DNA of 64,000 bases from Chondrosia reniformis (taxonomy: Eukaryota > Porifera > Demospongiae > Chondrillida > Chondrillidae): positions 2,418,001 through 2,482,000 of the forward strand of contig OX359191.1 in the NCBI GenBank assembly GCA_947172415.1, in the 5' to 3' direction. The notes under the pieces were generated by a model. It was not told where the DNA came from. It searched no databases and worked only from the letters and a program-made list of their open reading frames with translations. Made by a program: the position numbers and the translations under genes. Position 1 is the stretch's first letter, and each line of letters opens with the position of its first letter. This document shows positions 1 through 64,000 of this stretch, one piece after another.

Positions 1-141
1 CTTTTCACAGATACCCTGATTTATCCTCATGAGCGGTCTAGTCCAGAAAGACGCGCCTTGAAGTCATGGATGAGGTGTCTTGATGAGTTTCAGTTGACTG
101 AAACTCCTTTCCCTCTCACAAGAAGTGATGGGGAGGGTTAG
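1..141 (+). CDS. Possible last exon of an unrecognised gene (partial)
   Basis: The + strand is open from the first base to a TAG ending at 141. The leading ten bases, CTTTTCACAG, look like a splice acceptor, so the exon may begin at 11. The translated tail is polar and ends in LTRSDGEG before the stop. I recognise no family. It could instead be a chance open frame, since it lies beside hAT debris on the other strand. If real, a + strand gene ends here and the missing MCM9 5' exons must lie between 142 and 2959 or have been lost. Confidence 0.3.
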   Translation, partial: LFTDTLIYPHERSSPERRALKSWMRCLDEFQLTETPFPLTRSDGEG

Positions 142-149
142 AGCTAGTT

Positions 150-1545
150 GGAGGAGAATGTGTACATTAGGAAAGTTTAGTTGATGATTATTGAGCTACA
201 ACAACAGTAATATTCTTTAGAATTGAACATTTCAACCCTAAGGTCTTCATCAGCAATAATAAAAGAGGAACACAAGTGTGTTCAAATAGATTTTTAAATA
301 GTCTTGGCATTACGGCAATCTTGAATCTTGCAAGCAGAGACCACTGCTAGATTAAGCTGGTGTGCAGCACAGTGGGTGTAGATAGCCATTGGAGTCTGCT
401 GCAGCACGATTGCTGCATGAGCATCCTGGCCTAGGTCATGACATGTTGGAGGTGTCATCCTTACACTGACCTTGTAAATTTGACAGTGGTAGACCCCATG
501 CTGTCAGACAGTGAAGAATTGTGCTTGCCAATTCCCTTCCAGTGATCCTCTCTACTTATACGAAATCTATGAACACCTCTTTTACATTGCAGTCTCGACA
601 GCTACTCTTTGTTTGAAATGTCACATACATCATCTGCAATAATGTAGCCTCTTTAACCTCACTTAGTATATCCAACTGGGTACGCTTGCCAATGATTTCA
701 TTTGAATGTTCTTCGATGTATATCTGGCATTTATGAGGGCATTCTGAAGATATCTTTTCGGGGTATCATTAGTCTTTGCTCTGAAATGGACAAGTTGTCT
801 TCATTTGCTGATTTGTAGTCTTCGTCCTCCCAGTCAATGTGATCATCCCAATGTCCATGCAGAGCAAGGTCTTGCTTCCCACATAGTAGAATCACCTTCA
901 AAAGTGACTGTGTCACTCGTCTCCCATCCTCTTCTAGCCCGCCACTTGCTTTTGCATGTTGAGGGCAGCAGAGGGCTCGTGGTAGTGAACTCAGTCATTT
1001 TGTATGTGTATGAAAGATATTGTATGTGTATGTTTAATTGGTTAATGTGTACTTCAGGTGGATGTGTCTTCTACTTCTGAATAAGTATAAATAAATAAAT
1101 AAATAAATACAAAAATTTTGAAGGAATCACATAGGGGGACAATTGCAGCCAGTGCCCCCCCCCCCCAGATATGCATTGCATTTATGCCTTTTTTGCTTCC
1201 TCAATTGCACAGGGTCTTAGCCTAGGCCCAATGTACACTAATAAAAATAAGTTCCAGTCTTCCGATGATGCCTATTCTTTTTTGCCGCTTCTGTTCTGAC
1301 TCTTTATCAGATTCCTCTATTGACATTCTACCTTCGTCTTCAGTACATTCATCGTCGCTTGCACCTTGGCTTTGTTCGTCGTCTCTAATCTCCAGATCCT
1401 CGTTGCTAGTCGCGTTATTCATCTCATCATCCTGTTGCTTTCCATTGCTATCACTGTTAGAATGAGTGCTTGTATTTGGAGCTGAAGTAGAAGGCCCTTC
1501 ACTTGAAGTCAAGAAACAATCGAGCATTCGAATTCTCTGCATTCC
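150..1545 (-). pseudogene. hAT-family (DUF4371-type) transposase remnant
   Basis: Three minus-strand pieces line up with the cut-and-paste transposase family that carries a TTF-type finger and DUF4371. 1222-1542 is a start-methionine open frame whose acidic, Ser-rich N-terminus begins MQRIRMLDCFLTSS. 731-916 contains the CGKQDLALHGHWDD segment typical of the DUF4371 region. About 300-430 encodes AIYTHCAAHQLNLAVVSA, a hallmark of these transposases. The pieces are in different frames with stops between them, so the gene is dead. An A/T-rich simple stretch (about 1086-1110) and a poly-C run (about 1157-1166) sit inside. Family assignment comes from motif recall. Confidence 0.6.
222..260 (-). 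ncRNA. Hammerhead-ribozyme-like motif 1
   Basis: Read on the minus strand: CUGAUGA, one extra A, a GACC/GGUU stem, then GAAA and AUGUU. Four flanking base pairs (AUUG with CAAU) can form stem I. All conserved core bases are present. It is followed by the same downstream tail (UGUUG...GCUCAAUAA) as the copy at 3.58 kb, so both may belong to one SINE-like family. The extra base between core and stem II leaves activity uncertain. Confidence 0.4.
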
Positions 1546-1794
1546 CCATAGATCTATAGTTCACTATACGTAACGGTACGCGTACGGATACATAGTATCA
1601 CAAGGCCAGACCCTACACGTGTCATGCACTCTATACTACGCATGCGTGGCAACGCGCGCAGAATCACACGTCGTATCATAGCCGTATAAATGTATAAAAC
1701 AAAAGGGGGTGGAATAATAGGAAAGGAAGATGAAGGGGGCGGCCCCGCCCTCTTTTATGTCTTTAGCTAAAACCCTGACAACGTAATATGGACT

Positions 1795-2640
1795 TTAAAA
1801 TATTTCAAAATAACAATAAATCAAAGTCAAGTTAACTGATGATTTAAAGAAGTACTTCCTCAGTTTCTTCTTATATGTGTCAAGGGATGTTATTCTCTTC
1901 ACGGAAGTAGGCAGACTATTCCAATCCCAGGCCCCTCGAACTGAAAAAAATTTGGAAACATCAAATGAATATTTTCTGGTCCTCTAGTTTTTATATGTCC
2001 AAATTCAGTGTTCCTCTTAAAGACAGAAGATAGAGAGTGTGGTGAATTAATTTCAAACATCTAGATACTAAAGCCAATCTAAACATATACTGACACATCT
2101 CTAAGGAAAACCGACGCATCTCTAAGGAAAACCGACGCATCTCTTAGGAAAACCGACCAATCTTCTTTCTTAGAGAATGGGCAGGGGTACCAAAAGGTTT
2201 ATCAAGAATCAATCTCATGCCAAATTTCTGAATTCTCTCAATGTCCATTTTCAAATTCTGAGATCATTCCTGCTTAGCCACTGAATAGTCGACATGATGT
2301 AATATGAAGGCATTAAAATGTCTTTTTCATTTTCATACAAACATGCCTAAGTCTCCTCATATGTGGCAAGGTACTATAACATTTCTTCTTTATATGAGCA
2401 ATATGATCACTCCATGATAGTTTATCATCTAACCAGACACCTAAACACTTCATTTTCCTACTCCTGCTCAGTGCTGTACCATCTAATATCACTTCCACCC
2501 ATGCCATGATGCATGTATTTTCTATGGATAGGCTAGGTGATGCCTATTCCTATTTTCTATTTTAATAAAAGGTTTTCATTTTGAAGAAGTTATTTACTTC
2601 TCGCACCAAATCATAATCTCTTTCAAAGTCCAGTTGGGGA
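1795..2640 (-). mobile_element. LINE reverse-transcriptase C-terminal remnant
   Basis: The minus strand encodes the end of a non-LTR retrotransposon reverse transcriptase. 2313-2507 reads KCLGVWLDDKLSWSDHI, the typical 'yLGv.lD..LsW..Hi' block after the catalytic domain. 1795-1953 keeps an open C-terminal tail with GAWDWNSLPTSVKRI followed by a basic stretch and a TAA stop. Frameshifts and stops separate the parts, and a 21-bp tandem repeat at 2096-2156 interrupts the frame. The copy is 5'-truncated and inactive. The open frame at 2623-2823 may be a further upstream piece, but I do not recognise it. Confidence 0.65.
2096..2156. repeat. 21-bp tandem repeat, three units
   Basis: Three near-identical units of the form TCTCTAAGGAAAACCGACGC lie inside the LINE remnant. 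The third unit has a one-base change. Confidence 0.85.
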
Positions 2641-2959
2641 CTGAAAACAAATTTCAGTAGGCTGAGCAAAGTGGTTTATATACCGAGGGTCGGAAGGAAT
2701 TCTTTTGGCAATGTAATTTTCAGTTAGAGGGCTAAAGTTTCCTACGTTGTCATTGATTGTAGCAATTGTAACAATGATTCTTTCAATTCTTTCAAATCCC
2801 TTCTGAGATCCTCGCCAAGTCATGATACATAGGCAATAACTTCCCAGTCATCAACCCCGATGCAAGAAAGCAATTTAGCAATGTTTTACTAGAAATACAA
2901 TTCTCACTTATTTTTACCAATTAATAATCTAAAAAGTACATATTTTATTGATTTTGTAG

Positions 2960-5900
2960 TTTTATGGAGCTCTGTGACCACAGCCCAATGACCTGCCAAC
3001 TTATTCTAACACATGCCCAGCAAATGTTACAGACACTGAACGATGCCTTTGTAAAAGCCGAAGAACAAGTGATACAGGCACTAGTGCAGGATGAAGAAGA
3101 CCATTATTATGTAATACATAGCACATGGCTGAGGGTTCTGTTTTGAGCATACTGTAATTTGGGAAGTTTTCGTGGGAAACATTTTCGTGTTAAAATATTT
3201 TCATGGTTTCAGGGCTACCACGAAAATATATTACCACGAAAATACGTTGAAGGATTACAAAAGGGATCATCCTTGCACTGCAGGTATCGTGGTATAGCCA
3301 TTTTCAGCGTTTTGCGTGACTGTATGTCATACGTATATCGTATAACACATTATTATTTCGAGGTTTTTTTGGCTTGGGCCAACCACGAAATTAACACCAA
3401 AAAATTATTTCATGTTCTCTAATATACCTAGTATATTCAACCAAGTAGCCTGTTTGCAAAAGCAATTTATGTTGTGATGATGTTATCTTGATTTGTACAA
3501 TAGTTAACCAATGAAGGAATAAGGAGTGCTTGTTGTGATCATTATGAGAATAAAGTCTTATTGAGCATCAGCAACATGAATCTGAACCTTTCGACCCGGA
3601 GGTCTTCATCAACAATATAGTATATGTCCAGAATTTGTAAATTTATATTGCTGACACTTAATAAAGCTTTATTCTCAATAGTTAACCAATATACGTACAT
3701 ATTATAAGATAAACTGTATATATATGTATATGCATTGAATATTTTGCAGACTGTGAAAAAGCAAGTCCATGTGAGGTTGTGTGACTTTTGCAGTAACACA
3801 TGTGGGCCAGATGTTAGTAGATTCATAGTGCCAAAATCAGAGGACATTGGAAAGTTTATCTCATTTAGTGGTTAGAGTTTTCATATACGTGCATCATGGC
3901 CTATTTGTGACTAATGTTTTAGAATATGATGAGCTAATATCAATGAGTTGGCCAATTGTGTTTTTTACAAGTTTCCTAGGTACATATGTACATATCCATC
4001 ATACATACGTACGTATGTGTATATGTGTTTTTTAATGGGGAATTATACTTACATACATATGCAAGACATACATACATTCATATACAGTAGTTTCTTTTAG
4101 TCTTTCACGTACATTCACATTACAATTTATTTGTCCATAGATATGCTTTATAACTACCAGGGTGTTGTAAGAGTAACTCACTCTTGGGGATACGTTTATG
4201 GGATACAGTTATGTCGATTAATTGATTGAATGACAAGATATTCTATTAACTTAGGTACTGTGATAAGAACAAGCCTGCCTAAAATGCTCGAAAGTTGCAG
4301 AGAATTTAAATGCAATAAGTGCAATCACACCTTTAAAGTTGAAGCTGATGTAGAACAGCACTATATGATATCAAAGCCTCCTAAGTATGTCAGACAAATA
4401 TCCTATGTAGTTCCTCATGAATTATCTAATTGTCTACTGTATGTCCCTAATTTATACCACGGTGTGTACCTGCTTTGTGTTTTTTTAATGATCAACTATG
4501 ATTTTAGATGTCCAGCACCTGAATTTTGCCCCTCGACTAAGTTCACCAAAATGGAATCTCAACCTACAAAAGGTCACTACTATCGAGATTATCAAGAGAT
4601 AAAGGTTCAAGAACAAATTCAAAAATTGGAAATTGGTACCATTCCTCGGTCAATTTGTGTAATTTTAGAGGATGACCTAGTTGACCTTTGTAAAGCAGGA
4701 GATGATGTTACTGTGGTGTAAGTGGGAGAATACATGCAACTCTTTTTAAGGTCACATAATTCATGTTATGGAGAGTCTTCAAATTGATTTAGTTGGCATT
4801 TACAGTATTTATCAAGATAGCTTTTGTGAAAGGCCAAAAATTGGGTTAATTTGGTGTACGTTCACACGTATTTCATTTTTCATGTTTACCTTTAAATTCT
4901 TTGAAGTTATAGGCAGTGATCCAAACTTACCACCAGACGTACGTATGTCACACTGATGAGCCCTAAAGAGGGTAAAATAGCTTTTTGTGGTTCTTTTGGT
5001 GTTCTTTGCCATCTTGGATGGCTGGTTGACATTTAAAACGACTTTGGTCTCCCAACCAATACTTCAGTCACTTGGCTAGCCAGACATAATATCTCCCAGT
5101 GATTATTCTATCAGTACATGTGTACATACGTATGTAGATTCTCCAGCTTCATATAACTGAATATTCATTAGAAAGTTTTACATGTAGAGGTACAGTAATG
5201 AGGTGCTGGCAACCTGTTGCTATAGAAACCAAGTGTCAAATGGATATTGTTATATTATGCAACTGTATTCAAGTCAATAATGAAGAAAAATCAGTTTTAC
5301 TGGTGACAGAAGAGATGGTACGTACGTATGTCATGATGTTGCTATTATTTGTAGTGATTTTATTGTGTACATATGTAATTATGTTACATCCTATATGTCT
5401 TTTTACTTTATTTTCTAGAAAAAAGAATATAACGAATTTTGGGAAAGCCATAAGGTATTAATGCTTTTTAATGTAAAATGCATGCATGTACGTACTGTAC
5501 ATACCGGTATGTCTAGTATTGGAGTGATTCACAGCATTATGGGTATAATTTATGTCGCTTTTATTGCCATATTCATTTTACGTCATATTTCATCATTGTG
5601 TAATTAAACAGCCAATCTCTCATTTCTCAACTCATTCTGTAACAGAAGATGACAAATATACTTGGTTGCAAATATTTCACCATTAAGTTTCATTGTTATT
5701 ATTATTTGTGTTCAAGTATGTTCAATAAGTGTATATAGGAAATAATTTGTTATCAGCATAAGCATTACATTGTTTTGTTCGAACTTCAGCAGTAATGACC
5801 TTTGTACAGCAGATTAAATTTTATACAATCTTGCATATAACACAAACTGTACAGGTAATGTTACATGTGAAATATTTTAGCTGTAACCAGGTAACACCAT

Positions 5901-8900
5901 ACCGTTTAGGTTTAATATTTTATCCGTAAATAAAACCATACTGTTTAGGTTGGTTACAAGATTTGCACGAAATCGCTGCAACCATGTACCAACATAGGTT
6001 TCAGCCAAAATTAAACCCCTTGCTTGCATCTTCATACAAATGGCTGCCTGAGACTGGTCTATAATTATACCACATGTTTCATGTTTCTAAATCATGCAAG
6101 TGGGATCTGGTGGCCCAAATATGACCGTTGTTGAAGATAAGAATAAATCGCTTAATTATTTACCTCTTACCATCTCTTCATCCTTTGACAAGATATAAGG
6201 TACCATGTTCCTTAACAGAGTGGTGCAGATATTTAAGTTTGAATTGCTGCACTTACACTAGTCTTTGTTCAAGGTCAGTACAGTGCTCCCAAATTTTGTA
6301 GGGCTATGTGTGTAAGGTATGATTTGACATCCCAGTGACCCCGATTGCAAGCTGTCCTTGTCACTCCTTGTGTTCAAAGGACATTGCATGGTATAAGGTG
6401 GATATGCAAAGTACAAAACTTAATATTGTATCTTTTGCCATATCTTAAAGGGATTAAATAGTATAGATATTAAAACCGTTGACAATGCTAAATGATACTT
6501 TATTTGACCTATGACTACAAGCCTGAATGGGTAGTAAAGTTAATAGGTTGTATTGTACTGTTGAGTGCAACAGCTATCTCTGTAAGACTCTGTGCTTAGT
6601 ATCTATTTCCATATCTCTAAGAACAGTAAAGTGACAGTCAAACCATTTTATTAGTCAAACTTGAAGGCACTTCATAACCATCATGAAATTTTGTAAATTA
6701 AAACTTAAGTGATCTCTTGATATACAAGTTTAATAAAAAAATCAAAATGAAGTTAAAAGTAGGGATGGCACTATAACAGTGATTGGTACATCTAGTAAAA
6801 GTAACGAAACAAGAAAGTGATCATATGGTAAGGCTAACATTGCAGAAGTGGTATACTGAAACTTAACTATACACATCACTTCTATGTTTGGGTGCATCAT
6901 GGATATCCATTTATTTAAACAAAGAGCACTCTTTAATTGTTATCATTAGTTACATAAGCGTAGTAAGGTACACTTCTTAACCAAACGTGTGTATAATACA
7001 TCACATTAATATGATGGGAATTAGCTGGCCAAGGATTCTGCTGGTAGAAATGAAATTGATAGATAGTAAACACATGATCCAAAATGGATGATTGGAGGCA
7101 TGAAGCTTTGAAGAGAAGAGAGATGTTTGGGTGAGATGTCTGCCGTTTGATGATATAATCTTAGTTATGGTTCGAGCAGGGACACACAATAGGAAGAAGT
7201 AGACAGTAATGCTACTCTGAAACAATCCATCTAACTTTTATTCGTTGCCAGTTCTCCCCAAGTAAATAAGAAATTCAATTCAACTCAATAGATGTTATTT
7301 TGTATAAGGAATTATATATGTCTTCTAATTGATTGCCTCTCTGTATGTAAGAAAGAAAACTCATTATAAGTAGTTGTTCAGTAGAGGAAGAGGTTCAGAC
7401 CAAAATCAAGCATTTCTCTGCATGCTAGTAACTACATATCTCTCAGTTGTAGATGCCCCCCCCCCCCTTGAAAAATTCGTGCCCTCTTAAAAATGACAAA
7501 CATAATGGAGTATATATGTACAGTATAATGTACATTCCATTTAAACAGCAAATACTTAAAATATATATAATAGCAGACTCAGGGTTGCAAAATTTAAGAT
7601 ACAGACTTGTATTAATTTATATAAGAAATGTTAATACCTTATTATCTCTAATATAAGCCCGGGGCGTGTATTTTTCAAACCCTTTTGAACCTGGGCTTTT
7701 ATTGGAGACTGGGCTTTTATTTTTTCAACCCTTCCATTCATATTGGTAAATTAACTTTGTTGGGACAATTTCCACGTGAACTATGTTTAGAGAGCAGCTT
7801 GTTTGATAAGTATGAATACCATAAGTACTTTAGTAGTGTGTCAGTGGGCTTACGTATATTGGGGGCTGGGCTTCTATTTTTCGATAACTCATAAAGGTGG
7901 GCTTCTATTGGAGATGAGCCTGTATGGGAGACCTGAGCTTATATTAGAGATAATACGGTAACTACAACTTATTTCTGTTCCATAAAAGCTACTCATAAAC
8001 CTATAAACCTTGCAGAATGCAGGAAAATCAATCTTTTTTTTCTCTAGAACATGCACCCAAAGCCCGTATTATATAGATGATTCCACACTACCATAGACTG
8101 CCTTTTAATTGTGACTGCCAATCAGTCAGCTTGTAATGCAACAAGACGCAATAAGTTAACACAGCAATTCAAAGGCAGTCTATGGTATATATGTACCAGA
8201 ATGAACATTGGTGCACAAAATATGTTCACCCCTCCCCACCCCTTCATTACTTTTATCATCATTTTGCCCTTTCTTGCTCAATACGTACATGTACTCTGAA
8301 AGAAATACTGCAGATGACTTAGCTTTAATGGCCCTTTGTGATTCCTATAGGACAACTGCTTCCTTTACTTATGTACGTATGTGTATGTACTCCTGTATAT
8401 GAAATTGATTGCTTATAGTGTAATGAGTGCATTAAGACTTAAATTTCTTTGTTCTTCTTCCGTTTATCAAAGGATTCACCATTAACGGGACGTAATATTA
8501 TTCTAGCAAGTTTGTGTCCTCAGGTCTTTGGACTCTATGTAGTAAAACTTTGTGTCTCTTTGGTTCTCATTGGAGGTGTGTCGGTAAGAACTTACACTGT
8601 AATGTTGTGGTTATTATTATATACATATAAATAATGGAAGTTAATTGCACTTGGCCTGTGCAAAGGCCATGATGATAAGTTATTATTTTTTTGCTTATGT
8701 ACGGGGTGCATATGTAGGTAACTCTTTATTGATGAGTTTGTTGTGATGTTGTAGCTGTTTGTTGTGATATTGTAGCTGTTTGTTGTGGTGTTGTAGCTGT
8801 TTGTTGTGGTGTATTATCTCCAGAGGATGGATGAGTCTGGTACAAAAACAAGAGGAGAGTCGCACTTGTTACTGGTTGGGGATCCTGGCACTGGAAAGAG

Positions 8901-11900
8901 TCAATTTTTAAAATATTCTGCATGCTTAATGCCGAGAAGTGTAATTACTACTGGTATAGGATCCACTCAAGCTGGACTGACTGTCACTGCTGTAAAGGTT
9001 TGATAACTTCATAGTCTCTATAAGACATTATATCTACCTCTGTACTTATAATCCATTAAAACATGTATCAGTATATACCGTATAGCCGGAAATTTGTAGA
9101 GATTTTAATTTCACAGTTTGGTGATCTTGCGAATAGCTGCCAAATTTATATCCATCAATATTTATATGTATATTTTATAACTGTACTATACTTTTTATAC
9201 TGCATATACGTACATACACACACATATAGTCAGCTCAGGCCATAGGTAGTCTGTGTGCAGCTGCTATGTGTGGTGTAAGATGGCTACACCTATGGCCTGA
9301 CTAACGCAGCAACACTCTTGCTTAAGTTGCGGATGGCTACACTTATGGCCTGACTAACGCAGCAACACTCTTGCTTAAGTTGCGGATGGCTACTGTGATA
9401 ACCGATTTGAGTGGCAGCATACACAGCCATTGTTGACTGGATGAAGTCACAACCTTGAGTTGCAACACTCTCAAATTTAAAATCTGCCAATAAGCCAAAC
9501 TGTCAAACTTAAATGCCATCAAATCTTCTGGCTATACAGTTATATATACGTATGTATCTATCAGAAATGTTTTTACTATTGCTCTAGCTACCATGTAATA
9601 ACTTATAGTGCTTCTTTACTAGATGTAGCTTACAGTATGTAATGTATAATCCAAGTCCTATGAGGCCCCTATATACGTACGTATGTACATGTACACATAT
9701 AATCTGCTCAAGTTAATTATAAAGATAATAATATACGGAAGTGTTTGTAAGTATAATCATATAAGGAAGCAACATTTTGCATTAGCCACATAAATGTAAT
9801 GTAGTGTATACAGTGTGGATTGAAAGTGGTTAGCCATGTAACACGTATGAATAATATAATGTACCAGTGCATGTACATGTGAGTACTCGAAATATCCAAC
9901 TATTACTCACACTATGAAGATACTAATTTCAGCAAAATTCACTTTTATATATGTGCCTCGAAATTTATTATATACAGTAACTACATATTGATAAATTTCA
10001 TTAAAGGATTTAATAAACTGTTTAGTGCTAAATGCTATATGATCTTTAGTACTATGTGTTAATCTGAGATTCATATCATCTTAATAATGTAGGATAGTGG
10101 AGAATGGCAACTGGAAGCTGGTGCACTAGTACTGGCTGATGGTGGTGTCTGCTGCATAGGTATGTATGTATAATACATCTGCAAATACTTTAAATACCCT
10201 TTTCATTAATAAAAGAATTTTACTGACGTACATACGTACGTCAGTATGTATGTAGTTTCTTTATATAAAATTGAGGAAGTTTTCTAACTACTTAAAACTT
10301 ATCATTTTGATAGGTCATCTTCCAACTTTTTGTGTGTCTAAAGACATAGTTTAGTAAATCTTTCTTTTACTGTTTTGACCACCGGGTCTTCTTCAGTAGC
10401 AAAAGATTTACTAAACTGTGTAGACACACAAATAGTCGAAAGATGGCCTATCCAAAGGGTTCTGTTATTGTTTGGATCTAGATGAATTTAACAGCATCAA
10501 AGAGCATGACAGAGGAAGCATACATGAGGCCATGGAACAGCAAACCATTAGCGTTGCAAAGGTATTGTTGTAGATTGTTTTGATACAGCTGATATATACA
10601 CCAACATACAAATGTATGTACCTGTTTGTGTATAGTTGATTAACCGATTGATTTCCACAAGCATCTGAGGAGGAAATTGGTACAACAGACTAATGACCTT
10701 TTCATTCATTTCTTGCTAATTGACTTAATATAGTATATATGGCCAGCCATCAATTGATTAGGGTGGCTCCTTCCACTTCAAATGGACATCATCCTGGATT
10801 GTCAGCTTGCTCTAATATTAAATCACCAGTATTCCCACCATTCCGTAGGCGATATAAGCGGGGATTCATGAATTGTAGTCGTTAATTGCTTTGGATCAGT
10901 GGTGTCTCTACAATTTACTATTGTAGAAAACATGAAACTGGTCAGCCTTCCATTTCTTAAGTCATGTCATAGCTTACTATTATGTTGGTTTGTGGTGGTG
11001 TCAGGAATGAAAGAAGCAAGTTCTAAGGACACTGTTTACTCAGCTGTATATGTCCTGCATAGGTCCATGAAATATGCAGTATGAATATCTACTTCTGACA
11101 ATTCCTTTGCTAAAGATGGCAGTACAGCTGGTTTGATATGAGAGTATACTATCAATTTCATAGCCTCAGCCTCTAACAGTAACTTATCATCTGCAGGTAA
11201 ATTAATCAAAAGGATCTGATTGATTCCAAAAATGTTGCACTCCTGAGTTTGGTATAGCTTTGACAGTCTCTTGAAACAAATGATCAATGCCTTCAGCTTC
11301 ATCCTGTTGAATGCTGTCTTTTGCAGCTTCAGCCTGCTTTCCATAGTCTGCTTTCTTGAAATTGATATCAGACAGAGGTGAAACCTGAATAATTCTCTTA
11401 AGGGGAACATGCCACTGCTGAAGCCTATCAGTACAAGTGGTGTCTATTGGTAACTCATCACTCTCTTTTCTTTAGGCATCTTCTATATAAAACATTAAAG
11501 ACCTCAGTGCTAGTTGGGTTCATAGGTCTGCTTGGCTTTCAGTGAAGAAAAGCAATGACATTTAATTAGAATTGTAATCTCCTCTTCTGCACTATATACC
11601 TATACATTCCTTATTAATTGATCATCAAAATACTTGTAAACCTTCAGAGATTCATGGTTGAATGTTTTATCCCTCGAGTTGACTAAGTAGTGATAGAGTT
11701 GCATGAAAGTGAAATCCTTTAGACACAGTAGATTCTTGTTCCAGTTGTCAGATCTACCTGAACTTAGAAGCAACATATCGTCCTTTTCTATGTCACTCAC
11801 TCTGTCCGAAGACTGATAAATCAACAGCTCACCAGCGCTGCTTAGCTCCCAATTTGATAGTAGTCAGCCGATAAGTTCCGCCTTGTTACCCAACTTCTTA

Positions 11901-14900
11901 ACTTGCATTGCAGCACACAACTTCTTTAACTTGCCAACCAGCAATCCTTTAAGTGATTCTTCTAAATCTTGAGCATTCGAGGTGATTTTGAGCCTTAAAA
12001 CTTGAAGAACATGTTTGAACAATACCATTTTGTATACAATTTTGTACTGTTTTTGCCTAAAGTACGTATTGCATAATAAATTTGTGATATCATTATTGAA
12101 ATGGTTTATAAATGGTTTTAGTGTGATAGTGAGAGTTGTAGTGATGTGGAAGGATGTATCATCCTTCTCAATTTTTTCTCTTTTTGGCCTCTTTGCATTC
12201 CTTCCAACTGTGATATAGTGCATATCTCCACTTCCGTCTATCTAACAAAACTTCTATCACCCTAATAGGGAGTGCTACCATATTTGTGTTTGCGTAATCC
12301 TTCCTTTTGCAGTTGTGGTGTCTTTTACCCTTCCTGTAATTCTCCAATCAGAGTCCTATGTAGTATAATCTTACATCTTTTAGCTGTCTGAATCAGGTTT
12401 GTACGTGTACTAGGCACACTAACTCTCATTGGATTATGATAGACTTGACAGTCAATCAATTTGCTTTTTTAATATGAATTTATATTAGGTTAACCTCCAT
12501 GTATATTTGTGCCTGCATAGGCTGGCTTGGTTTGCAAGTTGAACACAAGGTGTACTGTCCTTGCTGCAACAAATCCCAAAGGGCAATACGACACAGAGCA
12601 GTCTGTCAGCGTTAATATTGCAATTGCTAGTCCTCTACTTAGCAGGTTTGATCTTGTTTTAGTGTTGCTTGACACAGCCAATGAGGAATGGGATAGGTGA
12701 GCAGAATCACTTTGGCACTTACCTTTCTTGCGCGTTTTGTATTTCTCATTATGTGATCATAGGTAGTTAATAGTTTGTTTATATTACAGTATTAGTATAC
12801 TCTGTGCAAGCTTTGAAGTCAGTTTTGTCTAATGATCTATGTATGTCTTTCTGAATGATGACAGTGTCACATACAATGTAAAGTAAATTGTTAAACTGGA
12901 CTATAAGTGTAAATATTGGTTAGGAACAGAGGTCAGGGGTGGTCAAGCTCCCTTAGTTTGTACCTGGTTAAGCCACTGTATTAAATATTTTCTGCTTTAA
13001 TAGAATCTAACCAGTCTTTCTTAGTGTATACGTATGCATGTTGTAACGTTTATTGCTACCACCTTGGGCATGCATCCTTTAGAGTGGTATCTTCCTTTGT
13101 TTTGGGTGGATCCAAGTTGGCGGACTCTGCAAATAGCTCATTTCTCTGGAGTATGGAGAAACTAAGGAATTATATTTCATATGTAAAATCATTGAAACCA
13201 GCCATGACTCCGGAAGCCAACAGGTAAGATCTACATTTGTATATTTACAGCTGTTACAACAGACGTATGTACAAAATAGTGAGGGATACTTATTGTATTC
13301 ATAGTAGGAATTCTATTTTTATGTATGATCTGTGTTGTAATGTCAATAAACACCACAAACTGAAATGAAATCTCTATAATAGAAATATTAGAAGGTATAT
13401 GTATACACATGTACACAGCTGCATATACTGATATTCATCCAAAAAATGTATGAATACACAAACGTACAAGAAGTTTGCTCATACAAGAAGTATTGCGGGC
13501 TGTAACCATATTCAAATATGTGCATAGGGTTTTGTCCCAATATTATCAATTTCAAAGACAGGCTGACACTAGAAATGCAGCCAGAACCACAGTAAGACTT
13601 CTGGAAAGTCTTGTTAGACTCTCACAAGGTGTGTAATTGCAGGTGGTGTTTGTTAAATGTGCATACTAGTGATTGGAGTGTTTACCTTTCTCTGATTCTT
13701 TTATGCAATAGGTGATTGCCAATGTTTTAACGTTGGTAATTAAATATTTTAATATACTTTAATTCATTTGTAGCTCATGCAAGACTAATGTTTCGTGAGT
13801 TTGTTACTCTACAAGATGCCATAGTCAGCATAACAGCTGTAGAATGTTCTATGTTGGTACGTACGTATGTCGAGTACATTGTATTGGCCATGCATGTGTA
13901 CTCAAGTATTGGAAATTTTCTATAACTTGTACAACTTTTTGTAACATGTATTGAATGAACAGTACATGTTACCTTGATTTAGGTTTCCACTTTATCAAGT
14001 ATGGTAGTGCACCAATTGTTTATAAATGGTTGAATAAGTATGAATGTCCTATTTAATAGGTGCTGATACAGTACATGTATAATCAACAACTGCAGTTTAA
14101 TAAAATAGCCCACAACTTCTTGTTTTATCTTTTGAAAGGATCATCTTTCGACTCGTAATTAGAGCATCTAAAGAGCAGTTTTGTTGTCTACTTGATTGTC
14201 AGATGTTTTAACCCCAAGGGTCTTCTTCAGTGACTGTGTCGTAAGATAATCCTTTCAAGAATAAGTTCTATGCAGTTAGAAGAAATCCTTATTCTATTAA
14301 CGTATTTTAAAAGTACTATTACTATATATATTTTTTTACATTTTCAATGTATTTTTTGTTTTCAATGTTTTTATTTGTATACCTATAGGGTACAGCACTT
14401 TTAGGAAGTGGCAGCCCCTTGCATATTTCATTTCCAGCTGACCCAGAAGGAGAGTACAAAGTTCAGGGTACGCCTTTCGCTACAACTTGTTACAATGTAC
14501 ATTCCAATAGCAATAATTTAAATAGGAATAATAGTTGTCATGAAACTGTACCTTCATCCAAAGCCTTGTAGGTTCTCTAAGTAATGAGTCTAGGAAAGCA
14601 GTCCAATCTCAATATTGTCTTTAGTCCCATTATTGAGGTCAACCATGTCTTTTAGAAAAATGGTGTTAAATCATTCATGTATTCTTGAAGGGATAATTTA
14701 GGGTGACTATTTATAGGAAACATATCAATTCTTTCACTTCAACCCCAAATTTACTCTATTAAATCATTACTCACCCTTCCTCAGAGTACAATTGAAACAA
14801 ATGAGCGCATAATCTAAACATGTACTTGAAAACTTATCTATAGAGATAGTACTATAATACATATAGTGCCTATATTCTTACTAAAGTTTAAAATTTTACA

Positions 14901-15056
14901 TATTACAATTGGCAGAATACTGTGTGTGTATATGTATGTACTTCCTTTTTATACACAGAGAAAGCTGTTCTTCAAAAATTAGGACTGAGCACATATTTGG
15001 ACCGGTGCAGTGACCCAAGCGAATCAGTGAGGAGGCTTTCTTCCTCACAAAATTAG
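2960..15056 (+). CDS. MCM9: MCM9-like DNA helicase (5' incomplete)
   Basis: MCM9 is an MCM-family AAA+ helicase that pairs with MCM8 in homologous recombination and mismatch repair in the nucleus. Sixteen exons join in phase: 2960-3110, 3750-3870, 4255-4384, 4508-4717, 5188-5317, 5419-5454, 8473-8583, 8824-8997, 10093-10159, 10482-10561, 12521-12696, 13083-13223, 13528-13628, 13774-13856, 14389-14467, 14959-15056 (about 628 codons). Visible in order: GTVIRTS; a zinc site CNKC...CPAPEFC; Walker A GDPGTGKS; Walker [13 protein letters not shown], split by an intron; [12 protein letters not shown]; and the arginine-finger block SPLLSRFDL. The remainder matches MCM9 rather than MCM8 or MCM2-7. The protein stops just after the core and lacks the long tail of vertebrate MCM9. 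The first exon enters in phase 2, so N-terminal exon(s) are missing; ATG 2964 as a real start is less likely. Confidence 0.93.
3582..3617 (-). ncRNA. Hammerhead-like motif 2 (core C changed)
   Basis: The minus strand reads UUGAUGA, A, GACC-UCCG-GGUC stem, then GAAAGG. The first core base is U instead of C, so it is probably a decayed copy. The downstream tail resembles that of motif 1. Confidence 0.35.
6735..6905. repeat. Dispersed MITE-like family A, copy 1
   Basis: The stretch contains AGGGATGGCACTATAACAGT, GAAACAAGAAAGTG, GCAGAAGTGGTATACTGAAA and ATGTTTGGGTGCATCATGGA. The same ordered blocks recur at 37735-37975, 39625-39800 and 55005-55200. It lies in MCM9 intron 6 (5455-8472), whose other content is the repeats described below; I see no gene in that intron. 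The copy at 37.7 kb shows inverted ends, so the family is probably a non-autonomous DNA transposon. Confidence 0.65.
7655..7957. repeat. Imperfect GGGCTT-TATT repeat block
   Basis: Several imperfect units of 'GGGCTTTTATTGGAGA' / 'GGGCTTCTATT' occur between AGCCCGGGGCG and AGAGATAATACGG. They look like a degenerate repeat element inside MCM9 intron 6. I cannot name the family. Confidence 0.45.
8090..8187. repeat. Short hairpin (inverted-repeat) element
   Basis: ACCATAGACTGCCTTTTAAT near 8090 is mirrored by ATTCAAAGGCAGTCTATGGT ending near 8186, with about 45 bases between. It is MITE-like and lies in MCM9 intron 6. Confidence 0.6.
8738..8814. repeat. 24-bp tandem repeat, about three units
   Basis: Units of the form TTGTTGTGGTGTTGTAGCTG TTTG repeat about three times and run directly into the splice acceptor of the MCM9 Walker A exon (8824). 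Confidence 0.75.
9279..9393. repeat. 53-bp tandem duplication
   Basis: Two nearly identical 53-base units beginning GATGGCTACAC lie at 9279-9331 and 9332-9384, with the start of a third after them. They are in the MCM9 intron downstream of the Walker A exon. The rest of that intron (8998-10092) shows only A/T-rich and TACGTA-type sequence. Confidence 0.8.
10284..10460 (-). mobile_element. Hairpin element with hammerhead-like loop, copy 1
   Basis: Arms near 10309-10366 and 10399-10452 are inverted copies (GTGTGTCTAAAGACATAGTT versus AACTGTGTAGACACAC, plus GGTCATCT versus AGATGGCC). The loop (10372-10408) holds the minus-strand motif CUGAAGA-A-GACCCGGUGGUC-CAAAAC, in which the core G before AAA has been lost. 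It belongs to the family best preserved at 55.84-56.03 kb and lies inside an MCM9 intron. Confidence 0.55.
10870..12230 (-). pseudogene. SAP/SWIM-type transposon protein remnant
   Basis: Minus-strand open pieces 11864-12223 and 11600-11824 read on from a SAP-like helix-turn-helix ([20 protein letters not shown], then NKAELIG) to a block with [16 protein letters not shown] and [13 protein letters not shown]. The same order occurs at 46.2-46.8 kb before a SWIM finger and a YqaJ nuclease. These are the second protein of a THAP-DDE type DNA transposon. Here only the N-terminal part survives; 11036-11410 is an unassigned piece. It lies in MCM9 intron 10 (10562-12520) and is not host coding. Confidence 0.55.
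14095..14300 (-). mobile_element. Hairpin element with hammerhead-like loop, copy 2
   Basis: It opens with TTTTGAAAGGATCATCTTTC and closes with the shared terminus AGAAGAAATCCTTATTCTAT. The loop at 14203-14240 carries the minus-strand motif CUGAAGA-A-GACCCUUGGGGUU followed by AAAACA, so the G of GAAA is lost. It lies in an MCM9 intron. Confidence 0.55.
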
Positions 15057-15220
15057 TCATATATCATTCAGATAATCTGATTGTACTTTTTAATAGATCG
15101 TTATGATTTGTAATTGGAAGTCTACTTGAATTTGCGTTTGAATACGTTCTATTGTGCAAGCGTTTACGTTTTCTGGTTCCTCCCCTGTGAACCCCTTTTT
15201 GAGTGTACTTTCGAATAATC
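15057..15220 (+). promoter_or_regulatory. 164-bp spacer between MCM9 and the PDZ scaffold gene
   Basis: Only 164 bases separate the MCM9 stop from the next ATG on the same strand. The 3' end of MCM9 and the 5' leader/promoter of the scaffold gene must share this space. No clear TATA box or poly(A) signal stands out. Confidence 0.4.
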
Positions 15221-18200
15221 ATGGATTCTGTTATGAATGAAACACTTATGTCTCCCAACACCACATTCTCTCCTTCAAACTACCCAGATAAGAAGTCCAT
15301 CATTGCTGCTTATAAACGGGCCGTAAGTTGACATATGCATCACATTTGAAGAAGACGGTACACGCCCTCCTTTGCGCAATCTCTCCTTATTTTTATGGAA
15401 GCTCTTCTCATCATTTGATCATGACTTTGGTTAATTTTCCACGATTGTAATTTTCAGATCTTACATCAAACTAGTTTGTTACATTACCGTTGAGACGTAA
15501 AGTACGTAAAGTTTTAACTACTACAATACGTAAATGGTTGCAGTAGATGATAAGAAATGCGAACATAAACAGAAACTGTAAAATAAAGGAACCTTTCAAT
15601 CTGCAGGCAATCAAAAAAATCTTTTAAAATGGAACCAACTAAATCGATGTAGAAGCATTTGAATTCCGGCGAGGAGATGCTGGATTAATTCCAGGGGTTC
15701 TCCTATTTGGAAGATAAATACAAGTTGACTTTGAGCTTGAACTAGTTTAGCATACAAATAACATTGCACACTAAATCGTTCTTTTAATCCAAATCTTTCT
15801 ATCTATCTATTAAGTTAAGTGTAAATACTAAGCTCATAAAAAAAGTTTCATATTGTTGCAAAATTCTATAACCTTTGTTAGGTAAGCACGCACTTAGATA
15901 ACATGAAAGACAGGGCAACTTTGCAAACACTGTTGAAGGAGTTTCAAAGGTATTTCTTCCTTTATCCTTTCAATAATTGCATTAATGTAGTTATCCCGTC
16001 TAGTTCCACAAGGAAATATACCATAAATATCTGGATTTCTTTACAGATCTCTAATCGTAGAAGAACTGGTTGAAAGGCTGAAACCTTTGTTAAACCATCC
16101 AAAGCGGAGGACCCTATTTCATTATATTAGGTTTGACTGTAACAAAATGAGCATTTCGAGGTATATGTATGGCTTTCCCTTGATGTTTTCCACAGGCCTC
16201 TAATTCCAGCCAGGCTGAGACATGAGTACAATTCTCTTCTGCCAAATATTCCCAATTTTGACCAGCAGATTTACCACATAAGAAGAAAAGGTTCCGAAAG
16301 CCTTGGTATATCAATCAGAGGAGGTTAGTGTACTTACATAATAGTATTCTTATGTATAAATCATTTTATATTTTCTATGTGTGTATAAACTTCATATTTA
16401 TGATGCCAATATTATTGAAGTATTTATACTTTTGAAGGTTTTGAATTTGGCTGTGGGTCGTTTGTTTCTGCTGTACATTCAGCTTCTAGAGCTGCACAGG
16501 CTGGCATTAAAGTTAGTTTATTTGTTTACCTTCGAATAATTGTCGAGGATGTACAATTTCTATGCAAGTGTTAAACTTTCCATCTCTTTGAGCATCTAAA
16601 GAGGCATGCAATTTTGATTGGATGTTTTTGACATTCAACCTAGAGGGTCTTCTTCAGTGATTGACCCAATGGACATTGGACAAGGGAGTCCAAAACTGCA
16701 TCTTTAGATGTTTAAAGATGAACCCTTTCAAACCATAATTAGAAGAAACCCTTATTGTATCGTATCATGTGCACTTTTCTTTCTAGTAGAAGTACTATAT
16801 TCAGTACATACCTAAATTTAAAGAACAGTTTGGAGTTGGTACTGCATTTGATATCTATGTATTATAAATTGTTGAGTATATATACTAAATTTCCACAGCA
16901 GAATGTAAGTCTAAGTATAATAATATATAGACTTATCGAAAGCGGAAAGCGAAACTATTTCCTCATGAATGTCACTTCCACAGTTACTCTCTTTAAGCAA
17001 GAAACAATATTCATATGTTTAATAACATTCATATGTGATACAGAAAAATAAACTCCTAACGTCATGGTGTGATATAAAGTCTATAGTCTTTGTTAGCAGT
17101 TAGTGCCTATGCATACCAGGTGGTATCCAATGGTAACCTTTTCTTGCTTCATTTGCCAGTTCTCTCTATCTCCTGTGCAAGCAATGCGTATGGTATTTAT
17201 CAATGTTGCTAGTGGCTTGCACTGATAGAGTTTGTTTCCATGTCGAAATACTTGTCTTCCACTCTTAGCATTGTAGATATATGCAGGAATTCTGTGGTCA
17301 TCGTAACTGCAAGTATAAGTCCATTTGCAAAAAGCCTTACTAGATTGTAAGGACTCGTTGGTGGGGATATTCAAATCTGTAGGGCACCTTCTAGAGGTAG
17401 CAGTATTGTCTTCAGTGTCAAAGGTAGCTATGTTGTAAATTTCCTCCCAAGCATCAATTGGAGGTTTGTACCAGAAATCAACAACCTTTCTAAGTGCCTG
17501 ATTGTGCACACGTGGTAGCTGATGGGTGCAATTGTAGAATATTCCAACAGGAGCAGCTTCACCACATACATGAAGTTGATATCCTTTGCAGCCGAAAATC
17601 AATATCATGACTGCAATCAGACTCCTGTACCTAACAAACAGTTTTCGTCTGTTCATGCTCCTAGCTTTCCCCGATCTGACTGACAAACGTTCAGGTGGAT
17701 TGTCCGGGTTCTCGAGTTAAGAGAGCTTCCCGCGGTCACTACCCACACAGTACACTGTCGAGTGATCTGCAGAGGCGATTGCTCCTTTTGTAGACAACTG
17801 GCTGCAAATGTTAACAAGCTCATGGATCTCGTGCTACTTCGAAAATCCCTAAAAACAGGTCAATGTTAATCACGCGTCTTGATTGCGTAAGACAAGTCAA
17901 AATGTCTTAAGTTTATCGATACCGGACGTTTGGTAATTGATAAACCATGTAGCGCGTATTCAAAGTTTAATCTTTCGCACACAAAATCAACTGTTACCCA
18001 TTAGGGCGAATAAGTGCAAGCATGTAGTTTGCACAATATGGGGCACCAACAGAAAATGATAGATGCTTGTATTTGTATTGTTCGCTTTCGCATTAGCGCA
18101 GGAGGCATTGTAGCTGTAATTACTCACTTCCCAACCTTTAAGTGAAACACTTATGGATATATAGACTGACTAGTGTTTAGGCGCTCCTCACGTGTGCAGA

Positions 18201-21200
18201 TGAATTATGCATCTTTGCGAAAAGAAATGTGGAATTAATTGACTTAATATTTGATAAGCTGAACATATTACACCAACTAATATTTATTAGATTGCTACAA
18301 TTGTATATAACAAAACCTAGCATTTATACTTGCTTTTTAACTCGTACAAGTTGGTATCCAATTACTACTTGTTCTTGTGTAACTACCCATTTCTCTTCAT
18401 TATTTGAACATTTCAAACGAAGGGTGTTCACTAGTGTCTTAATTGGTTTGCATTGGAATTGCCTCGGACCTTGATTGACCTGGTGCATCCTATTCTCAAG
18501 TTGAGCATCAATAATAGCATGGTAGATATAAGTAGGAATTCTATGGTTGTCATGAGTACAGCGATACTGCCAGCTACAGAATGCATTCTCTGAACTATAT
18601 GTCTCAGGGGTAAAAGTTAGTGATGGACACTCTGTTTGGTTTCCTGGCTGTTCAGCTTGAGAGGATTCCATTAACCTGATTTTATCCCAGATTTCATTTT
18701 GGGTTTCATATTTGAATTCAACTTCTTTAGTAAGTGTCTTGCTTCTTCTGCCGTCCATATTGTGGGTACAGTTGTAAGAGGGGTTGAGTGGATCAGTACT
18801 TCCGCATGTTCTTACTAGTCTAAGAGCTGCACATTCCCCTCTGAAAACTATAGCAATAAGGAATATTCCTTGGAAAATCAAACAAAGTCTTGCCATTTCT
18901 ATTTTTGTCCTAGCCAACAAGTATTTTCAAAGTTTTGATTCTGTCAAGAACTGAACTTCTACAATTATTAATATTTTCTTTTGCCTCCGTGTACACTTCT
19001 AGTTGTCAAAATGCGGCCGATCACTGCTTTTATAGTAGAGCACATAAATATTACTTATGTGTGTATTATGGATTTATTCCAAAGCATGACTTCATTTGAG
19101 ACCTCACAGTATCCTTTCAGAATATATATTTCCTTAGTTACTATATATGTTAGGTACGAGTATACAGATATTCTGAAGTCTGACATCATTGATTGTGGTG
19201 ATATTACAGGTTATGCATTATCCAAATTGAAATGTAGTTGTGATTATAATTTTTATTACATAAGCAACAGGTTGAGGTTGACATCTTGATATTCAGTTTC
19301 AAGTCACAAAACAACACTTAACTTCTATCTAGAGTTTTTCTTAATTTTAAAGTGATTTAGTGGTTGCTTTAAGCAAATGTAGAATAGGAGTGTGACATTC
19401 AAAGCATATCTAGCAAAGCATATCATTTTGAACCTTTTAAATTTTATTTCCAAATATTACTGATACTAACTAAAAATGCTGATATATGCTGCTGATTGTT
19501 AAAATTACACATCTGTGTGCTTAGGCTAGGATGTTAAAAATAATATTGTTCCTCTTCTTCTCACTTTAGCCACCTGCACAGCAATTATTAATAATCACGA
19601 TGAATACATTTATTCAATTTTGTAATTGTTAAAACAAAATTTTTTGATATATCAATTTAATTTAAAAAGAAATGCAAGGATAACTGACCATTTTAGGAAA
19701 TGATATTATTAGAGGAATCTGTGGCATTGCCAATATTTGCTTAGATATATAAGCCAATTGATTTATACCTAAGCAAACAGCCTTATAGCAGTCATCATCA
19801 TTTGATTCTGGATTTATCCCACCCACTCACGCTTCTGAGGAGCGCAATGAGCTAATGGGTAAAACCAAAGTTCACTTAACAGATGCCAGAACCCCTAAGC
19901 CACTCAAAAAGATGGTCGAGACATAGACAGCTGTTTTTCGTCCTTTTATGACTCATCAGTATGGTATACAATGGAAATCTGAGTAGCTACTCTGCTAATA
20001 ATTACTCCCAAAAGCTAAAATGGTTGTGGTTTCCTTATTAGCAGTTATGGGGTAAAGCCAAAAGTGTAGCTTACCATTCAATATTGAAGCTTAAAATCCC
20101 TACCACGTAATAGAATAAGGATTTCTTCTAACTGCTTCGAACTTATCTTTGGAAAGGGTCATATTTCGACTTCGGGAGCATCTAGAGACGCAGTTTTCTC
20201 TGATTCTTCTTTCTGCCGGATGTTTCAACCCTGGGGGTCTTCTTCAGTCACAAAGATTTCTACCACTTTTTGTTTATACATACATATGTGACTGATGGCT
20301 TATCAAAGTTCAAGTTTGAGTATCTCCTTTAAAATGGCTACCTAAAAATATTTAGATTTCTTTGAAATAATTACTGTATATAGTTTTCTTAACATACGTA
20401 GTACCTAAGTCTTTTTCTATTTTGATATGTAATGGATAGGTTGGAGACGAAATTCTTCGTATTAATGGACTTACTCTGTTGGAAGCTACAACTGTTGAAG
20501 TTGCTAGTTTGTTGAAACTGAACCGATCACTCACTCTACAATGTCGGAGTAAGCATAAATGGGTCTAGTATATTAAATGGTAAACAGGCTTTATATTGTT
20601 ACACCTTTTTTCTTGCAGGCATTGGCATGCTACCAGAGTTAAAGTGAGTAAATAGTACTTTGTTTACCAACTGTTAAGTTCATGATTTTGTGTATTATTT
20701 AAATAAAGTTATTAAATGGGTTACACTTTGCTTTACTGTGTATCTCACATGGATACAAAGCTAACTATTAAAGACGTATTTGTCTAGTAACATACTATAA
20801 AAACTAAAAATAGTATAATCTATATCAACAGCTGTGTCATTTCCTTTGTATTTAATGAATGAGGTACATAGTTACATGCTTTTCATATAGAATTCATGTT
20901 ACTGAAAGTTGTAAATATCCTATTACATCTCGTAATCACCATGAATATTTTTAAGGATATTTTGGAAAGGTTTAACCTTTTTGGTAATATTGTCCCCCTA
21001 AGTATTATACAAGAGAATAGCAATTTCACATAGCATAAATTGTAAACAACAGAATTCATTTCTATGTACTTACATTAATATGTATTCCAGTATAATGTCA
21101 GTTAGTTAATATAAACCAGACAGATGATATTTTTTACTTTAACTGCTGTTTTAGTTTGGAAGCTGGATGTATCACTTGGAAAGATGTATCAGATCCCAAA

Positions 21201-24200
21201 CGCAAGCAATCCAAGTCTAGATTGGTATATAAGTAATCATCTTGGCTATAATTTATCTGTGAATTGTGCAGTAATTATGCTTTAAGCCAGAACTGTCACA
21301 TATTGCTATTTATGTTCAAAGATTTCTATGCATAACAGAACTTAAAAAGTTTCTCAAAATAACACTAAATCTTTCTTTTTGACCCTTATGCAAATATACG
21401 TATCTACTTTGTCATATGCAACCTTCTTGTATACTTGTGTTATTAATAATTAGCTATACCCACGCTGAGTACTTCAAAATGGTACAATATGTCCTATGGA
21501 AACCTGAATATGCTTATTTCCTAGGGTTAATGCTTATTGACCTGTTTAGCTAAATTTCTCCCAATCTCATGCAAAATCTTTTCAATCTTTTACTCTCTGT
21601 AGAGTTCAGAGGGACCACCAATTGCACAGAATACAAAACGACTTCAGTTAAATGTTGAAGGTACAAGTGTTGGCATAAGGTAAATTGCAGTTCAGGCAAA
21701 ATAATAATTTGGTGTTTAAGCTACGTATTAGTTTTAGCAGAGGTAGCGAGAGTGAGTGTAATGGAATACATGTGCTATTTCTTATACATATGACATGTAT
21801 TTATACCTGAAATAACACATGCGTTTCAGCATAAAGGTTCCTCTCATAACTTGTGTTGTATATATACCTGCCTTTGAGATGTTTAACAATGTTTTAGTAT
21901 TATTAATAGTAACAATAATTTAGCCTAGTTAGATCTTATACCCTGACGGTCTTTCACAGTTACTATGAAAAATGAGCCTTTTTTAGTATATTGAGACCCT
22001 AAGGATCTTTCACAGTGACTATGAAATGAGCCATTTCCAATACATGAAGGACATCTTCTAGACTCTGATTAAATTCCTTTGACATCCTAAGAATTTGTTG
22101 TTTAAACAATTTACACAGCTTCTTCCAAATATGGGTAAATATGTATTGATAACGCTTAAAATATGTATAAAGTTAACCTGAGGAATGTTTCATATCCGGG
22201 AGCATATGTTAGCCAATGATAACTAGGAAGCTACTGCACAAACAGAGTTAGGTTACCAAGTTTACATAACTTATTACTAACATCTGTTTAGCCTGAGATA
22301 TCACTGTCAGTTCAGACTTGTGGAAATTCCCATTTCTGGATCATATGATGGGAGGATTAATACATTAGGGGTATATTAGGGGAGTAGTTGGTTGACTTAT
22401 AACAAATTGCAATCTAGCCTGCATGACTTTAAAGGTGACTTTATTTAGTCACATGATTACAGAAACGCGACACTTATTGGCTGCTGCCAATGAGGGCAAG
22501 AATATTATTTATGCAACAATGTTTTCAACAGCTGTGCCTTTAAAACGTTAGTCTATGCGTCTAGCCAATCTTACATAAACAGAGCCTTTGGTTGGTGTGA
22601 GGTCACTTAAAGTATCGCTGAGACACTATGTATGACTGATGATTGTTACCGAGCATTAACAGTATTTAGTTGCAGTGGTTGTATTTACATCGTTCTGTTA
22701 TAGTAGATTGTATGTATTGCCTGTTTTTGTTTGAATATTAGGATTTAGGTATAGTAATAAGTAATATTTGTTATATGAACATTTGTTGTTAATTTCAGCT
22801 TTATCCGTTAGCATAATACAACCCTGACTATGCAGACGTACATGTATTACTAAACCTTCACCTGGTATAGCTAGCTAGTGGTTTTATACATTAACATAAT
22901 ATATTATGTTACAGATTTGGTGTATGCATGTATTGTAGCAACATCTCTCAGGTAAAATCATATATAAAATTATTTATATGTACGAGTAGTGTTGAAACAC
23001 GAAGAAACAAGAGCACAGAAAAGGGCGTGATAATAAGAGATGTGGTACCAAACTCTCCAGCAGACAATGCTGGCTTAAAATCTGGTGATGAGATTATTAA
23101 AGTGGATGAGCACAGTCTTGTAGGAGTACCACATGAAAAGGTATAGTCATATCTTTCCTTCTTATGATTGTTTAACAGTGCTGTGTGTGTTAAGGTGTGT
23201 AGATCCCAATAGGAAATGTACGTATTTATCCAAAATATCGTCTTAAATCAGATAGAAAGGTTTGTGCTTCTGTACACTATATTATCTCACTCTTTGATGC
23301 CTTACACTATATACTTTCTACAAATTCTAATAGTAAGGTATACTATTGAATATACATACTTAAAATTTGAAACACTTTACTTAATAGCTATCTACCATGT
23401 AACGACCAAATTAATAGTATGTCTCGGCATGATATGTATGTACCTAGGTCTATACATCATGGTATAGCACCTAGCACAGTTTAATTGCAGTAATAAGCAC
23501 ATAGGAATAGATTCTGAGAAACGTTAATGCTTGAAAATGTGTAAATTTTATTATGACTTCCCTATTTGTCATTTGTCTTACTGAAATGAACGGCCATACA
23601 AATTCAGTTTTTGTCATTTGTGAAAGTAAAGTATTATTGCAATGATTGTACCTAGCATATTGTAATAGTCCTGCTGAATGCTTCAGAACTGATGTTTCCT
23701 AGAGTAGCTGGGATGTCAAATAACTCAGCTATATGAAGAAATTCTACAACACATCTATGTATACTTGTTACGTACATGTAATACCAAGGTAGAATGCCTA
23801 CATGTAGAAGCTACTTTGATATGTAAGAAGAACCAATAAGAAGTAACTTGTAGCTTATTATTAGCTATAATGATTGCTGAGGAACTGCTCTGTTGGCATG
23901 ACAACATTATATATACTATTTTCTTAACATAGTTGCCGGTGTCATTGATCATTAGTTATCATTAATTTTATAATGAGCCATTTATATTGGGGAAATTCTT
24001 CTTGTACTAGCTGCACTTTCACTTGAATCTGTTTACAGCAGAGGTATGACCAACTAAAACAAGTTCCATAATATTTGTCTTGTAGATTGTTTGTCCTTTA
24101 CATGCAGTTCTGAGATGTTCCCTAAAGGCAATATGAAAAAGTAGCATAGATGTAAATTCCTGAGTCAGAAACTGTATGATTGTACTAATACAAATGACGT

Positions 24201-27200
24201 TGACATCATTCATACCAAATATGTAATTGTGGTTTTTATGTATTTCAGTCTGAACCTACAGCTGGATTGAAGATGTACGTATATACACATATGTACATTT
24301 GTTGGTTTCAATTAGTACTGAAACTAAATAATCTACTTGTTCACATCATCTCATGTAATTACAACAACTAAAAGTGAAAGAAGACACAATGAACCTGAAG
24401 AAGAATGAAATAAGAATATTATCTAATTTTTAGGGTGATACTCTAGTACAAATTTTAAACACATGCGTACTTAAATACAGTACGCTGAAAGCATGCTACT
24501 AGCAATCGTAATGACTTAATTATTAACATAAATAGCAGTCCCACATAGGTAGCCGTGTACATGTATTTTACCTTTCTCCATCTCAAGATCATATGTAGAA
24601 TAATAAACTGATCATGTGTTTGTGGAACTACAAACTGTAGAAGGAGAGAATGACAACAAATTGATAGGGCACCTGTAAATGTACCACCTTTCTGATGCCA
24701 GAGCATGTTAATGTATATATGTAATTAAGTACAGTACTTATTTTAATATATGTAACATTGATTGCAATATTATGATGTGATGAACTTAAGTTGTTAAAGC
24801 CGCATTTATTATACAATTTCTTCTTCTGCACAACCAATTAGTCTTTTTGATGTATACTTTTATATGAAAGGAAGCAATAAGTTGATATAGGCAATTATTT
24901 ATGTATATTTCTACAAAAATATGTATGTAGGTTATAGAGTTGCTGACATCCAGTGACACACTGATGATCACAATCAAAGTGGACCCCACCCACCCTACAC
25001 CTGCACGCTATAATCAGGGACTAGCTGGTCGAACTGGTGGAATATTTGGAATGTTCGTTGATCCTCCTGAGCACTTTGAGTTAGGAGCACAAGACTTTGA
25101 TATAGATTCTGAGATCACTCCAGATGTTCAATTGGATTACAAAGATACCTTTCTTTTAAAACCAAAGGAAGGGGAGAAGAAGAGAGTGGAAGCTGAACAG
25201 AAAGAACATGGCCCTAAATATGACCGTCTGTCAGTACTAGAAATGGAAGCAGATCCCACAAAAGGCATAACTGGAATGTCATCTCCGGCAGCTGAAGGCT
25301 TTGGTTTTTCTCTTGCTCTTCCCACTCTGCAATCACTCTACAAAAAAATGGCTGGTGAACAAAAAAAGGATAGTTCTGAGGTCAATCAGGGACCAGAAAC
25401 TGGACATCCACTTGATGCTTCTCTCATTTCAGTACCAGGACTGACTACACCTGTGCACCCTAAACCTCAAGGGACTGAGATGGCCAGATCTGATCCACAG
25501 TCCCGTGAATCTGCTGTGATTGACATGAAAAATTTTGGTGATGCTCCACAATCGATTTCCAAATTATTTTCTCCTGGAACCCAACAATCTAAGAAAATCC
25601 CACCTAAGACTCTTCCTAAACCTGTGAAAAGAGATGCCCAATCACTAAAAGAAGAGAAAAGCAACCTATTTGAAGCTGAGGAATCTGAAACTCTGCCTAA
25701 GCCAGAAAATAACAGTAAAATCTTCTCATCATACCAAATTCCAGAGAGTGACAGTGAAGATGAAGGTGAGAAGAGAGACTCTGTTCATCCACTTGATCTT
25801 CCCCGTGCTTCTGTTGGCTTTCCTGATCTATCCAAGCAACCCACTCAATCTGCCTTAAGAAAACCTTCAGACTCAGGTCCAGGACCAAATGCAGTTAGTT
25901 ATATGTATGTACATATGTATATATTATTATTATTGTTGATTTAAGTGCATCATGTGCTGGACGCACACCAAGGCTACATTGCCCCATGTTGCACTGTATA
26001 AGAGTAGTGAAACATACATTCGGGATAAACATGGATAAACACAATCCGTAAAACTATATATATGACATGCCAATGACCTTATTGGTCCTTAGCTTGTAGC
26101 AAACACGTGTTAATGATTAGGACAGTACAGGTTGGCCACAGGATTTTTGTTAGGATAAGATAATGGAACTCAACCTTTCAATACCTTATTATAGATAACA
26201 GTTATAGCCCAGAGGACTATAGCCGAAATATACTGTGAGGCTGAGGCCGAGTACTTATATTCAGTGGAAGTCCAAAGTGATGGGCAATAACTGATTTATA
26301 CCCCATTACCACGCCTTTGGAGCAGCTCGGAATTGAAATGGCTAATAAACAAGTAATACATGAGATCTGCTTTAGTGACTAAAGAAATTGCCATAACAAG
26401 AAAACTTGCGTAAAATTTACCTCACTTCCTGTATAAACCTATTCACACGATATACGTATTCTATTATCAGCAATTCACGCCTCACATCATGAGCTCATGC
26501 CCTGGCAATGGAATATGAATATATATATTGAATTGTTGACTTTGTAATGTGAATGCTATCAGAAAAATTTCCCTCTCACCTATTGTCTACAGATCACTTC
26601 TAGAAAGATATCTCATCCAAGCTTTTCAGAAAAGTAATTGATTCATATACGTATGTTTTTATTTGTGTAATTTTTATGCTATTCATGAGCCTAAAACTAA
26701 TTTATTTTTCATTAATACAACATCAGTGGTTGTTATCATCAATACAAATTTATGCTAATGGAAAATGCATGTTTCTTAATAGGTTACATATACATCTATC
26801 TAGGTATATAGTATACTTATTTGACATTAAATCATTTAATGTTTTATTATTCTAACATTTTCTTTCTGTTTAGCATTGAAGTTATAGATTTTGGGGAGTC
26901 TATAACTTCCACTGGCACCAATCCTACTACCATGGATGAATTAGCACTTTCAGTCCATCCAAGTAATATGGATGTACGTACATATGTTTGATAACTTCAA
27001 ATCAAAAATATCATGTTGCCTTGCACTAGGTTTAGTTCCCTATAGGCCTTTACTTTAGAGTAGATGTAACATGTAAGAAAAGTGGTGTATTGATTATTCA
27101 TGTGTTCAATAAATTGCAATTGTATAACGACTATAACGACATACAGAATTATGTATTTTTCTACAGTTTGGGGAAGATGTATTGAAAGGAAGAAAAGTTG

Positions 27201-30200
27201 CTTTCCACACTGTACCCAAGGTTCAGATTCCATGTTAATATTTGTTTGAAAAAATAGGGGACTGTAACATCTAGAGTTGATCTAAAAGCTACAATGTCAT
27301 CATCGATTGACGCTAGTTTTTACCCCACCAATCATGTCTTCTGAGGAGCTCATTGAGCTAATGGACGAGACCAAGTTTACTTAAATGGAACCAGGATCTA
27401 CGCTTAGCCACTGAGAATGGGGTTGAGCCATAGACAACCTTTTTGGCTCCAAAAGACCTGTAGTTGTTTTCTTATTATCAAATCAGGGGTAGACCCATTA
27501 GCTCATTATGCTCCTCAGATGACAAAAGTGGGTCGGGTAAAATGTTAAATTTGATAGATGATCTTTTTTCCTGCAGTTGTTGAAGTCACAGCCAATTAAG
27601 TCAATGTCCAACATATTTAGGGGCTATCCTTCTTACGTATTTACTTTAATTACTTTTTATTCCTCTTTCAATATTCTGTAGTCTGGCCCTTTGATGATGT
27701 CAATTAAAGGTGGTACAGACACTGATGGTGAGAAGGGCATATATATATCTGCAATGAAAGAGGGAGGGGCAGCACAAATGTATGGTGAGTATAACTATTG
27801 TGTTATAATTTTGAGGTAATTTGTTTCAGTATTTACGTATGTGCAGTAACTGACAAAACATTTCTTGCTTTGTTTATACGAGACCCATAGTTACTATACC
27901 ACAAGTAAGTTTTGCTTAGGTTCAATGGAAAAATATATATAGTTATTGAAGAGAAATACATACACTTTGGCTGAGGGCATGCTTACTATTGTTGTATTCT
28001 CTGAAAAATTTGAGTTTTTTACATGGAAATACAAGTTCCTTTGAAGTAATGTTTATATCTATCTATCGATTAATAGGCCGTCTTCATGTTGGTGATCAAA
28101 TCCTTGTTGTTGATGGAGTGGGTCTCTTAGATGTTACTCATCAGGAAGCTGTGTCTAGTCTCATGAGAGCAATGAGCATGGAATCTGTATGTTTGCTAAA
28201 GCTAAGACATTCACTGTACATTGTTATTTTGCCATATGATATCACACTGTGACTCATAGGCTATTAAAAACATTTAATTTTGCATCAGAGTTCCTTATAC
28301 CTATTAGTATACATTTCTGTTTACATATACACTCCGTTGCTGGGGCAACCAAGGCAAATTATATTCCACAACCGCTGTATAACTATAATAAGAGACACTT
28401 TGGCCTCTTATTATAGTTTTACAATAAGATATACCCGCAATAACTCAGTGAACGTCTAAAAGCTTGTGAAAAGCCTAGGGATGGAGTGTATAACAGTTGC
28501 ACATACAATGTCACTTTGCAGTGTATCGATTATACACTCACTCGCTCTCCGATCTCGTGCATGTATATAATTGATACACCGCAAAGTGACATTGTATAGC
28601 TATTACATACGTATTTATTTAAAATGAAGAGTTGATTACAAGCATTTAATTTTGGAAGCAAAAATAGTTAAATAGGTAGTGTATGGTATCTATGTAATTC
28701 TTTGTGATAAGGTTACATGCCATTAAATATACATTAGATTGTATATATGAATACTGTTATTTTTATAGACTTCAATAGACTTAGTTGTTGCAGTTTCTAA
28801 AGAGAATGAAAGCAATGTATCATCTGGATCAGGGTTAGTTAAATAATGAGGCCTAGGTTTTACTGACATAAGGATTTACACATACGTAACATGCTCACTC
28901 TACTTGCCTAGTAACCAGAATGATATAGTAACCCCAATTATAAGTAGACATGACATTTTAGGAAGTTACTTAGGTTACTTAGCATTCTGAGAGTATGTTA
29001 CACGTTAGTCTATAAGGATGTATGTCACTTAGTATTCTAACTCCTGGGTTTCCTTTCCTAGAAAGCACAGTAAGTGTAGTATCTGTGGCTTCAGATAATT
29101 ATTAACCATGTCTATCTTAATTGCCACCGACTCAATGAGGGTAAATACTTCTTTTAGAAGACTCCAAAATGGTCACCAATCAAATAAGGTAAAGGTTTCT
29201 AAAGTATATCTTAAGAGTTACTTTAAATGGACTAAAGTTGACAATCATCCGTGAGTGACCCTTAGAAAGTTATTAGACTGTCCCCATCCTTTAGATATAC
29301 ATACTCAGATCAGGGCAGAAATTATTAAATCATATCTAGCTTTAGTATAACTTAATGAACTACAGAACACTCATCCATAGTAATCCGTAAGAGGTTTACC
29401 AGAATACGTACATGAGGATAAGCACATTATTTTGGTATTGCTGAATATGACTGATTGGGAAAGACTAACCACATGAATTCTACAACTATATTTACGTACT
29501 ACAGGTATGACCTAGAATCAGAGATGCTTGGTTTTCCCCAGGTCCCTGGCTGTAGAAACAGCTGCTAACATAGGGATGACTGTAGAATTGTTGTGGTTAG
29601 ATAAAGATATCGTAGATTTTATACTGAACTATAGACGAGCACAGATAATATGTCAGGTAAACCTTTATGGTAGCAAAGCCCTACCTACCATTTGATTAAC
29701 TATTTCTTTTGATCCCTTTTTCTAAGTTCTATGGTATATTCTAAATTAGTCCTGGCACTTAGATCATCTGAGGTGTCATTTAGTGATATTCTTGGAATAA
29801 ATCTCAACAAGTAAAACTCTCATTTGAAATGAGTGTTTATGCAGTGGTACTGTATGATTGCCAAATTATCATTTCACTTTAAAAGAACTGTCATGTGTAA
29901 GATTAGTGAGTCTCGAAGTAGTGGAGGAGACTTTGGTTATGCTCTCTGTGTATGCAAGCCTCAGAGTAAAGGCTTTGACCACCCCAAAAGCTCTGATGTC
30001 TATAACTGAACAGTGTCTTCTGTGTTTGCTGTTCTTGCCTAGGAGAACCACTCAGATATAATATGGGGATGAACTGCCTTTGGGGTCTGCCTTGGAGGAT
30101 GGTGTTGACCAGGGAGGTGAGGGCTGACAAGGGTAAAGCTCCTCCACTCACCACTGCGGACCCCTTCATAGCTTGCCTGGGCCATCTGCTCCTTCCCCTG

Positions 30201-31190
30201 CGGTTCAGCAGGAGGGCCTGATGGTCTGTTGCTGCAGGTATCTAAAGGATGCTAGGTGATTGTGAGCAATTAGTCTCCAATGGAGGGATAATCTGTGAAT
30301 CTGGGTGTGGTGGAGGATGTTTTTGCTTGAGGGCTTCTAGATTTTTCTCATCCTTGCTTACAATAGAGCTTTCCAGTTAGACAGCACCTTTGAAGTTACC
30401 TTCCTCTAACTTGGAAGCAAGATGAGCAGCTAGTGATTCCATAGGATTACTTCTTTGTGGATGCTTCTAATGGGCCCAGAGTATACGTTGGCCAGTGGCA
30501 AAGGCAAATCGACAACTTTTGTAAGGTTTTACCAGTGGCCTCCTCGCTTTGGGATTTTGAAGACAATGGAAATTGATGCGAAATGACAGTTCCACGCAGG
30601 TACATTGTCTGGGTCGGCAACTACCACGGAGGCAAACCTCTTTGCAGAGTTCATGGCAGGCACGTGGACTTTCACTGCCACAGACCTTGGACCCTATGGC
30701 AAACTGTAAAGTGTGCACTTGGGCCATTTGTGACTGTTGAGCTTCGTTATCTTCCACTTGTGTTGCTACATCTGCCATTTTTACAAAACTGGTCCATAGA
30801 AGGTTAAAATGATATATACCTATTTACGTATGTCCCAATTTCAATATGTTTGGCTACTAGACATTATCATTAAAAAATAAAAGACACAAGTGAATGTGGT
30901 GAAGTTAGAATCTTATAGGTATTTCACACTGTTTAAAACCTTGTAAGTGGGAGTATACTAGGGAATTTTTAAACTCATTTGGGGTCATTATTTGAATAGT
31001 TGACTCAAAATATAACCTGATTTACATTGTTTCACTGTGTATACCAAGTACACTGCTATAGCTACGTAGGTATGCCATATAGATATTAGGTATTAATGAC
31101 TCACATGTTTACTGTTAAATTTACTTTTAGCTCTTATACTCTTCTAGATCATCTGAGTACACTGATGCTTCTGAAACAGAAAGTGATTAG
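15221..31190 (+). CDS. Harmonin/whirlin/PDZD7-family three-PDZ scaffold
   Basis: This is an actin- and membrane-associated adaptor of the harmonin family; relatives organise stereocilia and microvilli. Eighteen exons join in phase: 15221-15322, 15882-15949, 16047-16130, 16196-16323, 16438-16511, 20440-20548, 20619-20643, 21155-21224, 21603-21679, 22915-23140, 24931-25904, 26874-26973, 27167-27220, 27682-27784, 28077-28186, 28769-28833, 29542-29656, 31131-31190 (about 847 aa). Residues about 35-105 form a harmonin N-terminal-type helical domain (HYIRPLIPARLRHEY). PDZ1 is about 109-189 (LGISIRGGFEFGCG...VGDEILRING), PDZ2 about 233-340 (SGDEIIKVDEHSL) and PDZ3 about 698-785 (VGDQILVVDGVGL). A long Ser/Pro/acidic linker lies between PDZ2 and PDZ3. 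The protein ends ASETESD. ITWKDVSDP after PDZ1 matches harmonin specifically. Least certain are the read-through in exon 10 (22952-22990) and the 25904 donor. No start upstream of 15221 is visible in frame. Confidence 0.88.
16575..16762 (-). mobile_element. Hairpin element with hammerhead-like loop, copy 3
   Basis: Arms near 16589-16606 (TTTGAGCATCTAAAGAGG) and 16694-16725 (AACTGCATCTTTAGATG) are partly complementary. The terminus AGAAGAAACCCTTATTGTAT is shared with other copies. The loop at 16632-16668 has the minus-strand motif CUGAAGA-A-GACCCUCUAGGUU-GAAUG, a decayed core. It lies in scaffold-gene intron 5. Confidence 0.5.
17093..17686 (-). CDS. Secreted Cys-rich protein, IL-17-family candidate B
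   Basis: An intronless 197-codon gene. Residues 11-35 (MNRRKLF...LIAVMILIFGC) look like a signal peptide. The mature part has Cys at 41, 53, 101, 120, 126, 156, 170, 192 and 197. Family-type signals in order are CP (101-102), FCKWTYTCSYDDHRIPAYI (119-137), QCKP (155-158), IRIAC (166-170) and W...EKVTIGYHLVC (177-192). IL-17 proteins are secreted dimeric cytokines with a cystine-knot-like fold showing W-x-Y..D..R-x-P and a terminal V-G-C-x-C-V. Here that last motif reads IGYHLVC, so one usual cysteine is missing. It is a paralog of 18324-18920 and lies antisense in intron 5 of the PDZ scaffold gene, 637 bp from its sister. The call is inferred from pattern; another secreted Cys-rich family is possible. 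Confidence 0.6.
   Translation of the reverse strand: MSVRSGKARSMNRRKLFVRYRSLIAVMILIFGCKGYQLHVCGEAAPVGIFYNCTHQLPRVHNQALRKVVDFWYKPPIDAWEEIYNIATFDTEDNTATSRRCPTDLNIPTNESLQSSKAFCKWTYTCSYDDHRIPAYIYNAKSGRQVFRHGNKLYQCKPLATLINTIRIACTGDRENWQMKQEKVTIGYHLVCIGTNC
18324..18920 (-). CDS. Secreted Cys-rich protein, IL-17-family candidate A
   Basis: An intronless 198-codon gene. Translation from Met9 gives a clean signal peptide (MARLCLIFQGIFLIAIVF), so Met9 is at least as likely a start as Met1. Mature Cys lie at 30, 39, 51, 98, 115, 121, 157 and 171. Key blocks are CP (98-99), FCSWQYRCTHDNHRIPTYIY (114-133), QCKPIKTLVNTLRLKC (156-171) and W...QEQVVIGYQLV (178-192). The spacing C-x5-C inside the W-x-Y block and C-x13-C near the end is the same as in the neighbour at 17093-17686. 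NxS/T sites at 50 and 94 suggest glycosylation. In known IL-17s the end reads VGCTCV; here both cysteines are replaced (IGYQLV), so the disulfide pattern would differ. The two genes look like a local tandem duplication on the same strand. Confidence 0.62.
   Translation of the reverse strand: MLARTKIEMARLCLIFQGIFLIAIVFRGECAALRLVRTCGSTDPLNPSYNCTHNMDGRRSKTLTKEVEFKYETQNEIWDKIRLMESSQAEQPGNQTECPSLTFTPETYSSENAFCSWQYRCTHDNHRIPTYIYHAIIDAQLENRMHQVNQGPRQFQCKPIKTLVNTLRLKCSNNEEKWVVTQEQVVIGYQLVRVKKQV
18921..19790. other. Intronic stretch without recognisable gene
   Basis: A/T-rich sequence within scaffold-gene intron 5, upstream of the IL-17-like candidate A. It should contain that gene's promoter. The + strand open frame 18981-19289 has no recognisable features. 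Confidence 0.4.
19795..20058. repeat. MITE-like family B, copy 1 (degenerate)
   Basis: Contains TTATCCCACCCACTCACGCT, TCTGAGGAGCGCAATGAGCT and AATGGGTAAAACCAAAGTTC. It is related in order and sequence to the better preserved inverted-repeat copy at 27295-27548. Confidence 0.55.
20105..20260 (-). mobile_element. Hairpin element with hammerhead-like loop, copy 4 (one arm)
   Basis: It starts with the family terminus (AATAGAATAAGGATTTCTTC) and the arm GGAAAGGGTCATATTTCGAC. The loop at 20220-20256 gives the minus-strand motif CUGAAGA-A-GACCCCCAGGGUU-GAAACAUCC, with all core bases intact. The second arm is missing. It lies in scaffold-gene intron 5. Confidence 0.55.
27295..27548. repeat. MITE-like family B, copy 2
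   Basis: Inverted ends: TTTTACCCCACCAATCATGT at about 27319 and ACAAAAGTGGGTCGGGTAAA ending near 27541 pair over about 50 bases with mismatches, as do the inner GAGGAGCTCATTGAGCTAAT and its mirror. Length about 250 bp with no coding capacity. It lies in a scaffold-gene intron. Confidence 0.65.
28373..28606. repeat. Two adjacent hairpins
   Basis: TAACTATAATAAGAG and its mirror CTCTTATTATAGTT form one hairpin at about 28379-28421. TACAATGTCACTTTGCAGTG (about 28505) and its mirror CACCGCAAAGTGACATTGTA (ending near 28598) form a second over about 95 bases. Both lie in a scaffold-gene intron and look like miniature inverted-repeat elements. Confidence 0.6.
29840..30810 (-). pseudogene. Reverse-transcriptase element, N-terminal ORF fragment
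   Basis: The minus-strand piece 30467-30778 begins MADVATQVEDNEAQQSQMAQ and has a Cys-rich patch. It is followed in broken frame by SLAAHLASKLEEGNFKGAV and LKQKHPPPHPDSQIIPP, then piece 29903-30169. 'SKLEEG.f.GAVrL' and 'ALK.KHP.PHPD' are typical of the region upstream of the polymerase in one class of invertebrate LINE proteins. It is frameshifted and truncated, and sits in the last intron of the scaffold gene. The local base composition is more G+C-rich than its surroundings, consistent with insertion. Confidence 0.5.
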
Positions 31191-33314
31191 TCTAAGAAAG
31201 GACACATGGATCTGTATGGTAGCATAAATTTCCTTAGCTTATAATAACTTTTACTGTTATATTCTTTGCACATTCATATTCTATTAGGCATGTACGTATC
31301 TACACATATTGTTTTGAAAACTATACTAACTTGTGCATTTGTATACTCATAAAATATAATATAATGTGTAATTGGGATACTTTATATATAATTATTTAAA
31401 TAGTATATACGTATGTATAGACAATAGTATTCTCCAACTCACCATTTTGTATTGATGTACGTAAAGTTTTCCATTGAGATCTGCTTATGATACTGGGACT
31501 TAAGTTTTGTCCACAACTACCTTATATTATACTGCTCACTTCAGTCTTCACATCAAACTTAAAATATTGATCACTTAATATATACATATACGCAATCAAC
31601 TATATATACGTATATATCTGATGTCAACAAGCTCAAACATCCTCAACTGAGTACAGAGATGGATGAATGATTCTCTATCTTAGCAGCATGTTTAGAGTTA
31701 TTATAAATTGTATATAATCATATAATGACAAAATTGCACTGTTTCAACAGCTACGTACATGTACAATGAGTGTTAAATTCCATGATATTCTGCTACTGGT
31801 ATATAGAACAATTAATTGATCATGACATAATGATTAACAACAGCTTCAATAGATTATTTAGACCGGTCTCTCTACATTTACCCAAAAACTGTTTCTATTA
31901 CAGAAATCCCTTACTTCTTATTCAAAGTCTCCTGATATATTCTTGATGGATAGAGGCTCACCAAAGAAGTTGAAGTCTGCTGGACTTATATAAACCGATG
32001 CATTAACATGTAAGGTTTGATCACAATAATAGAAGGTTAAACCATGCCTATATAATTGGAGGAAGTCACACACATCAAAATTAAAGAAAACTTTCAACCA
32101 ATCAATTATATAATTCATGATGTTCCTCTTCTAAACAATCACTATATATATCTGCATTCACAGGAATGCTCTCTTCTTATGAATAATTGAAGCGATAACC
32201 TATACCTAATCACAAGTTATCATTCTCAAACTTATAATGAATTAGAGATCTAGAGAAAAAGAATAATTTCCAGCTGGGAATCCTATAAGTAACAGTAATT
32301 ATGTTAATTTTCAATCACTCAATTAACTTATGATGTTGCTATATTCAATACAATCAATATACTGCAAACATTCACATGCACATTCTTCTCATGTTAGTCA
32401 CAGTAGTTGTGTTGGAGAATTTCACAAACATTGAGCAAAGTATAAAAGACTTTCAATCGCTTAATTAAGTTCCCTTTCTAAAATTAATATCTTCAAACAT
32501 TTCACATATATTCACACGTAAGTTACAGTAATTATTTTGGAGAATTTCATATGTATCATTGAACTTTCAAAACTTTCAAACACTTAATTCTTTAATTGAA
32601 ATTCCATTTCTATACATTCAATTATATACATACGGTCTATCCTCAGGTCTTATAGCAGTAACATTTCTTTGGAGGTGAAGTAACACAGTATGGGGTAACA
32701 CAAGATAGTCCTTAAGCATACTAGCTACTTTTTGCTTATACTTGATTCTAACTAGAGGCTGCCGGGATAGGAAGGTTGATTTTAGCTTAAAGTATTTGTA
32801 ACCCCTGCTAATAAGTTTACTGCATAATTGCAAACTTTTAGCCTGCAAAGAAGTCAATACATAACTCCGGAATACCTGATAGTTGTGAAATAAAGACACT
32901 ATAGACCAGGGTATTAGGAATATTACTATCTATAAGTGGGGGAAATTTACTACATCAAAGTTAAAGTCCTCTCACTTATCATATTCTAATTGGTTACTAG
33001 TGATGGTATAAGTTCTTTGGGGTAGATTTCACTAATTGACAAGATCATCAATATTATAAGTATTGGAATAAAAATAACTAGGATGAATTAGTAGCCCTTT
33101 CATTAACTCCTGCATTCCTAAGAAAATGGCTACCTGATTAGAATTTCGGCACCGTTTTTGAGGGATTTTGGGTATGTTTGACAGTCTCAAGTACTACTGT
33201 GATTCGTTTTACCGATAAACGCATAGATTTATGTAATAAAATCCGATCAGCAGACTATTATAACGTAAATCTAGTCATACTAATAGCCATATCTAACTGT
33301 AGCCTATACCGTAT
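31191..33314. other. Intergenic region with imperfect tandem repeats
   Basis: Between the scaffold gene and PEX16 lie two to three imperfect ~125-bp units (about 32290-32610), each with a CTTAATTAA-like block, ACATTCACA and TTGGAGAATTTCA. Two minus-strand open frames (31918-32118 and 32618-32899) have no features I recognise. The first half is A/T-rich 3' flank with TATACGTA palindromes. The PEX16 promoter should lie near 33200-33314. Confidence 0.5.
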
Positions 33315-36300
33315 ATGACCAAAAAAATGGAGTCAAGTGGGAAGAAATTCATTCAACTGGCTGTCGACCTTTGCAAAAATGTGTCCAGATCATACTGTAT
33401 ATGGGTAGTACAGAACCCAGAAAAGACAACCACATTGGAAACTTTTGTAAAGGTCCTTGGTTATATAATTCCAGGTAATTTGTCACGTATTAGCTAGATC
33501 ATCAAGAAAGTATTTTATTACAGCGTAGTCTTCATAGGGCTCGTTAGCAATATCCTATGCACTGCAGCTATTTAAGATTCTTTTTTATTTGTAGTTCGCT
33601 TTGGTGCACAGCAAGGATTCACAGAACTAATATATGCTATGACCAATTTCTTATCCTTTTTCAATGATCGCATCATGGCAAATACATTTAACGTGAAGAG
33701 TAGGGAAGAATCGGTACATATATTTTCACTAAACACTAGTCAAATTTCTGTTCTAATAATTTCCTCCTCCGCATTATTTCTTATGTGGGTAACTTGTTCT
33801 AAGTGTTCAGTATTATTATTATACTAAGCTGCTATTCTTCTTCTGTTCGCAGCATCCAAAGATAGTGAGAAGACTGACCTTCATTTTGTCAATGATTGAT
33901 ATTCTGGAGGTGCCTCTGGAACTGCTAGTTGAATCAAAAATTAGTGAACCTGCCAAATGGTTCACTGTGTTGGCAGTCTTACTTTTTAAGTTAGAAATGG
34001 TCACGTGTCTTGGTCAATTCTAGATCTCATAATACCTTTGCTGAAGAAGGTCTTCAAATAAATTTTGTTTTTCTAAAGCATGTTATTTCATTCTCTTTTA
34101 GAACTATTGTGAAGTTTTGGCTTGTGTATAAAATGGATTATGGTTTGGTTACTTGCCCCACAATTCCACCCCTGGATAGGAAGAACCTGGTTCTCAAGGG
34201 AAAGGAGAGAGAAGCACCCGCTTCTACGCAAGTATGGAGAGGCCCTAGGACTGGCCACTTTATTAGATCAATACATGGAGGTACAAACTGGCAAGCTTAC
34301 TAATGTAATCATTCTAATGCTCTATTGCAATTCATAAACAGTATCCATGTACTGAATTAGATCCTGTAGTACCGTACCATGACCTGAGACTGGGAAATGA
34401 GGCACTATCTGAGGGCCTATCTGATGGATTACTGGGTTCCACTAAGTTGGAGAAGGTGGAGTTAATTGGAGAAGGACTGTTCATTGCCCGTCCACTTGTT
34501 CACAGTAAGAAATGTCAATAGTGTCTATTTCATACAATAGTGTAAAAGATTATTATCAAAGGTGATGCCTTACTTTTATGCTACAAAAGTATATAATGCT
34601 TTTGACAGTGGTTTTAATTTGTTTATACGTAATGCTGAATTTTGACACAATGTCTCCTAAATATTGTTGTTTCTTATGGGGAAGTGTGAATGGGTGTGTT
34701 CTTTTTGTAGTTTTAACAATGTTTGTAACTGGACAAAATTCTTGGAAATCATGGCTTATTGCTCTTGGAATGGATCTCACAAGGTACCGTGTGTAATAGT
34801 CTGATGAATCCTTGATTTCCTATTGTGAGCCTGTGTGTATACCATTTTATGCGGTACTACATTTAGTGTAGTGTTTGGAGGTATTCCGGTAATGTTGTAT
34901 ATACGTACATGAAAATGGAGATCGCGATATTCGATTTTGCTGTAGTTATATCATTGAACCAGTTAAGCAGTAAAATCAAAGCAAATGAGAGTCCTAAGTG
35001 CATGCAAGGACTCTATGTTACACTTACTACTCATTATTTCTTCACTCGTCATGTAACCACACTAGATAAGTGCTAACGACTTCAGCCATCTTGTTATAAT
35101 CAGGCTTGCATGTGGTTTCGGTATTCGGTATTATTCTGTGCATTTGCACAGGTGCACCAACCACGTGTCAGAAAGATGACTGAAGTTGGTAGTGCTAGTG
35201 TAGATGTAGTGTAGATACACAACTCGTGAAGAATCCTCTGATCTTCTTCAGCGATTACTATACACTTTTGGAATCAGCTCATAAGCCAAAATAATTTCAT
35301 GCACCGCTTACTTGGCTGATTCTTATGTTCCTAGCTAACAATGTGCCTTAATTTTATGGCTTGTATGATTACATTTTTAATCTGTTTTTGTTGAGCTCTG
35401 TATGTACGTATATAATAGGTTTTTGTAATGTATTACATATACATAACATATTTGCATACTTTATGACAACTTTGCTAGTTTCAATATTATCAAAAATGCA
35501 ATAATAGTGATATTTCACACATTTGATTATCGTGACTGTACTTTTTATAACCACCCAACTCTAATTTAGTGCTTACATAATGGGAAATTCCAGTCATTTA
35601 AAGAAATCACAGAATAAGGAAGTAATGAGAAGAAAGTGCATTTTACTGCTGTACCTTCTACGGAGTCCCTTTTATGACAAAATAACAAAGTAAGACTTTC
35701 AAGTGTAGATATCTACATGTGTTAATGCAAGTCAAAATCTAAGATTTATAGCTTGCCACTTTGTTGCTAGCTTATTTTGTTCCTCTTACCTCTAAAGCAT
35801 ACCGAACGGCAGTTGTTTTATTAATTATTTTATTGCAGTCCTATTTAACAGCAATTGATGCATCTATAACGTTTAGGCCATAGTAATAAGTTTTAAATAA
35901 CGATATGGAAACCCCACTAGCCTACAAAATATCACTGGACGATGTCGAAGTCACTTAATTCAAACGTTTCGGCCCAATCCTGGGCCCTCATCAGTGAAAG
36001 ATAATGTTACAAAAACGGAAGGTGTTAATATACACATGAATGTCAGAAATTAGTGACAGGGGGGTGAGGAGAGGAAGTGAACGATAGCAACAATAATAAT
36101 AAAATAGGTGACAGAGGTGAGGAGAGGAAGTGAATGATAATAATAGTAATAATAAAATAGGTGACAGGGGGTGAGGAGAGGAAGTGAATGATAATGACAA
36201 TAATAATAAAATAGCAATGACTGTTAAAACATGCACATAATGATGTAGTCAGACTGCCGCTGGTCTCCGATTGTGGATTAAGGGGTTGTACTCAGCTGGC

Positions 36301-39300
36301 AAGGGGCCCCTGTCCCGGTTCATTGTCTGGTGATCCATACGGATGTGCCAGGCCTCCAGTACACATCTTTGGCGGTAGTGCGGATGGGAGTCAACCACTT
36401 CTGCTTCTTCCCAATTAATCTCATGCATACGGTCAACTGAATGCTCTGCTATCGCTGACTGGGCTATGTTCCCTGATGTCAATGCCCTCTTGTACTCCTT
36501 CAAGCGGTGTTCCATAGTCCTGCCCGTTTGGCCAATATACACTCTGGGACACGAACCACACGGGATGCGATAAACCACGCCAGCTCGTTGCTGTAGGGGC
36601 GTGTGGTCCTTCAGCCTCACTAACGTCTCTCTAAGTGTGCAGTGAGGCCGGAAGAAAGTGCGAACCCCGAGTGGGACCAGTATCCTTTGGATGGTCTCAG
36701 ATAGGTGACGGATGTACGGTAGAGTTACAGTTTGCATGCAATTCCCTGGAGATCAGAGTTGCTTCATTTGGCTCAAGGTGTTTGTTTTCTTTGTGCCTAA
36801 AGCATACCGTTTAAGACGGCAAACCCAATATTAAGTGTAATCCATTCTGATACTTGTAAAGTTTTTTATATAAGTTAAATCATTAAGTTTTCTTTATAAT
36901 TGTGGGTGGATGATTCCACACCCTGGAGCTTTTTGATTAATGTTCATATCCTAATGATGTACGTACTTTTCTGGACTACAGAATGTGTGAACTTTTGTGG
37001 ATTATGAGGGCTGTCTTCTCTCATGATTCTGCCTAGATCGCATAGTTTCCAAATGTCGTATATCGCCAGGGACCGTCCCGGAAAATAGGCTGTTTTCCGT
37101 GTCATGAATGAAAGACTACTTTGTCCTGGTGTTTAACTCCCTTAGAAAAATGCCTAGGATATTAGCCTCCCTTATCATTTCAATGGATTGTGGTCGTCTA
37201 TCAGGCTTATCAGCTCACAGTTCATTGTCCATGGCTTTTTGTACCTTTCCTTTTGCTGCTGTAGCTTGCGTTCTTTTTGCTCAAGCTCAGCCGCCATAAT
37301 GGATTTTTCCGTGAATGCCTGCTCCTGATGGCTTGCTGCTGTCTTTCCTTCTCCCTTTTCTGATTCACTGTGCGTTGAGTCCATGTCTGTGGCTGTAACT
37401 AATACTTTCCTTGGAGATCAACCATTCCTTTTTATTCCAAGGTTGTTTCCCTTAATCCTGAAGCTTCCCAATCACCATTTGGTGTCAGGAGGCAGTGGTC
37501 ACTAGCCTAACGTTCTGGATCTTAACTGTCTGCTAGTTGCTTTTCTAGCGTTTAATGGGAATGCCCTGTTTCTGCCATCATTCTCTCTCAATAGGACCTC
37601 CAAATGTAACGATTTTGCATCTCAAGTAACTCGGGTCTAATAGATCACAACTCTTGGTCAATTTAACTCAATTGAGGAACACTAATTAATACAACTCAGC
37701 AACATAAGTTGGATATGTGAAATGTATTGTCTACAGAATAAAAACAGGAATGGCAGTGCCTACAACAGTTATTGGCACATCTGGAAAAAGCGAAACAAGA
37801 TGGATAGTAGAAGTAGGGATGATGTGCCCAAACATAGAAGTGATGTGTTTCAGTATGCCACTTCTGCATGGTTAGCCTTACCATATGAACACTGTCTTGT
37901 TTTGTTACTTATTTCTGATGTGCCAATCAATGTTGTAGGGGGCACTGCCATCCCTACTTCTAACTTCATTTTTTGAATACTTGTATTGCCCTTTTTTCTG
38001 GTTAATAGTACTTGTTAACTTTTGTTTGAAAGTTTTCTTGGCGAAGAGTAGGAATAAAATAAATATTGGTCAACTAAGTTTTCTATCATTCTTTAACCTT
38101 TTAACAACCGCTTTACATTTTTTCACATACCTGTTAACGACCGTAAGCTACATTTGTGGTACGAATTTGTTTTTACTTTGTATAAGTGCTATTTCAAGCT
38201 CTCAATCCCTTTATTTCGATTTGTAGCAGTTTGTGCATACCTTCTCTTAAACTTTCTCCCGAAAAAGGTAATTAAAATAAGCGTTTACCACTCATTTTAC
38301 TTAATATACGTACGTATACACGTATTTATATGTCGGGGGCAAACAAGAGCGGTTGTATACATGCATTCTATGAAAAATTTTAATTTAAACTTATACATAG
38401 AGAATGGCAAGAAATGTCTATCAATTAATGAAATAATGAAGGCTGTGGATGATGAATAGGTGCTCAGTGAAGATGAGTTGGAGAGTGACCAAGAAAATGT
38501 CGACTGTCTTGGTCTCCAATGTTGATCACCTGCAGGAAATACAAGATGAAGATGATAGTTTACATGAAACATTTACATCAGTAGCACTTCTTAAGTCATC
38601 TGCTCTCCATTCTGTAGATCTACAGAAAATACAAGAGGAAGATGATAATAACACATTGTCACTAAATACAACTTCCAACTCACTTCTCCAGCCTTCTAGG
38701 GAAATAATACTGCCATCCACCTTACCCCCTGATGAATCCTTAACCACATCAGTTGACACTTCTATGAATGATTCACAAACACCTCCTTTGTCTCCTATCT
38801 CGAACTCTACACCTTCCATTCCTAATACTGCTTCAGCATTGCTTCCACCACCAGGCCCTATTCTGCCAGATGATGCATTCTTGGAAACCCCTTATGATTT
38901 CCCTGAATTTCACGCGAACGTTCTCAGATCACCCATGCGGATCTTGGAACGATCCTGGGAATCGTACTTTGTCCCGTCCACCCAATTTCTGGTGTGCGCA
39001 GGGGCTAGAAGGTCTACGTCATAGCTCGCGTTCGCTATAGCAGCTAAGCTAAAGCAGCTATCCCCTTAACCTTTTTGACTCAGTCAGTGCATGGTTACCA
39101 GGTAAGTGCCACATCTCAGACTGTCACTCTGAAAAAGTTTCTGCTCTGCCTTAGGGTGGAACTTCTAGGCGAGCGGGGTGGTACGTTCGAACCCCCCAAA
39201 CCCACCTGTGTACGGGCCTGTTAGGGGAGCAGCTGTACCACCAATTTTATTTAACCCAAGCCACTTATCAAAGTGTTTAATTAGCTATAGGCCCAAGTCC

Positions 39301-40185
39301 ATAATTCATTTTTCTTTTTTTTGAATGAACTGGCACTAACATGCGAACCTATGTCGACAGGTAAAGTTCTAAATCGTCATTAATTTTGTGAACTAAGCAA
39401 TAGGCTACTTTAAGTTTGCAAACACTCTGTTAATTTGACAAAAAAGACAATATGGTGGTCTTCTCAACAGCCATTTAATCTAAGAAATTTTGATTTTCAG
39501 TTCTTTTCTCTTTGACTGCGACATTATTTCAACTTGTCACCAAGAAAACTTTCAAAACAAATTCAAACAAATAATATTAACAGGAAAAAAGGGGAAATAC
39601 AAGTAAATAAAAACATTTAAAAAATGAAGTTAGAAATATAGGATGACCAGTGTTGCAATAATGAATAGCACATCTGAAAAGTGTATCAAAACAAGACATT
39701 GATCACGAGAGATACAGCCAACCATGCAGAAGTGGTATACTGAAATTTAAGTTACTTATCCTTACACATCATTTCTGTGTTCGGGTACACCATGGATAAC
39801 TGGAAGTATATAGGGATGGTACACCAAATGACAGACGTGGTTCTTTATTACCCTAAGTTCAAGAAACTACACTCATTTTAAGCTTCCTCCGCTGTGTATA
39901 TACACTCTTAAAGAACGTTGCAAGTAGTACTTATACAAGTAATTACGTATATAGCAAAAATACAGTTGCAATACTTGAATGAATGTTTTTTTCCTCACAG
40001 GAATATTATATACAGCTTATTCCAAATTCTTGGGAAGATACCTCTTGCTCATATAATTACTGGTGAGTTCGTTTATCATGCTCTGTTAGCTTTATTTAAA
40101 CTGAGCATTCTTCTATTATATAGATCCATTTATAGAATACCTTCCAAGATGGCAGGAGACGTACTTTTACAACTGGTTGTCTTAA
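33315..40185 (+). CDS. PEX16: Peroxisomal membrane biogenesis protein PEX16
   Basis: PEX16 is an integral ER/peroxisome membrane protein that, with PEX3 and PEX19, inserts peroxisomal membrane proteins. Nine exons join in phase: 33315-33474, 33595-33713, 33853-33989, 34102-34280, 34361-34504, 34711-34783, 35594-35689, 40001-40062, 40124-40185 (343 aa; the human protein is 336). Visible blocks are the N-terminal helix with PEKTTTLETFVKVLGYIIPG; FTELIYAMTNFLSFFNDRIM; VKFWLVYKMDYGLVTCPTIPPLDR; GQNSWKSWLIALGMDLT; a basic stretch then LLLYLLRSPFYDK; and the ending EYLPRWQETYFYNWLS, matching the family terminus DYLP.WQ..YFY.W. Exon 5 uses acceptor 34360; the alternative at 34331 breaks the frame. 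Intron 7 (35690-40000) is swollen by transposons. Confidence 0.93.
35958..35999 (-). ncRNA. Hammerhead-like motif in the Penelope-like element 3' region
   Basis: Minus strand: CUGAUGA, one extra G, a GGCCC-AGGAUU-GGGCC hairpin, then GAAACGUU. UUCA before the core pairs with UGAA after the predicted cleavage position (stem I), and AC/GU gives a minimal stem III. All canonical core bases are intact. It lies about 250 bp downstream of the GIY-YIG frame on the same strand. Penelope-like elements are known to carry minimal hammerhead ribozymes in their terminal regions, which supports the call. The extra base before stem II is a caveat. Confidence 0.55.
36054..36216. repeat. Minisatellite, three ~54-bp units
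   Basis: Units begin GTGACAGGGGGTGAGGAGAG, continue GAAGTGAATGATAA and end in an AATAATAATAAAATAG tail. Three units lie in the 3' region of the Penelope-like element. Confidence 0.85.
36249..36737 (-). mobile_element. Penelope-like element: RT C-terminus and GIY-YIG endonuclease
   Basis: A continuous 162-codon minus-strand frame. It opens in the end of the reverse-transcriptase region (TLPYIRHLSETIQRILVPLG, TFFRPHCTLRETLVR) and leads into a GIY-YIG nuclease: GVVYRIPC-GSCPRVYIGQTGR-T, the R-LKEYKRAL helix, AEHS...H-INW and E-AWHIR. The GIY-YIG signature appears as VYRIPC...VYIGQTGR. It ends in NPLIHNRRPAAV. The frame is intact, but the polymerase upstream of 36737 is missing, so the copy is 5'-truncated. 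Penelope-like elements are retroelements that pair RT with this nuclease. Confidence 0.85.
37735..37975. repeat. MITE-like family A, copy 2 (both ends)
   Basis: GGAATGGCAGTGCCTACAAC near 37748 is mirrored by TGTAGGGGGCACTGCCATCC near 37935-37955, and the flanking GAAACAAGA is mirrored by TCTTGTTTTG. This gives the family inverted ends of about 60 bp and a length of about 230 bp. Confidence 0.7.
38449..39024 (+). CDS. Acidic Ser/Thr/Pro-rich open frame of unknown origin
   Basis: A 191-codon open frame with two imperfect internal repeats (LQEIQDEDDSLHETFTSVAL and LQKIQEEDDNNTLSLNTTS) and a Pro-rich stretch (PPPGPILPDDAFLETPYDFP). A preceding frame reads NEIMKAVDDE and then SEDELESDQENVDCLG, like the acidic N-termini of piggyBac-type transposases. 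I recognise no catalytic domain. It lies in PEX16 intron 7, so it is probably transposon-derived. The exact start is uncertain. Confidence 0.25.
   Translation: MMNRCSVKMSWRVTKKMSTVLVSNVDHLQEIQDEDDSLHETFTSVALLKSSALHSVDLQKIQEEDDNNTLSLNTTSNSLLQPSREIILPSTLPPDESLTTSVDTSMNDSQTPPLSPISNSTPSIPNTASALLPPPGPILPDDAFLETPYDFPEFHANVLRSPMRILERSWESYFVPSTQFLVCAGARRSTS
39625..39800. repeat. MITE-like family A, copy 3
   Basis: Shares GAAGTTAGAAATATAGGATG, AACAAGACATTGATCA, GCAGAAGTGGTATACTGAAA and CACCATGGATAAC with the other copies. It lies in PEX16 intron 7. Confidence 0.6.
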
Positions 40186-40502
40186 AAGAAACTTGCTTAT
40201 TTTACATTTCTGAACTTACTTGTTAATTAGGCACTTTACATACGTATATATTTAATTACTGTCCATCTATATGGATCTTCGCCGTGTGTAACTGTTTGTA
40301 GGTTTTATTGTCATCTATTAAATGATGTGCATGAGTAATGTACCAAAGGTTTCTAAACTACCCTACAACCCATGTAAATTTTGCATATTCTGGAGACATA
40401 TAGTGTCTGTTTACATTTGTATATATCTAGGGTTGGTGAGCTTACGTTTCAACATGAGAATAGAGTATAAACGCTGCAAATATATACATAAGCTGGCAAT
40501 AT

Positions 40503-40854
40503 TTAAATGATCATAAACAAGACCCCAAATACAAATGAGATCATAGTATGTTTATCCACTTAATTGCCTCTCTAGCACTGTGTCTATATAGGCGAAGGAC
40601 TTTCTAAATGTGTTGATTCAAAACATTAAATTAAATCACATCTGTTAAACATATGAGTTTGTTTGGCTCATTATGGCGCGTAAGGTGCTAAATTAGAGGA
40701 ATGTGGTATCGGACTCTACCAAAAGTGGACTCCATGGCCAGCTAGGGGGTGTAACACGAAATTCACCCTTCTTGACAGGTTTTACTAGATACAGAAGGCA
40801 TGCTGCTTCCTGTTTTGTTTCAATATGAATGAATATCATTATAAAATATGAATA
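40503..40854 (+). repeat. Left ~350-bp inverted arm
   Basis: Starts TTAAATGATCATAAACAAGA and includes TATAGGCGAAGGACTTTCTA and GGTGCTAAATT. It matches the reverse complement of 53080-53436, with small indels (a 12-base block at about 53355-53366 is absent here). It lies just downstream of PEX16. Confidence 0.85.
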
Positions 40855-41150
40855 TCCTTGTAATGATTATTACCTATACACTATGAACAATTATAAGTTT
40901 GCATTATCAATCATAAATTCCAACTAGAAAAATATCTAAATCTACTGATAAAGGTTTTGACCTTTAGGACATTGTGGCTGGAATCCATACTTGTTCTGGC
41001 AGAATTTTAGCCTCTGTGGTGAGAACTAAAGGAAGATATAACATATGCAAAGTTGGCATGTATAAATAGACTTCTCTCTCTATATATAGCTAGGAAAAAT
41101 ATGATTATAACATTCTCCTACCACATTAGATATCCAAAAGTGGACAGGTT

Positions 41151-41620
41151 TTGGAGAAAAACTGCATTGCAGAGATAAAAATTTTAGACAGATGTAGCCT
41201 GTGTCTCCTCAAAAAAAGCTTCAGTTGCTGCAGGATGACAGCAAAGGATATTGCACACCGTTGTCAGCTCTGTAAAGAGTGTAACACAGCAGGTTTATCT
41301 GTAGTTAAGTGCAGAGTTACGAGTAAGCACAAGGCTGCAATTGAAAATTCTAAAACACTGAATCTCACAGGTAATCAAATACCAATATGCTGAAGCAACT
41401 TGGCTAGCTGGTCCCAAATTTTTGACAAAGACGGGAAGCCTGCCTTCATTACTGGTTTCCTTTATGAATACTCAGAGGACAAATGGTTTGATTGGATACG
41501 TTCCTACTCTCTGCAAACTAGTGCCAATTATGTTGCAACAAGAGGCAACAGTGACAGAAAAGGGACCACAAAAGTGGGTATCATTAAGATAGGCAAAAAG
41601 ATTCAGCAGTGAGGAACTAC
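41151..41620 (+). pseudogene. N-terminal part of a transposon protein (Ulp1-element type)
   Basis: Two + strand pieces encode CSLCLLKKSFSCC...C-x2-C and DGKPAFITGFLYEYSEDKWF followed by DWIRSYSLQTSANYV. The second block resembles the region ahead of the zinc-binding and Ulp1 parts of invertebrate transposon proteins ('DGKPAFITGFLY...W.dWi..Y...T'). A stop separates the pieces. It probably belongs with the Ulp1 exons at 47.3-48.65 kb. Similarity is recalled, not computed. Confidence 0.35.
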
Positions 41621-41775
41621 AATCACGTGCATGTACACATAAAATCAATATAAACCGTCATTTTGCATTAACTGGTGAATTAGAGTAACTGTTTGTATGT
41701 GAATGTCTTCTCCTTTACTGTCACTGTCTGCAAGGGGATTGATTCGAGATATTAATTCCTGAAAGGAGGTATCAC

Positions 41776-42660
41776 TCAATGGTAACCGTGTTTCTGGGAC
41801 TTCAACTGAGGCATTGTCCTCATCATCACATCAGAATCTATGCCATAGAAATCTATCTCATTAAGCAGTAGATCATCTCTAGAATCATCTGCTGTCACTA
41901 CGCCATATGTAAATAGTTGCATAGGTGATCGATTCCTTAACTGGATAGTCCATGGTGATTCCAAGCATTTATGAAGCAGCATTAATATGGGGTATGAACA
42001 CATAGTGAAGACAAAATAAATCTGCAGGGTTTGTGGAATCCAGTATTCCTTTGCCTTCAAATGCATTAAATATCCTTACAAAGCTACATGTGACCCCACT
42101 GAATACATCTCTCCATAGGCGTTCAATTCGAGTGTTATGAACACTTGCACCAGCGATGTAAGAACCTGTATTACTCCCCCGAACTGCTTCCATCCACTGA
42201 CAGACATCCACATTTTCTCCACCTTTGTCAGTTCTTACTCTTGATGGAATACCATATTCTTCACAAGCTGCAGTAAAGAATGGAAGTACAGTGCTTGTAC
42301 GATTGTTGTTGCTGCACTTTAAAAAAGTCAGTCAATCAGTCTTGAATAGCCATCTATACAACCATGAATAGCCATCTATACAACCATTGAATAACTAATT
42401 GCCATTTTATCATTGTGTGGTTTCCATCTATGTGCCATAGGCTGTTGGGTGAAGGAACAGAGTATGTTCTGTGATAAATGCGATATGCTGCTGATGTAAA
42501 ACCTCTGATGGAGTGAATGGAATTCCTGATCCGTGTCCTCTGTATATGTATACCTTTACTTTCCAAGTAACCTGGCATAGCTTTTTCCAATCCCCTATTC
42601 TTTTGTTCTACGTTGTAAAGTACTAACAGACACTCACATACATCCACAGATTTGTTCCCA
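41776..42660 (-). pseudogene. Integrase-type (rve/DDE) transposase, broken
   Basis: Minus-strand pieces 42354-42647, 41969-42211 and 41776-42066 encode, in order, YSVPSPNSLWHIDGNHTMI (first catalytic Asp in WHIDG), YGIPSRVRTDKGGENVDVCQ (second Asp in RTDKGGEN), and VHNTRIERLWRDVFSGVTCS (the N.RIERLW helix with the catalytic Glu). The tail reads INAASSKCLESPWTIQLRNR then SPMQLFTYGV. This is a retroviral-type integrase fold used by DNA transposons (Ginger- or IS3EU-like), not a retrovirus. Frameshifts near 42230-42360 break the gene. Confidence 0.65.
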
Positions 42661-42993
42661 TGAGAAATTTAATGTTAAGAGATATTCCAATTGCTTCCTG
42701 TGAACATCCAGTTATGGTGGCCCTTTTTCTGCCATCTTTATGACTCATGGATTAGAAATGAACATGCTCAGTAGCATCTGCTCTAAATGTCTAAGATTTT
42801 CTATTGCAGTAATTACATATACAAAATAAATAGGACTTCATATATAATAAATAGGACTTCCTATATAATAAATAAAATGTCCTATATAATAAATAGACTG
42901 TCATAGAGACCCTTTCATAATTACTTCATGATTTCCCAGTTTGTTGGCGCACTTTAACCTGTTCGCAAAATAAATAGGGCAGAAGGTATTCAG

Positions 42994-44855
42994 ATGAAGT
43001 TTTTGTTTTTAAAAGCTATGCCTGTCAGTTGTTGTGCTGTAAATTACACAAAGAGATTTAGTAAGAACTCCAGGATAGGATTTTTCGTCTTTCCCGCTGA
43101 TAAAGCAAGAAAGAAACTCCGGTGCCGAGCAATATCCCGTGACAAATGGCTTCAGAAGAAATTCGATCGCATTTACGGTGGATATTTTACTCGAGGAAGA
43201 CCATCTAAGAACCCCCAATCTTTAAGGATCGTAAGAGACAAATAATTGTGCCGAAAATTGACGATACAAGAGGAAAGCATTTGGTGAAGCGGACAAGAAG
43301 GAAACAAGACTGAGACGAAGTTGAAACGGCAGCTAAAATTTTAATTAACCTAACTTCGACCTCTTTTGAAGATTCATCTGTTTCAAACCCCAGATGCTGA
43401 GGTACAGACTGACCCTACACCTGAGTCAGTGGAATTCAGAAGGCAGGTACAGTTGAAAGTAACTATTCAACAACTTCAAAGTAAACTGTTATCATTAGAA
43501 GGTACACTGTTAACCTTATGGCAAAAGCATGCAGAAAATGATGACATTTATTGTTGATAACAACGAAAAAAACAGGTTTCTTAAAGGCCTTCCATCCTAT
43601 GCCTTATTCTTTGATTACATGCAGCCTGTTATTAGAAAGGGCACGTAAAACATCAAACCTTGAATTATCTATGCCTGGAAGGCCAAGGAAATTATTTGGA
43701 AAGAGGAAGTTTTAGCAGTATTAATCAGACTGCACAGAATTCTTCATACAAAGGCCCACTTCACTTGTGGTACAAGCTTTAACTTTCTCCCACTATAAGT
43801 ACAGTGGAACCTGAGTAAGCGGTCACCTTATTAAAGCGGTCACCTCCCTTTTCCGGTCGCCAACGTATACTCCCAAACAATCCGCCATATTGAAGTATAC
43901 ATCGAGACCTTGTTAATGCGGTCACCTGCGTAATGTGGAACACGTTTATAACGAACATGGATTTAACGAAATTTCGGTTGTAACAAAAAGTTTTGAAAAA
44001 ACGGTTTTAAACAATATAAAACCTTGGGTTTATAACGAAATTTTAGGGGCGAATCTTGGAAAAAAATTCGTTTATAACGAATTAAGCTTTCCTGGTCTGG
44101 TGTTTTGATCCTGGACGTGTTAAGTTTTTGTGAATGAAGTGTATACACATAGCGGGTACGAACATTATAATGAATTCGATGTTATTTTGACGGTCAAGTA
44201 ATAACTAATACCTTAACACCTTAAGTATACAGTATTTTTCGTTCTAGCTGCTGAAGTTGATTTTAAGATGCGTGCCCGAAAACGTATTTTTGTATAACAA
44301 TTATGCAAATTTGTGTTTTGTCAATGAATATTATTGAGAACCTTGTTTAATACAGCCACCTGTGTATTACAGCCAACAAGTTTGTCTCCCTTGGGTGACC
44401 GCATTAGGCAGGTTCCACTGTACTACAACACTTTCAAAGTGTTAAAAGGGATTAGTCCAGGAGGCGTAATAACATTTGTGCCCCATTTGTGGGAGGGAGA
44501 ATATCTGATATAGCCATCACCGAAAAATCTGGGTTACTAGATTTATTGGAGCCAGGAGATAATGTAATGGTGGACCGAGGCTTTAACATTGGAGAAGTGC
44601 TGGAAAACTGAGGTATTACTTTAAATATGCCCCCTTTCCTTGGGCACAGAAGTCAATTATCTGTTAAACAAGTATTAGAAACAAGGATAGCTTCATTTAG
44701 AATCCATGTTGAACGTATTATTGGAAGACTTAAAAACTATTGCCTGTGCCAATCTACATTTCCACTTAGTTTAGCTGACTTGGCATCAGATATTGTTTTT
44801 GTGTGGGCATATTTGACTAATTTTTTAAAGCCTATTGTACCTCCGGACATTTAAA
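42994..44855 (+). pseudogene. THAP-domain DDE_Tnp_4-type transposase
   Basis: 42994-43245 is a THAP zinc-finger start (MPVSCCAVNYT...GFFVFPAD...W). 43366-43557 is a helical linker (VQLKVTIQQLQSKLLSLEG), followed out of frame by FLKGLPSYALFFDYMQP. After the pogo-like insertion come [31 protein letters not shown] (catalytic Asp in DRGF), then 44627-44854 with RIHVERIIGRLKNY (catalytic Glu region) and LSLADLASDIVFVWAYLTNF. A nonsense codon (near 44612), the insertion and frameshifts make it inactive. Confidence 0.7.
43802..44420. mobile_element. pogo/Tigger-like non-autonomous element
   Basis: Ends are inverted: CAGTGGAACCTGAGTAAGCG at the left and a mirrored ...GCAGGTTCCACTG at the right, continuing into GGTCACC on both sides. 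TA dinucleotides flank both ends (43800-43801 and 44421-44422), as expected for a TA target duplication. About 619 bp with no transposase. An inner block with two GTTTATAACGAA copies in opposite orientations (about 43945-44085) looks like a further insertion. It interrupts the THAP-DDE transposase frame. Confidence 0.75.
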
Positions 44856-44959
44856 AATTAACTTATTATTATTAACATGCATATATATTTGACAATGTAG
44901 AATACAGATATATATGTATATATGGCAATAATACAATACAATTTTTGTTGAATTTTACG

Positions 44960-46833
44960 AGTTAGAATTCCTGGTACTATTATGTTTGTAAAGAAAAGCT
45001 TGAGTTTGGGAAGCATAATGTTTATCCATAAGGCTTCATCAAAAAGGATCTGGTCAATAAAAGGTTATCATTCTCAGCCTCTGTCCAGACCACAAAATGA
45101 GCCCATTTACATTTCTTATAGCCATTTCCCCTATTTCCTTGATAGTAGTAGGCACTACTTCTCTTTAATTCTAATTTGCCATCATCATATGCAAAAAATG
45201 TTTTATAATCTTTTGCTATATCTTCTGGCTTCAGATGGCGAATTGGTGTATTATTGATGGAAAATGGGTACTTAATTTCTAGTACCCCTATTATGGTGTC
45301 GATGATACCATCAGCTGAAGCCCCTATATAGGTAAGAATTGGTTGGCATAAGTGTAAGGCCAGATGGCAAACATTCTAGATGTATATGACCAGAAGACCT
45401 CATCTATTCGCACTACAGATTCCTTTTCCCTTCCCACTTTAACTGTGGTAAGGTAGCAAGCCTGTCATTCTTATTATACCCCATCAAATGTTTAGTTATG
45501 GCAGTGGGACTGGTGTCATCTCTACGACTCATGATTTCGCCAAAAACAGTACTAGTGATGCGCCCATTATGTAACTCATACATAAATCGGAATTACTCTG
45601 CTGACGAGTGGACTCTTCAATAAAATCAGACAGCTTTTGGTCGATGACTTGCTCACTGACATAATCAAGGCATAATTCTCTAAAATACTTTCCTTCAACG
45701 TCAACCAAAGCCAGATCTTGAACTAATGAGGGTATAGCTCCCTGTTTTGACTGTAATATATTATTAACTTTCTGGCTAAAAGCACGAGACCTTCTCTGAC
45801 TTCATGATCATGATCCACCTCCAAAGCCATTTCTTCATCTTCAGTTGCACTTGAAAGAACAGGCTTTCCATTGAGCCAAAAATGACTTAGATCACTAAAA
45901 GGGTGTTACCTGGTTTACTAGGCGTTTCAAACGAACTGAGTCATCAGGATGAGTCTCAGCTAATGGTTTGTTCTGAGGTGGTGAAAGTTTAATTTTTTCC
46001 ATAAACTGCTTTATGAAAGCTTATTTAATCCAGCGGTTTCAGATGATATCTCTCCTGGTGGGAATGTTCCACGTTTGAAGATGGTCTGTGACGGTTGTAT
46101 TCCCTGGTAGAAGTCTGGTTTGTTCTGCCTTCCTTTTATGGTCTTCCACACAGAAAGCAAAGCAGCAACATGGCTACAGGCTTCTACCCTCCCAGCAACA
46201 CATTTATACTGTGCAGCTAAAACGTCACCTGTACTTTAAATAGAGTGTATGTGGTTTTGGCTTTCAAGGAGGAGAAGCAATGTCCTCTAACAACTATCAA
46301 ACCATCTTCTGCATTATGAGCCCATACATTCTTAACTAGCCTATCTGCTAAATATTTGTAGGCCTTTAGGGACTTGAAGGCTTCCAAACTCTCACTAGCG
46401 AAGGCTTTATCTCTGCTATTAATAAGATACTGGTAAAGTTGCATGAAAGTAAAGCCTTCCAGAAATGATATATCCTTGCTCCATGCCTAAAGTTCGAGTT
46501 AATTCCGACCTTAGAAATGCTAGTAGGTGGCACTCGTTCCTCCTCCTCGTCGCTTTCTGCTGTGAACTTAAGAAACGTTTCCAATACGTCAAAAGGCGCC
46601 CTATATTACCTCCAACTTGCTCCCAGACGATTTCAGCAAACTTCCTTGCAAAGCATCTTCAAACCCATCATATTTAGCTTCCTCAGAAGCTCTATAAAAT
46701 ACACGTCACTTGCTGCCATTTCTAGTAGTAAAACTGAACGAGCATGGTCCATAAGTCGGCAATAAAAGAGGATTGTACGTATACACGCATATAGTTGCCA
46801 ACTTTTTTGCCAACACTTCTGTAATTGCAACAT
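44960..46833 (-). pseudogene. SAP-SWIM-YqaJ transposon protein, decayed
   Basis: Minus-strand fragments in order: a SAP-like block (46633-46833: FIELLRKLNMMGLKMLCKEV); 46217-46444 with MQLYQYLINSRDK and SLKAYKYLADRLVKNVWAHN; then KCVAGRVEACSHVAALLSVW, a SWIM-type zinc finger; then broken-frame pieces of a YqaJ-type exonuclease, SADGIIDTIIG-VLEIKYPFS and YYYQGNRG...KWAHFVVWTE. The order matches the two-protein THAP transposons. Many stops and frameshifts are present. Confidence 0.6.
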
Positions 46834-47149
46834 ACTTATGACATTTTGTGATATAATAATGAAGAGGGTCTATAGAATAAATAGGACTTCCTATATAATA
46901 AATAGTACTCAAAATCTAAGAGCATTTTTGACATAAACGGCACCCCATAGTAACTCACTATAGGTATACCATGCCTATATACATGTTAATCTTCGAGTAC
47001 AATTATGCATGAAAAATCTAAGATACCATTTTCCTACATGCTATATGCCTATTCTGTAAAAAGAGCCTATAGGGGAACTAAACCTAAAGAGAGCTTTAGA
47101 TGAAGATACAGTAGTCTTTTCTTCCTTCTTTTCCCTTCTTTCATCTTCT

Positions 47150-47205
47150 TCTCCACCGGGTCAGACAGCCGTTTCTGGGAATTCCACCCTTCATCAGTGA
47201 TCCTG
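47150..47205 (-). ncRNA. Hammerhead-like motif of a second type
   Basis: Minus strand: CUGAUGA-A-GGGUGGAAUUCCC-A-GAAACGGC. Core bases are intact, but stem II and the bases after GAAA differ from the other copies, so it probably belongs to a different retroelement family. Confidence 0.3.
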
Positions 47206-47279
47206 GGAGTCTTTGTCTTTTTCTTTATCTTGATCTTCTGTGAATCCTTGGCATGTATTAATTATCTGCATGCTTGCAG

Positions 47280-48652
47280 AGAATGGATTCAAAATAATGC
47301 ACTGCAGCCTGATGGAATCAAGTTGACCCACATAATTTGCACAACACAAGAGGTATAACTCTTTAAATTATTACATTCTTGTTCACATCTACTATATAAC
47401 AGACATGGTCATGTATGCACTAATTAACAGACTTACATCAACATCATCACAGATGACACGGATAGTAACCCGGAAGACGGCTATCCAAAATCCATGGGGT
47501 AATCTTATAGTGTTGAAAATTGGTGGATTCTGACACAAACACAAGAGAACATAGTAAGTTATACAAAGTGTCACACTATAGTAAACCTAACTAACTATAT
47601 GGAATTATTTATATGCATGTATCATAAATGATGTTTCGACATGTATGCAAAGGTCAAAAAGTTTCTAGGAGTAATAAGATTCCCAGAATTGATGGAGGGC
47701 ATGGCTCTTTGTTTTGTGAGGATTTTGATATATAGCCTAAGACCATAAACATGGCTAACTGACTCAGTGAGCTTAAGCATATCATTAGACTAACATTTCC
47801 TTCAAGATTTTTATACACTATACTACATATATGTATATATAATATAGATTGTGGATACATTCCTAAGAGTTATGGTTGCTGTCACACATGATCATACAAA
47901 AACTACAGGTGCAAATGTTACCATATGTCCTAGTTTGGAATTAATATAATATTGATACTTTCAATTGATGTTAATTAGATACTTAGTACAGCTATCTACA
48001 AGAGTAATTCCAACTTATTTTTTACCAAATGGGACACTGGTGACCGAACAACATTGAATAGATGGTTTAAGAAGTCAGATGTAAGTGTGCTGCACTGATG
48101 CACTGATTTTCTGTAGATATATACTTTATAGTCATAACTGCAAGGGCCTATAGCTTATGTAATTTATTAGGTATTTTTAATTTTACAGGACTTTCAGTGA
48201 CTGCAGAGAGTTATTATCCCAATGATTAAGGAGAATCACTTCACTGTTGTGGTGAGACAAACCTGATTGTGAAAATACTATATATAATCCAGCATATACT
48301 ACTACATTTTCACAACTATGAATTTAGGTATATGAAAAAGACAGCATTACTTTTTATGACTTCCTAAATTTAATGGTCACACCAAAGGAATTCAATTTAC
48401 TTATTCCAGGCTGAAGAATAGAATTTTAAAGTTTCTTTTAAATACAACTGATATTGACCTTCCCTGTAAGGTGTGTATATCAAAAGCAGCTTATCACCAC
48501 TATCCGTATGTATGTACATATACACATGTTATATACTGTAATTCCCCAGTCAAGAACACCAAACTTCCCCCTCCAAAAGAATGGTTATGACTGTGGTGTC
48601 TTTGTTTGCATGGTACGTTGTATTATAACACTCACATTAATTAAAGAAGTCT
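47280..48652 (+). pseudogene. Ulp1-type (C48) cysteine protease of a transposon
   Basis: + strand pieces with plausible splice sites encode LFFTKWDTGDRTTLNRWFKK (about 48013-48077), VIIPMIKENHFTVVV (about 48206-48250; catalytic His in ENHF), YEKDSITFYDFLNLM (catalytic Asp in FYDF) and NFPLQKNGYDCGVFVCM (about 48562-48614; catalytic Cys in YDCGV). 47280-47350 (EWIQNNALQPDG...) may be an upstream exon. The triad is recognisable, but the frame between pieces is interrupted. Such proteases accompany Ginger-like and other DNA transposons. Confidence 0.6.
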
Positions 48653-49098
48653 GAAGTTACTTTGTCTATATATATTATGTTAAACTTCAAATAGGTATAT
48701 ATGTGTATATATAATCAGTGTGCAAAATTTTAATAAGGCTTATATTACCTTTAGGAAGATGTTGAGCAAATAAGATGCCATCTTACTGAAGACACGTGGC
48801 TGGCTTATTAAAGGGTATATGACATGAAAATTTTTATTCACTTAATCGTTAGTATATACCTAATAAACAACCTACGTAGTTATCTTAGGCTTTCAAACTG
48901 CGCGCAAGTAGTCGAAAAAGCGTTACTTCCGGCCATTTCTTGATCGAAATCAGCCATTTTGTTATGACGTCACAACGGGAACGGTTTTGACGTTCCTATA
49001 GACGACTTTCGTAATGACGTCATAAATCGTCAATAATATTACGTAATACCGGATATGTTGGCAAAAAAACCTTGGCAAAAGTGTTACTATTATAGCAA

Positions 49099-49452
49099 AT
49101 GAGCAACGAAATGGATTCAGCTCGAGCGATTTTGCAGCTGCAGAAGTCCGCAAGCGAAGAAGAGTTACTGGCCACCCTTCAGCGCTTAACAGTCCAGCGA
49201 CTCAAGTTCTTTTGTAAGGAGTCGGCGGTGAAAAGCTCTGGAATCAAGGCTGAAATCATCGGACGCTTGATCACGAGCTGGAAGAAGCTGTGCGATGTTC
49301 AGACCGAGTGCACCGGCGACGAGCAGCAGAGTGTAACCTCCTCCAATGATTTGCAAGGTACTTTGAAGTCGCCACAGACGGCTAAAAGTAGGAATCTGCC
49401 AAATTTCGAAACCATTCGTCAATGGACAATGTGTAATCAGTTTATGTACTAA
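49099..49452 (+). CDS. SAP-domain protein fragment of the inner transposon
   Basis: 117 codons. ASEEELLATLQRLTVQRLKF followed by FCKESAVKSSGIKAEIIGRL is a SAP DNA-binding motif (two amphipathic helices). After a low-complexity stretch it ends at a TAA (49450-49452). In related elements this is the N-terminus of the SWIM-YqaJ protein; the remainder is missing here, so it is a truncated relic or a short accessory protein. G+C content is clearly higher than the surroundings. Confidence 0.6.
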   Translation: MSNEMDSARAILQLQKSASEEELLATLQRLTVQRLKFFCKESAVKSSGIKAEIIGRLITSWKKLCDVQTECTGDEQQSVTSSNDLQGTLKSPQTAKSRNLPNFETIRQWTMCNQFMY

Positions 49453-49539
49453 ATAGTCAATTAAAAAATTGCATGTGTGAACTGTTATGAGTCATCAGTA
49501 ATGATTGGTGGCAAGAAGTTTAACACATATTATGTCATT

Positions 49540-50817
49540 GGCAATGCCTGCCAGTGTTATTGGTAATACTCCCTGAAAAAGCTTGTACTGTAACAAGAAA
49601 GGGTGGAATGTTGATGGTGATGCCTTTTGGTGTGAGCACATCCTCGAGATCAAAATCTCTGTCAGCCATTATGTTGTCTCCAGGCTCCAAAAGTTCTAAT
49701 AGTCCAGATGACTGTGTGATGGCCTTGTCTGAAACTCGGCCTGATACAAATGTATTACTCCTCCAGGGCTGATTCCAACTAAAAGTTAAAAGTGTTATGG
49801 CTCTTGTAAAAAGAAAATGTGTCTACCTGTGAGTTGAGTGATGATGGTCGCTGGATATAAAATTCTGTGCAATCAATTATTACACGAGTGTTGGGATAGG
49901 GCAAGAATCTTTCTGGTGTCACAGCCCGAACTTGCTCCCTATACATGGCCATGGGAAGATGACTTTCATAGTTTTCGACATAACTTTAATCCATGTCGTA
50001 AAGATCTTGGACATTGTGGCAGGTGAAATAGCAAACCTGTCGGCAGCCTCTTCCAGTAATAATCCCAACCTCAGCCTCATCAACACGGCCACAAATTCTT
50101 CCATTAAGCTTAACTTTCGCTTCCTGCCTCTTGCAACAGTTTCAGACTCGACGTCTTTTTGTCTTACACTAAATACCTGGGGCTCCAGGTAGTGAAATAG
50201 AGCAGTAAAACTTCATATGTAGGTAGCCCCATATAGAATTTAGTCTTTTGATTGCTGCTTGCCATGAGCTGAAGTGGAGATTTTGGGAGTGACTGTTTCA
50301 AGGAGTCCAGCTCTTCTTGTAAGGCAGCCACCTCTACAGACAATTCCTGGTTAGGAGGAACTAAGTAATTTGGGTCATCCGCAGCCGTCCGAATGTCCTC
50401 TACGTCTTGGCGCACCTTGGCTCTTTTCGCGCTCCTTTCTTCCCTGTTTCGATCGGGTATACTGCAATTCGCTCTCCGCTTGCCATCCTTGAAGAGTGTG
50501 GGTACGTAATCGACGTTCTTAGGGTCTCTAGAAGGCCTGCCGCTCACAAAATGTTCTCCGCAAAGACGGTTAGACGATTTTGCCTAACACTCTGCTCGTG
50601 AAATGGACCTCAGCCACGCTTCACGTCGCTCCTGTTTAGCTGGAATCGTATAAAATCCAATGCCCGCATCTCGCTTGAAGTGGTTTGTGCAGTTAATGGC
50701 GCAACAACTCACTGGCATGACTCCTATGGCTCCTTTTCTTAACAACACAATGTATAACGCATACTCCTTTTGCCAACAAAAATAAACGCGCGAACAACGC
50801 GGACTGCGTGACGTCAT
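49540..50817 (-). pseudogene. THAP-DDE_Tnp_4-type transposase of the inner element
   Basis: Minus strand: a THAP start (50584-50817: MPVSCCAINCTNHFKRDAGI then GFYTIP); 50164-50547 with a basic/coiled linker and FYMGLPTYEVLLLYF; 49919-50104 with LMRLRLGLLLEEAADRFAIS, a helix-turn-helix; then VIIDCTEFYIQRPSS (first catalytic Asp), LLELLEPGDNIMADRDF (second catalytic Asp region) and INIPPFL. The C-terminal Glu block is not found, so the copy is truncated. Stops occur near 49800. Confidence 0.65.
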
Positions 50818-50911
50818 TACGAAAGTCGTCTATACCGTATTACCGTATTACCGTACCTATTTAATACGATCGTTTTCGGAATTCGAAGTAATAATAGCAC
50901 GTATTAGTAGG

Positions 50912-51124
50912 ATGCCTAAACGATGTGTGGCTGGAGGATGTTCCAGAGGAACTGAGACGAGAATCAACCTTCACACTTTCCCAAAGGATCCTATCAGAAG
51001 GGCCCAATGGTTACAGCAAGTGGCACTGCAGAGAGTAGGCTGGACAGGACCTACTGACCATTCAGTCATCTGCAGCTTGCACTTTAACAGGGAATGCTTT
51101 GAAACTTCCTCTGTTGGTCCTTAA
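50912..51124 (+). CDS. THAP zinc-finger open frame
   Basis: 70 codons: MPKRCVAGGC, LHTFPKD, a conserved W, then ICSLHFNRECFE. This is a full C2CH THAP pattern (C-x4-C...C-x2-H...F). It is probably the N-terminus of the transposase of the TTAA-flanked element. It ends at TAA 51122-51124, so the rest is lost or spliced. Confidence 0.6.
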   Translation: MPKRCVAGGCSRGTETRINLHTFPKDPIRRAQWLQQVALQRVGWTGPTDHSVICSLHFNRECFETSSVGP

Positions 51125-51283
51125 AATCTTTCATGATATGCATTTCTATATACTGTAGAAGAATTTCTAAACACTGTGTTGAGCGTCCATCAAAATAGGA
51201 AGCCATAGCAGCTCATCGCACTCGCTTTAGCCAGTAATAAACGACAATGATATATAACTAGGCAGATGATGATCATCGTGGGG

Positions 51284-51911
51284 GCGAGCCTGAGCGTGAT
51301 GGCGCAATCTGCAAAATGGAGGGAAATGCTCGTCGGAACTACATATCGTATCTATGGTCGGAGTTGTGTACTTGTCATGCAGTGTAGCTATGTGGATGTG
51401 TTAAGTCGTAGTGCAGTATCTCTCTCTACGCTGGATAGGGCAGCGCGCCGAGCCCTGTGTCGCTGTCGCCGCCGCCGCAACCGTTTTCCTTTCTGTTCAT
51501 CAGTCTCCGCTGCGGGCCGGTCCCTGTCTCGCTCTCTTCTCCGCCGTAGTCGTTCCTCTTTATCATCTAGCGAGTTGGAATGACCGAATGCGGTATGATG
51601 CTCCACGGGATTCATGCTAGCTCGCTAGTCAGGCAATCTCATGGCTCTTCGCACAATGTAGGCTAGTGACGGTAGCTACAGCAACTGAAACGTGTGAAGC
51701 TGAAGGAGCTGCGTGGTTAATCAACACAGTGTGCGTACCCATTGTGCTTTATGTTGTCTGGGCTAGTAGCTTTGTCCGCTAGCTGGCTGCGCCCGTGCAG
51801 CCATTGCGAATGAGCAAATAGAACTTTACGGCATGACATACGGCACATATACACATACAGACACCGGAAGCGTACTCATCGTAAGTGTGGGGCTCGCTCA
51901 GGCTCGCCCCA
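51284..51911. repeat. Insert with 16-bp inverted ends and Arg-rich coding piece
   Basis: GGGGCGAGCCTGAGCG occurs at about 51284 and inverted at about 51896-51911. Inside, minus-strand 51388-51615 encodes RLRRRRERDRDRPAAETDEQ and a second RRRRQRHRARRAAL repeat. Such Arg-rich repeats occur near the N-terminus of Helitron/PIF1-like transposon proteins in invertebrates. G+C is high compared with its surroundings. Confidence 0.4.
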
Positions 51912-52188
51912 ATTAATAATAATACATACAGTGTTCTTAAGGTCCTAAGAATATGATTAGCAAATGTTGTGAAAACCATATACTATATACCATTCATATA
52001 TTAAACCAACTTATGAATAGAGTTGAATCCATCATGTCCTGTTATATTATTATTATTATTGATTTACAACGTGCTCACCAGCACTAGGGCCAAACAGTAC
52101 AAAACAACAACATATGTCTTAGTAATACAATAATACATAAACTCAACAGTCAGTTCAGCAACAACAAATAGAGGCCATTGCTCCATAA

Positions 52189-52830
52189 CTAAAACCGAGC
52201 AGTCCACATCTTCATAATACTCTTCAGTATTGACAAATGCTGGCATCCCTTGTCCAGAACTAGAACTAACTTATCGTCTTCACACAGATTGTCAAAATCA
52301 TTGGCTATATGCCTCATTGCCTGTAAGAGAGGCTGGTATTCGGTGCACCATGCATTACACTCAAGCAGCCAATGGGTAACATCCTCCACCTTCTCTGCCT
52401 GACACTCCCGACATGCATATGTCCTCTCTCTGAGTCCCTGATATACATCAGATTGAGAACCACCATTGAAATCATCCAGTTTAGCTACAACCTGCATAAC
52501 CTCTTGGTAATATATACTTTCCTCCTCTGTGGGCATTGTTTGACAGTTCCCACAAATACACCTAAATATCATCAAGCTCTGATATCACAAATAGATATAG
52601 CTTTTGCATACCAGTCAGTTGTATTGGCCTTGAAACTGGCACATCATCATCCCTCAGGGTATAAGGTTGGGATAGCTATTATCTGACTCGATTAGATTTC
52701 CTATAGAGGATCAAACTGGTATGGCTGCATCCCTAGCGTTTCATTACCATTTTGAATCTTGAGTATCGCTAGACACGCTGTAATCATCTTCTGAGCTACT
52801 CGAATAATCATTTTTGCTCGAAGAACGGCT
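52189..52830 (-). pseudogene. P2X7R-C-terminal-like transposon protein
   Basis: 52189-52575 encodes FRCICGNCQTMPTEEESIYY, the CxCGxCxxMPTxxE motif of P2X7-type C-terminal cytoplasmic domains that is common in invertebrate transposon proteins. Upstream, in broken frame, are a Ser/Asp-rich start (SSSSEDDYSVSSDTQ) and IQPYQFDP, typical of the same proteins. The C-terminal half (YACRECQAEKVEDVTHWLLE) looks instead like the Cys motif at the end of LINE reverse transcriptases, suggesting fusion with another fragment. Confidence 0.5.
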
Positions 52831-53079
52831 CAATTTGGGCCCGTTTGTCGTATACGAATAGCGGCTTCCGTTCTCCTTGTGACGTCATGACGAAACCGGA
52901 ATGCGTGGGTGATTAATTGACGAAAATGGCTGTTTTTTCGAACGAAATCTTCGATTTTCTCTACTTTAACGTCGGGAGCGGCGCCTAAGATTATTACGTA
53001 GGCTGTTTATTAGGTATATACTAACGATTAAACGAATAAAAATTTTCATGTCATATACCCTTTAAAGACCATATTATAT

Positions 53080-53436
53080 TATTCATATTTTATAATGATA
53101 TTCATTTATATTGTAACAAAACAGGAAGCAGCATCCATGCTGTACCTATATAGTAAGACCCTTTTGGAGGGGTGCGCATTTCGCGTTACACCCCCTGGAG
53201 TCCATTTTTGGTAGAGTCCGATACCACATTCCTCAAATTTAGCACCTTACGCGCCGTAATGAGCCAAACAAACTCATATGTTTAACAGATGTGATTTAAT
53301 TTAATGTTTTAAATCAACACATTTAGAAAGTCCTTCGCCTATATAGACACAGTGCATGACACATTCTAGAGAGGCAATTAAGTGGATAAACATACTATGA
53401 TTTCATTTGTCTTTGGGTCTTGTTTATGCTCATTTA
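53080..53436 (-). repeat. Right ~350-bp inverted arm
   Basis: Reverse-complement partner of 40503-40854. It contains the additional block AATGTGTCATGC (read on the minus strand) and a more G+C-rich ACCCCCTCCAAAAGG-type centre. Confidence 0.85.
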
Positions 53437-53650
53437 AGTGGGTCGAAGGGGTGCGTTTTTGGTCAGAGGGGGGTCCATTTTTGCCATGCGCGCTGTGTGG
53501 GATCTGTTTTCGGAGGGGGTGCGAATTTTGTTGTGGCAAAAAATGGACTGCCAAAAATGCACCCCTGTGAAGGCTGTTTTTGGTAGAGTCCGTGCAGTGT
53601 GGGGTCCATTTTTGGAGGTGCGAATTTTGCATTCCAGGCCTATAATAAGC
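53437..53650. repeat. Imperfect GTCCATTTTTG / GGGGTGCGAATTTTG repeats
   Basis: Phrases such as GGGGTCCATTTTTG, GGGTGCGAATTTTG and TTTTTGGTAGAGTCCG recur several times and also appear inside the right arm (53167-53220). The long open frames in several phases here are products of this repeat, not genes. Confidence 0.6.
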
Positions 53651-53679
53651 AATGTACCACTTAATGGTTTGTAAGGCTA

Positions 53680-54360
53680 ATGCTTCTAGGAAAAGGAAAA
53701 GGAGTACTAACTGCAATTTCTGGAAATACAGGGCAGAGCATGGTTCATTCCCCCAACAGTACTGTTCCATCCAGTGATGCTCATCACTTGCCAACATTTC
53801 AAGACATTCTCTTCAAAAAGCACCCTCTATGCCAACCTGCCCACTCAGAAACACTTCTTCACCTCCCTCCAGCATAGGAACCTCATCCAGCACTGTGTTT
53901 GAAAAGTTAAACAGAAAGATTATCCTGTTGGTCACTGTTCAATTCCAAGGAGGTACTGGCCCATTTGGAGGGGACTCACAAGGATGGAGACACTTGTGCA
54001 AATCCTTCAGAAGCGCCTCCTCTGAGCTGTATAACTTGACACATATGCACAACTGCAGTTGACCCTGTGAGCCTTGCACAGCTCCCATGCAGTCTGCCAG
54101 TTAGTTCCCTTGAGCAAATGCCTTGGAGTTTGCCCCATTGGTATTGGGGAGACCATCTGCCACATCATGGCAAAGGTCATCCTCCGCATACTAGGCTAGA
54201 CATCCAAGAAGCAGTAGGATCCTCCCAATTGTGTGCTGGACAGGAGGTTGGTTGTGATGCTGCAGTACAGGCAATGCAGAAGATCTTTCAGGGAGAATGT
54301 TCAACAGTGATCCTGCCACCCATAACATCGACTGGGCAAGATAAAGAACACTGATCAAGA
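53680..54360 (+). pseudogene. Reverse-transcriptase domain fragment
   Basis: + strand pieces encode FQGGTGPFGGDSQGWRHLCK, then (54067-54354) DPVSLAQLPCSLPVSSLEQM, a degenerate 'IGVGET.RRI..KA' block (PHWYWGDHLPHHGKGHPP), LDIQEAVGSSQLCAGQEVGC and AVQAMQKIF. This is the fingers/palm part of a LINE-type polymerase widespread in invertebrates. The copy ends before the catalytic F-x-D-D box and is frameshifted. It lies just 3' of the golgin gene. Confidence 0.6.
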
Positions 54361-54641
54361 CATAGGCCTAGTCAAGATCCCCTCAAGCTCTCTATACTCC
54401 CCTGTCTAACCTCTCTGTTTTGTTTAACCTTGTATATACGCACCTTGTGTTTATCAGCTTAACAATCTATCAACAACTATGATCATGTCAAATAAGTATA
54501 TAACATATGTAAAGTACCATAATAAGCAAACACATGTGCAGAAATAAACTGATATAAAAATTATAACATATGCTGAAAAAATCATTCTGAATTTGATAGA
54601 TATCTAATTATCACAATAATCAATAAGAAACTTCAAATTGG

Positions 54642-57600
54642 TCACCTCCAGCCTGTCCATGATTTAGAATATTTCTCCTTGATTTTTGATACCTAATAAA
54701 CACAAACTATTTTAAAAAGGAAGCACTTTTGAATAAACAATGTAGAAGGTTGCCATTAAACGGCCAAGACTTTGGTTAACCTAAAAATATAATCAATTGA
54801 TTGCTTTTTATACCTCATCTTCACTGAAGTGTAGGGCTGTTGCTATAGCTGGTATCATTTGTTCCCTTCCATCTGAATTAGTCCTCATATAATGAAATAC
54901 GATATTCTTTATATACTCCATATTGGAGGTCTCTCTTGACCTAAAGGACAAAAAGCAGCAATATAATGCTAACAATGTTTTAATAAATAAAGATATTAAA
55001 AATATCAAGTTAGAAGCAGTGATGGCAGGGCCTGCAACAGTGACTGGCACATCTTTAAAAATATTGAAACAAGAAAGTATTCCTATAATGGTAAGCCTAG
55101 GCCATGCAAAAGTGGCATACTGAAACTTCATCATATGTTCTATGTTTGGGTGCATATTATGATAGCTAAAGTACTTAGGGATGATGCACCCAGACATAAA
55201 AGTAATGGGTATGATTAAGTTTCATTGAATTTGTAGAAACATATCAAGGCAGATCTGATCACAACTAAAACAAAAATTTTGAACTCAAGATAGAAACTTC
55301 TGTCCAGGAAACCTATTGTTCTCATATCAGTATCTACTGTCACTTAATGGTATACATTATATTGTCCAAAAATTGTTTTTAGGGCACCTCCTAAGACAGC
55401 ATAAACTGATTCTGCCCTGTTAATTTACAGGATAGATTGATCAAAAAAATATTTTCAGTAACCAACATTCAAGGCACTTCTGTGAAAGCCAACAGAACTA
55501 ACATGCAAGGACCTATAAGCATTTATCTCTTTAATTTAAATATTCCATTAGTCCTAAAAGTATTCTGTTGATTTGCACCTTCAATTAAATGCAGTGACAC
55601 TGTTTGTGGACAAAATATAAAAACAAATTAACTCTCATGTGAGTCCTTAAAGGGAAAAAGGAAGGGAAATCACTACATGAGTATGAAATAAAGAGATTCT
55701 AGTTTAAGCTGCTGGTGCTTTAGTACTTAGAAACAACTGCAAAAGGAATGTCTTCAGTTGTGACCACCACGTTTAACTGAGCACTTCGTCTTACACACAA
55801 GTGGCTGATTCAATTCACTAGACAGGCTGACTAGCCGTAACCTATCTTTGGAAAGGGTCATCTTTCGACTTTGGGAGCGTCTAGAGACGCAGGTTTTCTG
55901 GTTGTTCTTTCTGCCAAACGTTTCGACCCTGGGGGTCTTCTTCAGTGGTCTAGACACTCCCAAAGTCGAAAGATGACCCTTTCCAAAGATAAGTTCGACG
56001 CAGATAGAAGAAATCCTTATTCTATTAGCCATAACCTCTATAACCAATGAATTCATACACAAGTACTTCTGTATCTAGTTTACTAAAGGAAAGACACTAG
56101 CCGTATTAACTGTGGCAAACTCATAACTAATGTATTACATGCCAAACATACACAACTGTATCACATCATTCAAAGTTATATCATTTGAGAGTGCTAGTGC
56201 CTACATTTGTTGATATACAATGGTTTGCTATTAAATGTGTTTAAGCTGCTTCTTGGACATTAACCTGTCTCTTTCTTGTTTTCTGATTTCTCCTTTCAAA
56301 AATCTTGTCTGATCTAGGAGCATTGCTTCTCTAAAAAAACAGGCAGTTGCATGTTAATTATAGACAGATGACTTGCATTGTCAGTGAGGATAACAGAGTA
56401 CAATAGCTTCAGAAGCTTTAATATAGAAATCCATTGCCTATAAGGCACTTGTAAGGAATATTAGTAACCTTACTATTATCTTCATAATACACATTCTCTA
56501 CTGCATACCATCCTCACATCAATTTTTTGGTTTCATTAACTTTGATTGATATAACTGGGATTTAGCCTAAAAATAGTATAACATTACCTTTCTTTAAGAT
56601 CTTTGACTACTTCTTCCAGTTCACCTTTTGCTTTCTTCAAATTAGCAATCATAATGTCTGTCCGTGCCCTCTCTTCAAAGTGATGCAAGAATTGCACATC
56701 TACTGATGGGGAAGACTGTAAGGAAAAAGGCACCAGTGCAGAGTTTTATAACTACCGAACTGAAAGGTAACATATAATTTGACTAAAAAAGCACGGGGCT
56801 GCCACCCCACACTCCAACTACTTTGCCACTTACATATATTTACTTGAAAACTTAACAATTCTGAAAACTTAACAATTCAGAAAACTTAAGTGTCCTCAAA
56901 ATTATAAAGAACCATAGAAAAGCCTAGTTAACTTAGATTTCTTGAATGCCCTCATTTGCAAAATAGATGTAATGATGGTTATACAACAATTGGGTATGAA
57001 CATGTATTATATACATATATGTATCCATTATATAATTCCATAACAACAATGGAAAATGAAAACAATAGTTAGTACTTTCAAGGAATAAACAACAGTGGGC
57101 CCAAAGAATGGTCACCTGTGACCAATTAAAATTTTTAATTTAACTGAATTATTTCACTATCAAAATGTGTTATACTGTAAGTGCGCGGGTTTCACAGTGC
57201 TTCGCGCTAGCTAGTTACTCTAAGTATTTAAAGTACATCGGCTCTTTGTGGGAATGGCAGGGCAATTAAAGATATACCAAACTACCTTAACTAGTTTCTT
57301 TACTTTTGAGACCCTTACTAATTATTAGTATACATTATACTTTGCTTAATTATATATTTTATACATGGTTGGTAGAAAAATAACACTTAATCATGAATGT
57401 GACTCAATATATACACTGAATATCCAGAATAATATTACATTAAATGTTTTTAAGCAATTAATTGGACAGTATACAAATGAATTGGGCCTGCCAGAAAATA
57501 TTACTTTATCCAGAATATTCCTTTAAGAGTAATTGGAGCAACTGTAACTATTATTGCTGGCACATTATCTAGAGAAAATCCACCAGATATGAATGAAGTA

Positions 57601-60507
57601 CAAACATTCAATATACATAAATCTACTAGTTTCCATTACTTACCTGATGTAACAGCTCACTGAAGGAGGTATTCACATCTGGTGAAGAACCCTACAGATG
57701 AAATGAAATACTTTTCTACTTTACAGGTCCAGCACTTCTGTAGTACGTAGTAGATATTCAATTCATAACAATCAAGAAATGTAGGTCTACAGTTACCAAT
57801 TCCATAATCACACATCTGCCTCACCTTTCCATGTTCAGATCCTACAGTTGTATTTGCTCCATCATTGATTAGGGATGTCTTTGATAGGCTTGAACTCAAG
57901 GACATTGGCATTGCTGGTCTTGAGGGTCTATATCTTTCTAAACTCAAAACCTCCTCTCTTAGCCTTTCTATCTCCACATCCTTTTCCTTGAGCAAAGTCA
58001 GCGTCCTTTCTCTTGTGTGATGAACCCGCTGCTGTAACTCGTTTATGTGTTGCTGACAAATATAGTATTACACATATTCGGTTAAGTAGAAACTAATAAG
58101 TGAATCTCCAATGCAATGTGACTTAATGAATTGGTAACTAGGTATACGTAGACAGAGGCAGAGAAACACACATACAATGGAACTTGTACAAAGTAATTTC
58201 TGTTACATCACTACAATAATAATTCTCAAGTTCAAAAATGGAAGGGCTACCCATAGCACCACATTCATGTTTTAAAGATCATCAATTATTGACATCACTA
58301 ATGGATATTAGTTTTATGTCCATATTTGATTTTTTATCTAATTCTTAACTGCATGTTAACTGGAAGCCCAGCACTCTAAACAAGCTTTGGAACTGATCAG
58401 ATACACGTTGACTTTATTTAAGGGTAGGAGTTAAAGGAATAAAAAACTTTTTAGAGCAGCTAAAACTGAATGGTGGGAAATAACTTCCTTAACAAGGTAC
58501 GTACATAGGATGTATGAGAAGGTGGGCTAGCCTGCCCCCTCAATTACACTTCTTTGGTCATAATACTGTCACAGAAAGCATACCCTTTTTGTAGCTTCAA
58601 GCTCATGGATCTCCTGCTGATGAAGATCATGTTGCTTCCTTACATCCTCTCTTAATACTTTGTTCTGAGACAGCACTTTTTCCATCTCATCCTCAAACTG
58701 TTCTTTGACTGCAGCAAGCTCCACTTCTAAAGCATTATTCTTATACCTCAACTCTTCTAATTCTTTACTAATCTGTGTCTCTGCTTCCTACATATAGAAA
58801 TGACATACATATATGATAACAGAAAATAGTGATAAAGTTTATTCATTGTTTCACCAAAAGTGGTAGGTTACAATCTGATGGACATCCCTAGTATAACAAT
58901 GAGTACATTACATATATTACTTTTTTCCCTTTCCCTTTTAAGACCAACTGAGCTCTGGTCTTGTACTTTTCAAACTCTTCCTTTAACTTAAACAACTCAT
59001 CTTGATAGTCCTGAGCAGTGTTAATATACAATAGTTCATGCATCAATCTTGAACAATATTAATATAGATACTGGTATATTACAAAAGACACATATACTTA
59101 ATTGAAACATTTGTACTATTAGATGTACATATCCTAATTTTTTTGAGACTCAGCAACATTTAAATTTAAACAAAACTGAACGTTTCGACCCATAGGTCTT
59201 CATAAGCATATTGGAGGTACTAAAGAGAAAGAAGCCCACTACTAAATCACTGCACTAACCTTTTTAGAAGGTTGACTTAATAAGAAGGAAGAATATTCAA
59301 CTATAGACCCATCCTCAGGCAGTACAACTTCGTCACTCAATTTTTCTACAGCCAATTTCAATAAACCCTGAAAGAAAAAAAAAGAATAAAAAAGCGCCCG
59401 ATAAGGGACTCGAACCCTTGACCCTCAGGTTAAAAGCCTGATGCTCTACCAACTGAGCTAACCGGGCTACTCGTTCAAGACTGGCAATGCATCATATTTA
59501 TAGCATACATACATAATACCGCTCGGGTACCTTCAGTTTAGTAGTATGTTCTCTTAAAGCGAATAGTTCATCTTCAATTTGACGATTCTCCTGCCTGACA
59601 AAATGCATTGGGTTTTAAATTTACTTTCAGGAGTGAAGCTATTTTACCTTTGTATGTGAGCCTTTGTTAGAGCTGTGTTTTCCAGGTCTAATTGAGACAC
59701 TCTTTCCTTTAATTTCCTGTTAAATTAAAAAGTGAACAACAATCAATAATTTATGTTTTGGAAAAAGCTGTAAGGTCCAGATATAGTACTTTTAAAACTT
59801 TGTTTTACATTAGAGCTGGCACTATGAGATACAGAAACTTCAAAATGTGGAATACAAAGTAAATGAGATGATAAAGTACAAGAAAGACCAGCTGTTCCAC
59901 TTTTTCACTTCTTTGAGTATTTTTCCATTAATTTAAAACTTAAAACTTTTAAAACGCCCTTTCATTAATACCTTCAGTACCTTCATTTTATTAGAAATCA
60001 TACACTTACTATATTGGTTGCCTTTACATAGAGTCTATATTGTGACATTTGTTTAGATAACCATGCATATTTTACTTCTTATTTATCCCAAACTTTAAAT
60101 GGTAAGTCACCCATTGTATGTAGCATTCTCATCATGTGTTTGCAGTTGGTGCGGTAATTAACTTGTTTCCAAGAGGTTTCAAAGTTGGTCATTATGCAGG
60201 CAATTAGGTAATATGACAGAAGATAAGTCTGTTACTTTATAAAGATGGCAAGTATATCATTATGGATTCAAATAAACAAAAGACCTTGCCATAATGAGTC
60301 AGTGTGTACACTATTTAGGGAAAAACTATCATACAAGTACATAATTTGTACTAAAGGAACACTAAACTAGTAGCACATGGTAGATATAGCATGCTCTGCT
60401 TACACTATTACTGTCTGATCCCCTTCTCTTAGTCTGTCATAGTTTCCTAATGTAGCTGAAAGCTGGGAGAGCCTATCTTCCAAAGCAGCAACTCTCTTTT
60501 CTTCATT
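54642..60507 (-). CDS. GCC1: GRIP-domain golgin, GCC1/GCC88-like (5' incomplete)
   Basis: This is a peripheral trans-Golgi coiled-coil tether recruited through Arl1. Exons in transcript order: 60404-60507, 59648-59716, 59531-59594, 59260-59367, 58921-59010, 58584-58787, 57825-58052, 57644-57691, 56588-56715, 56265-56330, 54814-54940, 54642-54692 (428 aa to the TGA). Nearly all is predicted coiled coil. KRVAALEDRLSQLSATLGNY, LKERVSQLDLENTALTKA, LKEEFEKYKTRAQLVLK and LLKEKDVEIERLREEVLSLE follow GCC1 in order. The GRIP domain is NMEYIKNIVFHYM...GREQMIPAIATALHFSEDE, with the invariant Tyr needed for Arl1 binding. The tail SWTGWR resembles the tryptophan-rich GCC1 end. N-terminal exon(s) upstream of 60507 were not found and may lie beyond LINE debris or outside the window. 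Confidence 0.87.
55005..55200. repeat. MITE-like family A, copy 4
   Basis: Contains AAGTTAGAAGCAGTGATGGC, CAACAGTGACTGGCACATCT, GAAACAAGAAAGTATTC and ATGTTTGGGTGCATATTATG. It lies in the golgin intron between the GRIP exon and the preceding exon. Confidence 0.65.
55837..56027 (-). mobile_element. Hairpin element with hammerhead-like loop, best-preserved copy
   Basis: Arms 55840-55885 and 55949-55995 are inverted copies over about 46 bp (left: TATCTTTGGAAAGGGTCATC...GGGAGCGTCTAGA; the right arm mirrors it, ending CCTTTCCAAAGATAAG). The loop (55917-55957) gives, on the minus strand, ACCA-CUGAAGA-A-GACCC-CCA-GGGUC-GAAACGUU-UGG. Every conserved core base is intact, stem II has five pairs, and CCA/UGG starts stem I. 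The arms could extend stem I. The terminus AGAAGAAATCCTTATTCTAT is shared with the 14.1 and 20.1 kb copies. It lies in a golgin intron. Confidence 0.65.
59171..59213 (-). ncRNA. Hammerhead-like motif (core G changed)
   Basis: Minus strand: CUUAUGA-A-GACC-UAUG-GGUC-GAAACGUU, followed by a tail resembling the 3.58 kb copy. U replaces the conserved G of the core, so it is a decayed copy. Confidence 0.35.
59395..59467 (-). tRNA. tRNA-Lys (anticodon TTT)
   Basis: The minus strand folds as a 73-nt cloverleaf. The acceptor stem GCCCGGT pairs with ATCGGGC (one G-T pair), followed by discriminator G. The D arm is AGCTCAGTTGGTAGAGC (box A). The anticodon stem TCAGG/CCTGA encloses the loop CTTTTAA with anticodon TTT. 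The T arm GGGTTCGAGTCCC holds box B GGTTCGAGTCC. CCA is not encoded, as expected in eukaryotes. It lies in a golgin intron on the same strand. On the minus strand the 3' side continues with C then a run of T's, a plausible Pol III terminator. Confidence 0.95.
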
Positions 60508-61940
60508 CTACATTAAGCACAGACAGACAGAGATGTAGAGTATGCACATGTATGCTAATACAAACATATATGTAAACAAAACAAACATCAGCCATCATAA
60601 ACTGTTACTAGTAATCCTAAAAATAAGGTGTATTCAAAAATGATGTGGGACCAAAATAGGCTAATTAATATTGCCAATTTTTGCTATATAAAGGACATTG
60701 AGTTAAATCAAGCAAGCAACTAAAAAGGGATTTAACAATTGGAAAGTACTAGCATATTTTAATACACAAGTTACCTAAAAAAATATTCATATGAGAAAAT
60801 ATTTACAGTGATAGTCAAAGAGATCTCTTTTACAGGAATACACACTTCTTTAACATGTACTTTCTGTTTTTCTTAGTAAATTCCTTGAAATTCTATCTTT
60901 CCTTTCATTCCTTTTACTTATTTTTACACATACAAATATGCACTTATTGTAAGTCTTTTGTATAAATACGTACATATGACATCTTTAAATGTAATTTCAA
61001 TGTAAGATACAGTCTGTACTAAATGTTCTCCTTTAAATGCACACATTAGAAACCTCTAACTTCACATTTACACTTAAAAACCAATGCATCAGAACATACA
61101 TATGTATAAAGATTTGACACTTTTCTGTACAATGGTGCAACTGATAGCTTATACTAAGATAATAGTTTTGCGTTACCTAAGCAAACTTAGCAGCAGTAGC
61201 AGTCCTTTATGGAGATTGGAGAAGCCTTTAAAGAAAGAATAAACGTATAACAGGTATTTTATGCAAACTACTTATTTTGTGAATAAGTGAGGAGTGGTCA
61301 ATTCATAATATTATAATGATCTTGTGAAGTCATGGCTTCACTGTCTCGGAGCACTTGTTACCATTTAATAGTATGAGTTGTTTAAATGATTCATTGTTAT
61401 TACTTATAGTTCCAATTCCATCGGCGGCCAATACTAAAATTGAAGAGGGGGCTAAAATAGAAGCAAACTAGGTTGTCAAGTGAGTTACTGAGGAAGGAGC
61501 TTAATGCAGCAAGCGAACAAGAAAGCTGTATAGCATTTTTAACACAGAACAGTTCACAAAGATTGGTAGACATGCTGCTAAGAATAGAAATAAAGTTGCA
61601 CTCGGGCATTTCTGACAAAATAAAAGCATAAATTTGAAATTTCAGTTTTTAAGAAACATTATTTATTGGAATCCATAAAAATGTTATATGGCAAGTTCTT
61701 TTGACTGAATATCACAGAGAGACATCTTAAAAGAACTCTATACATGTAGTACTGATTTAACTAAATCACTTGGGTGTCTACAATCTTCAGTATGAATATG
61801 TCTATAATCAGTAAAGGTACGAACTTCAACAGAAAGGAAACAGTACACAGAAGACTTCTATCTTTAACCGCAATTTGTGGCTGCTAAAAGGCATAAAGAT
61901 GATACAATGTAAATTTCATACATTTTATGTCTACTCTGTA
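60508..61940. other. No recognisable gene
   Basis: A/T-rich sequence upstream of the first detected golgin exon. A + strand open piece at about 61430-61633 (AASEQESCIAFLTQ...HSGISDKIKA, then stop) has a domain-like look but no family I can name. The minus frame at 61400-61618 is its shadow. Missing golgin exons may be hidden here. Confidence 0.4.
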
Positions 61941-61949
61941 GCAGATTAC

Positions 61950-63600
61950 AAAGCCTACAGTGAACTAAAGCTAGGAAGAGCCTGCAAATTGTGGGAGCTT
62001 GTGGAAACTTGTGAGACCTTCAATTTAAGCCTGAAAACCTCTATGATACCCTCAGAATGGAAAGATGTAAAAGTTATTCCTATGCCTAAAACAGCAAAAG
62101 CCAAATTTGGTAAAGATTTTTGTCCTATTTCCATTCTTCCAATAGTCTCATAAACGTTTGAGTCTCTGGTGCATTTGCAGGTATATTCGGATACCTTAAC
62201 ACTCATCATCTGCCACACAGTGTTAAACCAGGCCATTTAACTCTGGATGTGCAATGAAGACTGGAGATGTGGTTTTGAAAAAATGAAAAGAATCTGTCTT
62301 CATATTGACATTATTAAGGTATTTAACTCAGTGGATCATACTTTGCTGATTCAAAAACCCTCTTAATCCAATAAAAAAGTTTGGGCCCAGCTGAAAGGAC
62401 ACTTATGTAGGAAAGTGAAACCCACCTCACAGACTGATCTTGTCAAAGGCATAGACTATTAGACTATTTTTTGGTTAAGAACTTGTTTCCTGGTCAATAG
62501 GAAATCATTTCTTCTATTAGCCTCATACAAAGAAAGGATAAGCCTCATTGTCTTTCAGGATGCCAAAAATTAGTGTTTTCCACAACCAAACTGTTGCCCT
62601 AGTTCCTTTACACCAACTTTAGGGATATTCTCGGAAGCTTTGATGACATTCACTTTCTCTTTCAATGAGAGATGGTTACTATATTTCACTGCAGACATAG
62701 CAACACGCAATTGAACACTAATTCATTAAGTAATTGAGGTTATATACAGCGGCTGCATGCTAACAAGCCACATTTGCACATGATAATAAACTATCATTAT
62801 TGTGAAGTACAAACAGTAATTTGAGTGAGTTTATCAGTAGTGCTAGTTCAAAATCAATTGACTTTGTTGAGATCAGTTCCTTGTGAGAGCCCACTGTGTC
62901 TATGAAGACATTTGGACTCATCTTAAAAGTGGAACCAACAGCTTATAAGATCTCTTTTCAGGAGCTGTTTTGAAAGGGGAACAGGTTGTCAGCCACATAC
63001 TGAGGAATCTGTATTCTATTACATTTTCTTAGGAGAGACTGTAACAGTGGTGTAGTGGAGAGAGGGCCGAGACTTAATCGTGGTGGCAGGTATGGACATT
63101 AAGTGCCATATAGTCCCATCCATTTAATGTGAGGCTAGATAGATTGTCATAACCCATTGACACGAAGGAAAGCTATACAGTCCCTATATGATATTCTCTA
63201 CATATTGGAAATGGAGAATTATGAAGACATATAGATTGCTTAATAACATCACAGTCACTGAGAGAATTGGATGCTTATAGCCTAAGGATACAACCATTGG
63301 CAGGAGCCATTACAGTAAGGATGGACCTGACTATGAGGGTATACTGGGATGTGGGAGTAGGGAAGGGATTAATCCGAAGAGTAGCTAGAGCTAGCAATAT
63401 GGAGAGATACACTGGAAGGTGAAACTGAGCAAAAAAGAGTTCAGGGTAAAGATTTTTACTACTTGTCCCATTGTATAGTGTATTAACAATTAGTTTTGGA
63501 CATCACAGTGACTCATGGGCCCTAGCTTGGCCTTGTGTTTTCTGTTCTTTCACATGACACATGTCACTGTAATAAATAACAATAATAATAATAATAACAT
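61950..63600 (+). mobile_element. LINE retrotransposon remnant with 3' tail
   Basis: + strand 61960-62153 encodes FNLSLKTSMIPSEWKDVKVI-PMPK and then CPISILPIVS, the start of a LINE reverse-transcriptase domain ('S...P..WK.a.v.PipK...YRPISLLp'). A later piece reads FNSVDHTLLIQK, the 'AFD.vdH..LL.kL' palm motif with the first catalytic Asp altered. Multiple stops follow. The end at about 63565-63600 (CTGTAATAAATAACAATAAT plus AAT repeats) is a typical LINE 3' tail. Confidence 0.6.
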
Positions 63601-63724
63601 ATGTATATCATTTGCATGGACTGAAAGTTTACACAGATTGTACCAGAGAACTTTAGTAAGAAGATCCTCACTCAGTAAATAGCACTTTTTAATAATGTAT
63701 TTTGTACTTAAAAATATATGTTTA

Positions 63725-63985
63725 CTAGCATAGAAGCCCTCCTTCAGCGGGCTTCTCCGCTACAACAAAACAACAAAAAGTGGCGTCTCTCCCGTACATA
63801 AATTTGAGACTGGACGCTCTTCTCCACAGCGACAAATTTTCGGATATGATATACTTCAGGTCACTTCCCAAGTGATACTCCATAATCCGTGAGAATTAGA
63901 CTGCATTTCGTCCAGAAACGACGGTGTATAGCGGTAACAAACAAACAAACACACAAACTCTACTGAATTATATATATAGATTCCT
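63725..63985 (+). repeat. Putative RTE/SINE-like 3' tail
   Basis: A G+C-richer block (AAGCCCTCCTTCAGCGGGCT...) is followed by AAACAAACAAACACACAAAC and a terminal TTATATATATAGAT, which resembles the simple-repeat 3' ends of RTE-type retroelements. No coding capacity. Confidence 0.35.
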
Positions 63986-64000
63986 TATTTTGCATTATTA

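Follow-up and report, generated by a model that had tools for sequence, protein, structure and literature searches.

Two diverged IL-17-like genes nested within a harmonin-like gene of the sponge Chondrosia reniformis, and their relatives across the genome

Two open reading frames of the demosponge Chondrosia reniformis, here called A and B, raise the question of whether proteins without the C-terminal VGCxC cysteines can belong to the IL-17 cytokines, and whether they can do so in a sponge. The frames lie within a 64,000-nucleotide stretch of DNA (the window), and an earlier note had described them as secreted IL-17 relatives placed antisense in an intron of a PDZ scaffold gene. The window is on contig 3 of the genome that was searched, which has 117,379,552 bases in 15 contigs; the cited part of the genome report for C. 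reniformis odChoReni1.1 gives 117.37 Mb in 14 chromosomes and a mitochondrion (PMC12181767).

Two intact frames in a host intron

A and B are intronless minus-strand paralogs, as the earlier note had it, both with intact frames and 34% identical over 185 residues (E = 3e-38; Table 1). They are shorter than the ~198 residues it gave for each, and counting from the ATG lowers its cysteine positions by 10 in A and by 8 in B. The motifs it listed (CP, WxYxC, DxHRIP, QCKP, C-x13-C, and W...VxIGY) are all present in both proteins as described, and so are the endings, IGYQLV in B and IGYHLVC in A. The proposed signal peptides agree with hydropathy, by which both N-termini are hydrophobic: the best 12-mer Kyte-Doolittle value is found there in each (A 2.76, B 2.77), with values elsewhere of at most 1.48 in A and 0.83 in B. 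Simulation of 100 stretches of 64 kb that preserved the dinucleotide transitions gave a mean of 119 aa for the longest ATG frame, and a single one of them held an ATG frame of 187 aa or more; these simulations, and the scores of A and B against a profile of their relatives compared with shuffled sequences (below), rule out chance frames.

The placement within a PDZ gene also holds, with donor and acceptor both seen and the PDZ domain of a plus-strand gene split around an intron of 3,928 bp. Human harmonin is the best PDB match of the joined host exon peptides (3k1r, E = 7.9e-19), and the predicted host is a harmonin-like PDZ gene, so that A and B lie antisense in one intron of such a gene. Their opposite strand and complete frames rule out that they are parts of the PDZ gene, and contamination is ruled out because the gene whose intron encloses them is spliced and harmonin-like, and the contig is of chromosome scale.

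Table 1. Positions of A, B, and the host gene in the window
Feature	Position	Strand	Basis
Host exon, start of PDZ domain (ends ...GISIRG)	16196..16323	+	Boundaries from splice signals
Host exon, PDZ continued (GFEFGCGSFVSAVHSASRAAQAGIK)	16438..16511	+	Splice signals, PDZ peptide
Host intron holding A and B in antisense	16512..20439	+	Donor GT at 16512, acceptor AG at 20439; flanking PDZ exons
Host exon, end of PDZ domain (VGDEILRINGLTL...)	20440..20553	+	PDZ peptide; 3' boundary approximate
Gene A, single-exon IL-17-like ORF, 187 aa, ends IGYHLVCIGTNC	17093..17656	-	ATG-to-stop ORF; Pfam IL17; relatives' profile
IL17 domain match of A, residues 110-177	17126..17329	-	Pfam; coordinates converted from residues
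ATTAAA, possible poly-A signal of A, 69 nt past stop	17018..17023	-	Hexamer match only
Gene B, single-exon IL-17-like ORF, 190 aa, ends IGYQLVRVKKQV	18324..18896	-	ATG-to-stop ORF; Pfam IL17; relatives' profile
IL17 domain match of B, residues 106-180	18357..18581	-	Pfam; coordinates converted from residues
Hydrophobic N-terminus of B, likely signal peptide, ~residues 1-22	18831..18896	-	Kyte-Doolittle 2.77
AATAAA, possible poly-A signal of B, 35 nt past stop	18283..18288	-	Hexamer match only

The tandem arrangement and the place inside an intron had been taken to suggest a recent local duplication, which is ruled out by the 34% identity and by a synonymous divergence (dS ~2.8, dN 0.63) whose saturation makes the duplication old. 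A younger pair within the family, C14:918k and C14:924k, has dS 0.22 and dN 0.09. Codon differences between A and B (0.65 at third positions, 0.45 at first, and 0.37 at second) have the pattern of constrained coding sequence. These values bear on the possibility that A and B, caught within the intron, are copies in decay or already silent, a fate with which the cysteine losses described below could be reconciled, as could the shortened allele (P0008) that one sibling locus has in another assembly. We think such a fate improbable, given that the frames remain open over 187 and 190 codons despite saturated synonymous sites, that the changes are concentrated at third codon positions, that one and the same B protein is recorded for two contigs, and that a possible poly-A signal follows each stop.

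An IL-17 family in the sponge genome

The top Pfam family for both proteins is IL17 (PF06083), which has a curated cut-off of 24 bits. B scores 24.0 bits (E = 5.3e-5), exactly at the cut-off, and 24.4 bits in a genome search with the same model, while A falls under it at 18.4 bits (E = 0.0029); reversed and shuffled versions gave no IL17 match (0 of 6). A lack of any significant IL-17 profile hit, which the earlier note had named as grounds for abandoning its proposal, was thus not what we found for B. Taken alone, the Pfam evidence for the pair is marginal, and it is the rest of the genome that decides the family. PDB searches with B alone and with a two-sequence A/B profile returned no match, and a search with A alone returned four matches at E 0.99 or worse, none of them an IL-17.

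The Pfam IL17 model matched 13 places in the genome, 11 of them over the cut-off with a best score of 49.7 bits, and had no match in 14 control genomes. B as a query found 14 places at E up to 10, and a 15th frame was found with P0007, a protein that a protein database search had returned along with B itself and sibling alleles from other assemblies; scans of genome contigs for relatives found none. The family therefore contains at least 15 frames in this genome with A and B included, the counts being lower bounds: the window pair on C3, one each on C5, C11, and C13, and 10 on C14. All 15 are single open frames, and a hydrophobic start stands out in the 14 members in which it was measured, most weakly in C14:131k (1.68, vs 1.34 elsewhere). 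Two members were included by similarity to their siblings, C14:344k, which has no IL17 match in hmmscan, and C14:332k, which is absent from the places found with the Pfam model. P0007 itself scores 49.1 bits against IL17, and its best place in the genome has E 8e-28 at 38% (up to 46% over the core at C13); since no place is near-identical, it is probably from another species.

A profile of 14 relatives that excluded both A and B gave 93.2 bits for B and 83.5 bits for A, with 14.6 bits for the best of 10,000 shuffles, and profile-profile comparison of the A/B pair with 5 canonical siblings gave 99.0%. When a 14-member profile including A and B was searched against the PDB, 25 of the 26 sequences returned were IL-17F, IL-17A, or IL-25, the best being IL-17F at E = 3.7e-7 and the odd one a RIFIN at E = 0.23. 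By profile, no solved structures are closer to the sponge family than human IL-17F, IL-17A, and IL-25 (PDB 3jvf, 1jpy, 7z2m, 7uwj). The relatives' profile scores, and siblings that reach 49.7 bits, tie A and B by ancestry to undoubted IL-17 members. At the level of sequence, these comparisons show that A and B have a common origin with at least 13 further single-exon frames and that the family is IL-17. The IL-17 relationship of A and B is supported, with B placed by its own score at the cut-off and by the family, and A, weak when taken alone, carried by its relatives.

Structure prediction, which had been proposed as a check, gave an IL-17 fold for a sibling allele (P0002), whose best solved relatives by predicted fold are again the human IL-17s, at ~14-21% identity in fold alignments. 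The model of B was of low confidence (pLDDT 39.8), and its best IL-17 fold match had E 0.44. NGF and BDNF/NT3 entries were also among the weak matches of this poor model, as might be expected if A and B came from another cystine-knot family of the neurotrophin or TGF-beta type and had converged on IL-17. Such convergence is very improbable: neither protein has a TGF-beta or neurotrophin Pfam match at E up to 10, profiles link both to siblings that score as IL-17, and WxYxC, DxxRxP, CKP, and W...VxxG follow one another in the order of IL-17F. The sponge family and the human IL-17s have W-x-Y, DxxRxP, AxC, and VGCxC in common order, with the WxY...DxxRxP motif present in A and B as WQYRCTHDNHRIP and WTYTCSYDDHRIP.

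Cysteines kept and lost

The pattern of cysteines was compared in an alignment of 16 sequences, the 15 from the genome and P0007. The CPW and CKP cysteines are present in 16/16 in both columns, A and B included, and this pair corresponds by alignment to what would be the third knot pair of invertebrate IL-17s. According to the cited portions of earlier surveys, IL-17s of molluscs, annelids, and sea urchins with six or more cysteines have the same extra CPW and C-x-P pair (PMC4517768, PMC8353272, PMC5457136), and resemble the sponge family further in their tandem clusters, few introns, and large repertoires. IL-17F has serines (SPW, NSVP) at the positions where the sponge family has cysteines, and replacement of this pair by serines is reported for chordates in the cited part of one survey (PMC4517768).

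At the C-terminus, GCxC is found in 7 of the 15 members, GYxC in 5, and GCVP in the C11 member, leaving A and B, which have none of the VGCxC cysteines. The early ring cysteine in AxC, the partner of VGC, is missing as well (A has AKS, B has AII), so that A and B differ from human IL-17s on both sides of this pair. Of the 16 sequences, 9 have both the AKC and the GC cysteine, 6 have neither, and in C14:332k alone the two disagree (Fisher p = 0.0009, kinship ignored). Likewise, 13 have both the first CQC cysteine and the final one of GCxC, 2 (B and the C11 member) have neither, and the two disagree in A, where the late cysteine lies two residues out of register (p = 0.025, kinship ignored). A further pair, at columns 125 and 153, is together in 12, absent from 3, and in disagreement in 1 (p = 0.007, kinship ignored). 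By alignment, AKC and GC are the AQC and VGC cysteines of IL-17F, and where IL-17F has its second early cysteine five residues after AQC, the sponge family uses one in CQC instead. The IL-17F positions that match both pairs are those bonded as ring disulfides in the crystal structures.

Only 3 of the 13 inner branches of the family tree are well supported. The members with GY fall on one side of it, so that loss of the AKC-GC pair may have been one event, and the CQC-xC pair appears to have been lost separately in C11 and in A/B. Alone among the 15, A and B are without all four canonical ring positions (AKC, the first of CQC, and both of GCxC), with the one displaced cysteine in A. As these four are missing, the disulfide set of A and B looks reduced more than rearranged. 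The earlier note's guess, made conditionally, that the organism is a sponge is supported. The idea of very deep-branching IL-17s with rearranged disulfides is modified: the depth belongs to the whole sponge family, 7 of whose 15 members have GCxC, and the disulfides look reduced. Because the ring cysteines were looked for and found missing, we class A and B, on their predicted proteins, as IL-17-derived members of an IL-17 family and not as canonical IL-17s.

The same losses could mark a change of role, in which A and B kept the IL-17 fold and secretion and became decoys, antagonists, or non-signalling extracellular proteins. Their being the only two members so stripped would suit such a change, as would their well supported pairing on a long stem (100/99, length 2.5) and two N-terminal cysteines that they alone share, C31 and C43. 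Sea-urchin IL-17 subfamilies 3 and 9, however, are also described as being without the two C-terminal cysteines in the cited part of their survey (PMC5457136), and we hold a non-signalling role to be possible but unlikely. Unlike those invertebrate IL-17s, A and B are also without the partner cysteines.

We consider it fairly probable that A and B belong, as a diverged pair, to a demosponge IL-17 cytokine family that is secreted, cystine-knot-like, and SEFIR-signalling, and that the pair has lost the ring bonds. Both would be secreted by way of the N-terminal signal peptide and would form a dimer of cystine-knot-like fold that retains the CPW-CKP pair, with the two ring disulfides (AKC-GC and CQC-xC) gone. 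Loss of function is a less likely meaning of the missing ring bonds than a change in stability or receptor specificity, because the two frames are unbroken and their variation is that of coding sequence.

Signalling partners and earlier records in sponges

As cytokines, A and B would be extracellular signals that work by way of a SEFIR pathway, and one adaptor candidate for such a pathway is found in the genome. A search for SEFIR genes, suggested earlier as a check, gave one match, on C4, at 35.1 bits; the same frame also passes the TIR_2 cut-off (30.8), and a Death-domain frame (28.4 bits) precedes it on the same strand, ~170 bp apart. If spliced into one mRNA, the two frames would make a candidate adaptor of the CIKS/CIKSL type with Death and SEFIR domains. 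In the cited part of one study, a placozoan protein with SEFIR plus Death resembles both the CIKS/CIKSL adaptors of IL-17 signalling and MyD88 (PMC6321704). A PDB search with the SEFIR frame gave weak matches only (PARN at E 0.043, an IL-17RB/RA chain at E 0.62), and of the hydrophobic stretches upstream of it none was tied to a receptor transmembrane segment. The receptor ectodomain models PF16578, PF16556, and PF15037 matched nothing in the genome and nothing in the controls either, and because they were silent in both, this does not show a receptor to be absent.

Earlier accounts, in the passages cited, place the origin of IL-17 elsewhere. A 2015 survey that included Amphimedon suggested Nematoda (PMC4517768); Saco et al. 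(2021) found no IL-17 in Amphimedon, the one sponge they examined, and took Cnidaria to be the earliest phylum that has the family (PMC8353272); and according to a June 2026 review, Porifera have no IL-17 (PMC13337447). 'IL-17 signaling' as a KEGG category has been reported in sponges by three papers. A comparable record is an Amphimedon Pfam entry (A0A1X7VXB1/359-442), known to us by its mention in Saco et al. (PMC8353272), which is likewise an IL17-domain match from a demosponge and which they describe there as not confirmable in the Amphimedon genome; with its domain at residues 359-442, it would belong to a much longer protein than A or B. Among the titles and abstract openings listed for open-licence papers, preprints aside, on IL-17 or interleukins and sponges, none describes a sponge IL-17 gene; a report elsewhere is possible. 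Given sea-urchin subfamilies 3 and 9, loss of the C-terminal cysteines is not new in itself; as far as these searches show, the sponge IL-17 family is new, and so is the joint loss, in A and B, of both partners of each ring pair.

At least 15 IL-17-like genes in a chromosome-level sponge genome contradict the absence of IL-17 from Porifera, and an origin of IL-17 at the base of animals is likelier than transfer. We give roughly even chances to a broader reading, in which IL-17 signalling predates the sponge split, with a large single-exon family and a Death-SEFIR adaptor, and in which ring disulfides have been shed pairwise, with A and B as an end point that would keep the threading disulfide only, the reverse of vertebrate IL-17, where threading was lost and the ring kept. 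In the correlated cysteine losses, nature has run an experiment on how much of a cystine knot can be dismantled, and the sponge family is a testable system for the role of the first IL-17s, perhaps at the interface between sponge and microbes.

A further family member and two database relatives

The 15th member of the IL-17-like family has an unusual cysteine pattern, in which the GC of the C-terminal GCxC is replaced by GY, yet the AxC cysteine is retained, and an additional cysteine lies 6 residues past AxC. Two protein-database sequences are related to the family. P0007, an IL-17-like protein with the full cysteine set, is encoded on a 626-kb contig; no near-identical copy of it was found in the C. 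reniformis genome, and its source is probably another species, perhaps another sponge. P0008 (106 aa) matches the C14:131k member at 98.5% over residues 1-67 and diverges thereafter, and is probably a broken allele of that member from another assembly.

Features located in the C. reniformis genome
Feature	Position	Strand	Score
15th IL-17-like member	C14:331713-332342 (L055:3214-3843)	-
Adjoining Death-domain and SEFIR frames	C4:8085090-8086324 (loci L046/L031)	+
TGF-beta-domain frame	L025:2507-3157 (C14 ~912.5-913.2 kb)		67.8 bits
Orphan frame	window 36249-36737	-
Orphan frame	window 52189-52572	-

Orphan frames in the window

Neither orphan frame had a Pfam match at E 0.01. The two frames are reminiscent of retroelement tails. 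GC content increases locally to 0.40-0.43 near them.

Signalling and cytokine neighbors

The SEFIR frame on C4 was the sole SEFIR match in the genome search, and together with the Death-domain frame it is a candidate CIKS-like adaptor. The TGF-beta-domain frame lies ~1 kb from the IL-17-like frame C14:914k, so that two types of cystine-knot cytokine adjoin there.
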